From: Candidatus Omnitrophota bacterium
Lineage (GTDB): Bacteria > Omnitrophota > Gorgyraeia > Duberdicusellales > 4484-171
Length of the DNA stretch: 48,647 bases
NCBI GenBank assembly: GCA_023135905.1
Contig: JAGLSE010000012.1
Location: forward strand, 1-48,647
Direction: 5' to 3'
A program made the translations under genes and the position numbers. The notes beneath the pieces are model-generated. The model had not been told where the DNA came from, did no database searches, and saw only the letters and a list, made by a program, of their open reading frames with translations. How positions within the stretch are numbered: position 1 is the first letter of the stretch; each line of letters begins with the position of its first letter. Shown piece after piece: positions 1-48,647 of the stretch.

Positions 1-158
1 TCTAAGCCCCTTAACAAAAATCCACCAACTTTCAAATTTCGTTTGATATGTCCAAATGGAAGTTCTACTTTTTGTTTCCTTAGTTTATAAATCTCTCGGG
101 ATGCCACATCATTATATTGAGCTTCAAATTTCCTGAAATCTTCAAAAAGATGAATTTT
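1..158 (-). pseudogene. Transposase C-terminal fragment (IS1182-like DDE), open at window edge
   Basis: Minus-strand frame reads KIHLFEDFRKFEAQYNDVASREIYKLRKQKVELPFGHIKRNLKVGGFLLRGL. The (V)E.PFG.IKR...LLRGL pattern is typical of IS1182-type transposases. An in-frame TAG at 159-161 lies just upstream and there is no start codon, so the 5' part is missing. Confidence 0.65.
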
Positions 159-164
159 CTAATT

Positions 165-1070
165 TTATCCTCTTTTTTGTCCTAAATTGTTGATTCCTAA
201 TGTTAAAACAAAACCTAAAAAAAATAATAATAACATACCTATAATATTAAATGACGTAAACTCTATCCCTGAACCAATAACTTTTTTCACCGGTATACTC
301 AATGAACCAATTACTAACCCCAATAAAACATAAAGAGTTTTACATTTATCTTTTTTAAAAAGAAATACTATCAATCTTGATATAAAAAATGCACCTAAGG
401 CTGCACCTATCCCAAAAACCAAAAAATAAACATATTTCGTTCTAATATTATGTAAAACATTTAGCATAAAGGGATAAATACCCATTATGTCTAAAATAAA
501 TGCTCCAGATATGCCGGGTAAAAACATAGCACTGATAGCAAAAAAACCCCCAAAAAAAACATATCCATGGCTAGGGTTGTTAACTTTTAACGGAACAACT
601 AAAGTTAAAATTATACCCAAAATCACCCCTAAAAAACCGAATAAAATATTTTTGATTTTATGATTTTCAATATTATTAAATATAACCTTAGAAGATGCCA
701 ATATCAATCCGATAAAAAAAGATATGGTATAAACAAAATAATTATCTAATAAGAACAATATTAACTTAGAACCTAAAAATATTGCCGTAAATATACCGGA
801 AAACAATATCCCCAAAAATATCAGATCTATTTTTTTTACATTAGCAATTAAATCCGCCACTTTTGACTTCCTTCTAGTAAACAAAAACAAAAAAATACTT
901 TTTATTAATTCCGGAGAAATGTTTTTTACTGAATCTATCAATTGCTCATATATTCCTGTTATAAACGCTATTGTTCCACCGGATATACCCGGGATAACAT
1001 CACAAATACCCATTAAAATACCTTTCAAAAACAATGAACATTTATCCCTAAAATTAACTTCTTTCAACAT
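165..1070 (-). CDS. DUF368 family membrane protein
   Basis: GILMGICDVIPGISGGTIAFITGIYE motif and multiple TM segments, as in the DUF368 family. Confidence 0.9.
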   Translation of the reverse strand: MLKEVNFRDKCSLFLKGILMGICDVIPGISGGTIAFITGIYEQLIDSVKNISPELIKSIFLFLFTRRKSKVADLIANVKKIDLIFLGILFSGIFTAIFLGSKLILFLLDNYFVYTISFFIGLILASSKVIFNNIENHKIKNILFGFLGVILGIILTLVVPLKVNNPSHGYVFFGGFFAISAMFLPGISGAFILDIMGIYPFMLNVLHNIRTKYVYFLVFGIGAALGAFFISRLIVFLFKKDKCKTLYVLLGLVIGSLSIPVKKVIGSGIEFTSFNIIGMLLLFFLGFVLTLGINNLGQKRG

Positions 1071-1166
1071 CCCATCTCCTTTTAATAACGTATCGCATAT
1101 TAAATTATGCGCCTGCCTGCCGTTAATTATTGTGTCCTTCGTCCTAGCGAAGCGAGTCGTCCCTCG

Positions 1167-1817
1167 TCACCCCTGCCATCCGTATTTTCCGATTAAAGGG
1201 ACAAAAACACAATTACAAATGATTTCCTTTTTTATTTTATTTTCAGAAATCTTATTAATTAAAATCAACTTCTGATGATACCTATCTCCTACAGGTATAA
1301 CCATCTTTCCTTTTATTTTAAGCTGATTGATTAATGATTCTGGAATTTCCGGCGAAGCTGCGGTAACGATAATTCTATCATAACAAGCATGCTCAAGCCA
1401 ACCCAAGGTACCATCTCCGACCTTTATTAACACATTATATCCCAAAGAATCCATAAACTTTTGTGCACTATCCGCTAACTCCGGAATTCTTTCAACAGTA
1501 TAAACTTTAGATCCTAAAAAACTTATTATTGCAGACTGATATCCGCTACCTGTACCAATTTCAAGTGTACTCATACCATATTCCAATTTTAATGTTTGAG
1601 TCATTAAAGCAACCATGTAGGGCTGAGAAATGGTTTGTTCTAAACCTATAGAAAGGGGACAATCATCATAAGCAAATCTTTCCTGAGATTTAGGAACAAA
1701 AAAATGCCTAGGCACGTTCCTAAAGGCTTTTAAAATATAAGGATCTACTATCCCCCTTCTAATAAACTGATCTTTTACCATAATTTCTCTTAAACCATTA
1801 AAATCAATTTCGTTCAT
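1167..1817 (-). CDS. pcm: Protein-L-isoaspartate O-methyltransferase
   Basis: MVKDQFIRRGI...SIGLEQTISQPYMVALMT and LEIGTGSGYQSA SAM-binding motif. Confidence 0.93.
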   Translation of the reverse strand: MNEIDFNGLREIMVKDQFIRRGIVDPYILKAFRNVPRHFFVPKSQERFAYDDCPLSIGLEQTISQPYMVALMTQTLKLEYGMSTLEIGTGSGYQSAIISFLGSKVYTVERIPELADSAQKFMDSLGYNVLIKVGDGTLGWLEHACYDRIIVTAASPEIPESLINQLKIKGKMVIPVGDRYHQKLILINKISENKIKKEIICNCVFVPLIGKYGWQG

Positions 1818-2476
1818 CTGTGGTTTTTGAAAATAAAGTTAAAAAATCTAATAGTGTCAATAAAAGGGTTAATTTTACTCCTTATATTCTTATAATAAAT
1901 ACTTTCTATGGGAATACTTTTTATTGTAAAACCTGCTCTACCTGCTTTAATAAGAATTTCAGATTCTATTTCAAATTTTTTAGTTTTAATCGTTATTCTT
2001 TCCAAAACTTCTTTTTTAATTAAACGAAAACCGCACTGAGTGTCCGGTATTTTTTGTCTTATTATAGCTGAAATAATCCACGACATAAGGTTATTCGCGA
2101 CAACCCTTGTCAAGGGCATACCCGAATGATTATCCATACGATTACCAACTAGAACTGAAACTCCAGCTTCTGCTTCTTTAATAAATTTATCCAAATCTAG
2201 CAAACTATGCTGACCATCAGCATCCATAGTAATAATACAATCAAATAATTTGTTTTCTTTAAGATAAGATATACCTTTTTTTATAGAAACTCCTTTGCCA
2301 AAATTTCTTTTACTTTTAATTACAACATCCGCCCACTTTTTAGCCAACTTATAAGTATTATCTTTGGAACCATCATCGACTACCAAAATAGATAGATTGC
2401 GATCCTTCAGGCCTTTTAGAACAATTTCTAAAGATCTCGATTCATTATATGCTGGAATTATTACCCAAATATTCAT
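1814..2476 (-). CDS. Glycosyltransferase family 2 (DPM1-like)
   Basis: VIIPAYNES, VVDDGSKDNT, MDADGQH, DTQCGFRL motifs. Confidence 0.9.
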   Translation of the reverse strand: MNIWVIIPAYNESRSLEIVLKGLKDRNLSILVVDDGSKDNTYKLAKKWADVVIKSKRNFGKGVSIKKGISYLKENKLFDCIITMDADGQHSLLDLDKFIKEAEAGVSVLVGNRMDNHSGMPLTRVVANNLMSWIISAIIRQKIPDTQCGFRLIKKEVLERITIKTKKFEIESEILIKAGRAGFTIKSIPIESIYYKNIRSKINPFIDTIRFFNFIFKNHR

Positions 2477-2487
2477 TAAAAAAAAAT

Positions 2488-3360
2488 TTAATTAGTTTGT
2501 TCTTTATTTTCTGAAACACTGTTTTCAACCCAATACTTTTCAAACATATACCACTGCCCAGGATAATTTTGAATATATTTTTCTAGTATTTTAGTATATT
2601 GTTCAAGTATTTCTTTTTCAGGACATTCATTACATTTATTAAATTGTATAGGTTTTTCAAAAATCAAATTATAAAAAAATTTATTTTTACGTACTAAAAA
2701 TGAAGGTATAATTTCAGCTCCGGTCTTTAAGGCGAAAAAACTTGCTCCTCTAGGAATTGCTGCTAAGTTTGAAAACATTTCCATATTTCGGCTTGATGCG
2801 GAAAAACTTTTATCCCCTAAAATAGCTAGAATTCCTCCTTTTTTTAATGCTGAAAAACACCCTTTGACTGCTATACCAGTAGGAATAACTTTCATCCCAA
2901 CTCTCTGACGATTTCTATTAAAAAATTCATTTACTCTCTTATCCTTATGAGGAAGTGCAACACCGGAAAGTGGATACCCCAACAAAGCAGTAACGGCACC
3001 GGCTAGTTCATAATTACCTAAATGTGCTGTAAGAGCAATTACTCCTTTACCTTTAGCAAGGGCTTTATCTAAGTTTTCCAAACCGGATACTTCAACATAT
3101 TTATCAATAAATTTCTGGTTAAATTTATTATATCTGAAAAAATCAACTAAATAATAAGCAAAATTATTTACGGCTTCCTTAGAAATTTTTCTTACTTTTT
3201 CCCTATCCTTAAGAACTGGATAAAGATTATAATATAAAGCATCTTTATCTTTTTTAAATATCAAAAACCGAATTGTCGAAATAACCTTTGCTAGTTGATA
3301 ACCGATACTACGAGGCAATAATAAAACTATATATCTTCCTATGATATAAAGGTAATACAT
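2488..3360 (-). CDS. LpxL/HtrB-like lysophospholipid (lipid A) acyltransferase
   Basis: VIALTAHLGNYELAG (HxxxxE-type) and the C-terminal WYMFEKYW motif of this family. Confidence 0.85.
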   Translation of the reverse strand: MYYLYIIGRYIVLLLPRSIGYQLAKVISTIRFLIFKKDKDALYYNLYPVLKDREKVRKISKEAVNNFAYYLVDFFRYNKFNQKFIDKYVEVSGLENLDKALAKGKGVIALTAHLGNYELAGAVTALLGYPLSGVALPHKDKRVNEFFNRNRQRVGMKVIPTGIAVKGCFSALKKGGILAILGDKSFSASSRNMEMFSNLAAIPRGASFFALKTGAEIIPSFLVRKNKFFYNLIFEKPIQFNKCNECPEKEILEQYTKILEKYIQNYPGQWYMFEKYWVENSVSENKEQTN

Positions 3361-4493
3361 TAACTAATTAGACCTAATATTAAATCAACAATTCTTAAAG
3401 AAGAATCTATCAATGAAATACTTTTTGCATTCTCACGTAAAGAATACATTTGCTTTTTATCATTAAATAAGTTATACACTTGTTTTACTATTTCATTTGG
3501 GCCATCAGCTTTAATAATAGCATTATTTTTCAAAAGATGTTTAACATTTCTCTCTTCCTGACCGGGAATAGGATTTGTTATAATCATGCCTAACCCTTTA
3601 GCCAAAGCCTCAGAAATAGTAATACCACCGCCTTTTGTAATAATTATATCCGAAAAATCCATAATTTTATGAATACTCTCCGTATACCCAAAAACAAAAA
3701 TAGGTTTTTTAAATTCTTTTTTAACTTTCATCATTGACTCGTATAGTTTCTTATTCTTACCACATACTACAATAATTTGAAATTCAGAATCAAACTGGTC
3801 CAACTGCTGAGCAATTACCTTTATCGGCCCTAAGCCTAAGCCGCCGCCCATAATAAGCACGGAATTCATACCATCAATAAACCCTAATTCAGTTATAATT
3901 TGTTTTTTAGGGAAAGTAGTTAAAAATTTTACTGAAATAGGAATACCCAAAACTTTTATTTTCTTTTCATCCACCCCTTCACTAACTAAAACTTCTTTTG
4001 CTTCTTTACAAGCCACAACATACCTATCAACACAGGGATGAACCCAAAATCTATGAGGATAATAATCTGTTACTATTCCTACCAACGGAACCTTTAATCC
4101 ATATCTTTGCTTAAAATCAGCAACCAAACCGCAAGGAAAAGCTTGGGTTGCTACTATACAGTTAGGATTATTTTTCTTTATAAAATCATCAAGTTTTCCA
4201 AAAGCAAATCTATTAACAAGTTTTCTATAAGGTTTCAAAGTCTCAAGTACTTTTTTTCTATCATATGCCCTTCCCCACAAATGAGGAATGTGCTTAATAG
4301 TTATCGAATATATAAAATCAACGACCTTTTCTCCTCGAGGATAAAAATAACCTAGACCATTCAAATTAAGAACATCAACCGAAGGCTTCTTGTAAAAAAA
4401 AGCTTCTTGTAAATTGTGAGCAGCTTTGCTATGTCCACCAAATTCATTGATATGAAAAATAATAATTTTTTTTGATTCTTCCATATTCACCAA
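3360..4493 (-). CDS. MGDG synthase / processive diacylglycerol glycosyltransferase-like protein
   Basis: GGHSKAAHNL N-terminus, VTDYYPHRFWVHPCVDRYVVA, GGGLGLGPI, and TKGGGITISEALAKGLGMI as in UgtP/MGDG synthases. Confidence 0.85.
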   Translation of the reverse strand: MVNMEESKKIIIFHINEFGGHSKAAHNLQEAFFYKKPSVDVLNLNGLGYFYPRGEKVVDFIYSITIKHIPHLWGRAYDRKKVLETLKPYRKLVNRFAFGKLDDFIKKNNPNCIVATQAFPCGLVADFKQRYGLKVPLVGIVTDYYPHRFWVHPCVDRYVVACKEAKEVLVSEGVDEKKIKVLGIPISVKFLTTFPKKQIITELGFIDGMNSVLIMGGGLGLGPIKVIAQQLDQFDSEFQIIVVCGKNKKLYESMMKVKKEFKKPIFVFGYTESIHKIMDFSDIIITKGGGITISEALAKGLGMIITNPIPGQEERNVKHLLKNNAIIKADGPNEIVKQVYNLFNDKKQMYSLRENAKSISLIDSSLRIVDLILGLIS

Positions 4494-4628
4494 TTTAGAA
4501 TCATATAATTTACAATATTAAATAATATTTATTATGTACAAGTTTTCACTAATTTGTAATAATATCATAATTGTTCAAACGGGTAAACAATTATATGTTG
4601 ATATTGAAAGGACCCAGTACTTTTAGGA

Positions 4629-5957
4629 TCAGATTAAATCGATATACTTTTTACCTTCTGTAAATGGATTAAGTGAACGTTTAATTTTTATATTATTAAA
4701 CTTGCTCAAATCAATCATCTCACTGATATTATCAGAAAAAATCTCAACTTTAGGATTAAAAATATCATCGGGATTAATTTCTCTTACAATACCAATTCTA
4801 TTATCTTCCAAAATCACTATTGTCCCTTTAGGCCAAACACCTATCCCACTAAAAAATTTATCAAACAATCCCTCGGGAAATTTATTCCCTCTATTCTTTA
4901 ACATTATTTCATAAATCATTTCAGAAGGGTAATCCTGTTTATACGATCTTCTTTGAGTAAGAGCATCATACACATCACATATAGAAATAATTAAAGAAGC
5001 TATATGCGGTTTTCGAGAATAAAAAAGTTTAGGATAACCTGTTAAATCATCGCCAATATGGTGTTCAAAAGCTACTACAACCGGTAAAATTGTTAAATTA
5101 TCAACATGCCGCATAAGAATCTGAGCTCCTAAAACTGTATGACTCTTTATTTTATCGAACTCAGCATTGTCTAAACTGCCTTTTTTTTGTATTATATTTC
5201 GCGAAATATATATTTTGCCGATATCATGAAATAAACCGGCAGTGCCTATAGCTAAACAATCCTCCATGGAATAACCCAAATTATTAGAAAATGATACAGA
5301 TAAAATGCTCACATTTAAAAGATGCATAAAAGTAGTTATATCATGACCTTTGGACTGCCCTAACTTTGAAAACACCTCATAATTACCTATTAAACTCTCC
5401 ATAACATCATTGGCTATTACTTTAAACTTTACAAAATCAAACACATCATTATTAATCAAATCATCTATAGACTCATTTAGCGAAGACAAACATCTCTGAT
5501 ACTCAACAATTTCATCTTTATTCTCAGGCTGATAAACATTTTTATCAGATGAAGAATCAGTAATTCTCCCAACCGTAATATTTTTCACACCTGACTCTAA
5601 TAAGTATTGCTTAGAAATATCTACATTTTTATTGCTTCTCAAAAAACTCAGAAAATTAATCAACTCATTTTTTGACACATTTTTATTAAAAATTATTTTT
5701 TCTATTCCTCTATCTTTTAAGTTCCTAATAAATAGTGTCATACGCTTACTCAAATCGAAAAAAATGTCCTCCCCACTAGTAAGTTCTTCACCAACTATAC
5801 CTATTACTAAATCACTTTTTTTAAACAAAACATTCTGTAAATATTCAAAAGTCAGGTTTATCGATTCAATAACCTTAGGATGATCAAATTCATATATTCT
5901 GGCAACCTGCCATGATGAAACAAAATTCTCTAAGAATTTTTTAATATCTTCAACCAT
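4629..5957 (-). CDS. HD-GYP domain protein with additional N-terminal domain
   Basis: FHDIGKIYI, FEHHIGDDLTGYP, ISICDVYDALTQRRSY; about 130-aa N-terminal region similar to that of the neighbouring 637-aa protein. Confidence 0.88.
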   Translation of the reverse strand: MVEDIKKFLENFVSSWQVARIYEFDHPKVIESINLTFEYLQNVLFKKSDLVIGIVGEELTSGEDIFFDLSKRMTLFIRNLKDRGIEKIIFNKNVSKNELINFLSFLRSNKNVDISKQYLLESGVKNITVGRITDSSSDKNVYQPENKDEIVEYQRCLSSLNESIDDLINNDVFDFVKFKVIANDVMESLIGNYEVFSKLGQSKGHDITTFMHLLNVSILSVSFSNNLGYSMEDCLAIGTAGLFHDIGKIYISRNIIQKKGSLDNAEFDKIKSHTVLGAQILMRHVDNLTILPVVVAFEHHIGDDLTGYPKLFYSRKPHIASLIISICDVYDALTQRRSYKQDYPSEMIYEIMLKNRGNKFPEGLFDKFFSGIGVWPKGTIVILEDNRIGIVREINPDDIFNPKVEIFSDNISEMIDLSKFNNIKIKRSLNPFTEGKKYIDLI

Positions 5958-5963
5958 GTTTTT

Positions 5964-7877
5964 TTAAACAATTCCTCTAGCCTTATCCCTTACGATTTTA
6001 TACCAAAAAACCTTAGATTTGCTCAACGTTTCCACTAAAGCCATACCTTCGTCAAAAGGAACCTCTTCGAACAATTCTAAATTTTCGATAACAATTTTAT
6101 TTCTAAACCCCAATAAATTTTTTATACAAAAAAGTTCTTCAGCCAACCGTTGTCGATTCTTAGTTTTTTTAACCAAAACTTTATATATATATTTACGTTT
6201 AAAAGGATTTGCTTTTTTAAAAATCGAATACAAAAACTCTTCATCATAAACCGTTAACCTATTAATTTCTTTTAAAATTTCAATTTTTACAACTTCATTG
6301 GATAACCCAAAGAATGATTTAAGTACGACCCATGACTCCAAAGAATCAAGATTAATTAATTCTCCTATCAATTTCCTTATAAATGATAAATCTTTACTTC
6401 TTTTATCTACCTTTCGATAAAAAATACCTGTCTGATTTGGGAAAAATTTAAAAAAAAGCCTCAAAATAGAAGTATTCACTATTTTTTCTTCAAAAATCTT
6501 ATCTATATAAAAATCAAGATCGAACGACGAAGTTTTTAATAATTTTATATACAACTCCATATTTTGAAAATTATTATTTAAAAAAAACGAATTCTCAATA
6601 AATTTTGCAGCTTTTTGAAAAAAAACTTTAAATGTTTCGTCAAATCCATTAATATTGCTTTTTTTTTCGTCAAATACTTTCATTAAATCATTTACATATG
6701 TTATATCACTAGTCTGAACAGCTTTATCAAGTTCTGTAAGCAAAGAGTTTATAACAAAACTTAATTGCTCTTTATCATTATCAAAAACCAACAAATCTAT
6801 AAGAATATACCTGTAATTATATTCTAATTTTATTCTGTCAAAAGAAATACCTTCACTCAAATTAATATCATTTAACATCAAAGAAAAATCTTTAGTATTA
6901 AAATCAATCATCTTAGAATTTCCAGGGAGAGTAAAAATTCCTTTAACATTTTCTAAAGCGTCAGGATTATGCTTTAACCATTCTTCATTTTTAGTTTTAC
7001 TTTTCATAGATGAAATAATTTCCTTATGTTTGATCGTACCAGCAGCACCAAAAAATAAATTAAGGCTAACTGTATTAACTGCACCCTTATTTTTTAATAA
7101 TTCCATTAAAACATCCGAGATATCATCTCCTTCTAAATTATCAATAATTTTTTTAAACTTACAATAATCATCCTTTATTGATAATTTATTATTTTTTAAA
7201 ATCGAAGAAACTATACCTTTTGTACATAAATTAAATTTCTGTTTATCCTCTTTTTTTAAAAAAGTAAGAAGTTTACTCACTATTTCATGGGAATTATCTT
7301 TATCAAAAAATTCTTTAATATCAACTTTATCAATAACATCCACAAACTTATCAGCCAAAGCCAAGGTCTGCCCACCACTACCTTGTTCACCACCGCCTTC
7401 TAGAAGATAGCTCCAAACATCTTCTATTTCCGTTCCTTCTCCTTTTTCTAAAAACTTTGAATAATCCAGAGTATCAACATTAATAGAAGAAACTTCTTTT
7501 TCATTTAAAATTTTTTTTATACCGCCTTTAACCCTAATCTCTTCCGGCGTTAAATTTAAAGATTTAATGAAATTCGACAACTCCTCAAGAGTAACATCCT
7601 TTTTAATGCTTATTATTTTCACCCTGCGCCTATGCAAAAAATCGATTAATGCTTTATATTTTTTTTCATCTTTTATCTCTTGATTTCCAATAAACAAATT
7701 ACTACTGCTTATACCAATTTTTATAGGATTCATTTCTAAAATAGTTTCATCTATATTTTTTTTTAAATTTTGGACAGATTTGGTAAGAATAGGATGGTCT
7801 TCAAAATATACTGAAGAATTACTAATTGCTGCTTTCAATAAATTCAAAAAACCATTATGAATATTTTTATTAGGCAT
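5964..7877 (-). CDS. Uncharacterised helical-repeat-like protein sharing its N-terminal domain with the adjacent HD-GYP protein
   Basis: Long 637-aa ORF in the operon. N-terminus HPILTKSVQNL...IKIGISSSNLFIGNQ...KDVTLEELSNFIKSL parallels the HD-GYP N-terminus. C-terminal part is Leu/Lys-rich helical. Confidence 0.7.
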   Translation of the reverse strand: MPNKNIHNGFLNLLKAAISNSSVYFEDHPILTKSVQNLKKNIDETILEMNPIKIGISSSNLFIGNQEIKDEKKYKALIDFLHRRRVKIISIKKDVTLEELSNFIKSLNLTPEEIRVKGGIKKILNEKEVSSINVDTLDYSKFLEKGEGTEIEDVWSYLLEGGGEQGSGGQTLALADKFVDVIDKVDIKEFFDKDNSHEIVSKLLTFLKKEDKQKFNLCTKGIVSSILKNNKLSIKDDYCKFKKIIDNLEGDDISDVLMELLKNKGAVNTVSLNLFFGAAGTIKHKEIISSMKSKTKNEEWLKHNPDALENVKGIFTLPGNSKMIDFNTKDFSLMLNDINLSEGISFDRIKLEYNYRYILIDLLVFDNDKEQLSFVINSLLTELDKAVQTSDITYVNDLMKVFDEKKSNINGFDETFKVFFQKAAKFIENSFFLNNNFQNMELYIKLLKTSSFDLDFYIDKIFEEKIVNTSILRLFFKFFPNQTGIFYRKVDKRSKDLSFIRKLIGELINLDSLESWVVLKSFFGLSNEVVKIEILKEINRLTVYDEEFLYSIFKKANPFKRKYIYKVLVKKTKNRQRLAEELFCIKNLLGFRNKIVIENLELFEEVPFDEGMALVETLSKSKVFWYKIVRDKARGIV

Positions 7878-7964
7878 AAGAATATTGTTTCAAAATCAAT
7901 TGTTTAAAAAACTCCTGTCCGGGAATAATGATTTTTTCTCCATATAATTAATTATAATACTAAA

Positions 7965-9110
7965 CTAAAAATATTCATTATAAATCGCCGATATTTTATA
8001 AAAAAATGAATTTTTAACCTTATGTTCATTCTCAAGAAAACGAGTCGTTCCATATTTCACACACCCAAAAGAAGGTGATAAAGTAGATTTATACGTTTGA
8101 GATTTTATGGAGACAGAAACAAATTTCGTTAAAAAACCATAAAACCCTTCCTTTGAATTTAACCTACCGACAAAAGCAATAGCAAACTCTTTATTCCCTG
8201 TTAATTGTTTTATTTCTTTAATTAATCTCTCTATTTCTTTACCAATATACCTTTTAGTAAACATATTTATACTTTGAGTACTCAAATTTATATACGAATC
8301 TTCTTTCTTCACAGTAATTTCTTTAGAATAAGATAATTCCTTAAATGAAATATAGCGCAAAAATACTTCTTCTGCCAAAGACAGAGATATTAAGAATTCA
8401 TTTGCCAATTTATCTAAAATTTTTTTTACCCCGAAATCAGTATACTCTATAAAATTAAAACCACTTTTATCCCTTATAACAATATGACTTGTACCATAAT
8501 CAATAGATATAACAGCCTGAATACCATTCTTTTTCTCATAAACTTGTGCAAATAAGCCTATTGGTCCGGCAATAACCCCTCCAAAAACCCTATCTAAACT
8601 GTCAAAAATTGATTCAACTTCTTTGTAAACTTTATCTTTAATCCACATCAATAATGATTTTATCTCAATTTTTTTTGCCCAACAATTTAAAGGGGGATTA
8701 TCATATTCAATCCCTTCCACATTGAAATGTATTGGGATATTATGCACACAAAAGTCATCCCAATCTAAAAATTTATTTTCCAAATAACTTTTTGCCAATG
8801 AAATATCTCCAGTTGTAATTTTTTTCTTCCGTTTTAAAAGGAAAGTTTCGGAGACTACTTTACTCTCTACAAAATTCCACGGCAATCCTAAAAATATTTT
8901 TTTTATTATAAACGATTTTTTATTTTCTATTTCTTTAATTTTTTTATCAAAAGTCTCAATATTTTGATATAAAAAATCTAGAACATTTTGTTCCATTAAA
9001 GGCAATGGGAGTTCTATTTCCTGTATAAACTTAAATTTTCCCTTTTCTAACGAGCTAAAAGTTATAAAACTTTTGTCCTCATCAAAAACAATCGCGCAAT
9101 CAACATACAT
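7965..9110 (-). CDS. ftsA: Divergent FtsA-like actin-fold ATPase
   Basis: Position directly after ftsQ; ISIDYGTSHIVIRDKSGFNFIEYTDFGVKKILDKLA.EF.ISLSLAEEV resembles the FtsA phosphate/SHS2 region. Overall similarity is weak. Confidence 0.65.
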   Translation of the reverse strand: MYVDCAIVFDEDKSFITFSSLEKGKFKFIQEIELPLPLMEQNVLDFLYQNIETFDKKIKEIENKKSFIIKKIFLGLPWNFVESKVVSETFLLKRKKKITTGDISLAKSYLENKFLDWDDFCVHNIPIHFNVEGIEYDNPPLNCWAKKIEIKSLLMWIKDKVYKEVESIFDSLDRVFGGVIAGPIGLFAQVYEKKNGIQAVISIDYGTSHIVIRDKSGFNFIEYTDFGVKKILDKLANEFLISLSLAEEVFLRYISFKELSYSKEITVKKEDSYINLSTQSINMFTKRYIGKEIERLIKEIKQLTGNKEFAIAFVGRLNSKEGFYGFLTKFVSVSIKSQTYKSTLSPSFGCVKYGTTRFLENEHKVKNSFFYKISAIYNEYF

Positions 9111-9165
9111 AATACATTTAATTATTTTTTATTATTTCTAAAAAAAAGCATAACATATCTTCACC

Positions 9166-9966
9166 TCACCGGTTTAATTTTACAATTACTCTCTCAAATC
9201 TTAAATCGAAATATTCTACTAAAGAAAGTTTATCCTTAAAATATACTTGAATTTCTTCCCTCAGTTTTTCTAATCTTTTTTGAAATTTCCCATCTCCAAT
9301 TTTAACCATTATATCTTTTTTGAAAAATTTTTTATTCTCATCTAAAATATTTAATTCCAAAATAAAATATAATGCTTGAATAGAAGAAGAATTTATCGAT
9401 TTTATTTTAGAATCTTTGAAAAACTCATTATCTTTAAAAGCCCTAACCAAATTAACTGAACTTCTTACTTTTTCATTAATAACTTCATCCCCAATCTTAT
9501 AATACTGTTCATAATTACTAGCTTCAATAGAAATCAAACCTTCGTATGGATTAGATTGGCCATTAGTTAAAACTATTAAATCTACATCTATAGGATAAAA
9601 CTTTTTCCCCTTAATTTGAGCAAATAACTCTCTTTTTTCAACTTCAATAATCAAAGATGACGGAAATTTTTTCACAACAGACACCTTTTTAAAGATAGGG
9701 TTACGCTCAAGAATATCTGCCGAAATAGCTTTAATATCTATTACGAATAAAGACTGACCCATTATTCGATTTAAAATATTTTTATCTAATTGAACATTAC
9801 AATGAATACTTCCTTTTTTTACCCTAAAATTATCAGATTTATAAACCATAAAACCTGTACCACCAAAAATAAAAATTAATAAAATAAAAAACACACTACC
9901 CTTAATAAGGGTAGGACTAATTTTAAAAGGCAAATACTTAATCTTTTTTTTCTTTCTCTTTCTCAT
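9166..9966 (-). CDS. ftsQ: Cell division protein FtsQ (POTRA domain)
   Basis: Basic N-tail, single TM, POTRA-like NPIFKKVSVVKKFPSSLIIEVEKRELFAQI; located between ddl and the ftsA-like gene. Confidence 0.85.
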   Translation of the reverse strand: MRKRKKKKIKYLPFKISPTLIKGSVFFILLIFIFGGTGFMVYKSDNFRVKKGSIHCNVQLDKNILNRIMGQSLFVIDIKAISADILERNPIFKKVSVVKKFPSSLIIEVEKRELFAQIKGKKFYPIDVDLIVLTNGQSNPYEGLISIEASNYEQYYKIGDEVINEKVRSSVNLVRAFKDNEFFKDSKIKSINSSSIQALYFILELNILDENKKFFKKDIMVKIGDGKFQKRLEKLREEIQVYFKDKLSLVEYFDLRFERVIVKLNR

Positions 9967-10877
9967 AAAGTCAACTCCGCCATCTTTAATATTAGATTAT
10001 CAAAATTTAAACCACAAGCTGCAGCAGAAAGGGGTAAAAGGCTATGTGACGTTAAGCCGGGTATAGAATTAACTTCTAAAACGAATAACCTATTATCTTT
10101 GGCTAATATCATATCTACACGCGAAAAATGACGACAACCTAATTCATTATGAGCCAAAACCCCAGTTTCTTGAACCTTTTTATAAATACAATCTTCTAAT
10201 TCTGCCGGTACTATAAAATCTGTTTTTAAGTCACCATATTTATTATCAAAATCAAAGTAACCTTTCTTAGGCTTTATTTCTATCACCGCTAAAGGTTTTC
10301 CATCTAAAATACCTACTGTCAATTCTCTGCCCTGAATATAACTTTCTATAATTATTTCATGACTATATGAAAAAGCTAAATCAAAAGCTGATTTTAATTT
10401 CATTTGTTCTTTTACAATAGATATACCTAAGCTTGATCCCGAACAAGAAGGTTTAATCACTACCGGTAATTCCATATTTCTAGGTATATTTTTAAATTCT
10501 GTACAAATTGAAAAGTCCGGTGTCGGAACATTAGTCTTTAAAAAAATGCTTTTTGCTAAAACCTTATCCATAGATATAAGGCTAGATAAAGGCCGAGAAC
10601 CCGTATATGGAATATTTATATCTTCTAAAACCCTTTGAATTCCGCCATCTTCACCGAATCCACCATGAAGAGCTATGAACGCTAAATCCAGATTATAAGA
10701 AATTATTTGGTCCCTAATTTTATTATGACAAGTATTGGAAATATCAATGAAAACCGCATCTAATTTCTTCCTCCACAATACCTCCAATACTCCTTTAGCA
10801 GAAATCAAAGAAATTTCTTTTTCTCCGGATACACCTCCGCCTAAAACACCTATTTTTTTATTTTTTAACAAATTCAT
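9963..10877 (-). CDS. ddl: D-alanine--D-alanine ligase
   Basis: KKIGVLGGGVSGEKEISLISAKGV, ALHGGFGEDGGIQ, EVNSIPGLTSHSLLP. The likely start is the internal ATG (MNLLKNKKIG); the longer ORF start at 10913 runs into a repeat. Confidence 0.93.
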   Translation of the reverse strand: MNLLKNKKIGVLGGGVSGEKEISLISAKGVLEVLWRKKLDAVFIDISNTCHNKIRDQIISYNLDLAFIALHGGFGEDGGIQRVLEDINIPYTGSRPLSSLISMDKVLAKSIFLKTNVPTPDFSICTEFKNIPRNMELPVVIKPSCSGSSLGISIVKEQMKLKSAFDLAFSYSHEIIIESYIQGRELTVGILDGKPLAVIEIKPKKGYFDFDNKYGDLKTDFIVPAELEDCIYKKVQETGVLAHNELGCRHFSRVDMILAKDNRLFVLEVNSIPGLTSHSLLPLSAAACGLNFDNLILKMAELTL

Positions 10878-10885
10878 ATTACAAT

Positions 10886-10969
10886 AGACCTCAGACATTA
10901 GACTTAAGACCACAGACTAAAAACAATAGACATTAAACATTAGATTTAAAACCCCAGACTAAAAACTAA
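10886..10969. repeat. Degenerate heptanucleotide tandem array, 12 in-phase units (ARACNNN)
   Basis: AGACCTC AGACATT AGACTTA AGACCAC AGACTAA AAACAAT AGACATT AAACATT AGATTTA AAACCCC AGACTAA AAACTAA, exact 7-nt register over 84 nt. Confidence 0.9.
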
Positions 10970-11182
10970 AAATATAATAAATCAAAACAAAAATACAAAA
11001 TTAAAAACAAAAATTAAATTATTCTGTAGCTACACACTATATTGTGTCTAACTATATTGTCCATTTTAATCATTAATAATATTTGCGTTTAACAAAAGCT
11101 AAAATTATTCTACACCGCATAGCAATATATAATTCTTCTTTTTTTCCTATGAGCTAAATACTGCCCGCTAAGAGCTTCTTCT

Positions 11183-12037
11183 CTATGTCCATCTTATAAC
11201 TTCTTCCTCCAACTCTACGCACTTCTCAGCCAAAACAGTTTTCTTTATTTTTTGAATTAAAAAATCTATATCCTCATACTTTGCCGAACCACGATTAATA
11301 ATATAATTTGCATGTATATGTGAAATTTGAGCATCATTATATTTAATTCCTTTTAATCCACTAGAATCGATTAAATAACCAGCACTTACATCTGGAGGAT
11401 TTTTAAAAACTGAACCACAGCTAGGATAGCTATAATCCTGAAAATCATACCTTTTAAGTATAATATTTTTAATAGCTCTCCTCAAACAACTATTACTCAA
11501 AAACTTAAATCTAGCCTTTAAAATAACAACATTTTTAAGAGATGAATATCTATATCCAAAAAAAATATCATTTTTCCTAAAAGTATTAGTATTTCCTCTT
11601 TCATCTATAGTATCCACTTCCACAAGATAAGACGATAAAGCTGTTCCAAAAGAGGAAGCATTCATACGTATCAATCCGCCTATCGTCCCCGGAATACCAG
11701 CTAAATTTTCTATTCCGCCAAAATTATTTTTAAGGCAAAATTTAAGCAAAGAAGATAAAGAAGTAGAACCTCCTACCTCAACATAATCATCACTCCTGCG
11801 AATACGATTAAATCCTTGACCAAGTTTTAATATTGGCGTTGTTATCTTTCCATCATTTATAAGTAAATTTGATCCTCCCCCCAATATATAAAGATTAAAT
11901 CCATAATCTTTAATAACGGAACCAACTTCTTTAGTGCTATTAGCAATTATTAATAAACTTGCTTTACCTCCGACTTTATAGGTATTAAACTTTTTTAGAT
12001 CAACATCGCGCTTTAATTCGATATTTTTTAAATTCAC
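11183..12037 (-). CDS. murB: UDP-N-acetylenolpyruvoylglucosamine reductase
   Basis: NTYKVGGKASLL, LGGGSNLLI, NLAGIPGTIGGLIRMNA, SYPSCGSVFKNP. Confidence 0.95.
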   Translation of the reverse strand: MNLKNIELKRDVDLKKFNTYKVGGKASLLIIANSTKEVGSVIKDYGFNLYILGGGSNLLINDGKITTPILKLGQGFNRIRRSDDYVEVGGSTSLSSLLKFCLKNNFGGIENLAGIPGTIGGLIRMNASSFGTALSSYLVEVDTIDERGNTNTFRKNDIFFGYRYSSLKNVVILKARFKFLSNSCLRRAIKNIILKRYDFQDYSYPSCGSVFKNPPDVSAGYLIDSSGLKGIKYNDAQISHIHANYIINRGSAKYEDIDFLIQKIKKTVLAEKCVELEEEVIRWT

Positions 12038-13385
12038 TTATAACCTCACGCATTACGATATTTATATCTCCAGCTCCCAGAGCTAGCACAAGATCTCCCT
12101 TCTTTAGAACTAAAGGAATATCCTGAGCCAGCTTATCTTTAGAAACATAACTCACATTATTTTTAATATTTTTTGTAATTATTTTATAAATATATAATGG
12201 ATCTATAAACTCAATATTCTCCTCAGACGCGCTATATATATCAGTTATAACAAGTTCATCCGCTTCAGAAAAACAACCGGAAAAACAATCTTTTAGGGAT
12301 TTGATACGAGAAAAACGATGCGGCTGAAAAATAACAAATAATCGTTTAGGGTTTAATAACTTTGCTGCTTTTAAAACTGCCTTTATTTCTGTTGGATGAT
12401 GAGCATAATCATCAACAAATGTTATATTTTCATAAGTTCCGTTAATCTGAAAACGTCTCTTAGTCCCTTTAAAATATTTCAAAGCTTTATTTACTTTAAC
12501 TAAATCTTCCCCAATATGTAAAAAATACGCAAAAACCGCCAAAGTATTAAGACAATTATGTTCTCCTAAAAGGGGTGTCTTTACTTCATCAATAAATTCA
12601 CCTTTAATATGTAAATCAAAACAACTATACATACCATCAAAACGAAAATTTTTTCCAACAACCAAATTATGATCTTCCCATCCAAAACTAATACCATCAA
12701 CTTCAGATAAAATGTTTTTTATAAAAGGCTGATCCCCCCACCCAATAACTTTATTTTTAGTTTGACGGGCAAATTTCATGAAACTATTCTTTAAATTTTC
12801 CATACTTCCATAATGTTCTAAATGTTCTTTATCTATATTTGTAATTATAGATATCCATGGTCTATAATAAAGAAAGCTTCCATCACTTTCATCTGTTTCA
12901 CTAACAAAAACATCATCACCCCACCAGGCACCTCTCGAATAATTTAACGATTGTCCGCCTAAAAAAACCGTAGGATTATGACCTAAATTAATAAGAAGAT
13001 AACTTAATAATGCGGTTGTAGTTGTTTTGCCATGACTACCTGCAATAGCGACCATTTTTTTATCTTCACATAATTTAGCTAATAATTCCCCTCTATTTAA
13101 AACATTTATTCCTCTTTTTTTTGCTTCAATTATTTCAGGATTATTCTCTTTTATTGCTGAGGAATAGCAAATTATATTTACATCTATATCTATATTTTTA
13201 GCGGCATGGCCTAAAAAAACTTTGATATTATTTTCTTGAAGATTTTTTACAGTAGCGCTATAATTTTGGTCAGAACCTGCAACTTCAATACCCCTTTCCT
13301 TAAGAAGAAGAGCTATCCCGCTCATACCTACTCCTCCAATACCTATAAAATAAGCTTTAGTTATTTTAGATAAAATTTTTTCCAT
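12000..13385 (-). CDS. murC: UDP-N-acetylmuramate--L-alanine ligase
   Basis: FIGIGGVGMSGIA, AGSHGKTTTTALL, ETDESDGSFL, VDDYAHHPTEI, FQPHRFSR. Confidence 0.97.
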   Translation of the reverse strand: MEKILSKITKAYFIGIGGVGMSGIALLLKERGIEVAGSDQNYSATVKNLQENNIKVFLGHAAKNIDIDVNIICYSSAIKENNPEIIEAKKRGINVLNRGELLAKLCEDKKMVAIAGSHGKTTTTALLSYLLINLGHNPTVFLGGQSLNYSRGAWWGDDVFVSETDESDGSFLYYRPWISIITNIDKEHLEHYGSMENLKNSFMKFARQTKNKVIGWGDQPFIKNILSEVDGISFGWEDHNLVVGKNFRFDGMYSCFDLHIKGEFIDEVKTPLLGEHNCLNTLAVFAYFLHIGEDLVKVNKALKYFKGTKRRFQINGTYENITFVDDYAHHPTEIKAVLKAAKLLNPKRLFVIFQPHRFSRIKSLKDCFSGCFSEADELVITDIYSASEENIEFIDPLYIYKIITKNIKNNVSYVSKDKLAQDIPLVLKKGDLVLALGAGDINIVMREVISEFKKYRIKARC

Positions 13386-14176
13386 GCTTTCTCCAAACCA
13401 TCTAAATCTTTAAGATAATAAAATTTTTTCGCTAATGCCTCTTCAAAACTATACCCTTTCTTAAGAGCCTGCTTTAAATTATAAAATTTTCTTTTTCCGT
13501 ATTTAGTTATAATGAAATTTACAATCGAAAAAGATTCAAGATAAAAAAAACGAACATCTTCATCTGGATAACTCTTTAAATTTGTCCCGGTTATGTTAGA
13601 TAAATCAGTCAATTTAATATATTTATCATTTTTTAATCTTTTTTTTAATTCAAAAAGTGAATTTTTATATTTTGTTTTTGCATACTTATCTTCAACATAA
13701 CAAGCTGTTCCTTCATCCAACCAAAGAGGTAGTTGACCAGTCCCAACATATTCCCGAAAAATTATATGTGTTAATTCGTGAATAAGAATAGATTCAAACT
13801 GCTGATGATTAGGAAAAGTATAAATTTTTTTATTTATATAATCAACACAGGCCCCAGACCAAGGAGGACATTCAAAACGAGTTTTATAATCATCACGATC
13901 TTTAGCAATAAAAATTTTTGCTCTATTCTCCCATGACCAAAACTCATCACGTATTAGATTAAATTCCTGTGTAATTATTGTATAATATTTCTCAGCCGTA
14001 TTTTTTATTTTATTAACATGAGAGTAATCTACGTCTTTATGGTAATTAATCACAAAATGACTAGACCTTAGTTGTTTAGAATCTTTATCTTTATCATAAG
14101 CCCTAGGAAAAACTTCACTAATATGAAGAACATTTAGGATAAAACTAAAAACGATTATCTTTACAAAAATCTTCAT
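13361..14176 (-). CDS. Secreted peptidase-MA-like (gluzincin HExxH) protein embedded in dcw cluster
   Basis: N-terminal signal-like hydrophobic segment; ILIHELTHIIFREYVG zinc-binding HExxH followed by PLWLDEGTACYVE. Confidence 0.85.
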   Translation of the reverse strand: MKIFVKIIVFSFILNVLHISEVFPRAYDKDKDSKQLRSSHFVINYHKDVDYSHVNKIKNTAEKYYTIITQEFNLIRDEFWSWENRAKIFIAKDRDDYKTRFECPPWSGACVDYINKKIYTFPNHQQFESILIHELTHIIFREYVGTGQLPLWLDEGTACYVEDKYAKTKYKNSLFELKKRLKNDKYIKLTDLSNITGTNLKSYPDEDVRFFYLESFSIVNFIITKYGKRKFYNLKQALKKGYSFEEALAKKFYYLKDLDGLEKAWKKFYLK

Positions 14177-15167
14177 AACCTACCCCTAATTTGATTCTAT
14201 TAAAATTTCTACTCATAGAATTTCTCAAGTCCTCGTCACAAATAATTTTCCTTAAATAGATATTAAAATTTTGATAACAAAATGTGTTTTGCATGTACAT
14301 ATTAGCGACTTCTCTTTCTGCAAAATAAGAAGCATTTTCTTTTTGATGCCCACCTCCCCCAGGATGGGGTATCAAAATTGAAGGAATTTTATAAAAGGAA
14401 ATCTCACCTAAGGTTCCCGCGCCTGCCCTAGAAACAACTATATCCGCCGCACTATATAGTACCCCAATATCATAATAAAAACTTCTAACAAACTTTCTAT
14501 TATCTATTGTATTATAAAATTGCTCAATTTCAAAGCATCCTATTTTACCTGTAATATGTATAATTTGGTAATCTTTTCGAAATTTTTTAACAAATTCAAT
14601 AAAAACATCATTAATAAAGACTGAACCTTGACTCCCTCCAAAACAAAAAATTACAGGTTTATTATCAAAATTTAAAATTTTACGTGCTTCTGATTTATCG
14701 ATTTTTCGAATATTCTGCCTAAGAGGTATACCGATAACTATATTTTTTTTGTTATTACCCTCATATGGAAACCCTCTTAACATTTTACTAACAAAAATTG
14801 AAAGTATCCTATTTGCTTTACCAAACTTTAAATTTGGCTCATAAATTTTAGTATCTAACCCTAACAACGCACTCCATAAAACCAAAAAAAAACTGTCCCT
14901 GCCGCCAAAGCCTATTACCTCATGAGGCTTACTTTTAAGGATTACATAAAATGCTTCAAAACAACGCCAAAACAATTCTAAAAACAAATTACGAAACGTA
15001 AAGCTTCTTCCTAAAACATAAAACCCTTCATTCTTTATATATTTTTTTAAAGCTGATGAAGTAACAAAAAAATATACATTGTTTGACTTATTCCTTATTT
15101 TTTTACCTATAGTTAAAGCCGGGAAGACGTGTCCTCCGCTTCGTTCACATGCTAATAATATACGCAT
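14145..15167 (-). CDS. murG: UDP-N-acetylglucosamine--N-acetylmuramyl transferase
   Basis: GGHVFPALTIG, FGGSQGSVFIND, VSRAGAGTLGEISFYKIPSILIPHPGGGGHQKENA. Confidence 0.95.
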   Translation of the reverse strand: MRILLACERSGGHVFPALTIGKKIRNKSNNVYFFVTSSALKKYIKNEGFYVLGRSFTFRNLFLELFWRCFEAFYVILKSKPHEVIGFGGRDSFFLVLWSALLGLDTKIYEPNLKFGKANRILSIFVSKMLRGFPYEGNNKKNIVIGIPLRQNIRKIDKSEARKILNFDNKPVIFCFGGSQGSVFINDVFIEFVKKFRKDYQIIHITGKIGCFEIEQFYNTIDNRKFVRSFYYDIGVLYSAADIVVSRAGAGTLGEISFYKIPSILIPHPGGGGHQKENASYFAEREVANMYMQNTFCYQNFNIYLRKIICDEDLRNSMSRNFNRIKLGVGYEDFCKDNRF

Positions 15168-15216
15168 AAATTTTATTTATATTAAAAATGCACCTTCTAA
15201 ATATTTTTCTAAAAAA

Positions 15217-16368
15217 TTACCGAAAGTTATTGAAACTTTTATCCTCTTTTTTAGAAGCATTAAAAAATAATCCTAAAAGTATATAATGTACCACTAAATT
15301 ACTGCCTCCATAACTAATGAACGGCAAAGACAATCCTTTTGTCGGAAAAAGCCCACAACTAACCCCTATATTTAATATTACCTCTAAACCAAATATTAAC
15401 GTTATCCCGCTAAGTATACCCTTTTTGAAATTATCTTTTGCGTCATTAGATATTTTTATCATCTTATAAAATAAAATGATAAAAATAAAAAGAATTCCTA
15501 ATGCCCCTAATAATCCAAATTCTTCCGCAATAATAGAATAAATAAAATCAGTATGTGCTGCCGGAAGAAAAAAAAGTTTTTGTCTACTCTCTCCAAACCC
15601 AACACCTAATAATCCGCCTACTCCATAGGCTATTTGAGATTGAACTAATTGAAATCCAGCCCCTTGAGAATCCGCAAATGGATTTAAATATGCGGTTATT
15701 CTACGGAATCTATATGGATATAAAGTTATTAAAAAAAATAGTCCTATGCTTCCCAATAATGCAACAGAAGCTAAATGTTTAAGTTTAGCACCCCAAATAA
15801 AAACAAATAATATTGTCCACAATACCCAAAATATTGATGTGCCTAAGTCTGGCTGGGAAACAAGTAAAATACATATTAACCCTAAAACTAAGCCTAAAGG
15901 CAATAATCCATACCTAATATTTTTTATAAGTTTATTTTTTCTATTACAATAATCAGCAGTATAGAGCAAAAAAGAGATTTTTAATAATTCAGAAGGCTGT
16001 ATATTCACACCGAATAAACTTAACCATCTTCTGGCTCCTCCGGCTTTATTTCCATAAATAAAAAGCCCAATCAAAGATAAAATTGTTAAAACAAGTATAC
16101 TCTTATTATAACGCCGTAAAACATTTAAATCCAAAAATAAAAAAATATAAAAAAATATCAATCCGACAAACAAAAAAGATAGTTGACGTTTTAAAAAAAA
16201 AGCTGCATCTGAAGTTTCTTTAAAAGCATATATACCGGAAGCCTCGTACACCATAAGTATACCAAATAAGGTCAATGAGAAAATAGATATAAATATAAAT
16301 TTTCTTTCTTTTTTTAACTCTTTAGAAGTCATAGAATTTTCGTATCGCGTATTGATTAACATTCCCAT
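15217..16368 (-). CDS. ftsW: Lipid II polymerase / flippase-family FtsW
   Basis: SEDS family: GAGFQLVQSQIAYGVGGLLGVGFGESRQKLFFLPAAHTDFIYSIIAEEFG, FISYGGSNL. The longer ORF start (TTG, 16386) lies in a palindrome, so the ATG at 16368 is preferred. Confidence 0.94.
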   Translation of the reverse strand: MGMLINTRYENSMTSKELKKERKFIFISIFSLTLFGILMVYEASGIYAFKETSDAAFFLKRQLSFLFVGLIFFYIFLFLDLNVLRRYNKSILVLTILSLIGLFIYGNKAGGARRWLSLFGVNIQPSELLKISFLLYTADYCNRKNKLIKNIRYGLLPLGLVLGLICILLVSQPDLGTSIFWVLWTILFVFIWGAKLKHLASVALLGSIGLFFLITLYPYRFRRITAYLNPFADSQGAGFQLVQSQIAYGVGGLLGVGFGESRQKLFFLPAAHTDFIYSIIAEEFGLLGALGILFIFIILFYKMIKISNDAKDNFKKGILSGITLIFGLEVILNIGVSCGLFPTKGLSLPFISYGGSNLVVHYILLGLFFNASKKEDKSFNNFR

Positions 16369-16380
16369 TATTTCTTTCTC

Positions 16381-16401
16381 GGACAAGGCTAGGCCTTGTC
16401 C
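16381..16401. repeat. Perfect inverted repeat GGACAAGGC-TAG-GCCTTGTCC (REP-like)
   Basis: 9-bp perfect stem, 3-nt loop, immediately upstream of the ftsW ribosome-binding region. Confidence 0.9.
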
Positions 16402-16450
16402 ATACGATATCTTTATATTACAATTTTACACATTTTTATATAATCATGAG

Positions 16451-16480
16451 CCGGGACACGCGCGGCCCTACAATTTTTTA
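16451..16480. repeat. REP-like GC-rich element ending in CCCTACAATTTTTTA
   Basis: ccgggacacgcgcggccctacaatttttta; shares the CCCTACAAT.TTTT flank with copies near 27890 and 37840. Confidence 0.6.
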
Positions 16481-16525
16481 TTTCTATCTGTTTTATATCT
16501 ATTTCAACAAATTTCAATTAATTTC

Positions 16526-16543
16526 GTTTTGCCGAAGCAAAAC
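16526..16543. repeat. Inverted repeat GTTTTGC-CGAA-GCAAAAC
   Basis: Perfect 7-bp stem; flanking ATTAATTTCGTTT is also present at 37862. Confidence 0.8.
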
Positions 16544-16657
16544 TTATTTCACACCATAAAATGGCGTAAATATCGCTGAACAAAGTGAAACATATTTCCA
16601 TCTCTAAACCCGCAATACAATTTTCAATCTTTTCTTCTTTTTATTCTCTTTCTTCAA

Positions 16658-16689
16658 TTCGTTACTTCGCTACATCGTTACGTCTCTAC
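16658..16689. repeat. Degenerate octamer tandem array, 4 units
   Basis: TTCGTTAC TTCGCTAC ATCGTTAC GTCTCTAC on the + strand (GTARCGAN on the minus strand). Confidence 0.8.
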
Positions 16690-16766
16690 TTTTACTCTCT
16701 TGTCCATAAACTTTACCTCTAAACCGAAACTAGCATCGTAAACATACCCGTCAACCGTATCAATTA

Positions 16767-18017
16767 TCATGGATCAAGGTTATTTACAATTTCTATAAAT
16801 TTACTACCTCGTTGCATATAATTATCAAACATATCATAGCTGGCACACATAGGAGAAAAAAGGATTGTATCACCTGTTTTAGCCTCGACAAAGGATGAAG
16901 CAATAATATCTTGCAATGAAGAGAAAGATTCCGTTCTAATTTTTTTATCAATAAATCCTTTAATTTTAGAAGACGCTTCACCAAAAAGATTTATTTTTTT
17001 AACTTTTTTTAAATATGGGCGAATTAAAGAATAATCCAACCCTTTATCTTTACCTCCAGCAAGTAAAATTATAGGTGTTTTAATATTCTTTAGAGCCCAA
17101 ATAGTAGAAGATGGATTTGTAGCTTTTGAATCATTAATAAAATTTACACCGTTTATATTTTTCACAAACTCTAACCTATGAGGCAACCCGTTAAAAGAAG
17201 AACACATATTTATACAATCGATTTTACTTACCCCAAAAATACTTGCAATTTTATAAATACATGAAAAATTTTCATTAGACAATTCATTAGAAAAATAAAC
17301 TTTTTGAGCATTTATCCCTTTTTCAATTTTACCTCGAAAATTGATATTTTTGTTTAAAATAGCCCAATCTTTTGTATCTTGTTTTTTGAAAATATTCAGT
17401 TTTGCATCTAAATATGCCTGAATTCGCGGATAGCGGTCAAGATGATCAGGTTCTATGTTAAGTAAAGCAGCAACGTAAGGTTTAAACTCGATTATAGTTT
17501 CCAACTGAAAGGAACTCACTTCGACCACAACAATATCATTTTTTTTAGTGTTCAATATTAATGAAGATAACGGGATACCAATATTACCGCCTAAAAACAC
17601 TCTTTTTCGCTTCTTTTTAAGTATTTCATGGGTCAAATGAGTAGTTGTTGTTTTACCATTTGTACCTGTAATCGCAACAAACTTAGCCTGACTCAACCAA
17701 AAACAAAACTCTATCTCTCCCACACAAAGTATACCAAGTTCATTCGCGAATTTTATAAGAGGAGAATTTATTGTATCTATTCCCGGACTAATAACCAATA
17801 ATTGAGAACCTTTTATAAAATTTTTAGTATGCCCGCCAAATTCTATTTTTACACCTTTTTCAATAAAACTATCTACCATAGAAGAGGGAAAAGATCCTCT
17901 TTCCTTCATTTCACTAACTCTAACTCTCTTGTTTAGGGCTAAAAGTAAATTGCATAAAGAAATACCTGTTTTACCCCAACCGCCAACACAAATATTTTTT
18001 AAATTATCTATATTCAT
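16767..18017 (-). CDS. murD: UDP-N-acetylmuramoylalanine--D-glutamate ligase
   Basis: VAITGTNGKTTTTHLTHEIL, GGNIGIPL, ILLAGGKDKGLDY, FSPMCASYDMFDNYMQRGSKF. Confidence 0.96.
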   Translation of the reverse strand: MNIDNLKNICVGGWGKTGISLCNLLLALNKRVRVSEMKERGSFPSSMVDSFIEKGVKIEFGGHTKNFIKGSQLLVISPGIDTINSPLIKFANELGILCVGEIEFCFWLSQAKFVAITGTNGKTTTTHLTHEILKKKRKRVFLGGNIGIPLSSLILNTKKNDIVVVEVSSFQLETIIEFKPYVAALLNIEPDHLDRYPRIQAYLDAKLNIFKKQDTKDWAILNKNINFRGKIEKGINAQKVYFSNELSNENFSCIYKIASIFGVSKIDCINMCSSFNGLPHRLEFVKNINGVNFINDSKATNPSSTIWALKNIKTPIILLAGGKDKGLDYSLIRPYLKKVKKINLFGEASSKIKGFIDKKIRTESFSSLQDIIASSFVEAKTGDTILFSPMCASYDMFDNYMQRGSKFIEIVNNLDP

Positions 18018-18115
18018 TTATTTTAAAATTTTAATACCAAAACAAGAAATATAAATTTTGAAACATTAAACAAATTCAAATAATTAAAATTCTTAATAAA
18101 ACAAATAAGATTTTT

Positions 18116-19198
18116 TTATCGTAATTTAATTGTAAGTAACGCTAAAACTGCAAACATAATAGAAAAAATCCAAAAACGTATAATAATTTTTGGTTCTTTC
18201 CAACCTAAAAGTTGAAAATGATGATGTAAGGGAGCGGCTTTGAATAATCGTTTTCCTTTTAATTTGACGAAAAAAATCTGTAATATAACACTTAAAGCCT
18301 CTGCAACAAACATTCCTCCACTTATAAAAAGAAGAAATTCCTGTTTAATTAATAACGCTATTGTCCCAATAACTCCGCCTAAAGCTAAAGCTCCAACATC
18401 ACCCATAAAAACCTCAGCCGGATAACAATTAAACCATAAAAAGGCTAATCCCGCCCCCATAAGCGCAAGACAAAAAATAGTTAGCTCACCTGCTTCTTTC
18501 ACATAGGGGATAAAAAGATAATTAGCTAAATTAATATGTCCTGCCATGTAACTTAAAAATCCAAAAATTAGAGAATTTATAATCAATCCCCCTATAGCTA
18601 AACCATCTAATCCATCAGTGAAATTTACAGCATTAGAAGTAGCTACAATAATTAAGGTGAACCAAAAAATATAGAAAATCCCTAAATTAATAATAATATT
18701 TTTAAAAAAAGGAAATGACCAAGTCGTATTGATGACTTTCGTCGTCACCAGCAAAAATCCTAAGATTAAACCAATAATACATTGCCAAAATAGCTTTTTA
18801 TAACGGGAAAGTCCTTTACCTTTTTTAATCTTTAAAAGGTCATCATTAAATCCCAATATCCCTAAAGATATCATAACTAAAAGATTTATCCATATAAACG
18901 GATTATCCCATCTTGCCCAAAGAAGAGTAGTAATCAGAATGGAACAAAGTATTAAAACCCCCCCCATCGTTGGAGTTCCCTTCTTTCCTCCATAAAGTGA
19001 TTCCAAGTGTATATGACCATACATATCTATACGTTCAATCATTTTTAGTTTTTTAAGATGCTTCAATGTAAATTTCCATAAAAGAAAAACAATCAAGAAT
19101 GAAGTCAAAAAGGCACAACCCGCCCTAAAGGTAATATATTTTGTTACATTAAAAATAAAATATTTTTCAGCTAAAGGATAAAATAAATGGTAAATCAT
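18116..19198 (-). CDS. mraY: Phospho-N-acetylmuramoyl-pentapeptide-transferase
   Basis: KKGTPTMGGVLI, NAVNFTDGLDGLA, EVFMGDVGALALGG, KAAPLHHHFQLLGW. Confidence 0.97.
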   Translation of the reverse strand: MIYHLFYPLAEKYFIFNVTKYITFRAGCAFLTSFLIVFLLWKFTLKHLKKLKMIERIDMYGHIHLESLYGGKKGTPTMGGVLILCSILITTLLWARWDNPFIWINLLVMISLGILGFNDDLLKIKKGKGLSRYKKLFWQCIIGLILGFLLVTTKVINTTWSFPFFKNIIINLGIFYIFWFTLIIVATSNAVNFTDGLDGLAIGGLIINSLIFGFLSYMAGHINLANYLFIPYVKEAGELTIFCLALMGAGLAFLWFNCYPAEVFMGDVGALALGGVIGTIALLIKQEFLLFISGGMFVAEALSVILQIFFVKLKGKRLFKAAPLHHHFQLLGWKEPKIIIRFWIFSIMFAVLALLTIKLR

Positions 19199-19400
19199 AA
19201 AATATCTATTTAATTAAAGATAAAAAATACAAAACCTTTTAAATAAAAATTAATTATTAGCCCCCATTTTTACAAACTACTTGCAGGTTCTGCAACCATA
19301 AGTCAAGTTACTCTTCAAAATAATATTATTTTATAGAATAATATCCGCAGGATGTTATTTTACTATAAACATTACAAAAATTACAGTTAAATTAGCAAAA

Positions 19401-20762
19401 TTAATCAATAAGCCCCTGCACTACCTTTTCTAGCTCCATATTCCGTGAGCCCTTTAAAAAAATCAAATATTTTTCTCTTCTACAACTTTTAAAATTAATT
19501 ATATCTTTTATAAATTTAACAATTTCTTTGTGAGAATTAAAATGTTTTGTTTTCTTAAACCCTATTTTTTTAAGTTTATCTGTTAAATAAACACAATAAT
19601 CCCCATAAGTAAGACAGTATTCAAAATTATTTTTAATAACCTCATTTGCTACTGATTCATGATAATAAATACTTTTATTACCTAACTCTAACATATCTCC
19701 AATAACTGCTATCTTCTTAAAAGGATAAGATTTAAGGCTTCTCAGCGCTTCTCTTAAAGCAAAAGGATTAGCATTATAAGCATCATTCAAAATATAAAGC
19801 CCATTAGATTCTATCATATTCATTCTCATATCCGGGAATTCTTTAAATAAATTAGCTCTTTCAACTAAACATTTTAAAGGTATTCCTAATATATGAGCGC
19901 CTGAAATAGCCGCTAAAAAATTGACGATAAAAATATCCAGATGCTTAGTCAATATCAATTCATACTTGCCTTGAATCATAAACACAGAACCATTATCGTT
20001 CGTACTAGCTCGGACAAAAGATAAATAATTTTTTTTATCCTTACCAAACCAATAAATATTACTGCTGCTTTTAATCTTTCGAAGATACACATCTCCCCGG
20101 TTTAAAATAACCTTCATCTTAGGATTAACCCCAATAAAAGAAACTTTTTCCTTAAAGACCCCTTTTAAATCTTTAAGACCTTCTAAATGAACGGGTTTAA
20201 TAAATGTAATTATACCTATATCAGGGCTGCTCATTTTACCTAATTGTTCGATTTCACCTTTTGCATTTGTTCCTAACTCTAAAATCAATATTTTTTCATC
20301 TGTTAAGGAAAATATAGTCTTAGCAACTCCAAAGATATTATTCTCGGTCTTAAAATTCTTCAAAACTTTGAAGTATGGCTCTAAAAGAAAACTTAATATT
20401 TCTTTGGTTGTGGTTTTCCCTATAGATCCGGTAATTCCATATACAATACATTTATTTTTTTTTCTTATATATGCAGAAACTTTTTCTAAAGACTTATAAG
20501 TATCCTCTACTATAAAAAAAGAAACTTTAGGTATAGTCTTTACATATTTTTCAGCAATTATAAAAACAGCTCCTTTATCAACAGCCATTTGAATAAAGTC
20601 ATGCCCGTCACAATGCTTACCCCTAACAGCAAAAAATGCTTGATTAGGATTTATAGATCGTGAATTAAGAGAAAACCCGGTAATCGGTTTAAAAAGCCTT
20701 ATATTACAAATCTTCTCCGGCTGAATTATTCTTTCCAATTGTTCGTATTCTGAAATTATCAT
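19401..20762 (-). CDS. murF: UDP-N-acetylmuramoyl-tripeptide--D-alanyl-D-alanine ligase
   Basis: SRSINPNQAFFAVRG, VYGITGSIGKTTTKEIL, LNDAYNANPFALREAL, VIGDMLELG. Confidence 0.95.
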   Translation of the reverse strand: MIISEYEQLERIIQPEKICNIRLFKPITGFSLNSRSINPNQAFFAVRGKHCDGHDFIQMAVDKGAVFIIAEKYVKTIPKVSFFIVEDTYKSLEKVSAYIRKKNKCIVYGITGSIGKTTTKEILSFLLEPYFKVLKNFKTENNIFGVAKTIFSLTDEKILILELGTNAKGEIEQLGKMSSPDIGIITFIKPVHLEGLKDLKGVFKEKVSFIGVNPKMKVILNRGDVYLRKIKSSSNIYWFGKDKKNYLSFVRASTNDNGSVFMIQGKYELILTKHLDIFIVNFLAAISGAHILGIPLKCLVERANLFKEFPDMRMNMIESNGLYILNDAYNANPFALREALRSLKSYPFKKIAVIGDMLELGNKSIYYHESVANEVIKNNFEYCLTYGDYCVYLTDKLKKIGFKKTKHFNSHKEIVKFIKDIINFKSCRREKYLIFLKGSRNMELEKVVQGLID

Positions 20763-22246
20763 GCGCCTTTACATTTTATTTTTTTAATAATCTTTCTTAT
20801 AACATCAGCATCTTTAAATGGATATTTGGTGTTACCTATCAACTGATATTCTTCATGCCCCTTCCCTGTTACAACAAGGCAAACTTTTTTACCTTTATTG
20901 GTATCCAGATATTGACCTTTAAAATTAAAAAACATTTTAAGCGCTTTTTCTATTGCCTGTTCTCTATCTAACAAAATTTTATAATTATTCGTCGTAAATC
21001 CCGACTCAATTTGTAAACAAATATCGAGAGGATCTTCATTCCTAGGATTATCTGAAGTAATAATACTAAAATCCGCAAATAAAGAAGCAACTTCACCCAT
21101 AATCTTACGTTTACCTTTATCCCTGTTCCCTCCACAACCTAGAAGACAAATAATCTTTCTATATCCAACTTCCCAAAGAGTTTTAAGAACTTTTTCTAAC
21201 CCATCAGGGGTATGAGCATAATCAACAAAAACATCATTTAATATTGCCTCTAAGCGCCCTTCAACAGGATTAAAAGAACTAACAGCATCCAAAACTTTTG
21301 TTATGGAATACCCCAAAGAGATAACAGTACTTACAGCTGCTAAACAGTTAAAAACATTATATTTTCCGCATAAACGTGTCTTTACATTAAAAGACTTACC
21401 TAAAGATTCTAATCTGAATTTAGAACCCTGATTACTTAAGGTTATATCCACCGCTCTATAATCAGCATTTAAATTCATTCCATAAGAAATGGAACCATCT
21501 AATTCCTTAAATATTTTTCTTCCATACCTATCATCAATATTGATTAAAGAAATCCCCTTTTTATTATTAATAAATAATTGTTTTTTTACCTTAAAATAAT
21601 TTTCCATATTTTTATGATAATCTAAATGGTCTCTACTTAAATTTGTAAAAATACACCTTAAAAAATTAATATTTTTAATTCTTTGCTGAACTATTCCATG
21701 AGATGATACCTCCATAACGACATAATGTCTCTCTTTATCATTTATTTTACTTAACATTTTTCTTATACTAAGATATCCCGGAGTGGTAAAATCTGCCTTT
21801 TGAACTGAATCACCAATAACATTTTTAACAGTACTAAATAAAGAAGCCTTTTCCCCTATACTTTTAAGGATATAATATATCATTGTCGCTGTTGTTGACT
21901 TTCCATTTGTACCTGTTATTCCTATAAACATTAAATCTTTCTTATTAAAACCATAAACAAAATCTACCACTCTATGAAATTCTTCCTTAATATTTTTAAC
22001 AAAAATAACCGGTTTACTTTTAATATAACCTTTTAAATTATTTTTATATTTTATATCAGCAACAAACGCAGAGACTTTATATTCTATATCGTTTAGAATA
22101 GAAAAAATATCAAAATTATCCCTTTTAATAATAAAAAAAAGATCACCTTTTGATATATCCCGAGTATCTTCACTTATGCTTTTAAAAGATATTTTTTTTA
22201 CCGAATCATCAATATTTAAATTTAAAAAAACTTCTTCTATCCTCAT
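20759..22246 (-). CDS. murE: UDP-N-acetylmuramoyl-L-alanyl-D-glutamate--2,6-diaminopimelate ligase
   Basis: GITGTNGKSTTATMIYYIL, VDYAHTPDGLEKVL; SDNPRNEDP contains the DNPR motif associated with meso-DAP specificity. Confidence 0.96.
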   Translation of the reverse strand: MRIEEVFLNLNIDDSVKKISFKSISEDTRDISKGDLFFIIKRDNFDIFSILNDIEYKVSAFVADIKYKNNLKGYIKSKPVIFVKNIKEEFHRVVDFVYGFNKKDLMFIGITGTNGKSTTATMIYYILKSIGEKASLFSTVKNVIGDSVQKADFTTPGYLSIRKMLSKINDKERHYVVMEVSSHGIVQQRIKNINFLRCIFTNLSRDHLDYHKNMENYFKVKKQLFINNKKGISLINIDDRYGRKIFKELDGSISYGMNLNADYRAVDITLSNQGSKFRLESLGKSFNVKTRLCGKYNVFNCLAAVSTVISLGYSITKVLDAVSSFNPVEGRLEAILNDVFVDYAHTPDGLEKVLKTLWEVGYRKIICLLGCGGNRDKGKRKIMGEVASLFADFSIITSDNPRNEDPLDICLQIESGFTTNNYKILLDREQAIEKALKMFFNFKGQYLDTNKGKKVCLVVTGKGHEEYQLIGNTKYPFKDADVIRKIIKKIKCKGA

Positions 22247-23943
22247 TGACTCACCAAAAACCTTTCTCCTTCAATATACTTAATTACTTTATCCGCAATG
22301 TTTCTAAAAACCGGAGCAGCCACAACACCACCAAAGTTCGATTTTAATGGTTCATCAATAGTTACAGCAATCACTAAAGGAGAGTTCAAATCAGCTATAA
22401 ATCCTATAAATGTAGCGCGATACTTTGAAGATGAGTACTTTCTTATTTTTGGATCATATTTCTGAGCTGTTCCTGTTTTGCCTCCTATTTTTCGGCCTTC
22501 GATTCCGGCACGTTTACCAGTACCCTCAAATACAACATCAATAAGAATATCTTTTGCCTTATCCGCAACTAATGAAGATAATACTTTTTTCTTCTTATAC
22601 GGTACAGTCTCACATACACCTTGAGAACAGATTTTACTTATTAAATGCGGCTGAACAAGATAACCTCCATTAACTATAACCGCAAACCCTCTGGCTAACT
22701 GTAATAGATTTACGCCAATTTCCTGACCTATAGGTATTATATAATTTGATGTTTTCGACCACTTACTAAAAGATTTCAAGCTACCAGGGACTTCCCCTTT
22801 TAAATCAACTCCTGTTATTTCTCCAAACCCCAATTTTTTTATATAAGTAGAATAAATTTTTGGAGTAATAGCTTGAACTATCTTAGCTATTCCAATATTA
22901 CTAGAATTCAAAAAAACCTCTCTGAATGTGAGCTCTCCAAAAGGTTTCCAATCATGCAAAATACTTCCCGGAATTTTTAGCTTACCATTTTCACAAAAAA
23001 TTTTTTGATTATCAAATGTTTTATTTTCACTAATTGCAGCTATTAGAGTTATTATTTTCATTACAGACCCAGGTTCAAACATATCACAGATTGCTTTATT
23101 TTTGATATTTTCAAAAGATTTAGAATCCAAGTTGTTAGGATTAAAAGAAGGATAATTAGCTAAAGCTCTAATTTCTCCGGTAGAAGCATCCATAACCACG
23201 ACACTTCCTTGTTTAGCATCAAATTTTTTAATAGTTTCTTCAAGATAAGTTTTTGTCCAATATTGTATTTGAGCATCAATAGTTGATAAAATATCATCTC
23301 CTCTTTGAGGAGTTATTATTTGTGAAGAAAGTATAATTTGTCTAGCCGCAGAATCCTGCAAAACTCTTACAAACCCATCCTTGCCTCTAAGATATTTATT
23401 ATAATACAATTCCAATCCTTCTAACCCTTTGTTATCAATATCCGTTATCCCCAAAACTGATGCTGCTAAATGATTCTGAGGATAAACCCTTTTTTCTTCC
23501 CTAATAAAGCCTACACCTTTCAACTGAAGAGACTTTATCCTTTCTTTAATTTCCCAAGATACCCTTCTTTTTATCCATACAAACTTTTTTTTCTTCTCCA
23601 ACCTAGATTTTAAAAACTTTTCTGATAAACTCAAATTAACTGCTAACGGTTCAATAATTTTATTTATTTTAATACTTGACGGGTCAGCAAAAATAGAATA
23701 GAAATTCATACCTGTAGCCAAAATACGGCCTTTATTATCAAAAATATTTCCTCGTTTACCCTCTATCCGGACAATCTTATAATGTTGGCCATGGGCAAGC
23801 CGCTTAAAAAAATCTTGTTTAAATAATTGAAGATATGTTATTTTTAAAACTATGAGGGAAAACAAAAAAATAAAAACTAAATAAACTTTATCTATCCTTT
23901 TACTATTCTTATCCATTTTAAAACTTTTTATTGGTATTTTCAC
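22243..23943 (-). CDS. ftsI: Peptidoglycan transpeptidase FtsI / class B PBP
   Basis: RGNIFDNKGRILA, FEPGSVMK (SxxK), SSN, GGKTGTAQKY (KTG). Confidence 0.95.
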   Translation of the reverse strand: MKIPIKSFKMDKNSKRIDKVYLVFIFLFSLIVLKITYLQLFKQDFFKRLAHGQHYKIVRIEGKRGNIFDNKGRILATGMNFYSIFADPSSIKINKIIEPLAVNLSLSEKFLKSRLEKKKKFVWIKRRVSWEIKERIKSLQLKGVGFIREEKRVYPQNHLAASVLGITDIDNKGLEGLELYYNKYLRGKDGFVRVLQDSAARQIILSSQIITPQRGDDILSTIDAQIQYWTKTYLEETIKKFDAKQGSVVVMDASTGEIRALANYPSFNPNNLDSKSFENIKNKAICDMFEPGSVMKIITLIAAISENKTFDNQKIFCENGKLKIPGSILHDWKPFGELTFREVFLNSSNIGIAKIVQAITPKIYSTYIKKLGFGEITGVDLKGEVPGSLKSFSKWSKTSNYIIPIGQEIGVNLLQLARGFAVIVNGGYLVQPHLISKICSQGVCETVPYKKKKVLSSLVADKAKDILIDVVFEGTGKRAGIEGRKIGGKTGTAQKYDPKIRKYSSSKYRATFIGFIADLNSPLVIAVTIDEPLKSNFGGVVAAPVFRNIADKVIKYIEGERFLVSQ

Positions 23944-24048
23944 AAATAAACATTAAATATATAAATTAATATGTAAATGTTACATTTTGCAACAGTCACA
24001 TCTTACAAAATAGAATACGAGCATAAATATATTGACTATACAATATTT

Positions 24049-24057
24049 ATTATACCA
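24049..24057 (-). promoter_or_regulatory. Candidate extended -10 (TGGTATAAT) internal promoter upstream of ftsI
   Basis: Exact TGnTATAAT in the 212-nt ftsL-ftsI gap; the -35 match is weak. Confidence 0.45.
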
Positions 24058-24155
24058 AACAATATTAAAATATTGGAACTGTTATTTGATAATTTATTAA
24101 ATGTTCAAAATAAATGAGGTTTAAATATCAGTTAATTCTAAAAATTAAAATAGTT

Positions 24156-24518
24156 TTATTTCTTTTCTTTAGCCAAAGCTGGTGCATTAAACCCTGAAAT
24201 ATCGAGGAAATGGTCTAAATATACTGCAAATTTGTCTTCGCCAATTTTTTCTATAGTCTTATTACTTCTAACTAATATATTTTCTTTCTCTACAAGAGAA
24301 TAATTCTCTGATCTAACCCATTCATTTACCTTTACTAACGAAATTTCTTTTGCAAGATTATGCATTAAAAAATCTCTCTTATCAATAGATTCATTATAAC
24401 AAGAATAATTATTACTTAAATTGTAGGCTTCAATATAAATATTGATTTTTTGATTTATATAGACCAATCCAGCCATAAATATTAATAAAACAAATATCAA
24501 AGGTAAAAATTTTTTCAT
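24156..24518 (-). CDS. ftsL: FtsL-like division protein
   Basis: Between rsmH and ftsI; short cytoplasmic tail, one TM, coiled-coil-like KRDFLMHNLAKEISLVKVNEWV. Assignment is positional and topological. Confidence 0.6.
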   Translation of the reverse strand: MKKFLPLIFVLLIFMAGLVYINQKINIYIEAYNLSNNYSCYNESIDKRDFLMHNLAKEISLVKVNEWVRSENYSLVEKENILVRSNKTIEKIGEDKFAVYLDHFLDISGFNAPALAKEKK

Positions 24519-24524
24519 AAATTA

Positions 24525-25457
24525 TTAATTTTTTTCAGCTACTCTAAATTTTGCTGAACGTGACGGATTATTTTCCGCCTTTTCCGCTTCTGTAGGTGTC
24601 AAAGGTTTTTTAGTAATAATATTCAATAAATTTTTATTTTTGTAATCTTTAAAAATATTTTTTACTATCCTATCCTCTAAAGAATGAAAAGATATTACAC
24701 CTATCCTTCCTCCTAAAGATAGAAAAGATATCGCTTTCTTAAGGGCAATTTCTATAGATTCTAATTCTCTGTTAACTGCAATCCTTAATGCCTGAAAAAC
24801 CCTTGTGGCAGGATGAACCCTCTGATATCTATCCTTTAGCGGAACACTATCTGTGACTATCTGTGCTAACTGAACAGTTGTTAATATTGGCTCTAGATCT
24901 CTGAATTTTACAATAGATTGGGCTATCCTTTTTGAATAACGTTCTTCTCCAAATTTCCTGAAAATATTTTCAAGTTCGATTTGACTTAAATTGTTAACCA
25001 AATCATAAGCAGAAAGAAAAGAATCCTTATCCATACGCATATCCAAAGGACCTTCTTTTAAAAAACTAAATCCGCGATTAGGGTTATTTAACTGATAACT
25101 AGAAATTCCTAAATCAAAAATAAAAACATCTACTTTATTTATTCCTAAACTTTTTAAAACTTTATCTATATCTGAAAAACTGGATTTACATAATGAAAAA
25201 TGACCATTTAAAGATTGCAGCCGTTGACGGGCCACTTCCAATGATTTTTCATCTTTGTCTATGCCTATCAAAAAAGATTCATTACTCATAACCTCAAAGA
25301 ATTTAATCGCAAGAGAGCCAACCCCTAAGGTACAATCAACAATAACTTTTTTATTTTTTATATCCAGAAGGTCCAAAACCTCCCTATACATTACCGGATA
25401 ATGATGAATTAATTTTATATCTTCCATTTTATCTAAATAAATTTCAGAAGTAATCAT
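24525..25457 (-). CDS. rsmH: 16S rRNA (cytosine(1402)-N(4))-methyltransferase
   Basis: HYPVMYREVLDLLDI, DCTLGVG, FDLGISSYQLNNPNRGFSF, ISFHSLEDRIVK. Confidence 0.96.
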   Translation of the reverse strand: MITSEIYLDKMEDIKLIHHYPVMYREVLDLLDIKNKKVIVDCTLGVGSLAIKFFEVMSNESFLIGIDKDEKSLEVARQRLQSLNGHFSLCKSSFSDIDKVLKSLGINKVDVFIFDLGISSYQLNNPNRGFSFLKEGPLDMRMDKDSFLSAYDLVNNLSQIELENIFRKFGEERYSKRIAQSIVKFRDLEPILTTVQLAQIVTDSVPLKDRYQRVHPATRVFQALRIAVNRELESIEIALKKAISFLSLGGRIGVISFHSLEDRIVKNIFKDYKNKNLLNIITKKPLTPTEAEKAENNPSRSAKFRVAEKN

Positions 25458-25645
25458 ATTGCTTTTTCCATAAAATTAGATTTTTTACCTCGAACATTTT
25501 CAAATAATCTAGATGATTTAGCTTTACTTTCACAGATATGACAAATATGGAAACCGACAAAATTTACAACTGAGAGCCTTAATGGATTTGAATGAACTTC
25601 TTTAGTATTTTTATGTTTCATCTTTGTAAAGGTCCTTTTTATCAT
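25454..25645 (-). CDS. Small basic protein with HICHIC motif between mraZ and rsmH
   Basis: 63 aa; AGGGAG Shine-Dalgarno about 8 nt before ATG; stop overlaps the rsmH start as ATGA (25454-25457). Confidence 0.65.
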   Translation of the reverse strand: MIKRTFTKMKHKNTKEVHSNPLRLSVVNFVGFHICHICESKAKSSRLFENVRGKKSNFMEKAI

Positions 25646-25692
25646 AATTATTCTCCCTTACTCTTTAAAACATCTTCAAAATATTATTCCAT

Positions 25693-26130
25693 TTACATTT
25701 CGAATAAATCCTCTGACATCTCTTCAAAATTTTTCTGATTTTCTTTAAAGAATTTATTCCAACGTAGTTTATCCCAAACTTCTATTCTGTCAGATACTCC
25801 AATAATAACTATTTCTCTCTTAATCTGTGCGAATTCTTTTAAATACTCCGTAATAGTAATCCTACCTTGAGTATCAATATCTACTTCTGAAGCTCCACTA
25901 AAATATAAACGATTAAAATGTCTGGACTGCTGCTTAGTAAAAGAAAGAGACTTTAATTTATCCTCCAATTTACGCCATGCTTCTTCAGCAAAAAGGAATA
26001 GACACCCATCAAGACCTCTTGTAATATAAAGATTTCTCTCTTTAAGAGTTTTGATTTTCTCTCTGAATTTAGCCGGAAGGATAAATCTATCCTTTTCATC
26101 AATCGTATGTGTATATTCGCCATACCACAT
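25693..26130 (-). CDS. mraZ: Transcriptional regulator MraZ
   Basis: YTHTIDEKDRFILPAKFRE, YITRGLDGCLFLF, FSGASEVDIDTQGRITI. Confidence 0.96.
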   Translation of the reverse strand: MWYGEYTHTIDEKDRFILPAKFREKIKTLKERNLYITRGLDGCLFLFAEEAWRKLEDKLKSLSFTKQQSRHFNRLYFSGASEVDIDTQGRITITEYLKEFAQIKREIVIIGVSDRIEVWDKLRWNKFFKENQKNFEEMSEDLFEM

Positions 26131-26160
26131 TCCACTTCACTCCCTTTTACTCCACTATAC
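26131..26160 (-). promoter_or_regulatory. MraZ-type operator: three 10-nt direct repeats
   Basis: Minus strand GTATAGTGGA GTAAAAGGGA GTGAAGTGGA, then ATG; matches the known pattern of GTGG/TGGG-type repeats at about 10-nt period upstream of mraZ. Confidence 0.8.
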
Positions 26161-26161
26161 A

Positions 26162-26190
26162 AATATATAACCCCACATTGAATTTGTCAA
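26162..26190 (-). promoter_or_regulatory. Sigma70-type promoter of the dcw operon (TTGACA-N17-TATATT)
   Basis: -35 TTGACA at 26190-26185, 17-nt spacer, -10 TATATT at 26167-26162. Confidence 0.85.
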
Positions 26191-26235
26191 GATATTTTAT
26201 TAAACAAATTAGTGCGACACTATAAGTTGTGGTTA

Positions 26236-27192
26236 TTAAAGAGGTAGAGTGCTATATTTAGAAATGATGTGATTCACATCTTGAGCGATAGCGGATTTCA
26301 ATCTATCCAATGTTTTGAAATTATGTTCGTTTCTTATTCTATCAATAAAAAATATTTTTACAATTTTGCCCAAAATATTTATTTTAAAATCTATTATATG
26401 AACTTCTAAAAGGACTTCTCCAAAATTTACTAATGTAGGTCTGCTGCCTATATTGACGGCAGCTAAATATTTTTTTTTACCTACAACAACATATGCTGAA
26501 TAAACACCCACAGATGGTAAAATATAATGAGAAGGTGCTATATTCGCGGTTGGAAACCCTAACTTAGAACCCACGCCTTTACCTTTAATCACTTTTCCTT
26601 TTAAAATAAAATTTCGGCTTAAATTAATTCTAGTTTCTTTTAAATTTCCTTCTTTGATAAGACCTCGAATCATTGAACTGCTTATAACTTTTTTATTTTT
26701 AGTTTTTTTCTTTAAAACTCTTACCGTAAAATTATATTTTTTAGAAAGTTTTTTTAAAAATTTAACATCGCCCTTACCTTCATATCCAAACCGAAAATCT
26801 TCCCCAATAATAATTTTCTTTATATCAAAATATTTAAAAATATGATCAATAAAATCAAGAGCAGATAATTCAAGAAGATGTTTATTGGTCTTCAAAAACC
26901 AAAGATAATCAATTCCTATTAGTTTTATAAATTCTTTTTTCTGTTCAAAATCTGTTATATAACCACGGAAACATTTGCGAGGATGACGACCTGTATAAGT
27001 TAGATTCTCATACAAAAATTGTTGAGGTAAAATATCAAAAGTTATAGCTAATGAAGCTAAAGTTTTTTCCTCTGATTCTTCTTTCACTTTTTTAAGAATA
27101 AACTGATGCCCTAGATGTATGCCGTCAAAAACACCTATAGTTGCTATACACTTTATTCTTTTAGAGGGTAATCTTTCGTAAACAACCTTCAT
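26236..27192 (-). CDS. ribF: Bifunctional riboflavin kinase/FAD synthetase
   Basis: ATIGVFDGIHLGHQFIL, GEDFRFGYEGKGD, KGKGVGSKLGFPTANI, NIGSRPTL. Confidence 0.94.
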   Translation of the reverse strand: MKVVYERLPSKRIKCIATIGVFDGIHLGHQFILKKVKEESEEKTLASLAITFDILPQQFLYENLTYTGRHPRKCFRGYITDFEQKKEFIKLIGIDYLWFLKTNKHLLELSALDFIDHIFKYFDIKKIIIGEDFRFGYEGKGDVKFLKKLSKKYNFTVRVLKKKTKNKKVISSSMIRGLIKEGNLKETRINLSRNFILKGKVIKGKGVGSKLGFPTANIAPSHYILPSVGVYSAYVVVGKKKYLAAVNIGSRPTLVNFGEVLLEVHIIDFKINILGKIVKIFFIDRIRNEHNFKTLDRLKSAIAQDVNHIISKYSTLPL

Positions 27193-27832
27193 TTATATCT
27201 TTTAATTCCACAGCATCTTTCAATTTATAAGGTCCTATACTTTGACGCAAAATCTTAACCATATGGGCTCCGCATCCAAGAGTTTCACCAATGTCTTCAG
27301 CAAGTTTTCTCACATATGTACCCTTTGAACAATGCACACAAAACTCAATAAACGGTAAATCATACTTTTCTATTTTTAAAGAATAAATTTTTATATCTCG
27401 AGGTTCCCTTTCAACAGTTATACCTCGTCTAGCTAATTCATATAGCCTTTTACCCTTAACTCTTAAAGCACTTACCATAGGAGGTATCTGCTTTATATCT
27501 CCTAGAAAACGTGTAAAAGCTTCTTCAATTGTCTTAATCTCAATATGAATGTATTCACTTTTTTTTAAAACTTCACCCTGAGAATCACCTGTCGAAGTTA
27601 CTTCTCCTAATTTTAATATACCCATATACTCTTTATCAAAATTAGCAAACTTAGAGAATTTCTTTGTATATGTTCCTACAAGCATAATTAACAATCCTTC
27701 GGCAAGCGGATCCAATGTCCCTGAATGTCCAACTTTTCTAATATTAAGTCTTTTACGGACAACATCCACTACATCATGAGATGTAACTCCTCTAGGTTTA
27801 TTAACAAAAATTAAGCCGTCATATTTACTCAT
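27161..27832 (-). CDS. truB: tRNA pseudouridine(55) synthase
   Basis: FVNKPRGVTSHDVVDVVRK, KVGHSGTLDPLAEGLL, IPPMVSALRVKGKRLYELARRG. Confidence 0.96.
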   Translation of the reverse strand: MSKYDGLIFVNKPRGVTSHDVVDVVRKRLNIRKVGHSGTLDPLAEGLLIMLVGTYTKKFSKFANFDKEYMGILKLGEVTSTGDSQGEVLKKSEYIHIEIKTIEEAFTRFLGDIKQIPPMVSALRVKGKRLYELARRGITVEREPRDIKIYSLKIEKYDLPFIEFCVHCSKGTYVRKLAEDIGETLGCGAHMVKILRQSIGPYKLKDAVELKDINEGCLRKITL

Positions 27833-27880
27833 ATTTGTTATCTTTTCTTCTTTTTTTTATCTTATAATGTTTTTATTACA

Positions 27881-27910
27881 GGTGCAAAATATTGCGTCCC
27901 TACAATATTT
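27881..27910. repeat. REP-like element GGTGCAAAATATTGCGTCCCTACAATATTT
   Basis: Near-copy (2 changes) of GGGCGCAAAATATTGCGCCC at 38071; overlaps the nrnA stop codon. Confidence 0.75.
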
Positions 27911-28871
27911 TATTTTTATATGTATTAGTATTTTTCTTTATATAAGCGATTACTTTTTTTTCAACAATATTCAAACTTCCTTTGATTGTTACGCCGCTTG
28001 CCTTTTTATGGCCGCCTCCACCAAAAAACTTAGCAACCTTATTAACATCAACATCTAAGGTTGAGCGTAAATTTATTCTAACCTTATTATTACTTACTTC
28101 TTTAAAAAGAAGAAGTACTTCTACATCTTTGACTAATCTCATAGTTGAAAATATTACTTCAGTTAGGTCATAATCTCTCTCAGCCCAATTAGCCAGAACT
28201 GCCCAACATATTTTTTTCTTAGAATCGAACTTTAAAAAAGATATAGTTTTACCGATAAAAATCAAATCTAAAGGTGTACAAGTACTATGCATTTTCTCAT
28301 AAACTATACTTGGATTAATCTTATATTCCATCAAATGTGAAACTATCTTATGAGTATCCCCTGTGGTATTATCATAAGTAAAATTACCTGTATCCGTTGA
28401 AATACCCGTATATAAACAAAGAGCTATATTTTTATTCATTATCCCCAATTTTTCAAATAAATCATAAATTATCTGGGATGTCGAACTTATAGCAGGTTTT
28501 ACCCAATTTATATCTCCAAAATAAACATTACTTATATGATGGTCAATATTTATAACATAATCAGCATTATCTATCATTTCTTTAGACTTTCCGGCACGAT
28601 GAGAATCTGTACAGTCTAATACAATCGCGACATCATATTTCCTTTTATCAACTTTATTTTTTATAACATTAAATTTGGGTAAAAAACTATAAGTTTGAAC
28701 CGGAATTTCATTATTAACGATTATTACGTTCTTATTAAGTATTTTTAAAAGAATATAAATAGCTAATTCAGAGCCTAAGGAATCACCATCACCATGTATA
28801 TGTGAAGTTATAAAAAAACTTTTAGAACTTTTTATTTTATCTATTATTTCATTAAGAACTTTATCTTTCAT
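27900..28871 (-). CDS. nrnA: DHH/DHHA1 phosphoesterase (NrnA-like oligoribonuclease/pAp phosphatase)
   Basis: THIHGDGDSLGSELA, IVLDCTDSHRAG, INIDHHISN, STDTGNFTY, GGGGHKKASG. Confidence 0.9.
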   Translation of the reverse strand: MKDKVLNEIIDKIKSSKSFFITSHIHGDGDSLGSELAIYILLKILNKNVIIVNNEIPVQTYSFLPKFNVIKNKVDKRKYDVAIVLDCTDSHRAGKSKEMIDNADYVINIDHHISNVYFGDINWVKPAISSTSQIIYDLFEKLGIMNKNIALCLYTGISTDTGNFTYDNTTGDTHKIVSHLMEYKINPSIVYEKMHSTCTPLDLIFIGKTISFLKFDSKKKICWAVLANWAERDYDLTEVIFSTMRLVKDVEVLLLFKEVSNNKVRINLRSTLDVDVNKVAKFFGGGGHKKASGVTIKGSLNIVEKKVIAYIKKNTNTYKNKIL

Positions 28872-28883
28872 ATAGGCTATTTT

Positions 28884-29261
28884 TTACTCTGATTCTTTTA
28901 TTGTTTCTCCGCTATCCCATTGGCCGCTATTTTTAACATCTTCTATTTTCTTGAATATATCTACACTATACTTCATTGAATCATCTTTTATAAAAATCAG
29001 ATGAGGAGTTTTTTTAAGCCTTATTTTTTTTCCTAAAGTCCCTTGGATAAATCCTTTCATTAAATTTAAGCTTCTTTGAACTTTTTCATATTTATTTTCA
29101 TCTAAAACACTGAAATAAACTTTACTTTCCTGTAAATCATTGGTAGTAATAACCTTTGTTATAGATAAAAGAGATATGTCTGGATCATCAACCTCCCTTA
29201 AGAATATCTCCATAATCTTCTTTCTCAACTCACTATTTATTCTTTCCATTCTTAATGACAT
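28884..29261 (-). CDS. rbfA: 30S ribosome-binding factor A
   Basis: RMERINSELRKKIMEIFLREVDDP...LLSITKVITTNDLQESKVYFSVL. Confidence 0.9.
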   Translation of the reverse strand: MSLRMERINSELRKKIMEIFLREVDDPDISLLSITKVITTNDLQESKVYFSVLDENKYEKVQRSLNLMKGFIQGTLGKKIRLKKTPHLIFIKDDSMKYSVDIFKKIEDVKNSGQWDSGETIKESE

Positions 29262-29406
29262 TTTAAAACTCCTTTTTAAAAATTATAAGATTTTCAATTA
29301 TTGCTAAAATTTCTAATATTATAAAGTATCTTGCAACTTTTTAATTATAATCTAAAACTATACAATTATCAATGGGTTTAGCTTATTTTATATAAACAAA
29401 TCATTT

Positions 29407-30687
29407 TTAAGGATTTAACTCCTCGGCCAACCTATCTAATATTCTCTGGGCATAATTTAATTCTTCTTCTTTAGTTTTAAACCTTTTATCTATTTTCATA
29501 TAAAGAAGTTTTTTAAAAATTTTACTATAGGCTGTTAAGGGTTTAAACCCTAATCTTTTAAGATCTTTTCCATTTGTTTTCAACTTTATATCTGCCAATT
29601 CATTTAAATAAAATTTAATATTTTTCTTTACTTCTTTTCCATAATAAGCATAAAAAAACAATAAACTTTCCCGGCTATAAAAATTTAAGGTTTTGTAAAT
29701 AATATGAGGTGTTTTATAATTAGCCAGCTTTTTGATAGATGTAAGCCCTTTTCTTATAGAATAAATAATATCTGAATCTCTTTTTTTAAGCCCTAAGTCC
29801 TGAGTAATTTTTTTTACCTTCTCTAACGAAAGATTACATAAAATACCCGCTAAATATATTAGATATAGTTGTAATACCTTATGGTTCTTTAATTTTCCAT
29901 CATAATAAGTCAATGAATGGTCTATTCTTAAAAAAATCTCTAAATCCTTTTGTTTTAATTCTATTTGACTATTAATAAAATAAAATCCCGCTAAATCATT
30001 AATTCTCTTAATATATTTATATGGATTAATTTCTTTAAGAATAAGAAAAATCTCGTCTCTAATTCTATGATGCCCCACAAATCTCAAAGCTTCTATATTT
30101 AAGGCCGTTTTCATTAACTTAAAAGTTTTATCTTCAAATTTAAAGTTAAATCTTTGCTCAAATCGTATAGCTCTTAATATTCTCGTTGGATCATCTAAAA
30201 AACTTTTTTCATGAAGAATACGTATAAGTTTTTTCTTTAAATCAACCAAACCGTCATACAAGTCAATCAATTTACCATAATCATCTTTATTTAAACTTAT
30301 AGCCATAGCATTTATCGTAAAATCTCTCCGAAAAAGATCCTCAACTATAGATGCCGAACTAACCTTCGGTAAAACTCCATGATGAGAATATGTTTCCGTT
30401 CTAGCAGTGGCAAAATCAATTTTATGTTCATTGAAATTAACAGTAGCTGTCCCAAAAGAATGATGTCTCTGTAATTTTTCGCCAAATACTTCAGATAATT
30501 TGTCAGCAAAAACAATAGCATCACCTTCTACTACAATATCCAAATCAGAAACATTTTTTTCTAAAATCAAATCTCTAACAACCCCTCCCACAAGATAGAC
30601 TTTAAACCCCAAAGAATCGGCTAAAGACGAAGATTCCTTTAAAATATTTAAAAACTCAGACGACAGATTTTTTAATCTGTTTAACAT
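29407..30687 (-). CDS. cca: CCA tRNA nucleotidyltransferase / poly(A) polymerase family
   Basis: VYLVGGVVRDLIL...DLDIVVEGDA, RRDFTINAMAISL, DDPTRILRAIRFEQRF. Confidence 0.92.
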   Translation of the reverse strand: MLNRLKNLSSEFLNILKESSSLADSLGFKVYLVGGVVRDLILEKNVSDLDIVVEGDAIVFADKLSEVFGEKLQRHHSFGTATVNFNEHKIDFATARTETYSHHGVLPKVSSASIVEDLFRRDFTINAMAISLNKDDYGKLIDLYDGLVDLKKKLIRILHEKSFLDDPTRILRAIRFEQRFNFKFEDKTFKLMKTALNIEALRFVGHHRIRDEIFLILKEINPYKYIKRINDLAGFYFINSQIELKQKDLEIFLRIDHSLTYYDGKLKNHKVLQLYLIYLAGILCNLSLEKVKKITQDLGLKKRDSDIIYSIRKGLTSIKKLANYKTPHIIYKTLNFYSRESLLFFYAYYGKEVKKNIKFYLNELADIKLKTNGKDLKRLGFKPLTAYSKIFKKLLYMKIDKRFKTKEEELNYAQRILDRLAEELNP

Positions 30688-30708
30688 AATACCTCTAATG
30701 GATTATTC

Positions 30709-31602
30709 TCAATCATTTCTAGCTCTGGGATGAAATTCTTTATGAATATTTCTTAATCTAGTTTCATTTACATGAGTATAAATTTGAGTAGTAGTTATGC
30801 TAGCATGACCTAACATTTCTTGAACACTCCGCAAATCAGCACCTCCCTCTAGAAGATGAGTAGCAAAAGAATGACGTAAAGTATGCGGACTTACTTTTTT
30901 TTTAATACCCGCAAAACGAACTATTTTTTTTATCATTTTCCAAACACTCTGCCTACTCAACCTTCTACCACCTTGCGCTATAAAAACATAAGCACTTACT
31001 TTCTTTCCCAATAATTTATTTCTAGCTTGATTAATATATTTGTCCACAAAGTGTATAGCAGCTTTCCCTAAAGGTACTATTCTCTCCTTTGATCCTTTAC
31101 CTTTACACTTGATAAATCCAATTTCAAGATTTATATCAAAAAGTTTAATCATTACTAATTCTGAAACACGAAGACCAGTAGCATACATAAGTTCTATTAT
31201 AGCCCTATCTCTTATTCCTTGAGGTCTCTTCAAATTTGAAACTTTTAATACCTTAGATACTTCAATTAAAGTCAAATAAACAGGTATTTTTTGTTCTAAC
31301 TTTGGTGTTTCTATAAGATCAGATGGATCAATAGAAGTTATTTTTTCTCTTAATAAAAATTTATGAAAGCTTTTCAAAGTTGATAAATATCTTGCAATGC
31401 TTACCGGAGATATGTCTTTACGTAAATAAAATAAAAAATCAGTTATATTCTTACGAACCACCTTTTTAGGATCATTTATTCCTAAACTCTTTAAATAATA
31501 TTCATACTTGCGTAAATCCCGAGAATACGCGTCAAGAGTATTCGATGATAACCCTTTCTCAACTTTAAGGTAATCATTGAACGTTTCAAAAAAAACTTCC
31601 AT
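30709..31602 (-). CDS. xerD: Tyrosine recombinase XerD/XerC
   Basis: YATGLRVSEL, HTLRHSFATHLLEGGADLRSVQEMLGHASITTTQIYTH. Confidence 0.94.
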   Translation of the reverse strand: MEVFFETFNDYLKVEKGLSSNTLDAYSRDLRKYEYYLKSLGINDPKKVVRKNITDFLFYLRKDISPVSIARYLSTLKSFHKFLLREKITSIDPSDLIETPKLEQKIPVYLTLIEVSKVLKVSNLKRPQGIRDRAIIELMYATGLRVSELVMIKLFDINLEIGFIKCKGKGSKERIVPLGKAAIHFVDKYINQARNKLLGKKVSAYVFIAQGGRRLSRQSVWKMIKKIVRFAGIKKKVSPHTLRHSFATHLLEGGADLRSVQEMLGHASITTTQIYTHVNETRLRNIHKEFHPRARND

Positions 31603-31609
31603 ATTATAA

Positions 31610-32227
31610 TTATTGTAAAAACGGATTAAACTCTACTTCTCTGCCGATAGTAGAAAAAGGTCCATGACCAGGATAAACAATGGTATCTGATGGTAATACC
31701 AAAAGTTTTTCTTTTATGGAATTAATCAAGGTAATTTCTGAACCATAAGTAAAATCTGTTCTTCCTATAGAATCATAGAACAAGGCATCTCCACTAAAAA
31801 GCCATTTATTAACCTTTAAAGATATTGAACCTGGACTATGGCCTGGAGTGTGGATTACTTCTATAGGTTGTTTCCCTAAGTATAATATATCGTTATCCCG
31901 ACAAATCTCAGGGGACATTTCTATTATTAACGGTGCGGAAAAATACAATGACCCATTCAGACTAGGATCCTTAAGAAATTCAACTTCTTTTTCATGTATA
32001 TAGTATGGCACCGAATAGCTAGACAAACCACTAATATGATCAAAATGTGAGTGAGTTAAAAAAATAAATTTTATTTTTAATCCTTTTTCTTTTATAAACT
32101 CGTCTATCTTTTCAGTAGGTGCAGTAACGTCGATCAAAAACCCTTCATTAGAATTAGCATCAAAAACAATATAACAATTATTTGAAAGAGGACCTAATAT
32201 GAAACTTTTTAAACCTAAATTAGCCAT
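31610..32227 (-). CDS. MBL-fold metallohydrolase (glyoxalase II-like)
   Basis: FLTHSHFDHISGL, HTPGHSPGSISL, SGDALFYDSIGRTDF, PGHGP. Confidence 0.93.
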   Translation of the reverse strand: MANLGLKSFILGPLSNNCYIVFDANSNEGFLIDVTAPTEKIDEFIKEKGLKIKFIFLTHSHFDHISGLSSYSVPYYIHEKEVEFLKDPSLNGSLYFSAPLIIEMSPEICRDNDILYLGKQPIEVIHTPGHSPGSISLKVNKWLFSGDALFYDSIGRTDFTYGSEITLINSIKEKLLVLPSDTIVYPGHGPFSTIGREVEFNPFLQ

Positions 32228-32697
32228 TTCTTAACATCTACCCAATTAAATTTTCTTTCAACTTGACTTTTAATACTCCGTATTTTTAATAACAAAAAAT
32301 TTTTTTTATTTTGAGTAAAATTAGAACTATGTTCTATATCCTTTTTAAGTTCTAAAAATTCCTCATAAATGGAATAAATTTCATTTTTACCTTCTGTATT
32401 TAAAAATGTCATCGCCCTTTCTAAATTATTTGCAACCTCATTGGCGGCTAATTTCTGTCTTTTAGGGCTAATATCTTTTTCAACAGCTTTAACTAATTCC
32501 TCAAACCAACCCTTAAGATACAAATAATAATAAAGATATTCCCCCTCAACCGGTTGTGTAGAATAATCTTTTAAATCTATATACACTGTCGGTTCTTTCT
32601 GGTATTTCTTCTTCCGTATAAATTTCTTACGAAGACCATAACATCCAGAACTAATAAAAATCATTATAGCTATAAATAAATAAATTATTTTTTCCAT
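32215..32697 (-). CDS. Putative lipoprotein, uncharacterised
   Basis: N-terminal signal with ISSGC lipobox-like motif; overlaps the MBL gene in the operon. Confidence 0.6.
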   Translation of the reverse strand: MEKIIYLFIAIMIFISSGCYGLRKKFIRKKKYQKEPTVYIDLKDYSTQPVEGEYLYYYLYLKGWFEELVKAVEKDISPKRQKLAANEVANNLERAMTFLNTEGKNEIYSIYEEFLELKKDIEHSSNFTQNKKNFLLLKIRSIKSQVERKFNWVDVKKWLI

Positions 32698-32820
32698 TGA
32701 TAAATTATATCACAGTAGTTATAAAAATCTACATATAACATCTATTGTATTGTATTCATAGTTATATATCCCTTATGTTATATAAATACTCATTTAGGGT
32801 CTTATGTCTTTATAGTAAAT

Positions 32821-33576
32821 TTATTTATATTTGACTTTCGATAAATATAAACCTCCTCCAGGTGCGGGATTATTGCAATGTTTAATCTTTTTATCCAGTA
32901 TAAGATTAACATCCTGTAATTTTACCTTACCTAACCCTATACTTACTAAAAAAGATACTATATTCCGTACCATATTTCTCAAAAATCCATTTGCTTCTAT
33001 ATCGATATAAATAAAGGTTCCCCTTTTCTTTATACATATATATTTTACCGTTCTTATACAATGTTTATATTTTCTAGGCTCTTTAGCAAACAATGAGAAA
33101 TCTCTTTCACCTTCTAATAACTTTGAAACTTTTTTCATTTTATTTATATCCAAAGACCCACTTACATACCAAGAAAAATCGCTCAAAAAAACAGAAGGCT
33201 GTTTTTGGTTAAGAATAATATATCGATAAATCTTAGATTTAGCAGAAAATCTAGCATGAAATTCCAAGGGAACTTTTTTTATCTGTTTTATCCGTATATC
33301 TTGAGGTAAAAATGAATTTAAAGCAATTTTAATATTATTAATCGGTATTTTCGTTTTTACTTTAAAATTTAGTACTTGCCCTTTAGCGTGAACAGATTTA
33401 TCCGTTCTTCCAGAACAATTAAGTCTTATCTCTTGGTTAAAAAGTCTCTTCAAAGAATCCTCTATAACTCCCTGAATAGAAATTTCTTTTGCTATTTTTT
33501 TATTCTGAATTTGAAATCCAAAATATTTTGTTCCCAAATATTCGATTTCTAAAAATAAATTAATTTCTTTATGCAT
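32821..33576 (-). CDS. truA: tRNA pseudouridine(38-40) synthase
   Basis: IEYLGTKYFGFQIQ, NCSGRTDKSVHAKGQV, NGFLRNMVRNIV. Confidence 0.95.
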   Translation of the reverse strand: MHKEINLFLEIEYLGTKYFGFQIQNKKIAKEISIQGVIEDSLKRLFNQEIRLNCSGRTDKSVHAKGQVLNFKVKTKIPINNIKIALNSFLPQDIRIKQIKKVPLEFHARFSAKSKIYRYIILNQKQPSVFLSDFSWYVSGSLDINKMKKVSKLLEGERDFSLFAKEPRKYKHCIRTVKYICIKKRGTFIYIDIEANGFLRNMVRNIVSFLVSIGLGKVKLQDVNLILDKKIKHCNNPAPGGGLYLSKVKYK

Positions 33577-33608
33577 AATTTTTAATAATTATATATTTGA
33601 TTAAGCGG

Positions 33609-33629
33609 TGACAGATTTTAGGTCTGTCA
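33609..33629. repeat. Inverted repeat TGACAGA-TTTTAGG-TCTGTCA
   Basis: Perfect 7-bp stem in the gap upstream of truA. Confidence 0.75.
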
Positions 33630-33681
33630 GCTATTAATTAATTTATAAAAATTATAAACATCTCTTTTTTATGTCTTTATT

Positions 33682-34041
33682 TTATAATTTATCAATACGC
33701 GGTTTACAATAAAATAAAGGTAAATGATAACTTAGATAACCATAATATAAGAGACCCAGTCCTACTAAAAAAGCTATTAGTTTTAAATTAGTAATATTAT
33801 TTTCAATAATTAAAGCTGCTAAATAAAACATTAATAACAATGACAACGCTAAATGTATTCCATATAATATGGAATATCCTGGAAACATCAACTTTCCGTT
33901 GCAACGGTTGCATCTGAACCTATTATTGAATATCAGCGACTTTTTAAATCTAAATAAAAAAGGATTATACTTTTTTTTACATCGAGGACATCTCATCCAT
34001 CTAATCTTCTTAAGTTTTTCCTTTCTACTCATGTAAACCAA
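33682..34041 (-). CDS. Zinc-ribbon membrane protein, uncharacterised
   Basis: MRCPRCKKKY...FRCNRCNGKL (two CxxC) followed by two TM helices. Confidence 0.7.
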   Translation of the reverse strand: MVYMSRKEKLKKIRWMRCPRCKKKYNPFLFRFKKSLIFNNRFRCNRCNGKLMFPGYSILYGIHLALSLLLMFYLAALIIENNITNLKLIAFLVGLGLLYYGYLSYHLPLFYCKPRIDKL

Positions 34042-34067
34042 AATTATCCATAGCCTGATGGGTAAAA

Positions 34068-34652
34068 CTAATTATCTCCAAAAAAAGATTCAAATTCAAA
34101 AGGATATTGAAATTTATATTCATTTGCAGCATCTTCACCGATATATTCTACAAGAACATCTTTCTTATTCCTACCATCATCATAATCCCCTTCTATAACC
34201 GCAATTAATTTCATCAAAGACTTAATTTTATCATCTAATCTAAAGTTAGCATCCCTACTTAAAATACTTTGGTAAATTATATTATTTATTTTATTAACAT
34301 AATAAATGCTATTTTTTAATATTACTACATTATTTTTTATAAATTCTTTCTTTATATTCTCCACTATCTTAATTTTATCATCTTGAGACAAAAGTATCCA
34401 AACAATAACCATGTCTCGTTTTTCTAAATCTTTTTTTATAAAAGCATCTTCATATCCGGCTGGCAATATACCAGTTTCCAAAGCTAATTGTCTTAACTCG
34501 TTATCTGTATATTGTTTATTACTTAAATCATGAGATAGATCGGAAGAGTCCGCGAATTCACATAGTACAAAACATATGGTGATAGCTACTAAAAATCGAC
34601 AACTTTTGCAATAGTTAATCATTGAAGTAAATAAAATTCTATGAGTTTTCAA
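34068..34652 (-). CDS. Secreted hypothetical protein
   Basis: Signal-peptide-like N-terminus (MINYCKSCRFLVAITICFVLCEFA); the listed start is TTG and an ATG further in is likelier. Confidence 0.5.
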   Translation of the reverse strand: MKTHRILFTSMINYCKSCRFLVAITICFVLCEFADSSDLSHDLSNKQYTDNELRQLALETGILPAGYEDAFIKKDLEKRDMVIVWILLSQDDKIKIVENIKKEFIKNNVVILKNSIYYVNKINNIIYQSILSRDANFRLDDKIKSLMKLIAVIEGDYDDGRNKKDVLVEYIGEDAANEYKFQYPFEFESFFGDN

Positions 34653-34815
34653 TCATACGCATCAAAAAAAATACTAACACTAGCTCCTGATTAGCATAAT
34701 CCTTCAACTTCCAGAAGGCAACAGCCAAACCTAAATATCGTTTAATTTCCTTTGAATTACATCAAAACTATAAATCCCTTTAAGTTCATCTAATACCATT
34801 AGAACAACCTAATTA

Positions 34816-35106
34816 TTAATAATTACCTGTCTTAATAACTATTAGAATAGCAAGTGTATCTCTATCAAGGGTAAGGTTTTCAATTTTTGGCAAATTTCCC
34901 GCAATGGAGGTCACTTATTGTACTACAACTTCATCATTTTCTTTTATATCCAATACAATTTCATTTGTAGTGCCATCAAATTCAATTATCTTTTGCTAAC
35001 CTTCAACAACTGCTTCTGCCATAATAATTATTCCACATAAAATCATAACTAACAAAAAATGTAAAAAATCATTTTTTATCTTCCAACCTAATTCTGTTTA
35101 ATTCAT
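34816..35106 (-). pseudogene. Degraded secreted-protein gene with three internal nonsense codons
   Basis: AAGGGTAGT-ATG then MN*TELGWKIKNDFLHFLLVMILCGIIIMAEAVVEG*QKIIEFDGTTNEIVLDIKENDEVVVQ*VTSIAGNLPKIENLTLDRDTLAILIVIKTGNY**, all one frame. Confidence 0.65.
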
Positions 35107-35176
35107 ACTACCCTTTTTTAATAAAATTTTAATAATTAAACATTTTACTTTATATTTAGACTCCTAAAAACTACAA

Positions 35177-35377
35177 TTATTCTTCTTTCCGACTTAAAAA
35201 TTTAATTACTTTTTTTTCATCATCACTCTTAGAATTTACTTGTTCAATTATATATAAACTTTCCTCTTTACTAACTCCAAAGCTATTAACTCTTCTTGTT
35301 CCCGAGGTATCATCTATTATGGCAAAACATCCGCATAAAAACAAAATTGTGCAAAATAATATCACAATTTTTTTCAT
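35177..35377 (-). CDS. Small lipoprotein
   Basis: AGGAGG SD; MKKIVILFCTILFLCGC lipobox. Confidence 0.65.
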   Translation of the reverse strand: MKKIVILFCTILFLCGCFAIIDDTSGTRRVNSFGVSKEESLYIIEQVNSKSDDEKKVIKFLSRKEE

Positions 35378-35469
35378 AGTATTACCTCCTAAACATTTCC
35401 CAATCAATAAATTTGTTTTTTTACTTTATTTTCTATTACTTAATATTATTCTATTTACTAAAAATATTT

Positions 35470-36339
35470 TCACATTTCTCTTTTCCAAATAGAAGGATAT
35501 TTTTTAAGTATATCCAAAAAAATATTAACTATTCCAGCATCTAATTGTGTCCCTGAGACTCTTTTCAATTCCGAAAGAATATCATCTTTTGATATTTTTT
35601 TTCTATAGGCTCTTTCTGAATTCATAGCATCAAAAGTATCGGCTACAGCCAAAATCCTTGCACCTAAAGGAATTTTATCGCCCTTAAATCCTCCAGGATA
35701 CCCCTTACCATCATATCTTTCGTGATGATGAAGTATAATTTCCTTTTCTTCAAATAAAAAAGTTAAAGGGTTTAATATTTCAACCGCTCTTACTGGATGT
35801 TTCTTCATAATTGCCCACTCATCATCATTAAGCGAACTAGTTTTGTTTAATATCACATCGACTATCCCAAGCTTACCTAAATCATGTAGTATACCCGCAC
35901 GATAAATAATTTCTTGTTTTACTATTTCTAATTTCATATCTTGACTGATAATTACACATAATTCAGCAACTTTTTTAGAATGACCTTTAACATAAGGATC
36001 TTTTGCTTCTTCCGTTAAAACTAAAGTTGATATAATATTGATCTCATTTTCTTCAAGTTTTTTCTTTATAGCCATGAGATTTATATTTAACATACTCAAA
36101 CGCCTCCTATCTCTCATCTCTTGAATCCAAAGATAGACTATTAGAATTAACACCGCACTTAGAAGTATTTCTGGAGACACAATGTTCCATTCTGAATAAT
36201 AAGCTACAATATACAACCTAAAAATAACAATCATAAAAATAATGCCCATTACCCAAAACTTAAAGGTATTGCTAATACATGGATTATCTTTAATCATTGC
36301 TTCTATATCCCGCTGATTATTTTTTCTTAAATTTTTCAT
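35470..36339 (-). CDS. HD-GYP domain protein with N-terminal TM helices
   Basis: LHDLGKLGI, HPVRAVEIL, HHHERYDGKGYPGGFKGDKIPLGARILAVADTFDAM. Confidence 0.95.
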   Translation of the reverse strand: MKNLRKNNQRDIEAMIKDNPCISNTFKFWVMGIIFMIVIFRLYIVAYYSEWNIVSPEILLSAVLILIVYLWIQEMRDRRRLSMLNINLMAIKKKLEENEINIISTLVLTEEAKDPYVKGHSKKVAELCVIISQDMKLEIVKQEIIYRAGILHDLGKLGIVDVILNKTSSLNDDEWAIMKKHPVRAVEILNPLTFLFEEKEIILHHHERYDGKGYPGGFKGDKIPLGARILAVADTFDAMNSERAYRKKISKDDILSELKRVSGTQLDAGIVNIFLDILKKYPSIWKREM

Positions 36340-36369
36340 ATCTATAGTTATTAAATAATATTTCCCTTA

Positions 36370-37080
36370 CTAATCTTTTAATAAATAATCATTTATTTCC
36401 ACATTATTTCTTTTTTTAAAATCTAAAATAACTTTTGCTATCTCATTATTTAATTTTTCGCCGCATAAAACATTTCGTATATTTTCCTTTGCCTCCAATA
36501 GCGGCATACCTATCAAATCTTTATTATTTTCATAAAATGCTACAATTTCATCTATTGACACTTCTTTTTCTAAACTAACCATAACCTCATCAATAATAGC
36601 TGTTCTTTTGGTTTTTCCGGTAAGACTTATTACATCTTCCAATTTATCTACACCTTTTTCGATACCTATCTGATACAAAATTTCTACAGTAACCAGCTGA
36701 GACAACATATCTTTTCTTGCTTGGAAATCGTTTATATCAAACCCTTCTATTTTGCCGTATGAATCTATTCTAACCAACCTTTTCTTAAAATCATTTAAAC
36801 TAATTTCCCAATTATTTATTTTTCCTAATAGCGGTTCTTTTATATCATTAGTCTGTTCAAAAGATTTTTCTTTTTTGATTATATCTTGATTCGAATTATT
36901 ACATCCCCAAAACAAAAAAATTATAAAAAAAACAAAAAAACCATTTATTTCTAAAAAACTTCTCATAAAGACCTTTCTTTTTTTTAAAAAAAACTTATAT
37001 TGTCTATTAACAAAACTTTTGCTCTTACTAATTAAGATACTACAATTTATATTTTTTTCAACAAAACTATTATAAATCAA
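36370..37080 (-). CDS. SurA-N-like lipoprotein (peptidylprolyl isomerase-associated domain)
   Basis: FLFWGCNN lipobox; LGKINNWEISLNDFKKRL...LSQLVTVEILYQIGIEKGV resembles SurA/PrsA N-terminal domains. Probable start is the ATG at 36966. Confidence 0.55.
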   Translation of the reverse strand: MIYNSFVEKNINCSILISKSKSFVNRQYKFFLKKRKVFMRSFLEINGFFVFFIIFLFWGCNNSNQDIIKKEKSFEQTNDIKEPLLGKINNWEISLNDFKKRLVRIDSYGKIEGFDINDFQARKDMLSQLVTVEILYQIGIEKGVDKLEDVISLTGKTKRTAIIDEVMVSLEKEVSIDEIVAFYENNKDLIGMPLLEAKENIRNVLCGEKLNNEIAKVILDFKKRNNVEINDYLLKD

Positions 37081-37760
37081 TTATTCGAAATAAATGATAA
37101 AGTTCTATTATTATCAAAAAATTTACGATATGAAAAAAACCCTTTATCTGAGCAAAACGTGCAAACCCCTGTATCATAAAAAGAAAATTTATTATAGTCA
37201 TTCTTAACAGTATATTGTTTAACAGCCTTAACTGGATCAAAATAAAGATTATTCTTCCTAAGTTCTAAATAATCCTTTATTTTAGGATAATTTAAAAATT
37301 CAGTGCCTACCTTATAGCAACAACTTCTTAAACCCGGGCCTAAAGCAATTTTATAAACTGTGTTCTCATTCTTATTATTAAAAACACTTTTATAAATATT
37401 CTCAAATATACCCTTATCAGCAGAGCGCCACCCCATATGTATAACTCCTATTACCTTTGTATCTTCGCTACAAAATATTATAGGCAAACAATCCGCCGTT
37501 TTTACAACAAGAACATGGTTTTTTTGTCTCGTAAAGATGGCATCTCCCTCATAAACACCTGGTTTATTAACCTGAAATATCTCCGCCGAATGCCTTTGAT
37601 TCATAGAACTCACATCCGGATTAATCCCTAAAGAACTCATTATTTCTTTTATATCTTCGGGAAGTACTCCTTTTAAAGATGGTTTAGTGAATCCAGCGAT
37701 TATATTCAATGGGAAAAAATCTTCAATTAAAAAACAATTTTCTTTCTCAACCAATTTCAT
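37077..37760 (-). CDS. pgeF: Peptidoglycan editing factor / YfiH laccase-domain purine nucleoside phosphorylase
   Basis: QRHSAEIF, GDAIFTRQKNHVLVVKTADCLPIIF, VIGVIHMGWRSADKGI, CCYKVG, CTFCS. Confidence 0.92.
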   Translation of the reverse strand: MKLVEKENCFLIEDFFPLNIIAGFTKPSLKGVLPEDIKEIMSSLGINPDVSSMNQRHSAEIFQVNKPGVYEGDAIFTRQKNHVLVVKTADCLPIIFCSEDTKVIGVIHMGWRSADKGIFENIYKSVFNNKNENTVYKIALGPGLRSCCYKVGTEFLNYPKIKDYLELRKNNLYFDPVKAVKQYTVKNDYNKFSFYDTGVCTFCSDKGFFSYRKFFDNNRTLSFISNN

Positions 37761-37814
37761 GATTTGCTTAGTATTATTTTTTGATATTTTATAATTTCTA
37801 ATAATTATTTATGT

Positions 37815-37850
37815 TACGAGCGCAGACAAGCGGCGCCCCTACAATATTTT
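37815..37850. repeat. REP-like element ending GGCGCCCCTACAATATTTTT
   Basis: tacgagcgcagacaagcggcgcccctacaatatttt; shares the CCCCTAC...TTTT flank with 38071 and 27881. Confidence 0.6.
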
Positions 37851-37933
37851 TATCCTTTTTTATTAATTTCGTTTCCCTATCGCGAAACATATTTCCATCA
37901 ATATTCTATATTCATCTACTCATTAACTTTTTT

Positions 37934-37966
37934 AACCCGCAAACCCGACAACTCGTTTAACTCGCC
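37934..37966. repeat. Degenerate octamer array AACYCGNN
   Basis: AACCCGCA AACCCGAC AACTCGTT(T) AACTCGCC. Confidence 0.7.
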
Positions 37967-38010
37967 AACCTTTTATTTCTATTTTTCTCTTTTCCCCACA
38001 ATTTTATTAC

Positions 38011-38028
38011 ATTCTGCACCAGCAGAAT
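38011..38028. repeat. Inverted repeat ATTCTGC-ACCA-GCAGAAT
   Basis: Perfect 7-bp stem, 4-nt loop. Confidence 0.8.
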
Positions 38029-38070
38029 TCATGACGCGAATATTCTACAATTTATAATTATAATCGTTAC

Positions 38071-38090
38071 GGGCGCAAAATATTGCGCCC
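38071..38090. repeat. Perfect palindromic REP-like element GGGCGCAA-AATA-TTGCGCCC
   Basis: 8-bp perfect stem, followed by CTACGTTATTTTTTATCCC. Confidence 0.9.
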
Positions 38091-38120
38091 CTACGTTATT
38101 TTTTATCCCTTTTTATTCTC

Positions 38121-38160
38121 TTCATTACGTCGTTACATCACTACGTATTTACGTATTTCC
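38121..38160. repeat. Degenerate octamer tandem array, 5 units
   Basis: TTCATTAC GTCGTTAC ATCACTAC GTATTTAC GTATTTCC, exact 8-nt register. Confidence 0.8.
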
Positions 38161-38198
38161 GTTCTCCCTTCTCCTGCCTCCTGCAACTTATAGCCTGC

Positions 38199-38417
38199 TT
38201 ACGCCTCTATTTCTACAACCTTATCTCTATTTTTCTCTCCTTTAATTATATGAATATTATATTTTTTCAATTTATAATACTGAGCTAGAACCTCAATCAA
38301 ACCTTTATTAGCTCTTCCCTCTATAGCCGGATCGGTTATATAAATTTTTAATCCTCCATCAAACTCTTCAATCTTTAATTCTTTAGACCTAGGAATGACC
38401 CTTACTTTGATTTTCAT
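38199..38417 (-). CDS. DUF167 (YggU) family protein
   Basis: MKIKVRVIPRSKE...LKIYITDPAIEGRANKGLIEVLA...IIKGEKNRDKVVEI. Confidence 0.93.
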   Translation of the reverse strand: MKIKVRVIPRSKELKIEEFDGGLKIYITDPAIEGRANKGLIEVLAQYYKLKKYNIHIIKGEKNRDKVVEIEA

Positions 38418-38431
38418 ACATTCTAAATGGC

Positions 38432-39760
38432 TTAATGACTATCCTTAATAGAAGGAACTTCTTTTATAAGTACTGTTTCCTTTTCAACTGGGAGTTCTTG
38501 AACTTTCTTTAATTTTTTCTGAATATTCCGAGATTTACTGGAAGCATCATCTATAGCGTTTACGGCTTGAGTTAATTTTAATTTCGTTTTATCTAAAATA
38601 GCACCAAATTTAATAAATTCTGTTTTAACCGCTCCTAATAAATTCCAAACTTCACTTGACCTCTTCTCTATAGCCAAAGTCCTAAAACCCATTTGCAAAC
38701 TGTTTAACAAAGCCGCGAAGGTGGTAGGTCCACTTACTATAATTCGATAATCTCGCTGCAAAATTTCGCATAATCCCGGCCTGCGTAATATTTCCGCGTA
38801 CAATCCTTCTGCCGGTAAAAATAAAATTCCAAAATCAGTAGTATCAGGAGGATTTAAATATTTATCTTTTATATCTTTAGCTTCACTTTTTATCCTTATC
38901 TCAAGTTGTTTCGCTGCCTTTTCTGTCATCTCAGGATTGGCTTGCTCTTGAAATTCTAATAATCTTTGATAATCTTCTTGAGGAAATTTGGCATCTATAG
39001 GCAGCCATACTATTTTATTTTTATCTTTACTTTGTCCAGGCAGCTTTATAGCAAATTCTACGCGATTATTACTGCCTTTTTTAGTAGCTACATTCTTTTC
39101 ATACTGATCAGGGGTCAACATCTGTTCCAATAATGAGCCTAATTGAACCTCTCCCCAACCACCTCTGGTTTTTACATTAGCAAATACCTTCCTCAAATCA
39201 TCCACACTTGTAGTTAAGGTTCTCATTTCACCTAACCCCTTATATACTGATTCTAAACGTTCGCTTACTAATTTAAATGATTCTCCTAACCGTTTTTCCA
39301 GAGTAGCGTGTAATTTCTCATCTACTATGATTCTCATCTCATCCAACTTTTTTGTATTTTCATCTTGCAAAGATTTTATTCTTTCTTGCATAGTTTCTCT
39401 TATTTTTTCAAGTTTATTATCATTTATTTGGGTTAACGAAATTAACTGTTTTAAAAGAGTATCTAATTGATTTTTCTGAGAATTTTCTGTTTCTTTTATC
39501 CTAGTCAGAACTGATTCCTGAAAGGTATTTAAAATATTTAATGTTTCTTTTCTTAAGTTACCTAATGAATCATTTATCTCGCCTCTGTTATGGGAAATCT
39601 CAGCTTTTACTGACTTCTCAATTCGCTCCTGGTTCCCAGAAAAATTTTCAAATTTATTTTTAAACTCCAAACTATTAATTCTTGGCCTAAAGACTAAAAT
39701 CAAAATGGCAATCAAATTGATTAAAGATAATATAAATAAAAGGATTAACCAAACAATCAT
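38432..39760 (-). CDS. rmuC: DNA recombination protein RmuC
   Basis: N-terminal TM, coiled coil, VKTRGGWGEVQLGSLLEQMLTPDQYEKN, LPIDAKFPQEDYQRL, YRIIVSGPTTFAALLNSLQMGFRTLAIEKRS. Confidence 0.95.
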   Translation of the reverse strand: MIVWLILLFILSLINLIAILILVFRPRINSLEFKNKFENFSGNQERIEKSVKAEISHNRGEINDSLGNLRKETLNILNTFQESVLTRIKETENSQKNQLDTLLKQLISLTQINDNKLEKIRETMQERIKSLQDENTKKLDEMRIIVDEKLHATLEKRLGESFKLVSERLESVYKGLGEMRTLTTSVDDLRKVFANVKTRGGWGEVQLGSLLEQMLTPDQYEKNVATKKGSNNRVEFAIKLPGQSKDKNKIVWLPIDAKFPQEDYQRLLEFQEQANPEMTEKAAKQLEIRIKSEAKDIKDKYLNPPDTTDFGILFLPAEGLYAEILRRPGLCEILQRDYRIIVSGPTTFAALLNSLQMGFRTLAIEKRSSEVWNLLGAVKTEFIKFGAILDKTKLKLTQAVNAIDDASSKSRNIQKKLKKVQELPVEKETVLIKEVPSIKDSH

Positions 39761-39762
39761 AT

Positions 39763-40326
39763 TTATAAATTATTTTTTAAACTTACTTTTGCTTGTTTAA
39801 AAATATCTTCGGGATCCGGCATACGCCCTTCTCCGTAAACTCCGCACGCAAGCTCGCCTTTTTGAGGATTTAGAATTGTATAATGAATAATAGTTTTTAT
39901 TATTTTAACATTTCTTTGAATAATAGGATTTTTCCACATATTTTCATTCATTGCCGGAACAAACAAAACTTTCGTTTTGTTACTAATAGCACATATCACA
40001 GTTGTAAGAAGATTGTCACATATTCCATTGGCTATTTTAGATAAGGAATTCGCCGATAAAGGAGCAACTACGCACAAGTCTGCCCATTGGGATAAACTAA
40101 TATGCTGAATAGTCTCAGCATTTAATACCTGAAACATTTCAGTATATACCTGATTTCCGGAAAGATTTTGAAAAACTAAGGGAGAAACAAACTTTACGGC
40201 TGATTCTGTCATCATAACTTTAACAGAGAAACCATCTTTTACAAAAAAACGTACTAATTCACATGTTTTATAAGAAGAAATACCTCCGGTAACACCTATT
40301 AAAATATTCTTTTTAATTTTTTTCAT
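39763..40326 (-). CDS. coaC: Phosphopantothenoylcysteine decarboxylase (monofunctional CoaC)
   Basis: NILIGVTGGISSYKTCELVR, VAPLSANSLSKIANGICDNLLTT, VPAMNENMWKNPI, ELACGVYGEGRMPDPEDI. Confidence 0.92.
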   Translation of the reverse strand: MKKIKKNILIGVTGGISSYKTCELVRFFVKDGFSVKVMMTESAVKFVSPLVFQNLSGNQVYTEMFQVLNAETIQHISLSQWADLCVVAPLSANSLSKIANGICDNLLTTVICAISNKTKVLFVPAMNENMWKNPIIQRNVKIIKTIIHYTILNPQKGELACGVYGEGRMPDPEDIFKQAKVSLKNNL

Positions 40327-40328
40327 AT

Positions 40329-40952
40329 TTAAAGTTTATAGGAACGAACAATTTTATCCAGGCCTTTCATCAGTTCTTCTCTTGAATAAACCGGCACCAC
40401 TTGTTTATCCTTATCAATTATATACCCTTTATACCCTTTTTTTAAATCAATTAGGGCATTTGCTACTACAAAGTCTGATTTATTATCAATAAGACTATTA
40501 TACGCAGCATCCACTAAACCTTTAAGTTTAGCTTCCATTTTAAACTGGATTAATAACGTTTTTTTTGCCAGACGTTTTATCCGTTTTATTATTTTTTCAG
40601 TAGGAATCAATTCTAAATCAAGAACTTCCTTTCCTGAAGGTATTTTACCCCTACTAGCTTTAACAACTTTATAATCACTTACAGCTGCAGTATGGATTAT
40701 AGCATCAAAATGGTTTTGTTTTAAAAGATTAATAATAGCTCTTCTAAATTCTTCGAAATAACTAAAATTAACTATTTCTAAATTTTTAACGTCTTCAATA
40801 CAATGCGGATTTATCAAAAGAGTTACTGAATGACCTCGCTTCTCTAATCCTTGAGAGATAAGCCTTCCAGTCTTACCTGTAAACCTATTAGTAAGTATCC
40901 TCACATCATCTATCTTAACCCAGGTTGCACCAGCAGTAACCAAAATTTTCAC
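40329..40952 (-). CDS. coaB: Phosphopantothenate--cysteine ligase (monofunctional CoaB)
   Basis: ILVTAGATWVKIDDVRILTNRFTGKTG, IIHTAAVSDYKV; GTG start. Confidence 0.88.
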   Translation of the reverse strand: MKILVTAGATWVKIDDVRILTNRFTGKTGRLISQGLEKRGHSVTLLINPHCIEDVKNLEIVNFSYFEEFRRAIINLLKQNHFDAIIHTAAVSDYKVVKASRGKIPSGKEVLDLELIPTEKIIKRIKRLAKKTLLIQFKMEAKLKGLVDAAYNSLIDNKSDFVVANALIDLKKGYKGYIIDKDKQVVPVYSREELMKGLDKIVRSYKL

Positions 40953-41186
40953 AATTACTATCCTAACTTATAATTAAATTTTTAATAACGAACATTCAAA
41001 ACTTGCTCATTTTCTTTTTTCCAATACAAGTCAACTATACATATAAAAAAAACACTTATATTTTAACTTTAAATTTACATCTTTGTTTAATTAAACATGA
41101 CTGCTAGCTTTTCCCTTCCCTACAGGAATCCGCATAAAACCAAAATTACCTTACTATAAAAAAAGCTTCGTTCATGATAAATAATA

Positions 41187-42221
41187 TCAGAAATAAAAAG
41201 ACCTGGTGTTTTTTATATAGGTTTCAGTATTCTTAACTATCTTATTCATCATATCTATAACCTTGTGAGGATGATTACCAATTGCTGTTTCTCCTGAAAG
41301 AAGTAAATGGGTTGCACCGTCTAAAATAGCATTTGCCACATCACTTACCTCTGCTCTGCTCGGAAGAGAATCCGTAGTCATACTTTCAAGCATTTGAGTA
41401 GCTACAACAACAGGTTTTCCGGCCAAACAGCATTTTTTAATAATCTCTTTTTGGATAACAGGGACTTTATATATCGGAACACAAATACCTAAATCACCTC
41501 GAGCCACAATTATTCCGTCAGATTCCCCAATAATACTATCAATATTTCCTAAAGCTTCCTTGCTCTCTATTTTCGAATAAATCTTACATTCCGAATGTTT
41601 AGTCTTTACAATCTCTTTTAAAGATATTAAATCACCTTTATTCCTTACAAAGGATAGAGCAATATAATCAAGTTTATATTTTATAGCGACTTCAACATCT
41701 TTTTGATCTTTTAACGTCAAAGCTGAAAAATCTAAGTTTACCTCGGGTATATTGACTCCTTTATTATCCATTAATAATCCGGGAGTTACAGTTCTAACTC
41801 TCAATCGTTTTTTTTCTACTGTTTTTACCTTAACAACTACTTTACCGTCATTGATATATATTAAAGTGTCTTTTTTAAATCCCTTTAACGAACCTTCATA
41901 ATCAAAATAAATTTCTTCTTCTGTACCTAATATATTATCCTGAATTAAATAAAACTCTTTACCTTTCCTTAAATCAACAAAGTTTTTTAATTTACCAATA
42001 CGAATGCGATACCCCTCTAAATCCTGCATAATTTTAATAGACCGTTTCATCTTCCGATTCAAAACTCGGATAAGTTCTATTTTTTTAATATGGTCTGAAG
42101 TTGTTCCATGTGAAAAATTAAGACGAACCACGTCTAGACCGTTAATATACATTTTTCTCAAAATAGTCTCAGAACTACTGGAAGGACCTAATGTGGCAAT
42201 AATTTTTGTTTTCGGTATCAT
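41187..42221 (-). CDS. pyk: Pyruvate kinase, short form (C-terminal domain absent)
   Basis: MIPKTKIIATLGPSSSSE, VRLNFSHG, LSFVRNKGDL, IVARGDLGICVP, KPVVVATQMLESM, LLSGETAIGNHP. Start at 42221 overlaps the upstream stop as ATGA. The protein ends right after the barrel. Confidence 0.92.
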   Translation of the reverse strand: MIPKTKIIATLGPSSSSETILRKMYINGLDVVRLNFSHGTTSDHIKKIELIRVLNRKMKRSIKIMQDLEGYRIRIGKLKNFVDLRKGKEFYLIQDNILGTEEEIYFDYEGSLKGFKKDTLIYINDGKVVVKVKTVEKKRLRVRTVTPGLLMDNKGVNIPEVNLDFSALTLKDQKDVEVAIKYKLDYIALSFVRNKGDLISLKEIVKTKHSECKIYSKIESKEALGNIDSIIGESDGIIVARGDLGICVPIYKVPVIQKEIIKKCCLAGKPVVVATQMLESMTTDSLPSRAEVSDVANAILDGATHLLLSGETAIGNHPHKVIDMMNKIVKNTETYIKNTRSFYF

Positions 42222-44065
42222 AAATCTCTTCGCCTTGTGGATGACAATATTAACATCCTTAATCCCTCTTTTGTTTTCATTCTCATCCAATTTTTATAGA
42301 AATTATGTTCTCTTACAATTTGAGCTATAGCCATTAAACTTCGTAAATGAAAATTTCTTTCATCAATTGTTCCAGCAAGAACAAATGCGACTTCTACAGG
42401 TTTTTTATCCAAAGAAAAAATTATTCCTTTCCTTGCCCGAACCATAATAATACTAAATTTATGAAAACCTTCTACCACGATATGAGGCAAAGCCAACCCT
42501 TCTTCTAATACAGTAGTAGATTGCTCCTCTCTTTTTTCAAGTAAAATGTTTATATTCTCTTTCGGCATATTGAATTTTCTTGAAAAGGTTTCTGAAATTA
42601 AATCAAAAAACTCCTTCCTATCAATTTTTTCTTCTAAATCAAGAACATCACAATCTTCAATCAAATGATCAAATCTATCTTTAATTATATTATCTCTTGT
42701 CTGTAATATGCCCTTTAATTCATCTTCTAACGTATTATTTACAAATTCCTTAGCAGTCAGCCTCTCCACTAAATGCATTAGCGCGGATTGTCTTTTTAAT
42801 TTATTCGCATTGGAAATAAACCATATAAAACTTATAACAACAAATGAAATAGTTATAACTAAAGGAACTGCTCCCATCTCAAAAATCAAAAAGCTATAAG
42901 CAATAAGAGCGAATATCTGTATCCAAGGGTAAAACGGAGCTTTAAAACTAGGGCGATAATTTATAATTTTACTTTCTCTCATTATAATTACCGAAAGATT
43001 TACAAACATAAATAAAATAATCATAAGAGTAGATGCAGTTTTTACTAAATTCTCCAAATCTAAAAATAAAATTAGCACTAGCATGAATAAACCCGTTGAA
43101 ATTACCGATACATACGGTATCCCGGATTTTTTCAAAACTAAAGAAAATTTAGAAGGAAGAAGACCATCTTTGGCCATAGCAGACGGTACTCTTGAAGAAG
43201 AAAGTATTCCAGCATTAGCAGTGCTGAAAAAAGCTGTCATCGCTGATAAAGACATAATTATGCCAAACCAAAACCCTCCCAAACTTAAAGCGCCTTGTGT
43301 TAAAGGAGTACGAGTACTTAAAAACTCATTAGCCGGTAAAATACCCACAGTTATAGCAACACATAAAATATAAATTATTTGAACCACAAAAAATGATAAA
43401 AACATACCTATCGGAATAACCTTGGAAGGATTCTCTGTATCCTCAGCAATAGAAGCAACTTTAGTTAGTCCTCCATAACATATAAATACCATTCCTGCTA
43501 CTGAAAATATAGGTTTGATACCGTTTGATATGAAAGGAGAAAAATAATCAAAATTAACTTTCTTTATTCCAAAAACTATATACATCAAACAAGAAAAAAG
43601 CAAAAAACCTACCAATACATTCTGAAATCTAGCACTCACTTTAACACTAAAAAGGTTAATTAACGTAAAAATTATACAAAACGAAGCAGCTACAAGTTTT
43701 ATTTGAAAATAATCAACTGAAGGAACAAAATATTCTAAGAACATTCCTATACCAACCAAAGCAAACGCGCTTTTTAAAGCAATAGAAAACCAATTTGAGA
43801 GACCGCCAAAAATACCCATAAAAGGACCAAAACTGCGTTCTATAAAGAAATACGTTCCTCCACTCTTGGGCATAGCCGTGAGCAATTCTGATTGCGATAA
43901 AACAGATGGTATCATTAACATCCCTGCTATCAAATATGATATAATCATAGAAGGGCCTGCATATTTGTAAGCAACAACAGGCAAAATAAATAGTCCGGAG
44001 GAAATCATAGCACCGGAAGCTATACAAAATATATCCCATAAATTAAGTTTTCTTTTATGTATCAT
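42218..44065 (-). CDS. APC-family amino acid permease fused to a C-terminal PTS EIIA (type 2)-like domain
   Basis: LWDIFCIASGAMISSGLFILPVVAYKYAGPS permease N-terminus; C-terminal ...TTVLEEGLALPHIVVEGFHKFSIIMVRARKGIIFS with the EIIA-type PH motif. Confidence 0.85.
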   Translation of the reverse strand: MIHKRKLNLWDIFCIASGAMISSGLFILPVVAYKYAGPSMIISYLIAGMLMIPSVLSQSELLTAMPKSGGTYFFIERSFGPFMGIFGGLSNWFSIALKSAFALVGIGMFLEYFVPSVDYFQIKLVAASFCIIFTLINLFSVKVSARFQNVLVGFLLFSCLMYIVFGIKKVNFDYFSPFISNGIKPIFSVAGMVFICYGGLTKVASIAEDTENPSKVIPIGMFLSFFVVQIIYILCVAITVGILPANEFLSTRTPLTQGALSLGGFWFGIIMSLSAMTAFFSTANAGILSSSRVPSAMAKDGLLPSKFSLVLKKSGIPYVSVISTGLFMLVLILFLDLENLVKTASTLMIILFMFVNLSVIIMRESKIINYRPSFKAPFYPWIQIFALIAYSFLIFEMGAVPLVITISFVVISFIWFISNANKLKRQSALMHLVERLTAKEFVNNTLEDELKGILQTRDNIIKDRFDHLIEDCDVLDLEEKIDRKEFFDLISETFSRKFNMPKENINILLEKREEQSTTVLEEGLALPHIVVEGFHKFSIIMVRARKGIIFSLDKKPVEVAFVLAGTIDERNFHLRSLMAIAQIVREHNFYKNWMRMKTKEGLRMLILSSTRRRDL

Positions 44066-44118
44066 AACTAATAAATAATATCATGCTTTATACCTATTAT
44101 AAAGTAATAAATATTTAT

Positions 44119-44148
44119 TTGATATTTTTTCTTTCAAAATTCTATAAA
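44119..44148 (+). promoter_or_regulatory. Candidate rpsU promoter (TTGATA-N18-TATAAA)
   Basis: Located 36-65 nt upstream of the rpsU ATG; an alternative is TTTCAA-N17-TATAAC at 44132-44160. Confidence 0.5.
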
Positions 44149-44183
44149 ATGTGGTATAACTATTCAAACATTAAGGAGGATAT

Positions 44184-44342
44184 ATGGCAGAAGTAAAAAT
44201 TGAGACTAGAGACGACTTTGAAAGAGCCTTAAGACGGTTTAGGACTCAGTGCAAAAAAGAAGGTATAGTTAAAAAGTTTAGGGAAAGGCAATATTACACA
44301 AAACCGTCACAAAAACGAAGGGAAAAACGTAAAAAACGTTAA
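44184..44342 (+). CDS. rpsU: 30S ribosomal protein S21 (52 aa, not in the ORF track)
   Basis: AAGGAGGA SD; MAEVKIETRDDFERALRRFRTQCKKEGIVKKFRERQYYTKPSQKRREKRKKR. Confidence 0.95.
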   Translation: MAEVKIETRDDFERALRRFRTQCKKEGIVKKFRERQYYTKPSQKRREKRKKR

Positions 44343-44389
44343 TTCTCTATTATTTAGGTAAATATTTACGAATTAAGGAGAGTTTGAGA

Positions 44390-44668
44390 ATGGAAGACGA
44401 AAAAAAAGTATATCTGGGGAATTTAGAATTTGGATTAACTGAAGAAGACCTTCAAAAAAGTTTTGATGAAAAACATATAGCTGTTAAAGAAATTAAAATA
44501 ATTACAGATAAATTTTCGGGTAGATCTAAAGGTTTCGGATTTGCGGAATTTGATACACCTGAACTAGCTCAGCAAGCTATAGATGTTCTAAATGATTCCG
44601 AAATCAATGGTCGAAAGCTTCGTGTAAGTAAAGCAAAGAAGATGGCACCAAGAAACGATTTCAGATAA
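44390..44668 (+). CDS. RRM-type RNA-binding protein
   Basis: KVYLGNLEFGLTEEDLQKSF (RNP2) and SKGFGFAEF (RNP1); AAGGAG SD before ATG. Confidence 0.95.
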   Translation: MEDEKKVYLGNLEFGLTEEDLQKSFDEKHIAVKEIKIITDKFSGRSKGFGFAEFDTPELAQQAIDVLNDSEINGRKLRVSKAKKMAPRNDFR

Positions 44669-44693
44669 TTTATTCAAATCTTAATTAAAAAAT

Positions 44694-44733
44694 AAAAAAA
44701 AGGTAAGTAAAAATGTTTTACTTACCTTTTTTT
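44694..44733. terminator. Bidirectional intrinsic terminator between convergent genes
   Basis: AAGGTAAGTAAAA-ATG-TTTTACTTACCTT perfect 13-bp stem flanked by A-tract and T-tract. Confidence 0.9.
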
Positions 44734-44785
44734 ATTAAAATTTTAAAACTTAAATGTGACTATTACTAAATACAACATACTTTTT

Positions 44786-47608
44786 TTATCGACAAAGCAA
44801 TACAAAAGGACAAACCTCACACTGCCTATCCTGCTTTATTGGCTTAAAGCTTATATTAATATCAAATAATTCAGAAAAAACTAGATCCAGTGCATCCATA
44901 CATATAGCCATAACTTCTTCTTTCTGAGAAAAATCTCCATCGAAAATAAAAGGTGTTCTTTTTAAAGACCTAATATTATATAATTCCGCGTTTACATCGC
45001 ATTCAGGGTAATTCTGTGAAATAAAATAGTAGTAAATTGGTAATTGAAAAGACCTAATATTCTCTTTAATTGAAGGAATATTCATCTCCATTTTTAAAAG
45101 TGATTTTAAGTTTTTTGGAGAAATATTACTACCTCCAGTCTTATAATCTAGGACTCTAATACTTTTAGCCCCAAATTGATCAATTCTATCTACGGTATAT
45201 ATAAATTTCACTTCTTTATCTGTTAATTTCATAATTCCGTCAGCTCTATCTTCTAAACAAATTAATTTTGTAACATTCCGAATACGTTCATTTATAAGAA
45301 ACTTCTCAAGTCTTTGAACCATAATTTTTTTTAAAAGAAAAGCATCTGATCTCATTCTCCTAGCTAATATTTTTCCAAATTTTTCGTCCATAACTTTAAA
45401 AAAATATTTTTCGAAATTTTTGTCTATATTCGGTTTTATCCCTATAAATCTTTGGAATGTATCTTCTAATAATTCATGAATAAATGTTCCAATATGGGAG
45501 GCATTGGGTTCTTCTAACAAATCCTCACTTTCCTTAAATCCTAATACATACTGATAATAAAATTTTAGCGAACACCTAAGATATGTACTGATTCTTGTCG
45601 CGGAATATTTAGATTTCTTTAAAAATTCAACCATGTCAACGGTCTTCCGGATATTTAAATATTCAGTTATCACTTTAAAAGAAAAAGAAGCTTTAGGCAT
45701 ACTAACAACATTTATTTTTTTTAACCTTTTCTGTTTATCCCATAATAATTCTTCAATAAACCGACTTTTCTCTTTTTCCTGATTTTCTTCATATATAAAA
45801 TAAATATTTTTTGCAGAATCAATTAAACGCCTAAATTGGTATCTCTGTATCTCTTCTGACTTCTCTAACCGGTTTAATCCTAAATTCAGCATAACTTCCC
45901 GAGGAATTAATGGTTCAAGAATTTTCAGTTTAGGCATTACTCCTTCGTTCATATCCATAATAATTACATTCTCGAAATTAAGTGAACGGGTCTCAAGAGG
46001 ACCTAAAACCTGTATTCCTTGAAGGGGTGAACCAATAAATGAAATTTTATCTCTTTCTAATATTTTAATAAAAATATCCCAAATATCACTACTATTGAAT
46101 TTCTCATTTTTAAAAGAATAACATCTAAACACATCTATTCTTCCATATAATTTATCTATAGCCTTTATATTTAGAGGTGATTTTAAAACCATAGGCTGTT
46201 TACTTAAAATATTAATCATAAGACTAAGCGATTGAGCTAAACTATAAAAATCCACTAAATCTTCCCAGACAATAAAAAATAGTCGATGAATCTCTTTAAC
46301 ATAGTTAGTACACTCTTCTAAAGTTATATCTATATTAATATTTTTAAGTGTATTACAAACAAGTTGATATATTTTTTTTTCATCCTCAATTTCAGATAAA
46401 CTTGCAAAAAGACTACCACCAATAGTACTGTCTTCTTTACCTTTAAGAACATCTTCTATCTTATGTGCTATTACCCTAATGATGACTAAATCAATCCCTA
46501 AATTACAATTTTTAACAAAAGGGTGCATCACAAGATTTAAATAATCTTTAGCATAATACTTACCATCCTTTTTACTTTCTTGTGCCTTATGAAGAAATTC
46601 ACACAAAGAGAATATAGATGTTCTTTTAAAAGGATATCCCATAGACACATTCAAATCATCTTCGCTTGATGATATTTCTGCAAGAAGAGGTATCAAAGCT
46701 TCCGGCTGAGGAACTAATATAACCGTATTATCCTTATTCTTAATCTTATCATTCAATATTTTATGAACTAAACATACTTGAGAATGAATATCAAATCCCT
46801 GATAAAGAGAAAAATCAATATTATCCTTATCAATTTTATAAGATTTAATTTTACATCCCAACTTTAAAGAAGTATCCTTTAAAACAGACCACTCATCTTC
46901 TGATCCCTGAAATAAGCAGTATCCTTTGCCGGTATTATGAACAGATTTAATGATTTTTTGTTCAGTTTTGTGAAGATAAAAAAAATTACAAAAAAGTATA
47001 GAATCAAATTCTTTAAAATCTGTATTTATGACCATCTCTGAAGCTTTTAAATATTTCATGCCTAACGAATATATACCTTTTTCTCTCAAAGCATTATTAA
47101 AAGCTATCCTTAAAGATATGATATATTCTAACAATCTATTGATATTAGGCGGGATTTCATATCCGATTGAAGCACTTTTTTCAATATGAAGCAAATTATT
47201 ATTATCAATATCTTCCTGATCAAGCTGATCAATAAAAGAAACAATTTCCCTCGCCCAAGGAAGAAAACTAGCAAAAGAATCTCTACCTTTTACGAAATCC
47301 GGAATTATTTTTCTTGCCATATTATAAATTAAAAAACATAGTTCTAAATTATCTATGTCTGGAAAAGATTTATCACTTATAATAATATAATTAACTAACT
47401 CAGGCATCGTAAAAATTTGAGGAGGAATAAAACATTTTTTAATCCTCTTCGACAATTCTCTCCTTAAAAATAAACCAGGCCTTTTACCTCCAAAAACACA
47501 TAAAATCCTACTGAAATCATGGTTGTTATTCGAAAATTCCTCAATTATAAAATCAGAAAGCCTACTTATAAAATTCTCATTAAAGTTATATGTTATTATT
47601 TTATCCAT
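44786..47608 (-). CDS. addB: AddB-like PD-(D/E)XK nuclease with Fe-S cysteines
   Basis: YSATRISTYLRCSLKFYYQYVLGF, GTFIHELLE, IRVLDYKTGG, and terminal CEVCPFVLLC. Confidence 0.85.
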   Translation of the reverse strand: MDKIITYNFNENFISRLSDFIIEEFSNNNHDFSRILCVFGGKRPGLFLRRELSKRIKKCFIPPQIFTMPELVNYIIISDKSFPDIDNLELCFLIYNMARKIIPDFVKGRDSFASFLPWAREIVSFIDQLDQEDIDNNNLLHIEKSASIGYEIPPNINRLLEYIISLRIAFNNALREKGIYSLGMKYLKASEMVINTDFKEFDSILFCNFFYLHKTEQKIIKSVHNTGKGYCLFQGSEDEWSVLKDTSLKLGCKIKSYKIDKDNIDFSLYQGFDIHSQVCLVHKILNDKIKNKDNTVILVPQPEALIPLLAEISSSEDDLNVSMGYPFKRTSIFSLCEFLHKAQESKKDGKYYAKDYLNLVMHPFVKNCNLGIDLVIIRVIAHKIEDVLKGKEDSTIGGSLFASLSEIEDEKKIYQLVCNTLKNINIDITLEECTNYVKEIHRLFFIVWEDLVDFYSLAQSLSLMINILSKQPMVLKSPLNIKAIDKLYGRIDVFRCYSFKNEKFNSSDIWDIFIKILERDKISFIGSPLQGIQVLGPLETRSLNFENVIIMDMNEGVMPKLKILEPLIPREVMLNLGLNRLEKSEEIQRYQFRRLIDSAKNIYFIYEENQEKEKSRFIEELLWDKQKRLKKINVVSMPKASFSFKVITEYLNIRKTVDMVEFLKKSKYSATRISTYLRCSLKFYYQYVLGFKESEDLLEEPNASHIGTFIHELLEDTFQRFIGIKPNIDKNFEKYFFKVMDEKFGKILARRMRSDAFLLKKIMVQRLEKFLINERIRNVTKLICLEDRADGIMKLTDKEVKFIYTVDRIDQFGAKSIRVLDYKTGGSNISPKNLKSLLKMEMNIPSIKENIRSFQLPIYYYFISQNYPECDVNAELYNIRSLKRTPFIFDGDFSQKEEVMAICMDALDLVFSELFDINISFKPIKQDRQCEVCPFVLLCR

Positions 47609-47711
47609 ATTCTTTATTTTAATAATAATATTATTACTTAACTAATTTAAAAAAATTTACTTTCTCTACTATTGAACTATCGTATTTTAAAACAGTCCTA
47701 CTATTTTCAAT

Positions 47712-48647
47712 CTATTCCGAGTTTAAAACCTCCAGAAATGTAAAATCATCTAAATACAATATGAATCCTTTCACATATTTTTTCAAATAAATATTTTCTA
47801 CTATAGCCATATACTCTCGTATCTGTTCCTTGTGTTCATTTTCATTTTCTTTAGATATTTTATAATCAATTATAATTATTTCTTTATCTTTTATAATTAT
47901 CCGATCTATCCTTTTAGAATCCCCGTAAAAATTAACAAATTCTTTTTCACATTGAACATATCCGTCTTGAATATAAAAGAATTCTCTCAAAATCTTATTG
48001 TTCAACATTCTTTTAACATTTTTCAAATAATAAGCTATATTTTCAACTGTCGGATAATATATACTTATCTGGTTTAATACTTGTTCCATAAGTTTTTCAA
48101 TATTTTCATTATTACAATTACCTATTTTAGCTAAAATAGCATGATACAGATTACCTTCCAATATTTTATCATAATTTTTAATCTGTGATAAATCGCCAAA
48201 TTCGGTTTTAACTGTCTCTATCCAATTTTTGTATTTAGAGAAATCTAATTTTATAATACTTTGCATTTCTTTTTTATTTTTTATTTCATATACTTTTTTA
48301 TTTCCGCGTTCATTTAGGTCTTGGGGCACAATATAAAAAGCTTTATTATTCGAAGCTCCGCTTTTTTTCGGAATAAAAATATAAAGTTCAAATTTAGCTC
48401 TAGTTAGTGCTACATAAATATTGTTTAACTCATCAATACAAGCTTGTTTATAATTTTCAATATAAATTTTTTCTAATTCCAATGAATACTGTCTATGTTT
48501 TTGCGTGATACGAAAAAGATTCAATTTTTGTTCTTCGCCATGAACTACATATGAACTAGTACCGTTACCCCCAGTCACAGTATTTATATTCATCCGCAAA
48601 AACGGTACAATAACCACAGGAAACTCTAAACCCTTTGCTTTATGAAT
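47712..48647 (-). CDS. addA: AddA-like UvrD-family helicase/nuclease, C-terminal part (truncated by window edge)
   Basis: IHKAKGLEFPVVIVPF (helicase motif V) reads to the window edge; NNIYVALTRAKFELYIF; nuclease RIDRI...IIIIDYKIS. Confidence 0.85.
   Translation of the reverse strand: MHKAKGLEFPVVIVPFLRMNINTVTGGNGTSSYVVHGEEQKLNLFRITQKHRQYSLELEKIYIENYKQACIDELNNIYVALTRAKFELYIFIPKKSGASNNKAFYIVPQDLNERGNKKVYEIKNKKEMQSIIKLDFSKYKNWIETVKTEFGDLSQIKNYDKILEGNLYHAILAKIGNCNNENIEKLMEQVLNQISIYYPTVENIAYYLKNVKRMLNNKILREFFYIQDGYVQCEKEFVNFYGDSKRIDRIIIKDKEIIIIDYKISKENENEHKEQIREYMAIVENIYLKKYVKGFILYLDDFTFLEVLNSE

Follow-up and report, generated by a model that had tools for sequence, protein, structure and literature searches.

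An HD-GYP protein and a predicted helical-repeat partner with a common N-terminal domain lie after ftsA in one family of Omnitrophota

An unusual gene pair in the division operon

We examined a stretch of DNA from a Candidatus Omnitrophota bacterium (the window; 48,647 nucleotides of a 1.66-Mb draft genome) that carries an HD-GYP protein and a 637-residue protein, here called P637, in the slot directly after ftsA, where ftsZ usually lies. An earlier note, made from the letters of the window, had reported two adjacent ORFs in this slot, and both were recovered there, on the minus strand and 6 nt apart, with 87 nt between the stop of the FtsA-like gene and the pair. The relevant features are as follows.

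3360 to 4493, minus strand: MGDG-synthase-type glycosyltransferase (Pfam PF06925), first gene after the pair
4629 to 5957, minus strand: HD-GYP protein, 442 aa; N-domain (residues ~3 to 133), linker helices, HD-GYP domain (~205 to 370), and small C-terminal beta domain (~375 to 430)
5559 to 5951, minus strand: shared N-domain of the HD-GYP protein, residues 3 to 133, from hhalign against the P637 N-domain
5964 to 7877, minus strand: P637, 637 aa; N-domain (residues ~5 to 138), then a likely HEAT/ARM-like alpha-solenoid of ~500 residues
7464 to 7865, minus strand: shared N-domain of P637, residues 5 to 138, from hhalign
7965 to 9110, minus strand: divergent FtsA-like protein, gene directly upstream of the pair (TIGR01174, 28 bits; family profile, E 4e-10)
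9166 to 9966, minus strand: FtsQ (POTRA_1; Pfam PF08478, E 5e-7)

The operon is read on the minus strand and comprises, in order, ftsW, murG, a peptidase-MA protein, murC, murB, ddl, ftsQ, the FtsA-like gene, P637, and the HD-GYP gene. Genes for the MGDG-synthase-type glycosyltransferase and for an acyltransferase of the LpxL type come next. Scans of the slot for promoters and terminators gave results at or near chance. At 42218 to 44065, the window also encodes a fusion of an amino-acid permease with a domain of the PTS EIIA type.

The protein encoded upstream of the pair is a divergent homolog of FtsA. It scored 28.2 bits against TIGR01174, far under the cutoff of 175.85, although its family profile matched solved FtsA structures at E 4e-10, which makes the homology clear. 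By eye, its phosphate and adenosine motifs look degenerate, and the C-terminal (E/D/G)YF end is kept in aligned family members; the protein is possibly a pseudo-actin. The phylum in which it occurs appears to lack FtsZ. No genome out of 236 in the phylum (204 of which reach 90% completeness with no more than 5% contamination) had an FtsZ (TIGR00065) match over the cutoff, which 13 of 14 control genomes passed, and the tubulin/FtsZ GTPase family (PF00091) was found in none of 146 phylum genomes. One remote FtsZ-like match of 51 bits came from a 440-aa protein in genome G022 (L066). Many genomes of the class nevertheless keep ftsW, ftsQ, and the ftsA-like gene. In the literature, FtsZ has been reported in Omnitrophica OLB16, with its absence from two other genomes left open (PMC5147048); the phylum has been grouped with those keeping dcw genes (PMC12283558), and FtsZ goes unmentioned in the main text of PMC10066038.

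A common N-terminal domain on an HD-GYP protein and a predicted helical partner

The HD-GYP protein and P637 begin with a common domain of ~130 aa, which the earlier note had recognized by aligning their N-termini. A two-sequence BLASTP comparison gave 26% identity over 88 aa at E 0.021, a value that alone leaves the shared domain unproven, and it is the comparison of profiles that settles the match. With 22 family members, hhalign aligned the two N-domains over 129 columns at a probability of 98.8% (E 4.5e-17); with 65 pairs, the probability was 99.1% (E 9e-19). The controls, a reversed domain and four other, non-N-terminal segments of P637, reached only 0.2 to 5%. AlphaFold2 models, built on alignments of 27 and 26 sequences, show the same elements in both proteins in the order helix-helix-strands-helix-strand-helices-strand, a likeness in order and not in superposed coordinates. 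In P637, these are helices at residues 3 to 23 and 29 to 46, strands at 52 to 56 and 61 to 63, a helix at 75 to 83, a strand at 86 to 91, helices at 97 to 107, 111 to 116, and 120 to 126, and a strand at 132 to 136. The corresponding elements of the HD-GYP protein are helices at 2 to 21 and 27 to 46, strands at 49 to 55, 58 to 61, and 64 to 66, a helix at 71 to 82, a strand at 87 to 91, helices at 96 to 107 and 116 to 121, and a strand at 127 to 130. With element order equal in the models, the two N-termini do not have unrelated folds. A Pfam search returned no family covering the domain.

The N-domain is found well beyond the pair. It occurs on histidine kinases (L056 and L057), on GGDEF-AAA proteins (L058 and L172), and on a HEAT_2 protein in L100 that adjoins another N-domain HD-GYP protein, and a further neighboring pair of an N-domain solenoid and an HD-GYP protein is encoded in L173. 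A 702-aa protein with the N-domain is also encoded in the window's own genome (L171:1-2109; G000:C123), adjoining two T2SSE ATPases of the PilT/PilB type, one with an MshEN domain. Since the domain is carried by GGDEF-AAA, histidine-kinase, and HEAT proteins, we regard it as a modular signaling domain. P637-like matches beside rodA/mreBCD (L056, L057, and L058) had been considered as a link to cell-wall synthesis, which we dropped because these proteins are the histidine kinases and one of the GGDEF-AAA proteins named above and have only the N-domain in common with P637. Separately, an N-domain match at ~63645 to 63992 of G041:C13 lies inside an open frame of 23,632 codons, that of a giant protein.

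The role of the N-domain is probably either association or the binding of a common ligand. In the strongest rival to association, it is a ligand- or state-sensing input through which both proteins would respond to one signal in parallel without having to be in contact. The variety of outputs that bear the domain (HD-GYP, histidine kinase, GGDEF-AAA, and HEAT) is what would be expected of a sensor. However, the strict adjacency of the two genes in this subfamily and the solenoid/HD-GYP neighbors in L173 and L100 fit a complex better, and we consider a purely parallel sensor rather unlikely.

The remainder of the first protein bears out the HD-GYP output that had been assigned to it. It exceeds the Pfam cutoffs for PF01966 (HD; 44.6 bits versus 22) and PF13487 (HD_5; 42.2 versus 27.2), its family profile matches the c-di-GMP phosphodiesterase of PDB 4mcw at E 2.4e-38, and its model matches the same structure in Foldseek at E 1.7e-6, the confidence of the HD-GYP region of the AlphaFold2 model being only moderate. 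From solved HD-GYP structures and the positions in the alignment, we take H212, H244, D245, H273, H299, H300, and D328 to be the seven expected metal ligands; all seven are invariant in 65/65 pairs. The GYP motif is likewise conserved (G in 62, Y in 64, and P in all 65). The HHE(xx)DG motif that precedes it departs from the canonical form, with HH kept, E replaced by L in 53/65, D present in 54/65, and G lost, so that the extended motif reads HHLxYDxxGYP. Because this motif is partly degenerate, we class the protein by its fold, ligands, and GYP motif and do not assume activity; with Leu in place of the HHE Glu in 53/65, its rate or substrate may differ.

Known c-di-GMP phosphodiesterases, namely, PmGH (PDB 4mcw), PA4781 (4r8z), and DvhD (9rbz), share the HD-GYP fold, metal ligands, and GYP motif with the window protein. 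They differ in having an N-terminal GAF, receiver, or PAS domain where the window protein has its unnamed N-domain, in lacking the Glu-to-Leu change in HHE, and in lacking an obligate partner encoded next door. Bd1817 of Bdellovibrio (PDB 3tm8) likewise combines an HD-GYP domain with an N-terminal part (Foldseek TM ~0.5, normalized to the target), although its sequence similarity to the window protein is weak and confined to the linker and HD region, and no partner is on record for it here. The loss of the HHE Glu and of the Gly after Asp could mean that the HD-GYP domain works as a degenerate sensor or as a phosphohydrolase with a different substrate, and that the pair stands outside c-di-GMP turnover. 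We find this improbable, given that all metal ligands and GYP are kept, that the closest relatives of solved structure are phosphodiesterases of c-di-GMP and cGAMP, and that GGDEF and PilZ proteins are abundant (11 matches of each in the genome of the window). Judged by these residues and motifs, the HD-GYP protein is probably an active enzyme of an unusual subfamily. The intact metal ligands and the many GGDEF and PilZ domains in the genomes also make plausible the connection with c-di-GMP that the earlier note had suggested.

From residue 139 on, the AlphaFold2 model of P637 (mean pLDDT, 80.9) is all helical, in keeping with the large helical repeat body that had been expected of it. Foldseek matches of the model were to importins, the PP2A scaffold, and CAND1, all weak (best E 7e-4; TM ~0.2). 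The P637 of the window matched no Pfam family and no repeat model, HEAT_2 was reached by 1 of 27 family members, and searches of the PDB with sequence or profile returned nothing useful. The model thus suggests that the body is likely a HEAT/ARM-like protein-binding solenoid. The modeled body suggests a helical solenoid architecture like that of the HEAT/ARM scaffolds importin beta, the PP2A A subunit, and CAND1; these, however, are eukaryotic, have low TM scores and no sequence relationship to P637, and the N-domain is a feature of P637.

A strict pair with an optional place beside ftsA

P637 lies directly upstream of the HD-GYP gene in 71 of 71 distinct readable pairs, with gaps of -134 to +55 nt, so the pair is conserved in relatives of the window. 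We found no true exception; each apparent one traced to the end of a contig, an over-called start, a stretch that is masked or unbroken (L106), or an HD-GYP protein other than this one. The P637 profile was matched in 100 of 236 phylum genomes, many of them in the N-domain only. Pairs occur in several families of Omnitrophota and also in Aminicenantes/Acidobacteriota. Those of Aminicenantes/Acidobacteriota group in one supported clade, which suggests that the pair probably moved as a unit. Across 65 pairs, P637 and HD-GYP distances correlate at 0.91 (at most 0.19 in shuffles), a value to which shared phylogeny contributes in part. At three loci in Aminicenantes/Acidobacteriota, the gene immediately upstream of the pair encodes a PAS-GGDEF protein (L110:3376-4320, L122:6141-7076, and L129:3290-4225); since the GGDEF signature is missing and only these 3 loci have the gene, the neighbor lends weak support. 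Literature on HD-GYP proteins with HEAT repeats or with FtsA contained nothing on the pair, as judged by title and abstract.

The place after ftsA is far less constant than the pairing. Within the family of the window, the pair directly follows ftsA in 26 of 31 readable genomes, and a dcw location is found only in that family. The remaining five (G001, G003, G005, G014, and G016) have the dcw operon intact, with FtsQ and FtsA followed by other genes, and P637 is found nowhere in them. G005 is a single contig; the others are drafts of 80 to 92% completeness, in each of which the empty slot was read directly. In pair-less genomes, the MGDG-synthase-type gene closes the slot (L155, L157, and L159). 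G001 belongs to the same genus as the window and is its nearest neighbor in the FtsA tree (FtsA 77% identical). Because absences are scattered over this tree, one gain and several independent losses are the simplest account, and the pair is dispensable where it has been lost.

In the sister family and other families, the pair lies outside the dcw cluster beside unrelated genes. It is found between atpC and pyrG-carAB in L084, L090, L093, and L101 (gene names assigned by eye from L093), by mnmA-nadA in L051, by the lipoate genes lipA/lplA in L055, and in further places. Various genes follow FtsA in those families, among them ones for a YggS-like protein, MgtE, an N-acetylmuramoyl-L-alanine amidase, and a FabG-like protein, all named by eye from their sequences. 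We had also considered that some other conserved gene after FtsA substitutes for FtsZ, a candidate rejected because unrelated genes fill the slot in other families.

Could the pair be a dedicated divisome regulator, with P637 binding FtsA or FtsQ and the HD-GYP protein linking septation to c-di-GMP in an organism that has no FtsZ? Its position directly after ftsA in most of the family, 87 nt from the FtsA stop in the window, speaks for such a role, as does the failure to find FtsZ or tubulin in the phylum, where unusual division factors would be expected. However, conservation with division genes in relatives, as expected of a divisome component, was not observed: in all other families the pair is outside the dcw cluster and unrelated genes (YggS-like, MgtE, or amidase) follow FtsA, and five genomes of the family itself, including the same-genus relative and the single-contig genome, have FtsA without P637. 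We therefore think it improbable that the pair is a divisome regulator. The pair sits in the usual ftsZ slot, and its distribution does not fit a replacement of FtsZ. At most it plays an accessory part in division, and it rides as an optional passenger where the division operon ends. The co-occurrence of the two genes across genomes is thus strict, and their adjacency to ftsA is a trait of one family, so of the module proposed earlier to control division or envelope growth, the part concerning control of division finds no support in the form proposed.

Part of the family has a response regulator and a GAF-HD-GYP gene in the same slot (L042:4986-6582; also L039, L041, L045, L046, L050, L063, and L156). 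They separate the MGDG-synthase gene from the pair or, in genomes that lack the pair, from FtsA. Since they are there with or without the pair, a weaker possibility is that there is some use in having cyclic-dinucleotide enzymes close to this operon.

A tethered phosphodiesterase as the favored reading

Taken together, we moderately favor the view that the pair is an accessory c-di-GMP phosphodiesterase with P637 as its dedicated scaffold, the two being joined by their N-domains and the solenoid tethering them to a client. The HD-GYP protein would act as a metal-dependent cyclic-dinucleotide phosphodiesterase, most likely on c-di-GMP. As its dedicated partner, P637 would combine the same N-domain with a helical solenoid that binds proteins. 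The two proteins probably pair through their N-domains, by hetero-association or a mixture of homo- and hetero-association, and the enzyme is probably tethered to a client by way of the solenoid. Such tethering could serve local removal of c-di-GMP, or the state of the enzyme could switch the scaffold. In the family of the window, a module at the tail of the division operon could feed into envelope growth without being a required part of the divisome. A bolder extension, which we consider very improbable, would have the N-domain dock heterotypically and so connect enzymes of c-di-GMP turnover with scaffolds throughout a signaling network; in the window's family, the scaffold would then dock on the divergent FtsA, and c-di-GMP would gate constriction in a phylum whose division proceeds without FtsZ.

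Once the pair, which is general, is told apart from its location after ftsA, which is local, there remains a defined hypothesis of a docking domain, a scaffold, and a phosphodiesterase, through which cyclic dinucleotides may be controlled locally in two uncultured phyla. The shared, unnamed N-domain is worth naming. The locus also draws attention to a phylum in which FtsZ appears to be missing, although ftsW, ftsQ, and a divergent ftsA have stayed together.

Follow-up and report, generated by a model that had tools for sequence, protein, structure and literature searches.

The window analysed here, a stretch of 48,647 nucleotides (positions 1-48647) from a Candidatus Omnitrophota bacterium, carries a long cell-wall and division cluster running from mraZ to an ftsA-like gene, with nearly all genes on the minus strand and a steady GC skew of about -0.3. 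In it, murB (11183..12037, minus strand) and ddl, which encodes D-alanine-D-alanine ligase and occupies 9963..10877 (minus strand) when taken from its homologous start, are separated by a gap of 305 nt (10878..11182), and all genes around this gap are on the minus strand. The gap contains a heptad array of the form (ARACNNN)x12 (10886..10969, plus strand), which starts 8 nt upstream of the ddl start codon, reads away from ddl, and appears on the coding strand as (NNNGTYT)n just upstream of the gene. The first six units are AGACCTC, AGACATT, AGACTTA, AGACCAC, AGACTAA and AAACAAT, and the last six are AGACATT, AAACATT, AGATTTA, AAACCCC, AGACTAA and AAACTAA. The anchor columns are therefore A in 12/12 units at position 1, G in eight and A in four at position 2, A in 12/12 at position 3 and C in 11/12 at position 4, with the spacers at positions 5-7 being mixed and containing no G. 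A sequence-only reading of the window had described twelve phased 7-nt units with ARAC in 11 of 12, and both a recount and the composition statistics confirmed this, with at least 11/12 ARAC in phase having a probability of 6e-19 under the local base composition and an expectation of 3e-14 across the window.

Lag-7 identity delimited a segment at 10886-11018 with a score of 30, and no other period in the window came near this value except the multiples 14 and 28. None of 5000 Markov-1 shuffles of the gap reached this score, with the maximum being 16. The distal part of the segment (10970..11018, plus strand) is an A-rich and more decayed continuation of the period-7 similarity, matching the degenerate AT-rich extension towards 11018 that had been suspected. 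TRF also described the array as an imperfect 42-bp (6-unit) duplication with 86% matches. The array was also said to force a spurious 5' extension of the ddl open reading frame and this is real, as the longest frame starts at a GTG at 10913, inside the array, compared with the homologous start at 10877.

Among 30 family members the murB-ddl spacing is mostly 0-50 nt, which indicates that the 305-nt gap was gained in this lineage. Longer gaps are lineage-specific and several contain heptad arrays of other words, with GCTC-type heptads occupying the gap in G009 (L065) and G026 (L059), and CAGA-type heptads forming an inverted pair in G031 (L058). In the window, a possible second and eroded heptad stretch was seen by eye at the murB edge (AGCTCTT AGCGGGC AGTATTT AGCTCAT; 11149..11176, minus strand), although it is weak and falls below the score threshold. 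A quasi-palindrome, TAGCTACACACTATATTGTGTCTAACTA, lies at 11027-11054 in the same gap.

The window array has the features of a dispersed heptanucleotide repeat of the STRR kind, with a 7-nt tandem period, an intergenic position and an occurrence at several genomic places. However, its unit ARACNNN matches none of the published units GGGANTN, GGGGA(C/T)T and TAACTGA, and we therefore file it as an STRR relative by architecture only. Further phased arrays do exist in its own genome (G000), which was surveyed as samples of contigs, as ARACNNN x4 is present at two other places (C36 and C89) together with heptad arrays of other words. Using intergenic samples from five genomes of ~29% to 63% GC, we detected 8-40 arrays at period 7, against 0-4 at other periods (leaving aside period 14, a multiple, and period 8, with up to 8 arrays) and 0-2.4 in shuffles, with the excess being weakest in the AT-rich genome of the window (8 against 2.4 in shuffles). 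ARACNNN x5 was found in 20/58 relatives and AGACNNN x6 in 13/145 genomes sampled across the phylum, with spacers ranging from perfect to fully degenerate. AGAC was considered as a single special word and ruled out, since each genome has many words. In G051, G042 and G071, a reversed control pattern was far commoner than AGAC, which reflects abundant heptad words of their own. As a measure of dispersal, the likeness of the window array to the array at G001:C22 was set aside, being only marginal beyond the anchor (369/20000).

We evaluated the polarity of 58 intergenic AGAC arrays, partly chosen by pattern and with gene edges taken from longest open reading frames, and in 48 of these the 5' end of the AGAC strand was the end closer to a gene edge (binomial P=5e-7). 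The median distance was 6.5 nt from the edge at the 5' end against 96.5 nt at the other, and genome G022 was an exception (7/13). The 48/58 count scored the window array by the spurious ddl frame, but from the true ddl start it follows the rule. Outward polarity of this kind would be expected if the arrays were inverted pairs filling a gap. In G003 the arms of a gap are more complementary to each other than to the arms of other gaps (0/200 swaps), and heptad-bearing gaps of both G003 and G026 fold better than chimeras of gap halves, whereas in the window's own genome this folding signal and an inverted-arm signal between gap arms were absent. A purine-rich outward strand was tried as a general rule and dropped, its signal being weak and confined to G003.

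The leuC-leuD gap of G032 (gene names assigned by eye) contains an AGAC array, a truncated four-helix-bundle open reading frame and an inverted AGAC array, and the protein belongs to the 23S_rRNA_IVP family (PF05635, IVP). IVP/S23 proteins are known from inserts in 23S rRNA, but to our knowledge they have no established role and no catalytic activity. PF05635 was found in 8/8 genomes with 1-8 copies each, in 33/37 family members and in 49/78 phylum members, with none in 14 well-known control genomes. We aligned the sequence preceding each IVP start with the reverse-complemented sequence that follows its stop, using the other IVPs as control. For the 46 best-scoring IVP loci the own-arm alignment had a mean of 16.3, against 9.5 with the arms of other IVPs (z=19), and an arm score of at least 12 was reached by 72% of IVP loci compared with 11% of 270 other short open reading frames. 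In this 46-locus set period 7 was detected in 45% of IVP flanks against 9% for other short open reading frames, with other periods at 0-3% except for 10% at period 8. Likewise, a second set of 27 best-scoring phylum-wide loci gave z=13.6, and 54% of its flanks showed period 7. These results indicate that IVP genes of this phylum commonly lie between inverted one-word heptad arms, often within operons. Aligned arms were 17 to 71 nt long (median 31), and a fixed five units per arm, as a match to a pentamer, was unsupported. Related IVPs with the AAGCTAT word were observed in three genera (L216, L217 and L228), at different gene junctions next to or within operons for the oligopeptide ABC transporter (opp). 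Most heptad arrays, nevertheless, have no IVP beside them (16-40 arrays in the samples, compared with 1-8 IVPs in each genome), and some may therefore originate independently of an IVP.

Three array sites were compared between the window's own genome and the sister species G001. At the first (G001:C22 / G000:C119) a 5-unit array faces about four changed units between conserved flanks, at the second an array in G000:C89 is missing at G001:C209, and at the third (G000:C36 / G001:C164) a five-unit AGAC arm is common to both with two spacer changes. This shows arrays being gained, lost and altered by steps of 7 nt. The earlier opinion that simple slippage of a single repeated unit does not account for the window array stands, as the array is a member of a genome- and phylum-wide class that changes in 7-nt steps with changing spacers, as at the first site. 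Selection on the anchor, which had also been suggested, was not demonstrated in the window copy, as the third site is the one clean orthologous pair and the position of both its substitutions in spacers is not significant. At G001:C164 two AGAC arrays form both arms of an IVP element, situated between a gene ending KGYPARIYP and miaA, with an arm score of 20 against a shuffled mean of 10.7 and a shuffled maximum of 20.4 (2000 shuffles). At the orthologous site of the window's own genome the AGAC left arm is kept beside a different IVP, with inner and right arms of GACGAGG/CTTCGTC, and this genome thus contains a solo AGAC arm. Each of the two sister species has its own, unrelated IVP at this junction (L075/L187, L074), and G003 has a third heptad word there (L137), which marks the junction as a recurrent insertion site.

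Beyond the phylum, the IVP at C36 has a relative of known structure in Xanthomonas campestris (XCC0516; 2GSC). The entries for this protein and for another IVP relative, 2RLD, each contain five chains, a number compatible with a pentamer. A tblastn search of plasmids with part of XCC0516 gave matches mainly in cyanobacteria, mostly Nostocales, a group known for heptanucleotide STRRs. Among 14 best-scoring plasmid IVP loci, 13 of them cyanobacterial, the arm comparison gave z=7 and period 7 was present in 68% of flanks, compared with 9% for other open reading frames on two of these plasmids. Several of the plasmid IVPs are bracketed by (GTAGGGA)n/(TCCCTAC)n, (GGTGACA)n/(TGTCACC)n, (ACAGGGA)n/(TCCCTGT)n and similar arrays. 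The cyanobacterial STRR analogy offered by the sequence-only reading is therefore closer than was thought, with STRR-kind arrays on cyanobacterial plasmids flanking the same protein family. Cyanobacterial plasmid IVP genes at L266, L267, L269 and L273 were observed to split nrdB-nrdA, cas6-cas4 (in two species) and cas10-cmr3, and IVP elements thus insert within CRISPR-cas operons. No IVP relatives were found in viral contigs.

We then compared IVP and arm sequences across genomes. For 51 two-armed elements IVP similarity correlated with arm similarity (rho 0.24; 0/2000 permutations, ignoring shared ancestry of sites), as it did between the window's own family and other families (rho 0.28; 0/1000 permutations, again ignoring shared ancestry). 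Below 0.5 protein similarity the correlation was not significant (109/1000), which limits tracking of the word to clearly related IVPs. Furthermore, IVP/word pairs that closely resemble each other occupy unrelated sites, by an epimerase-like gene (L245), before a gspF-like gene (L230) and between pilN- and pilO-like genes (L250; all names assigned by eye). Such pairs recur as a mobile unit would, and the heptad-armed IVP element is widespread and apparently mobile.

We consider it reasonably probable that the window array is a decayed solo arm of such an element, and the window copy itself is probably inert. The intact element consists of two inverted one-word arrays of degenerate 7-nt units (e.g. 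AGACNNN ... NNNGTCT) around one open reading frame for the small four-helix-bundle IVP. It is inserted between adjacent genes, in many cases within an operon, and its arms lie a few nt away from the stop and start codons on either side. Derivatives that are shorter keep the arms and lack the IVP, and relics keep one arm. An element or derivative probably entered the murB-ddl junction, with the surviving arm adjoining ddl and the remainder lost or eroded to A/T-rich sequence, and lengthening and shortening in 7-nt steps together with AT-biased point mutation could have produced the conserved phase and variable spacers. We infer that each IVP reads its own word in 7-nt register, so that the anchor would be maintained as the spacers drift, and that the protein may also drive spread of the element; by analogy with the 23S rRNA IVS, the arms, once transcribed, may pair into a stem and be processed. 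The polarity, position and word of the array and the gained gap argue for this reading, but the gap contains no second inverted arm of the AGAC word, no IVP open reading frame or relic (hmmsearch best E 0.07) and no hairpin, with the array and the gap folding no better than shuffles (z +0.99 and +0.29). In addition, no intact element was seen at the orthologous junction in the relatives compared.

The main rival explanation is a heptanucleotide repeat that formed locally through 7-nt slippage of unconstrained DNA, with duplication of unit blocks and AT-biased decay and with no relation to an IVP. The internal 42-bp duplication of the window array, runs of identical units present in other heptad arrays and the change in unit number at an orthologous site would all agree with this, and a slippage origin of heptamers has already been proposed (PMC4692102). 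However, we regard it as unlikely, if still a serious contender, because AGAC is a recurring word in the phylum and appears at unrelated sites, arrays have polarity from gene edges, and inverted arms surround IVPs. That a ddl regulator reads the ARAC/GTYT anchors in phase, either on DNA or in the mRNA leader, would explain conserved anchors with free spacers just upstream of ddl, but we find this improbable, as other family members have no array at ddl, arrays neighbour unrelated genes, stop edges are favoured over start edges (38 against 20), and presence varies within a genus. An RNA hairpin, terminator or processing site between murB and ddl has an echo in the folding gaps of G003 and G026 and the complementary arms of G003, but is barely credible here and was ruled out as the identity of the array by its shuffle-like folding and the missing signal in its own genome.

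Returning to the solo-arm reading, a wider proposal can be put forward tentatively and is plausible without being probable: STRR-kind heptanucleotide repeats, at least in this phylum and in cyanobacteria, might be the arms and multiplied solo arms of one class of IVP-encoded mobile elements, in which each IVP, perhaps as a pentamer, would read its own word in 7-nt register, with the array serving as a multimer binding site that drives spread. Catalogues of heptanucleotide repeats exist for cyanobacteria, Xanthomonas and others, without agreement on origin or function. A limited literature search found no published link between such repeats and IVP genes. What is new here is that inverted arms of period 7 flank IVP genes both in an uncultured phylum and on plasmids of cyanobacteria, and that among related proteins the word tracks the IVP lineage. 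The link between arm and IVP offers one testable answer to both puzzles, the repeats and the proteins, in the form of a cognate protein-repeat pair spreading between operon genes, and as Nostoc and Anabaena carry heptad-armed IVP loci, laboratory study is possible.

Among known systems, the 23S rRNA IVS with an S23p/IVP open reading frame, e.g. in Coxiella burnetii, has been described as a selfish element, and RNase III cleaves its terminal stem (PMC4990558). The elements described here share with it inverted terminal repeats around one IVP-family open reading frame in a transcribed region, but they lie between protein genes (the window array itself is between murB and ddl and not inside 23S rRNA), their arms consist of degenerate arrays of period 7 whose words are specific to the lineage, and solo arms outnumber full elements. 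The GGGANTN and GGGGA(C/T)T heptanucleotide repeats of Xanthomonas and Nostoc, for which function was reported unknown and no IVP connection was drawn (PMC4692102), are likewise dispersed and intergenic, with a conserved anchor and free positions, convergent pairs and a location close to one gene edge. However, the words here are not G-tracts, and no quadruplex is therefore expected. Cyanobacterial STRRs are also intergenic and dispersed with period 7, and arrays of their kind bracket plasmid IVP genes, but their words are different and the window array is more degenerate and single-armed. The TAACTGA repeats of Beggiatoaceae and others, for which a translational role was proposed, are intergenic heptamer arrays often near start codons, and differ in having one fixed unit (PMC4679880), unlike the arrays here. 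Finally, as a functional analogy only, the short inverted intergenic repeats of REPIN-RAYT (PMC3116915) also exist as many solo copies with few accompanied by a cognate protein gene, although the units here are period-7 arrays.
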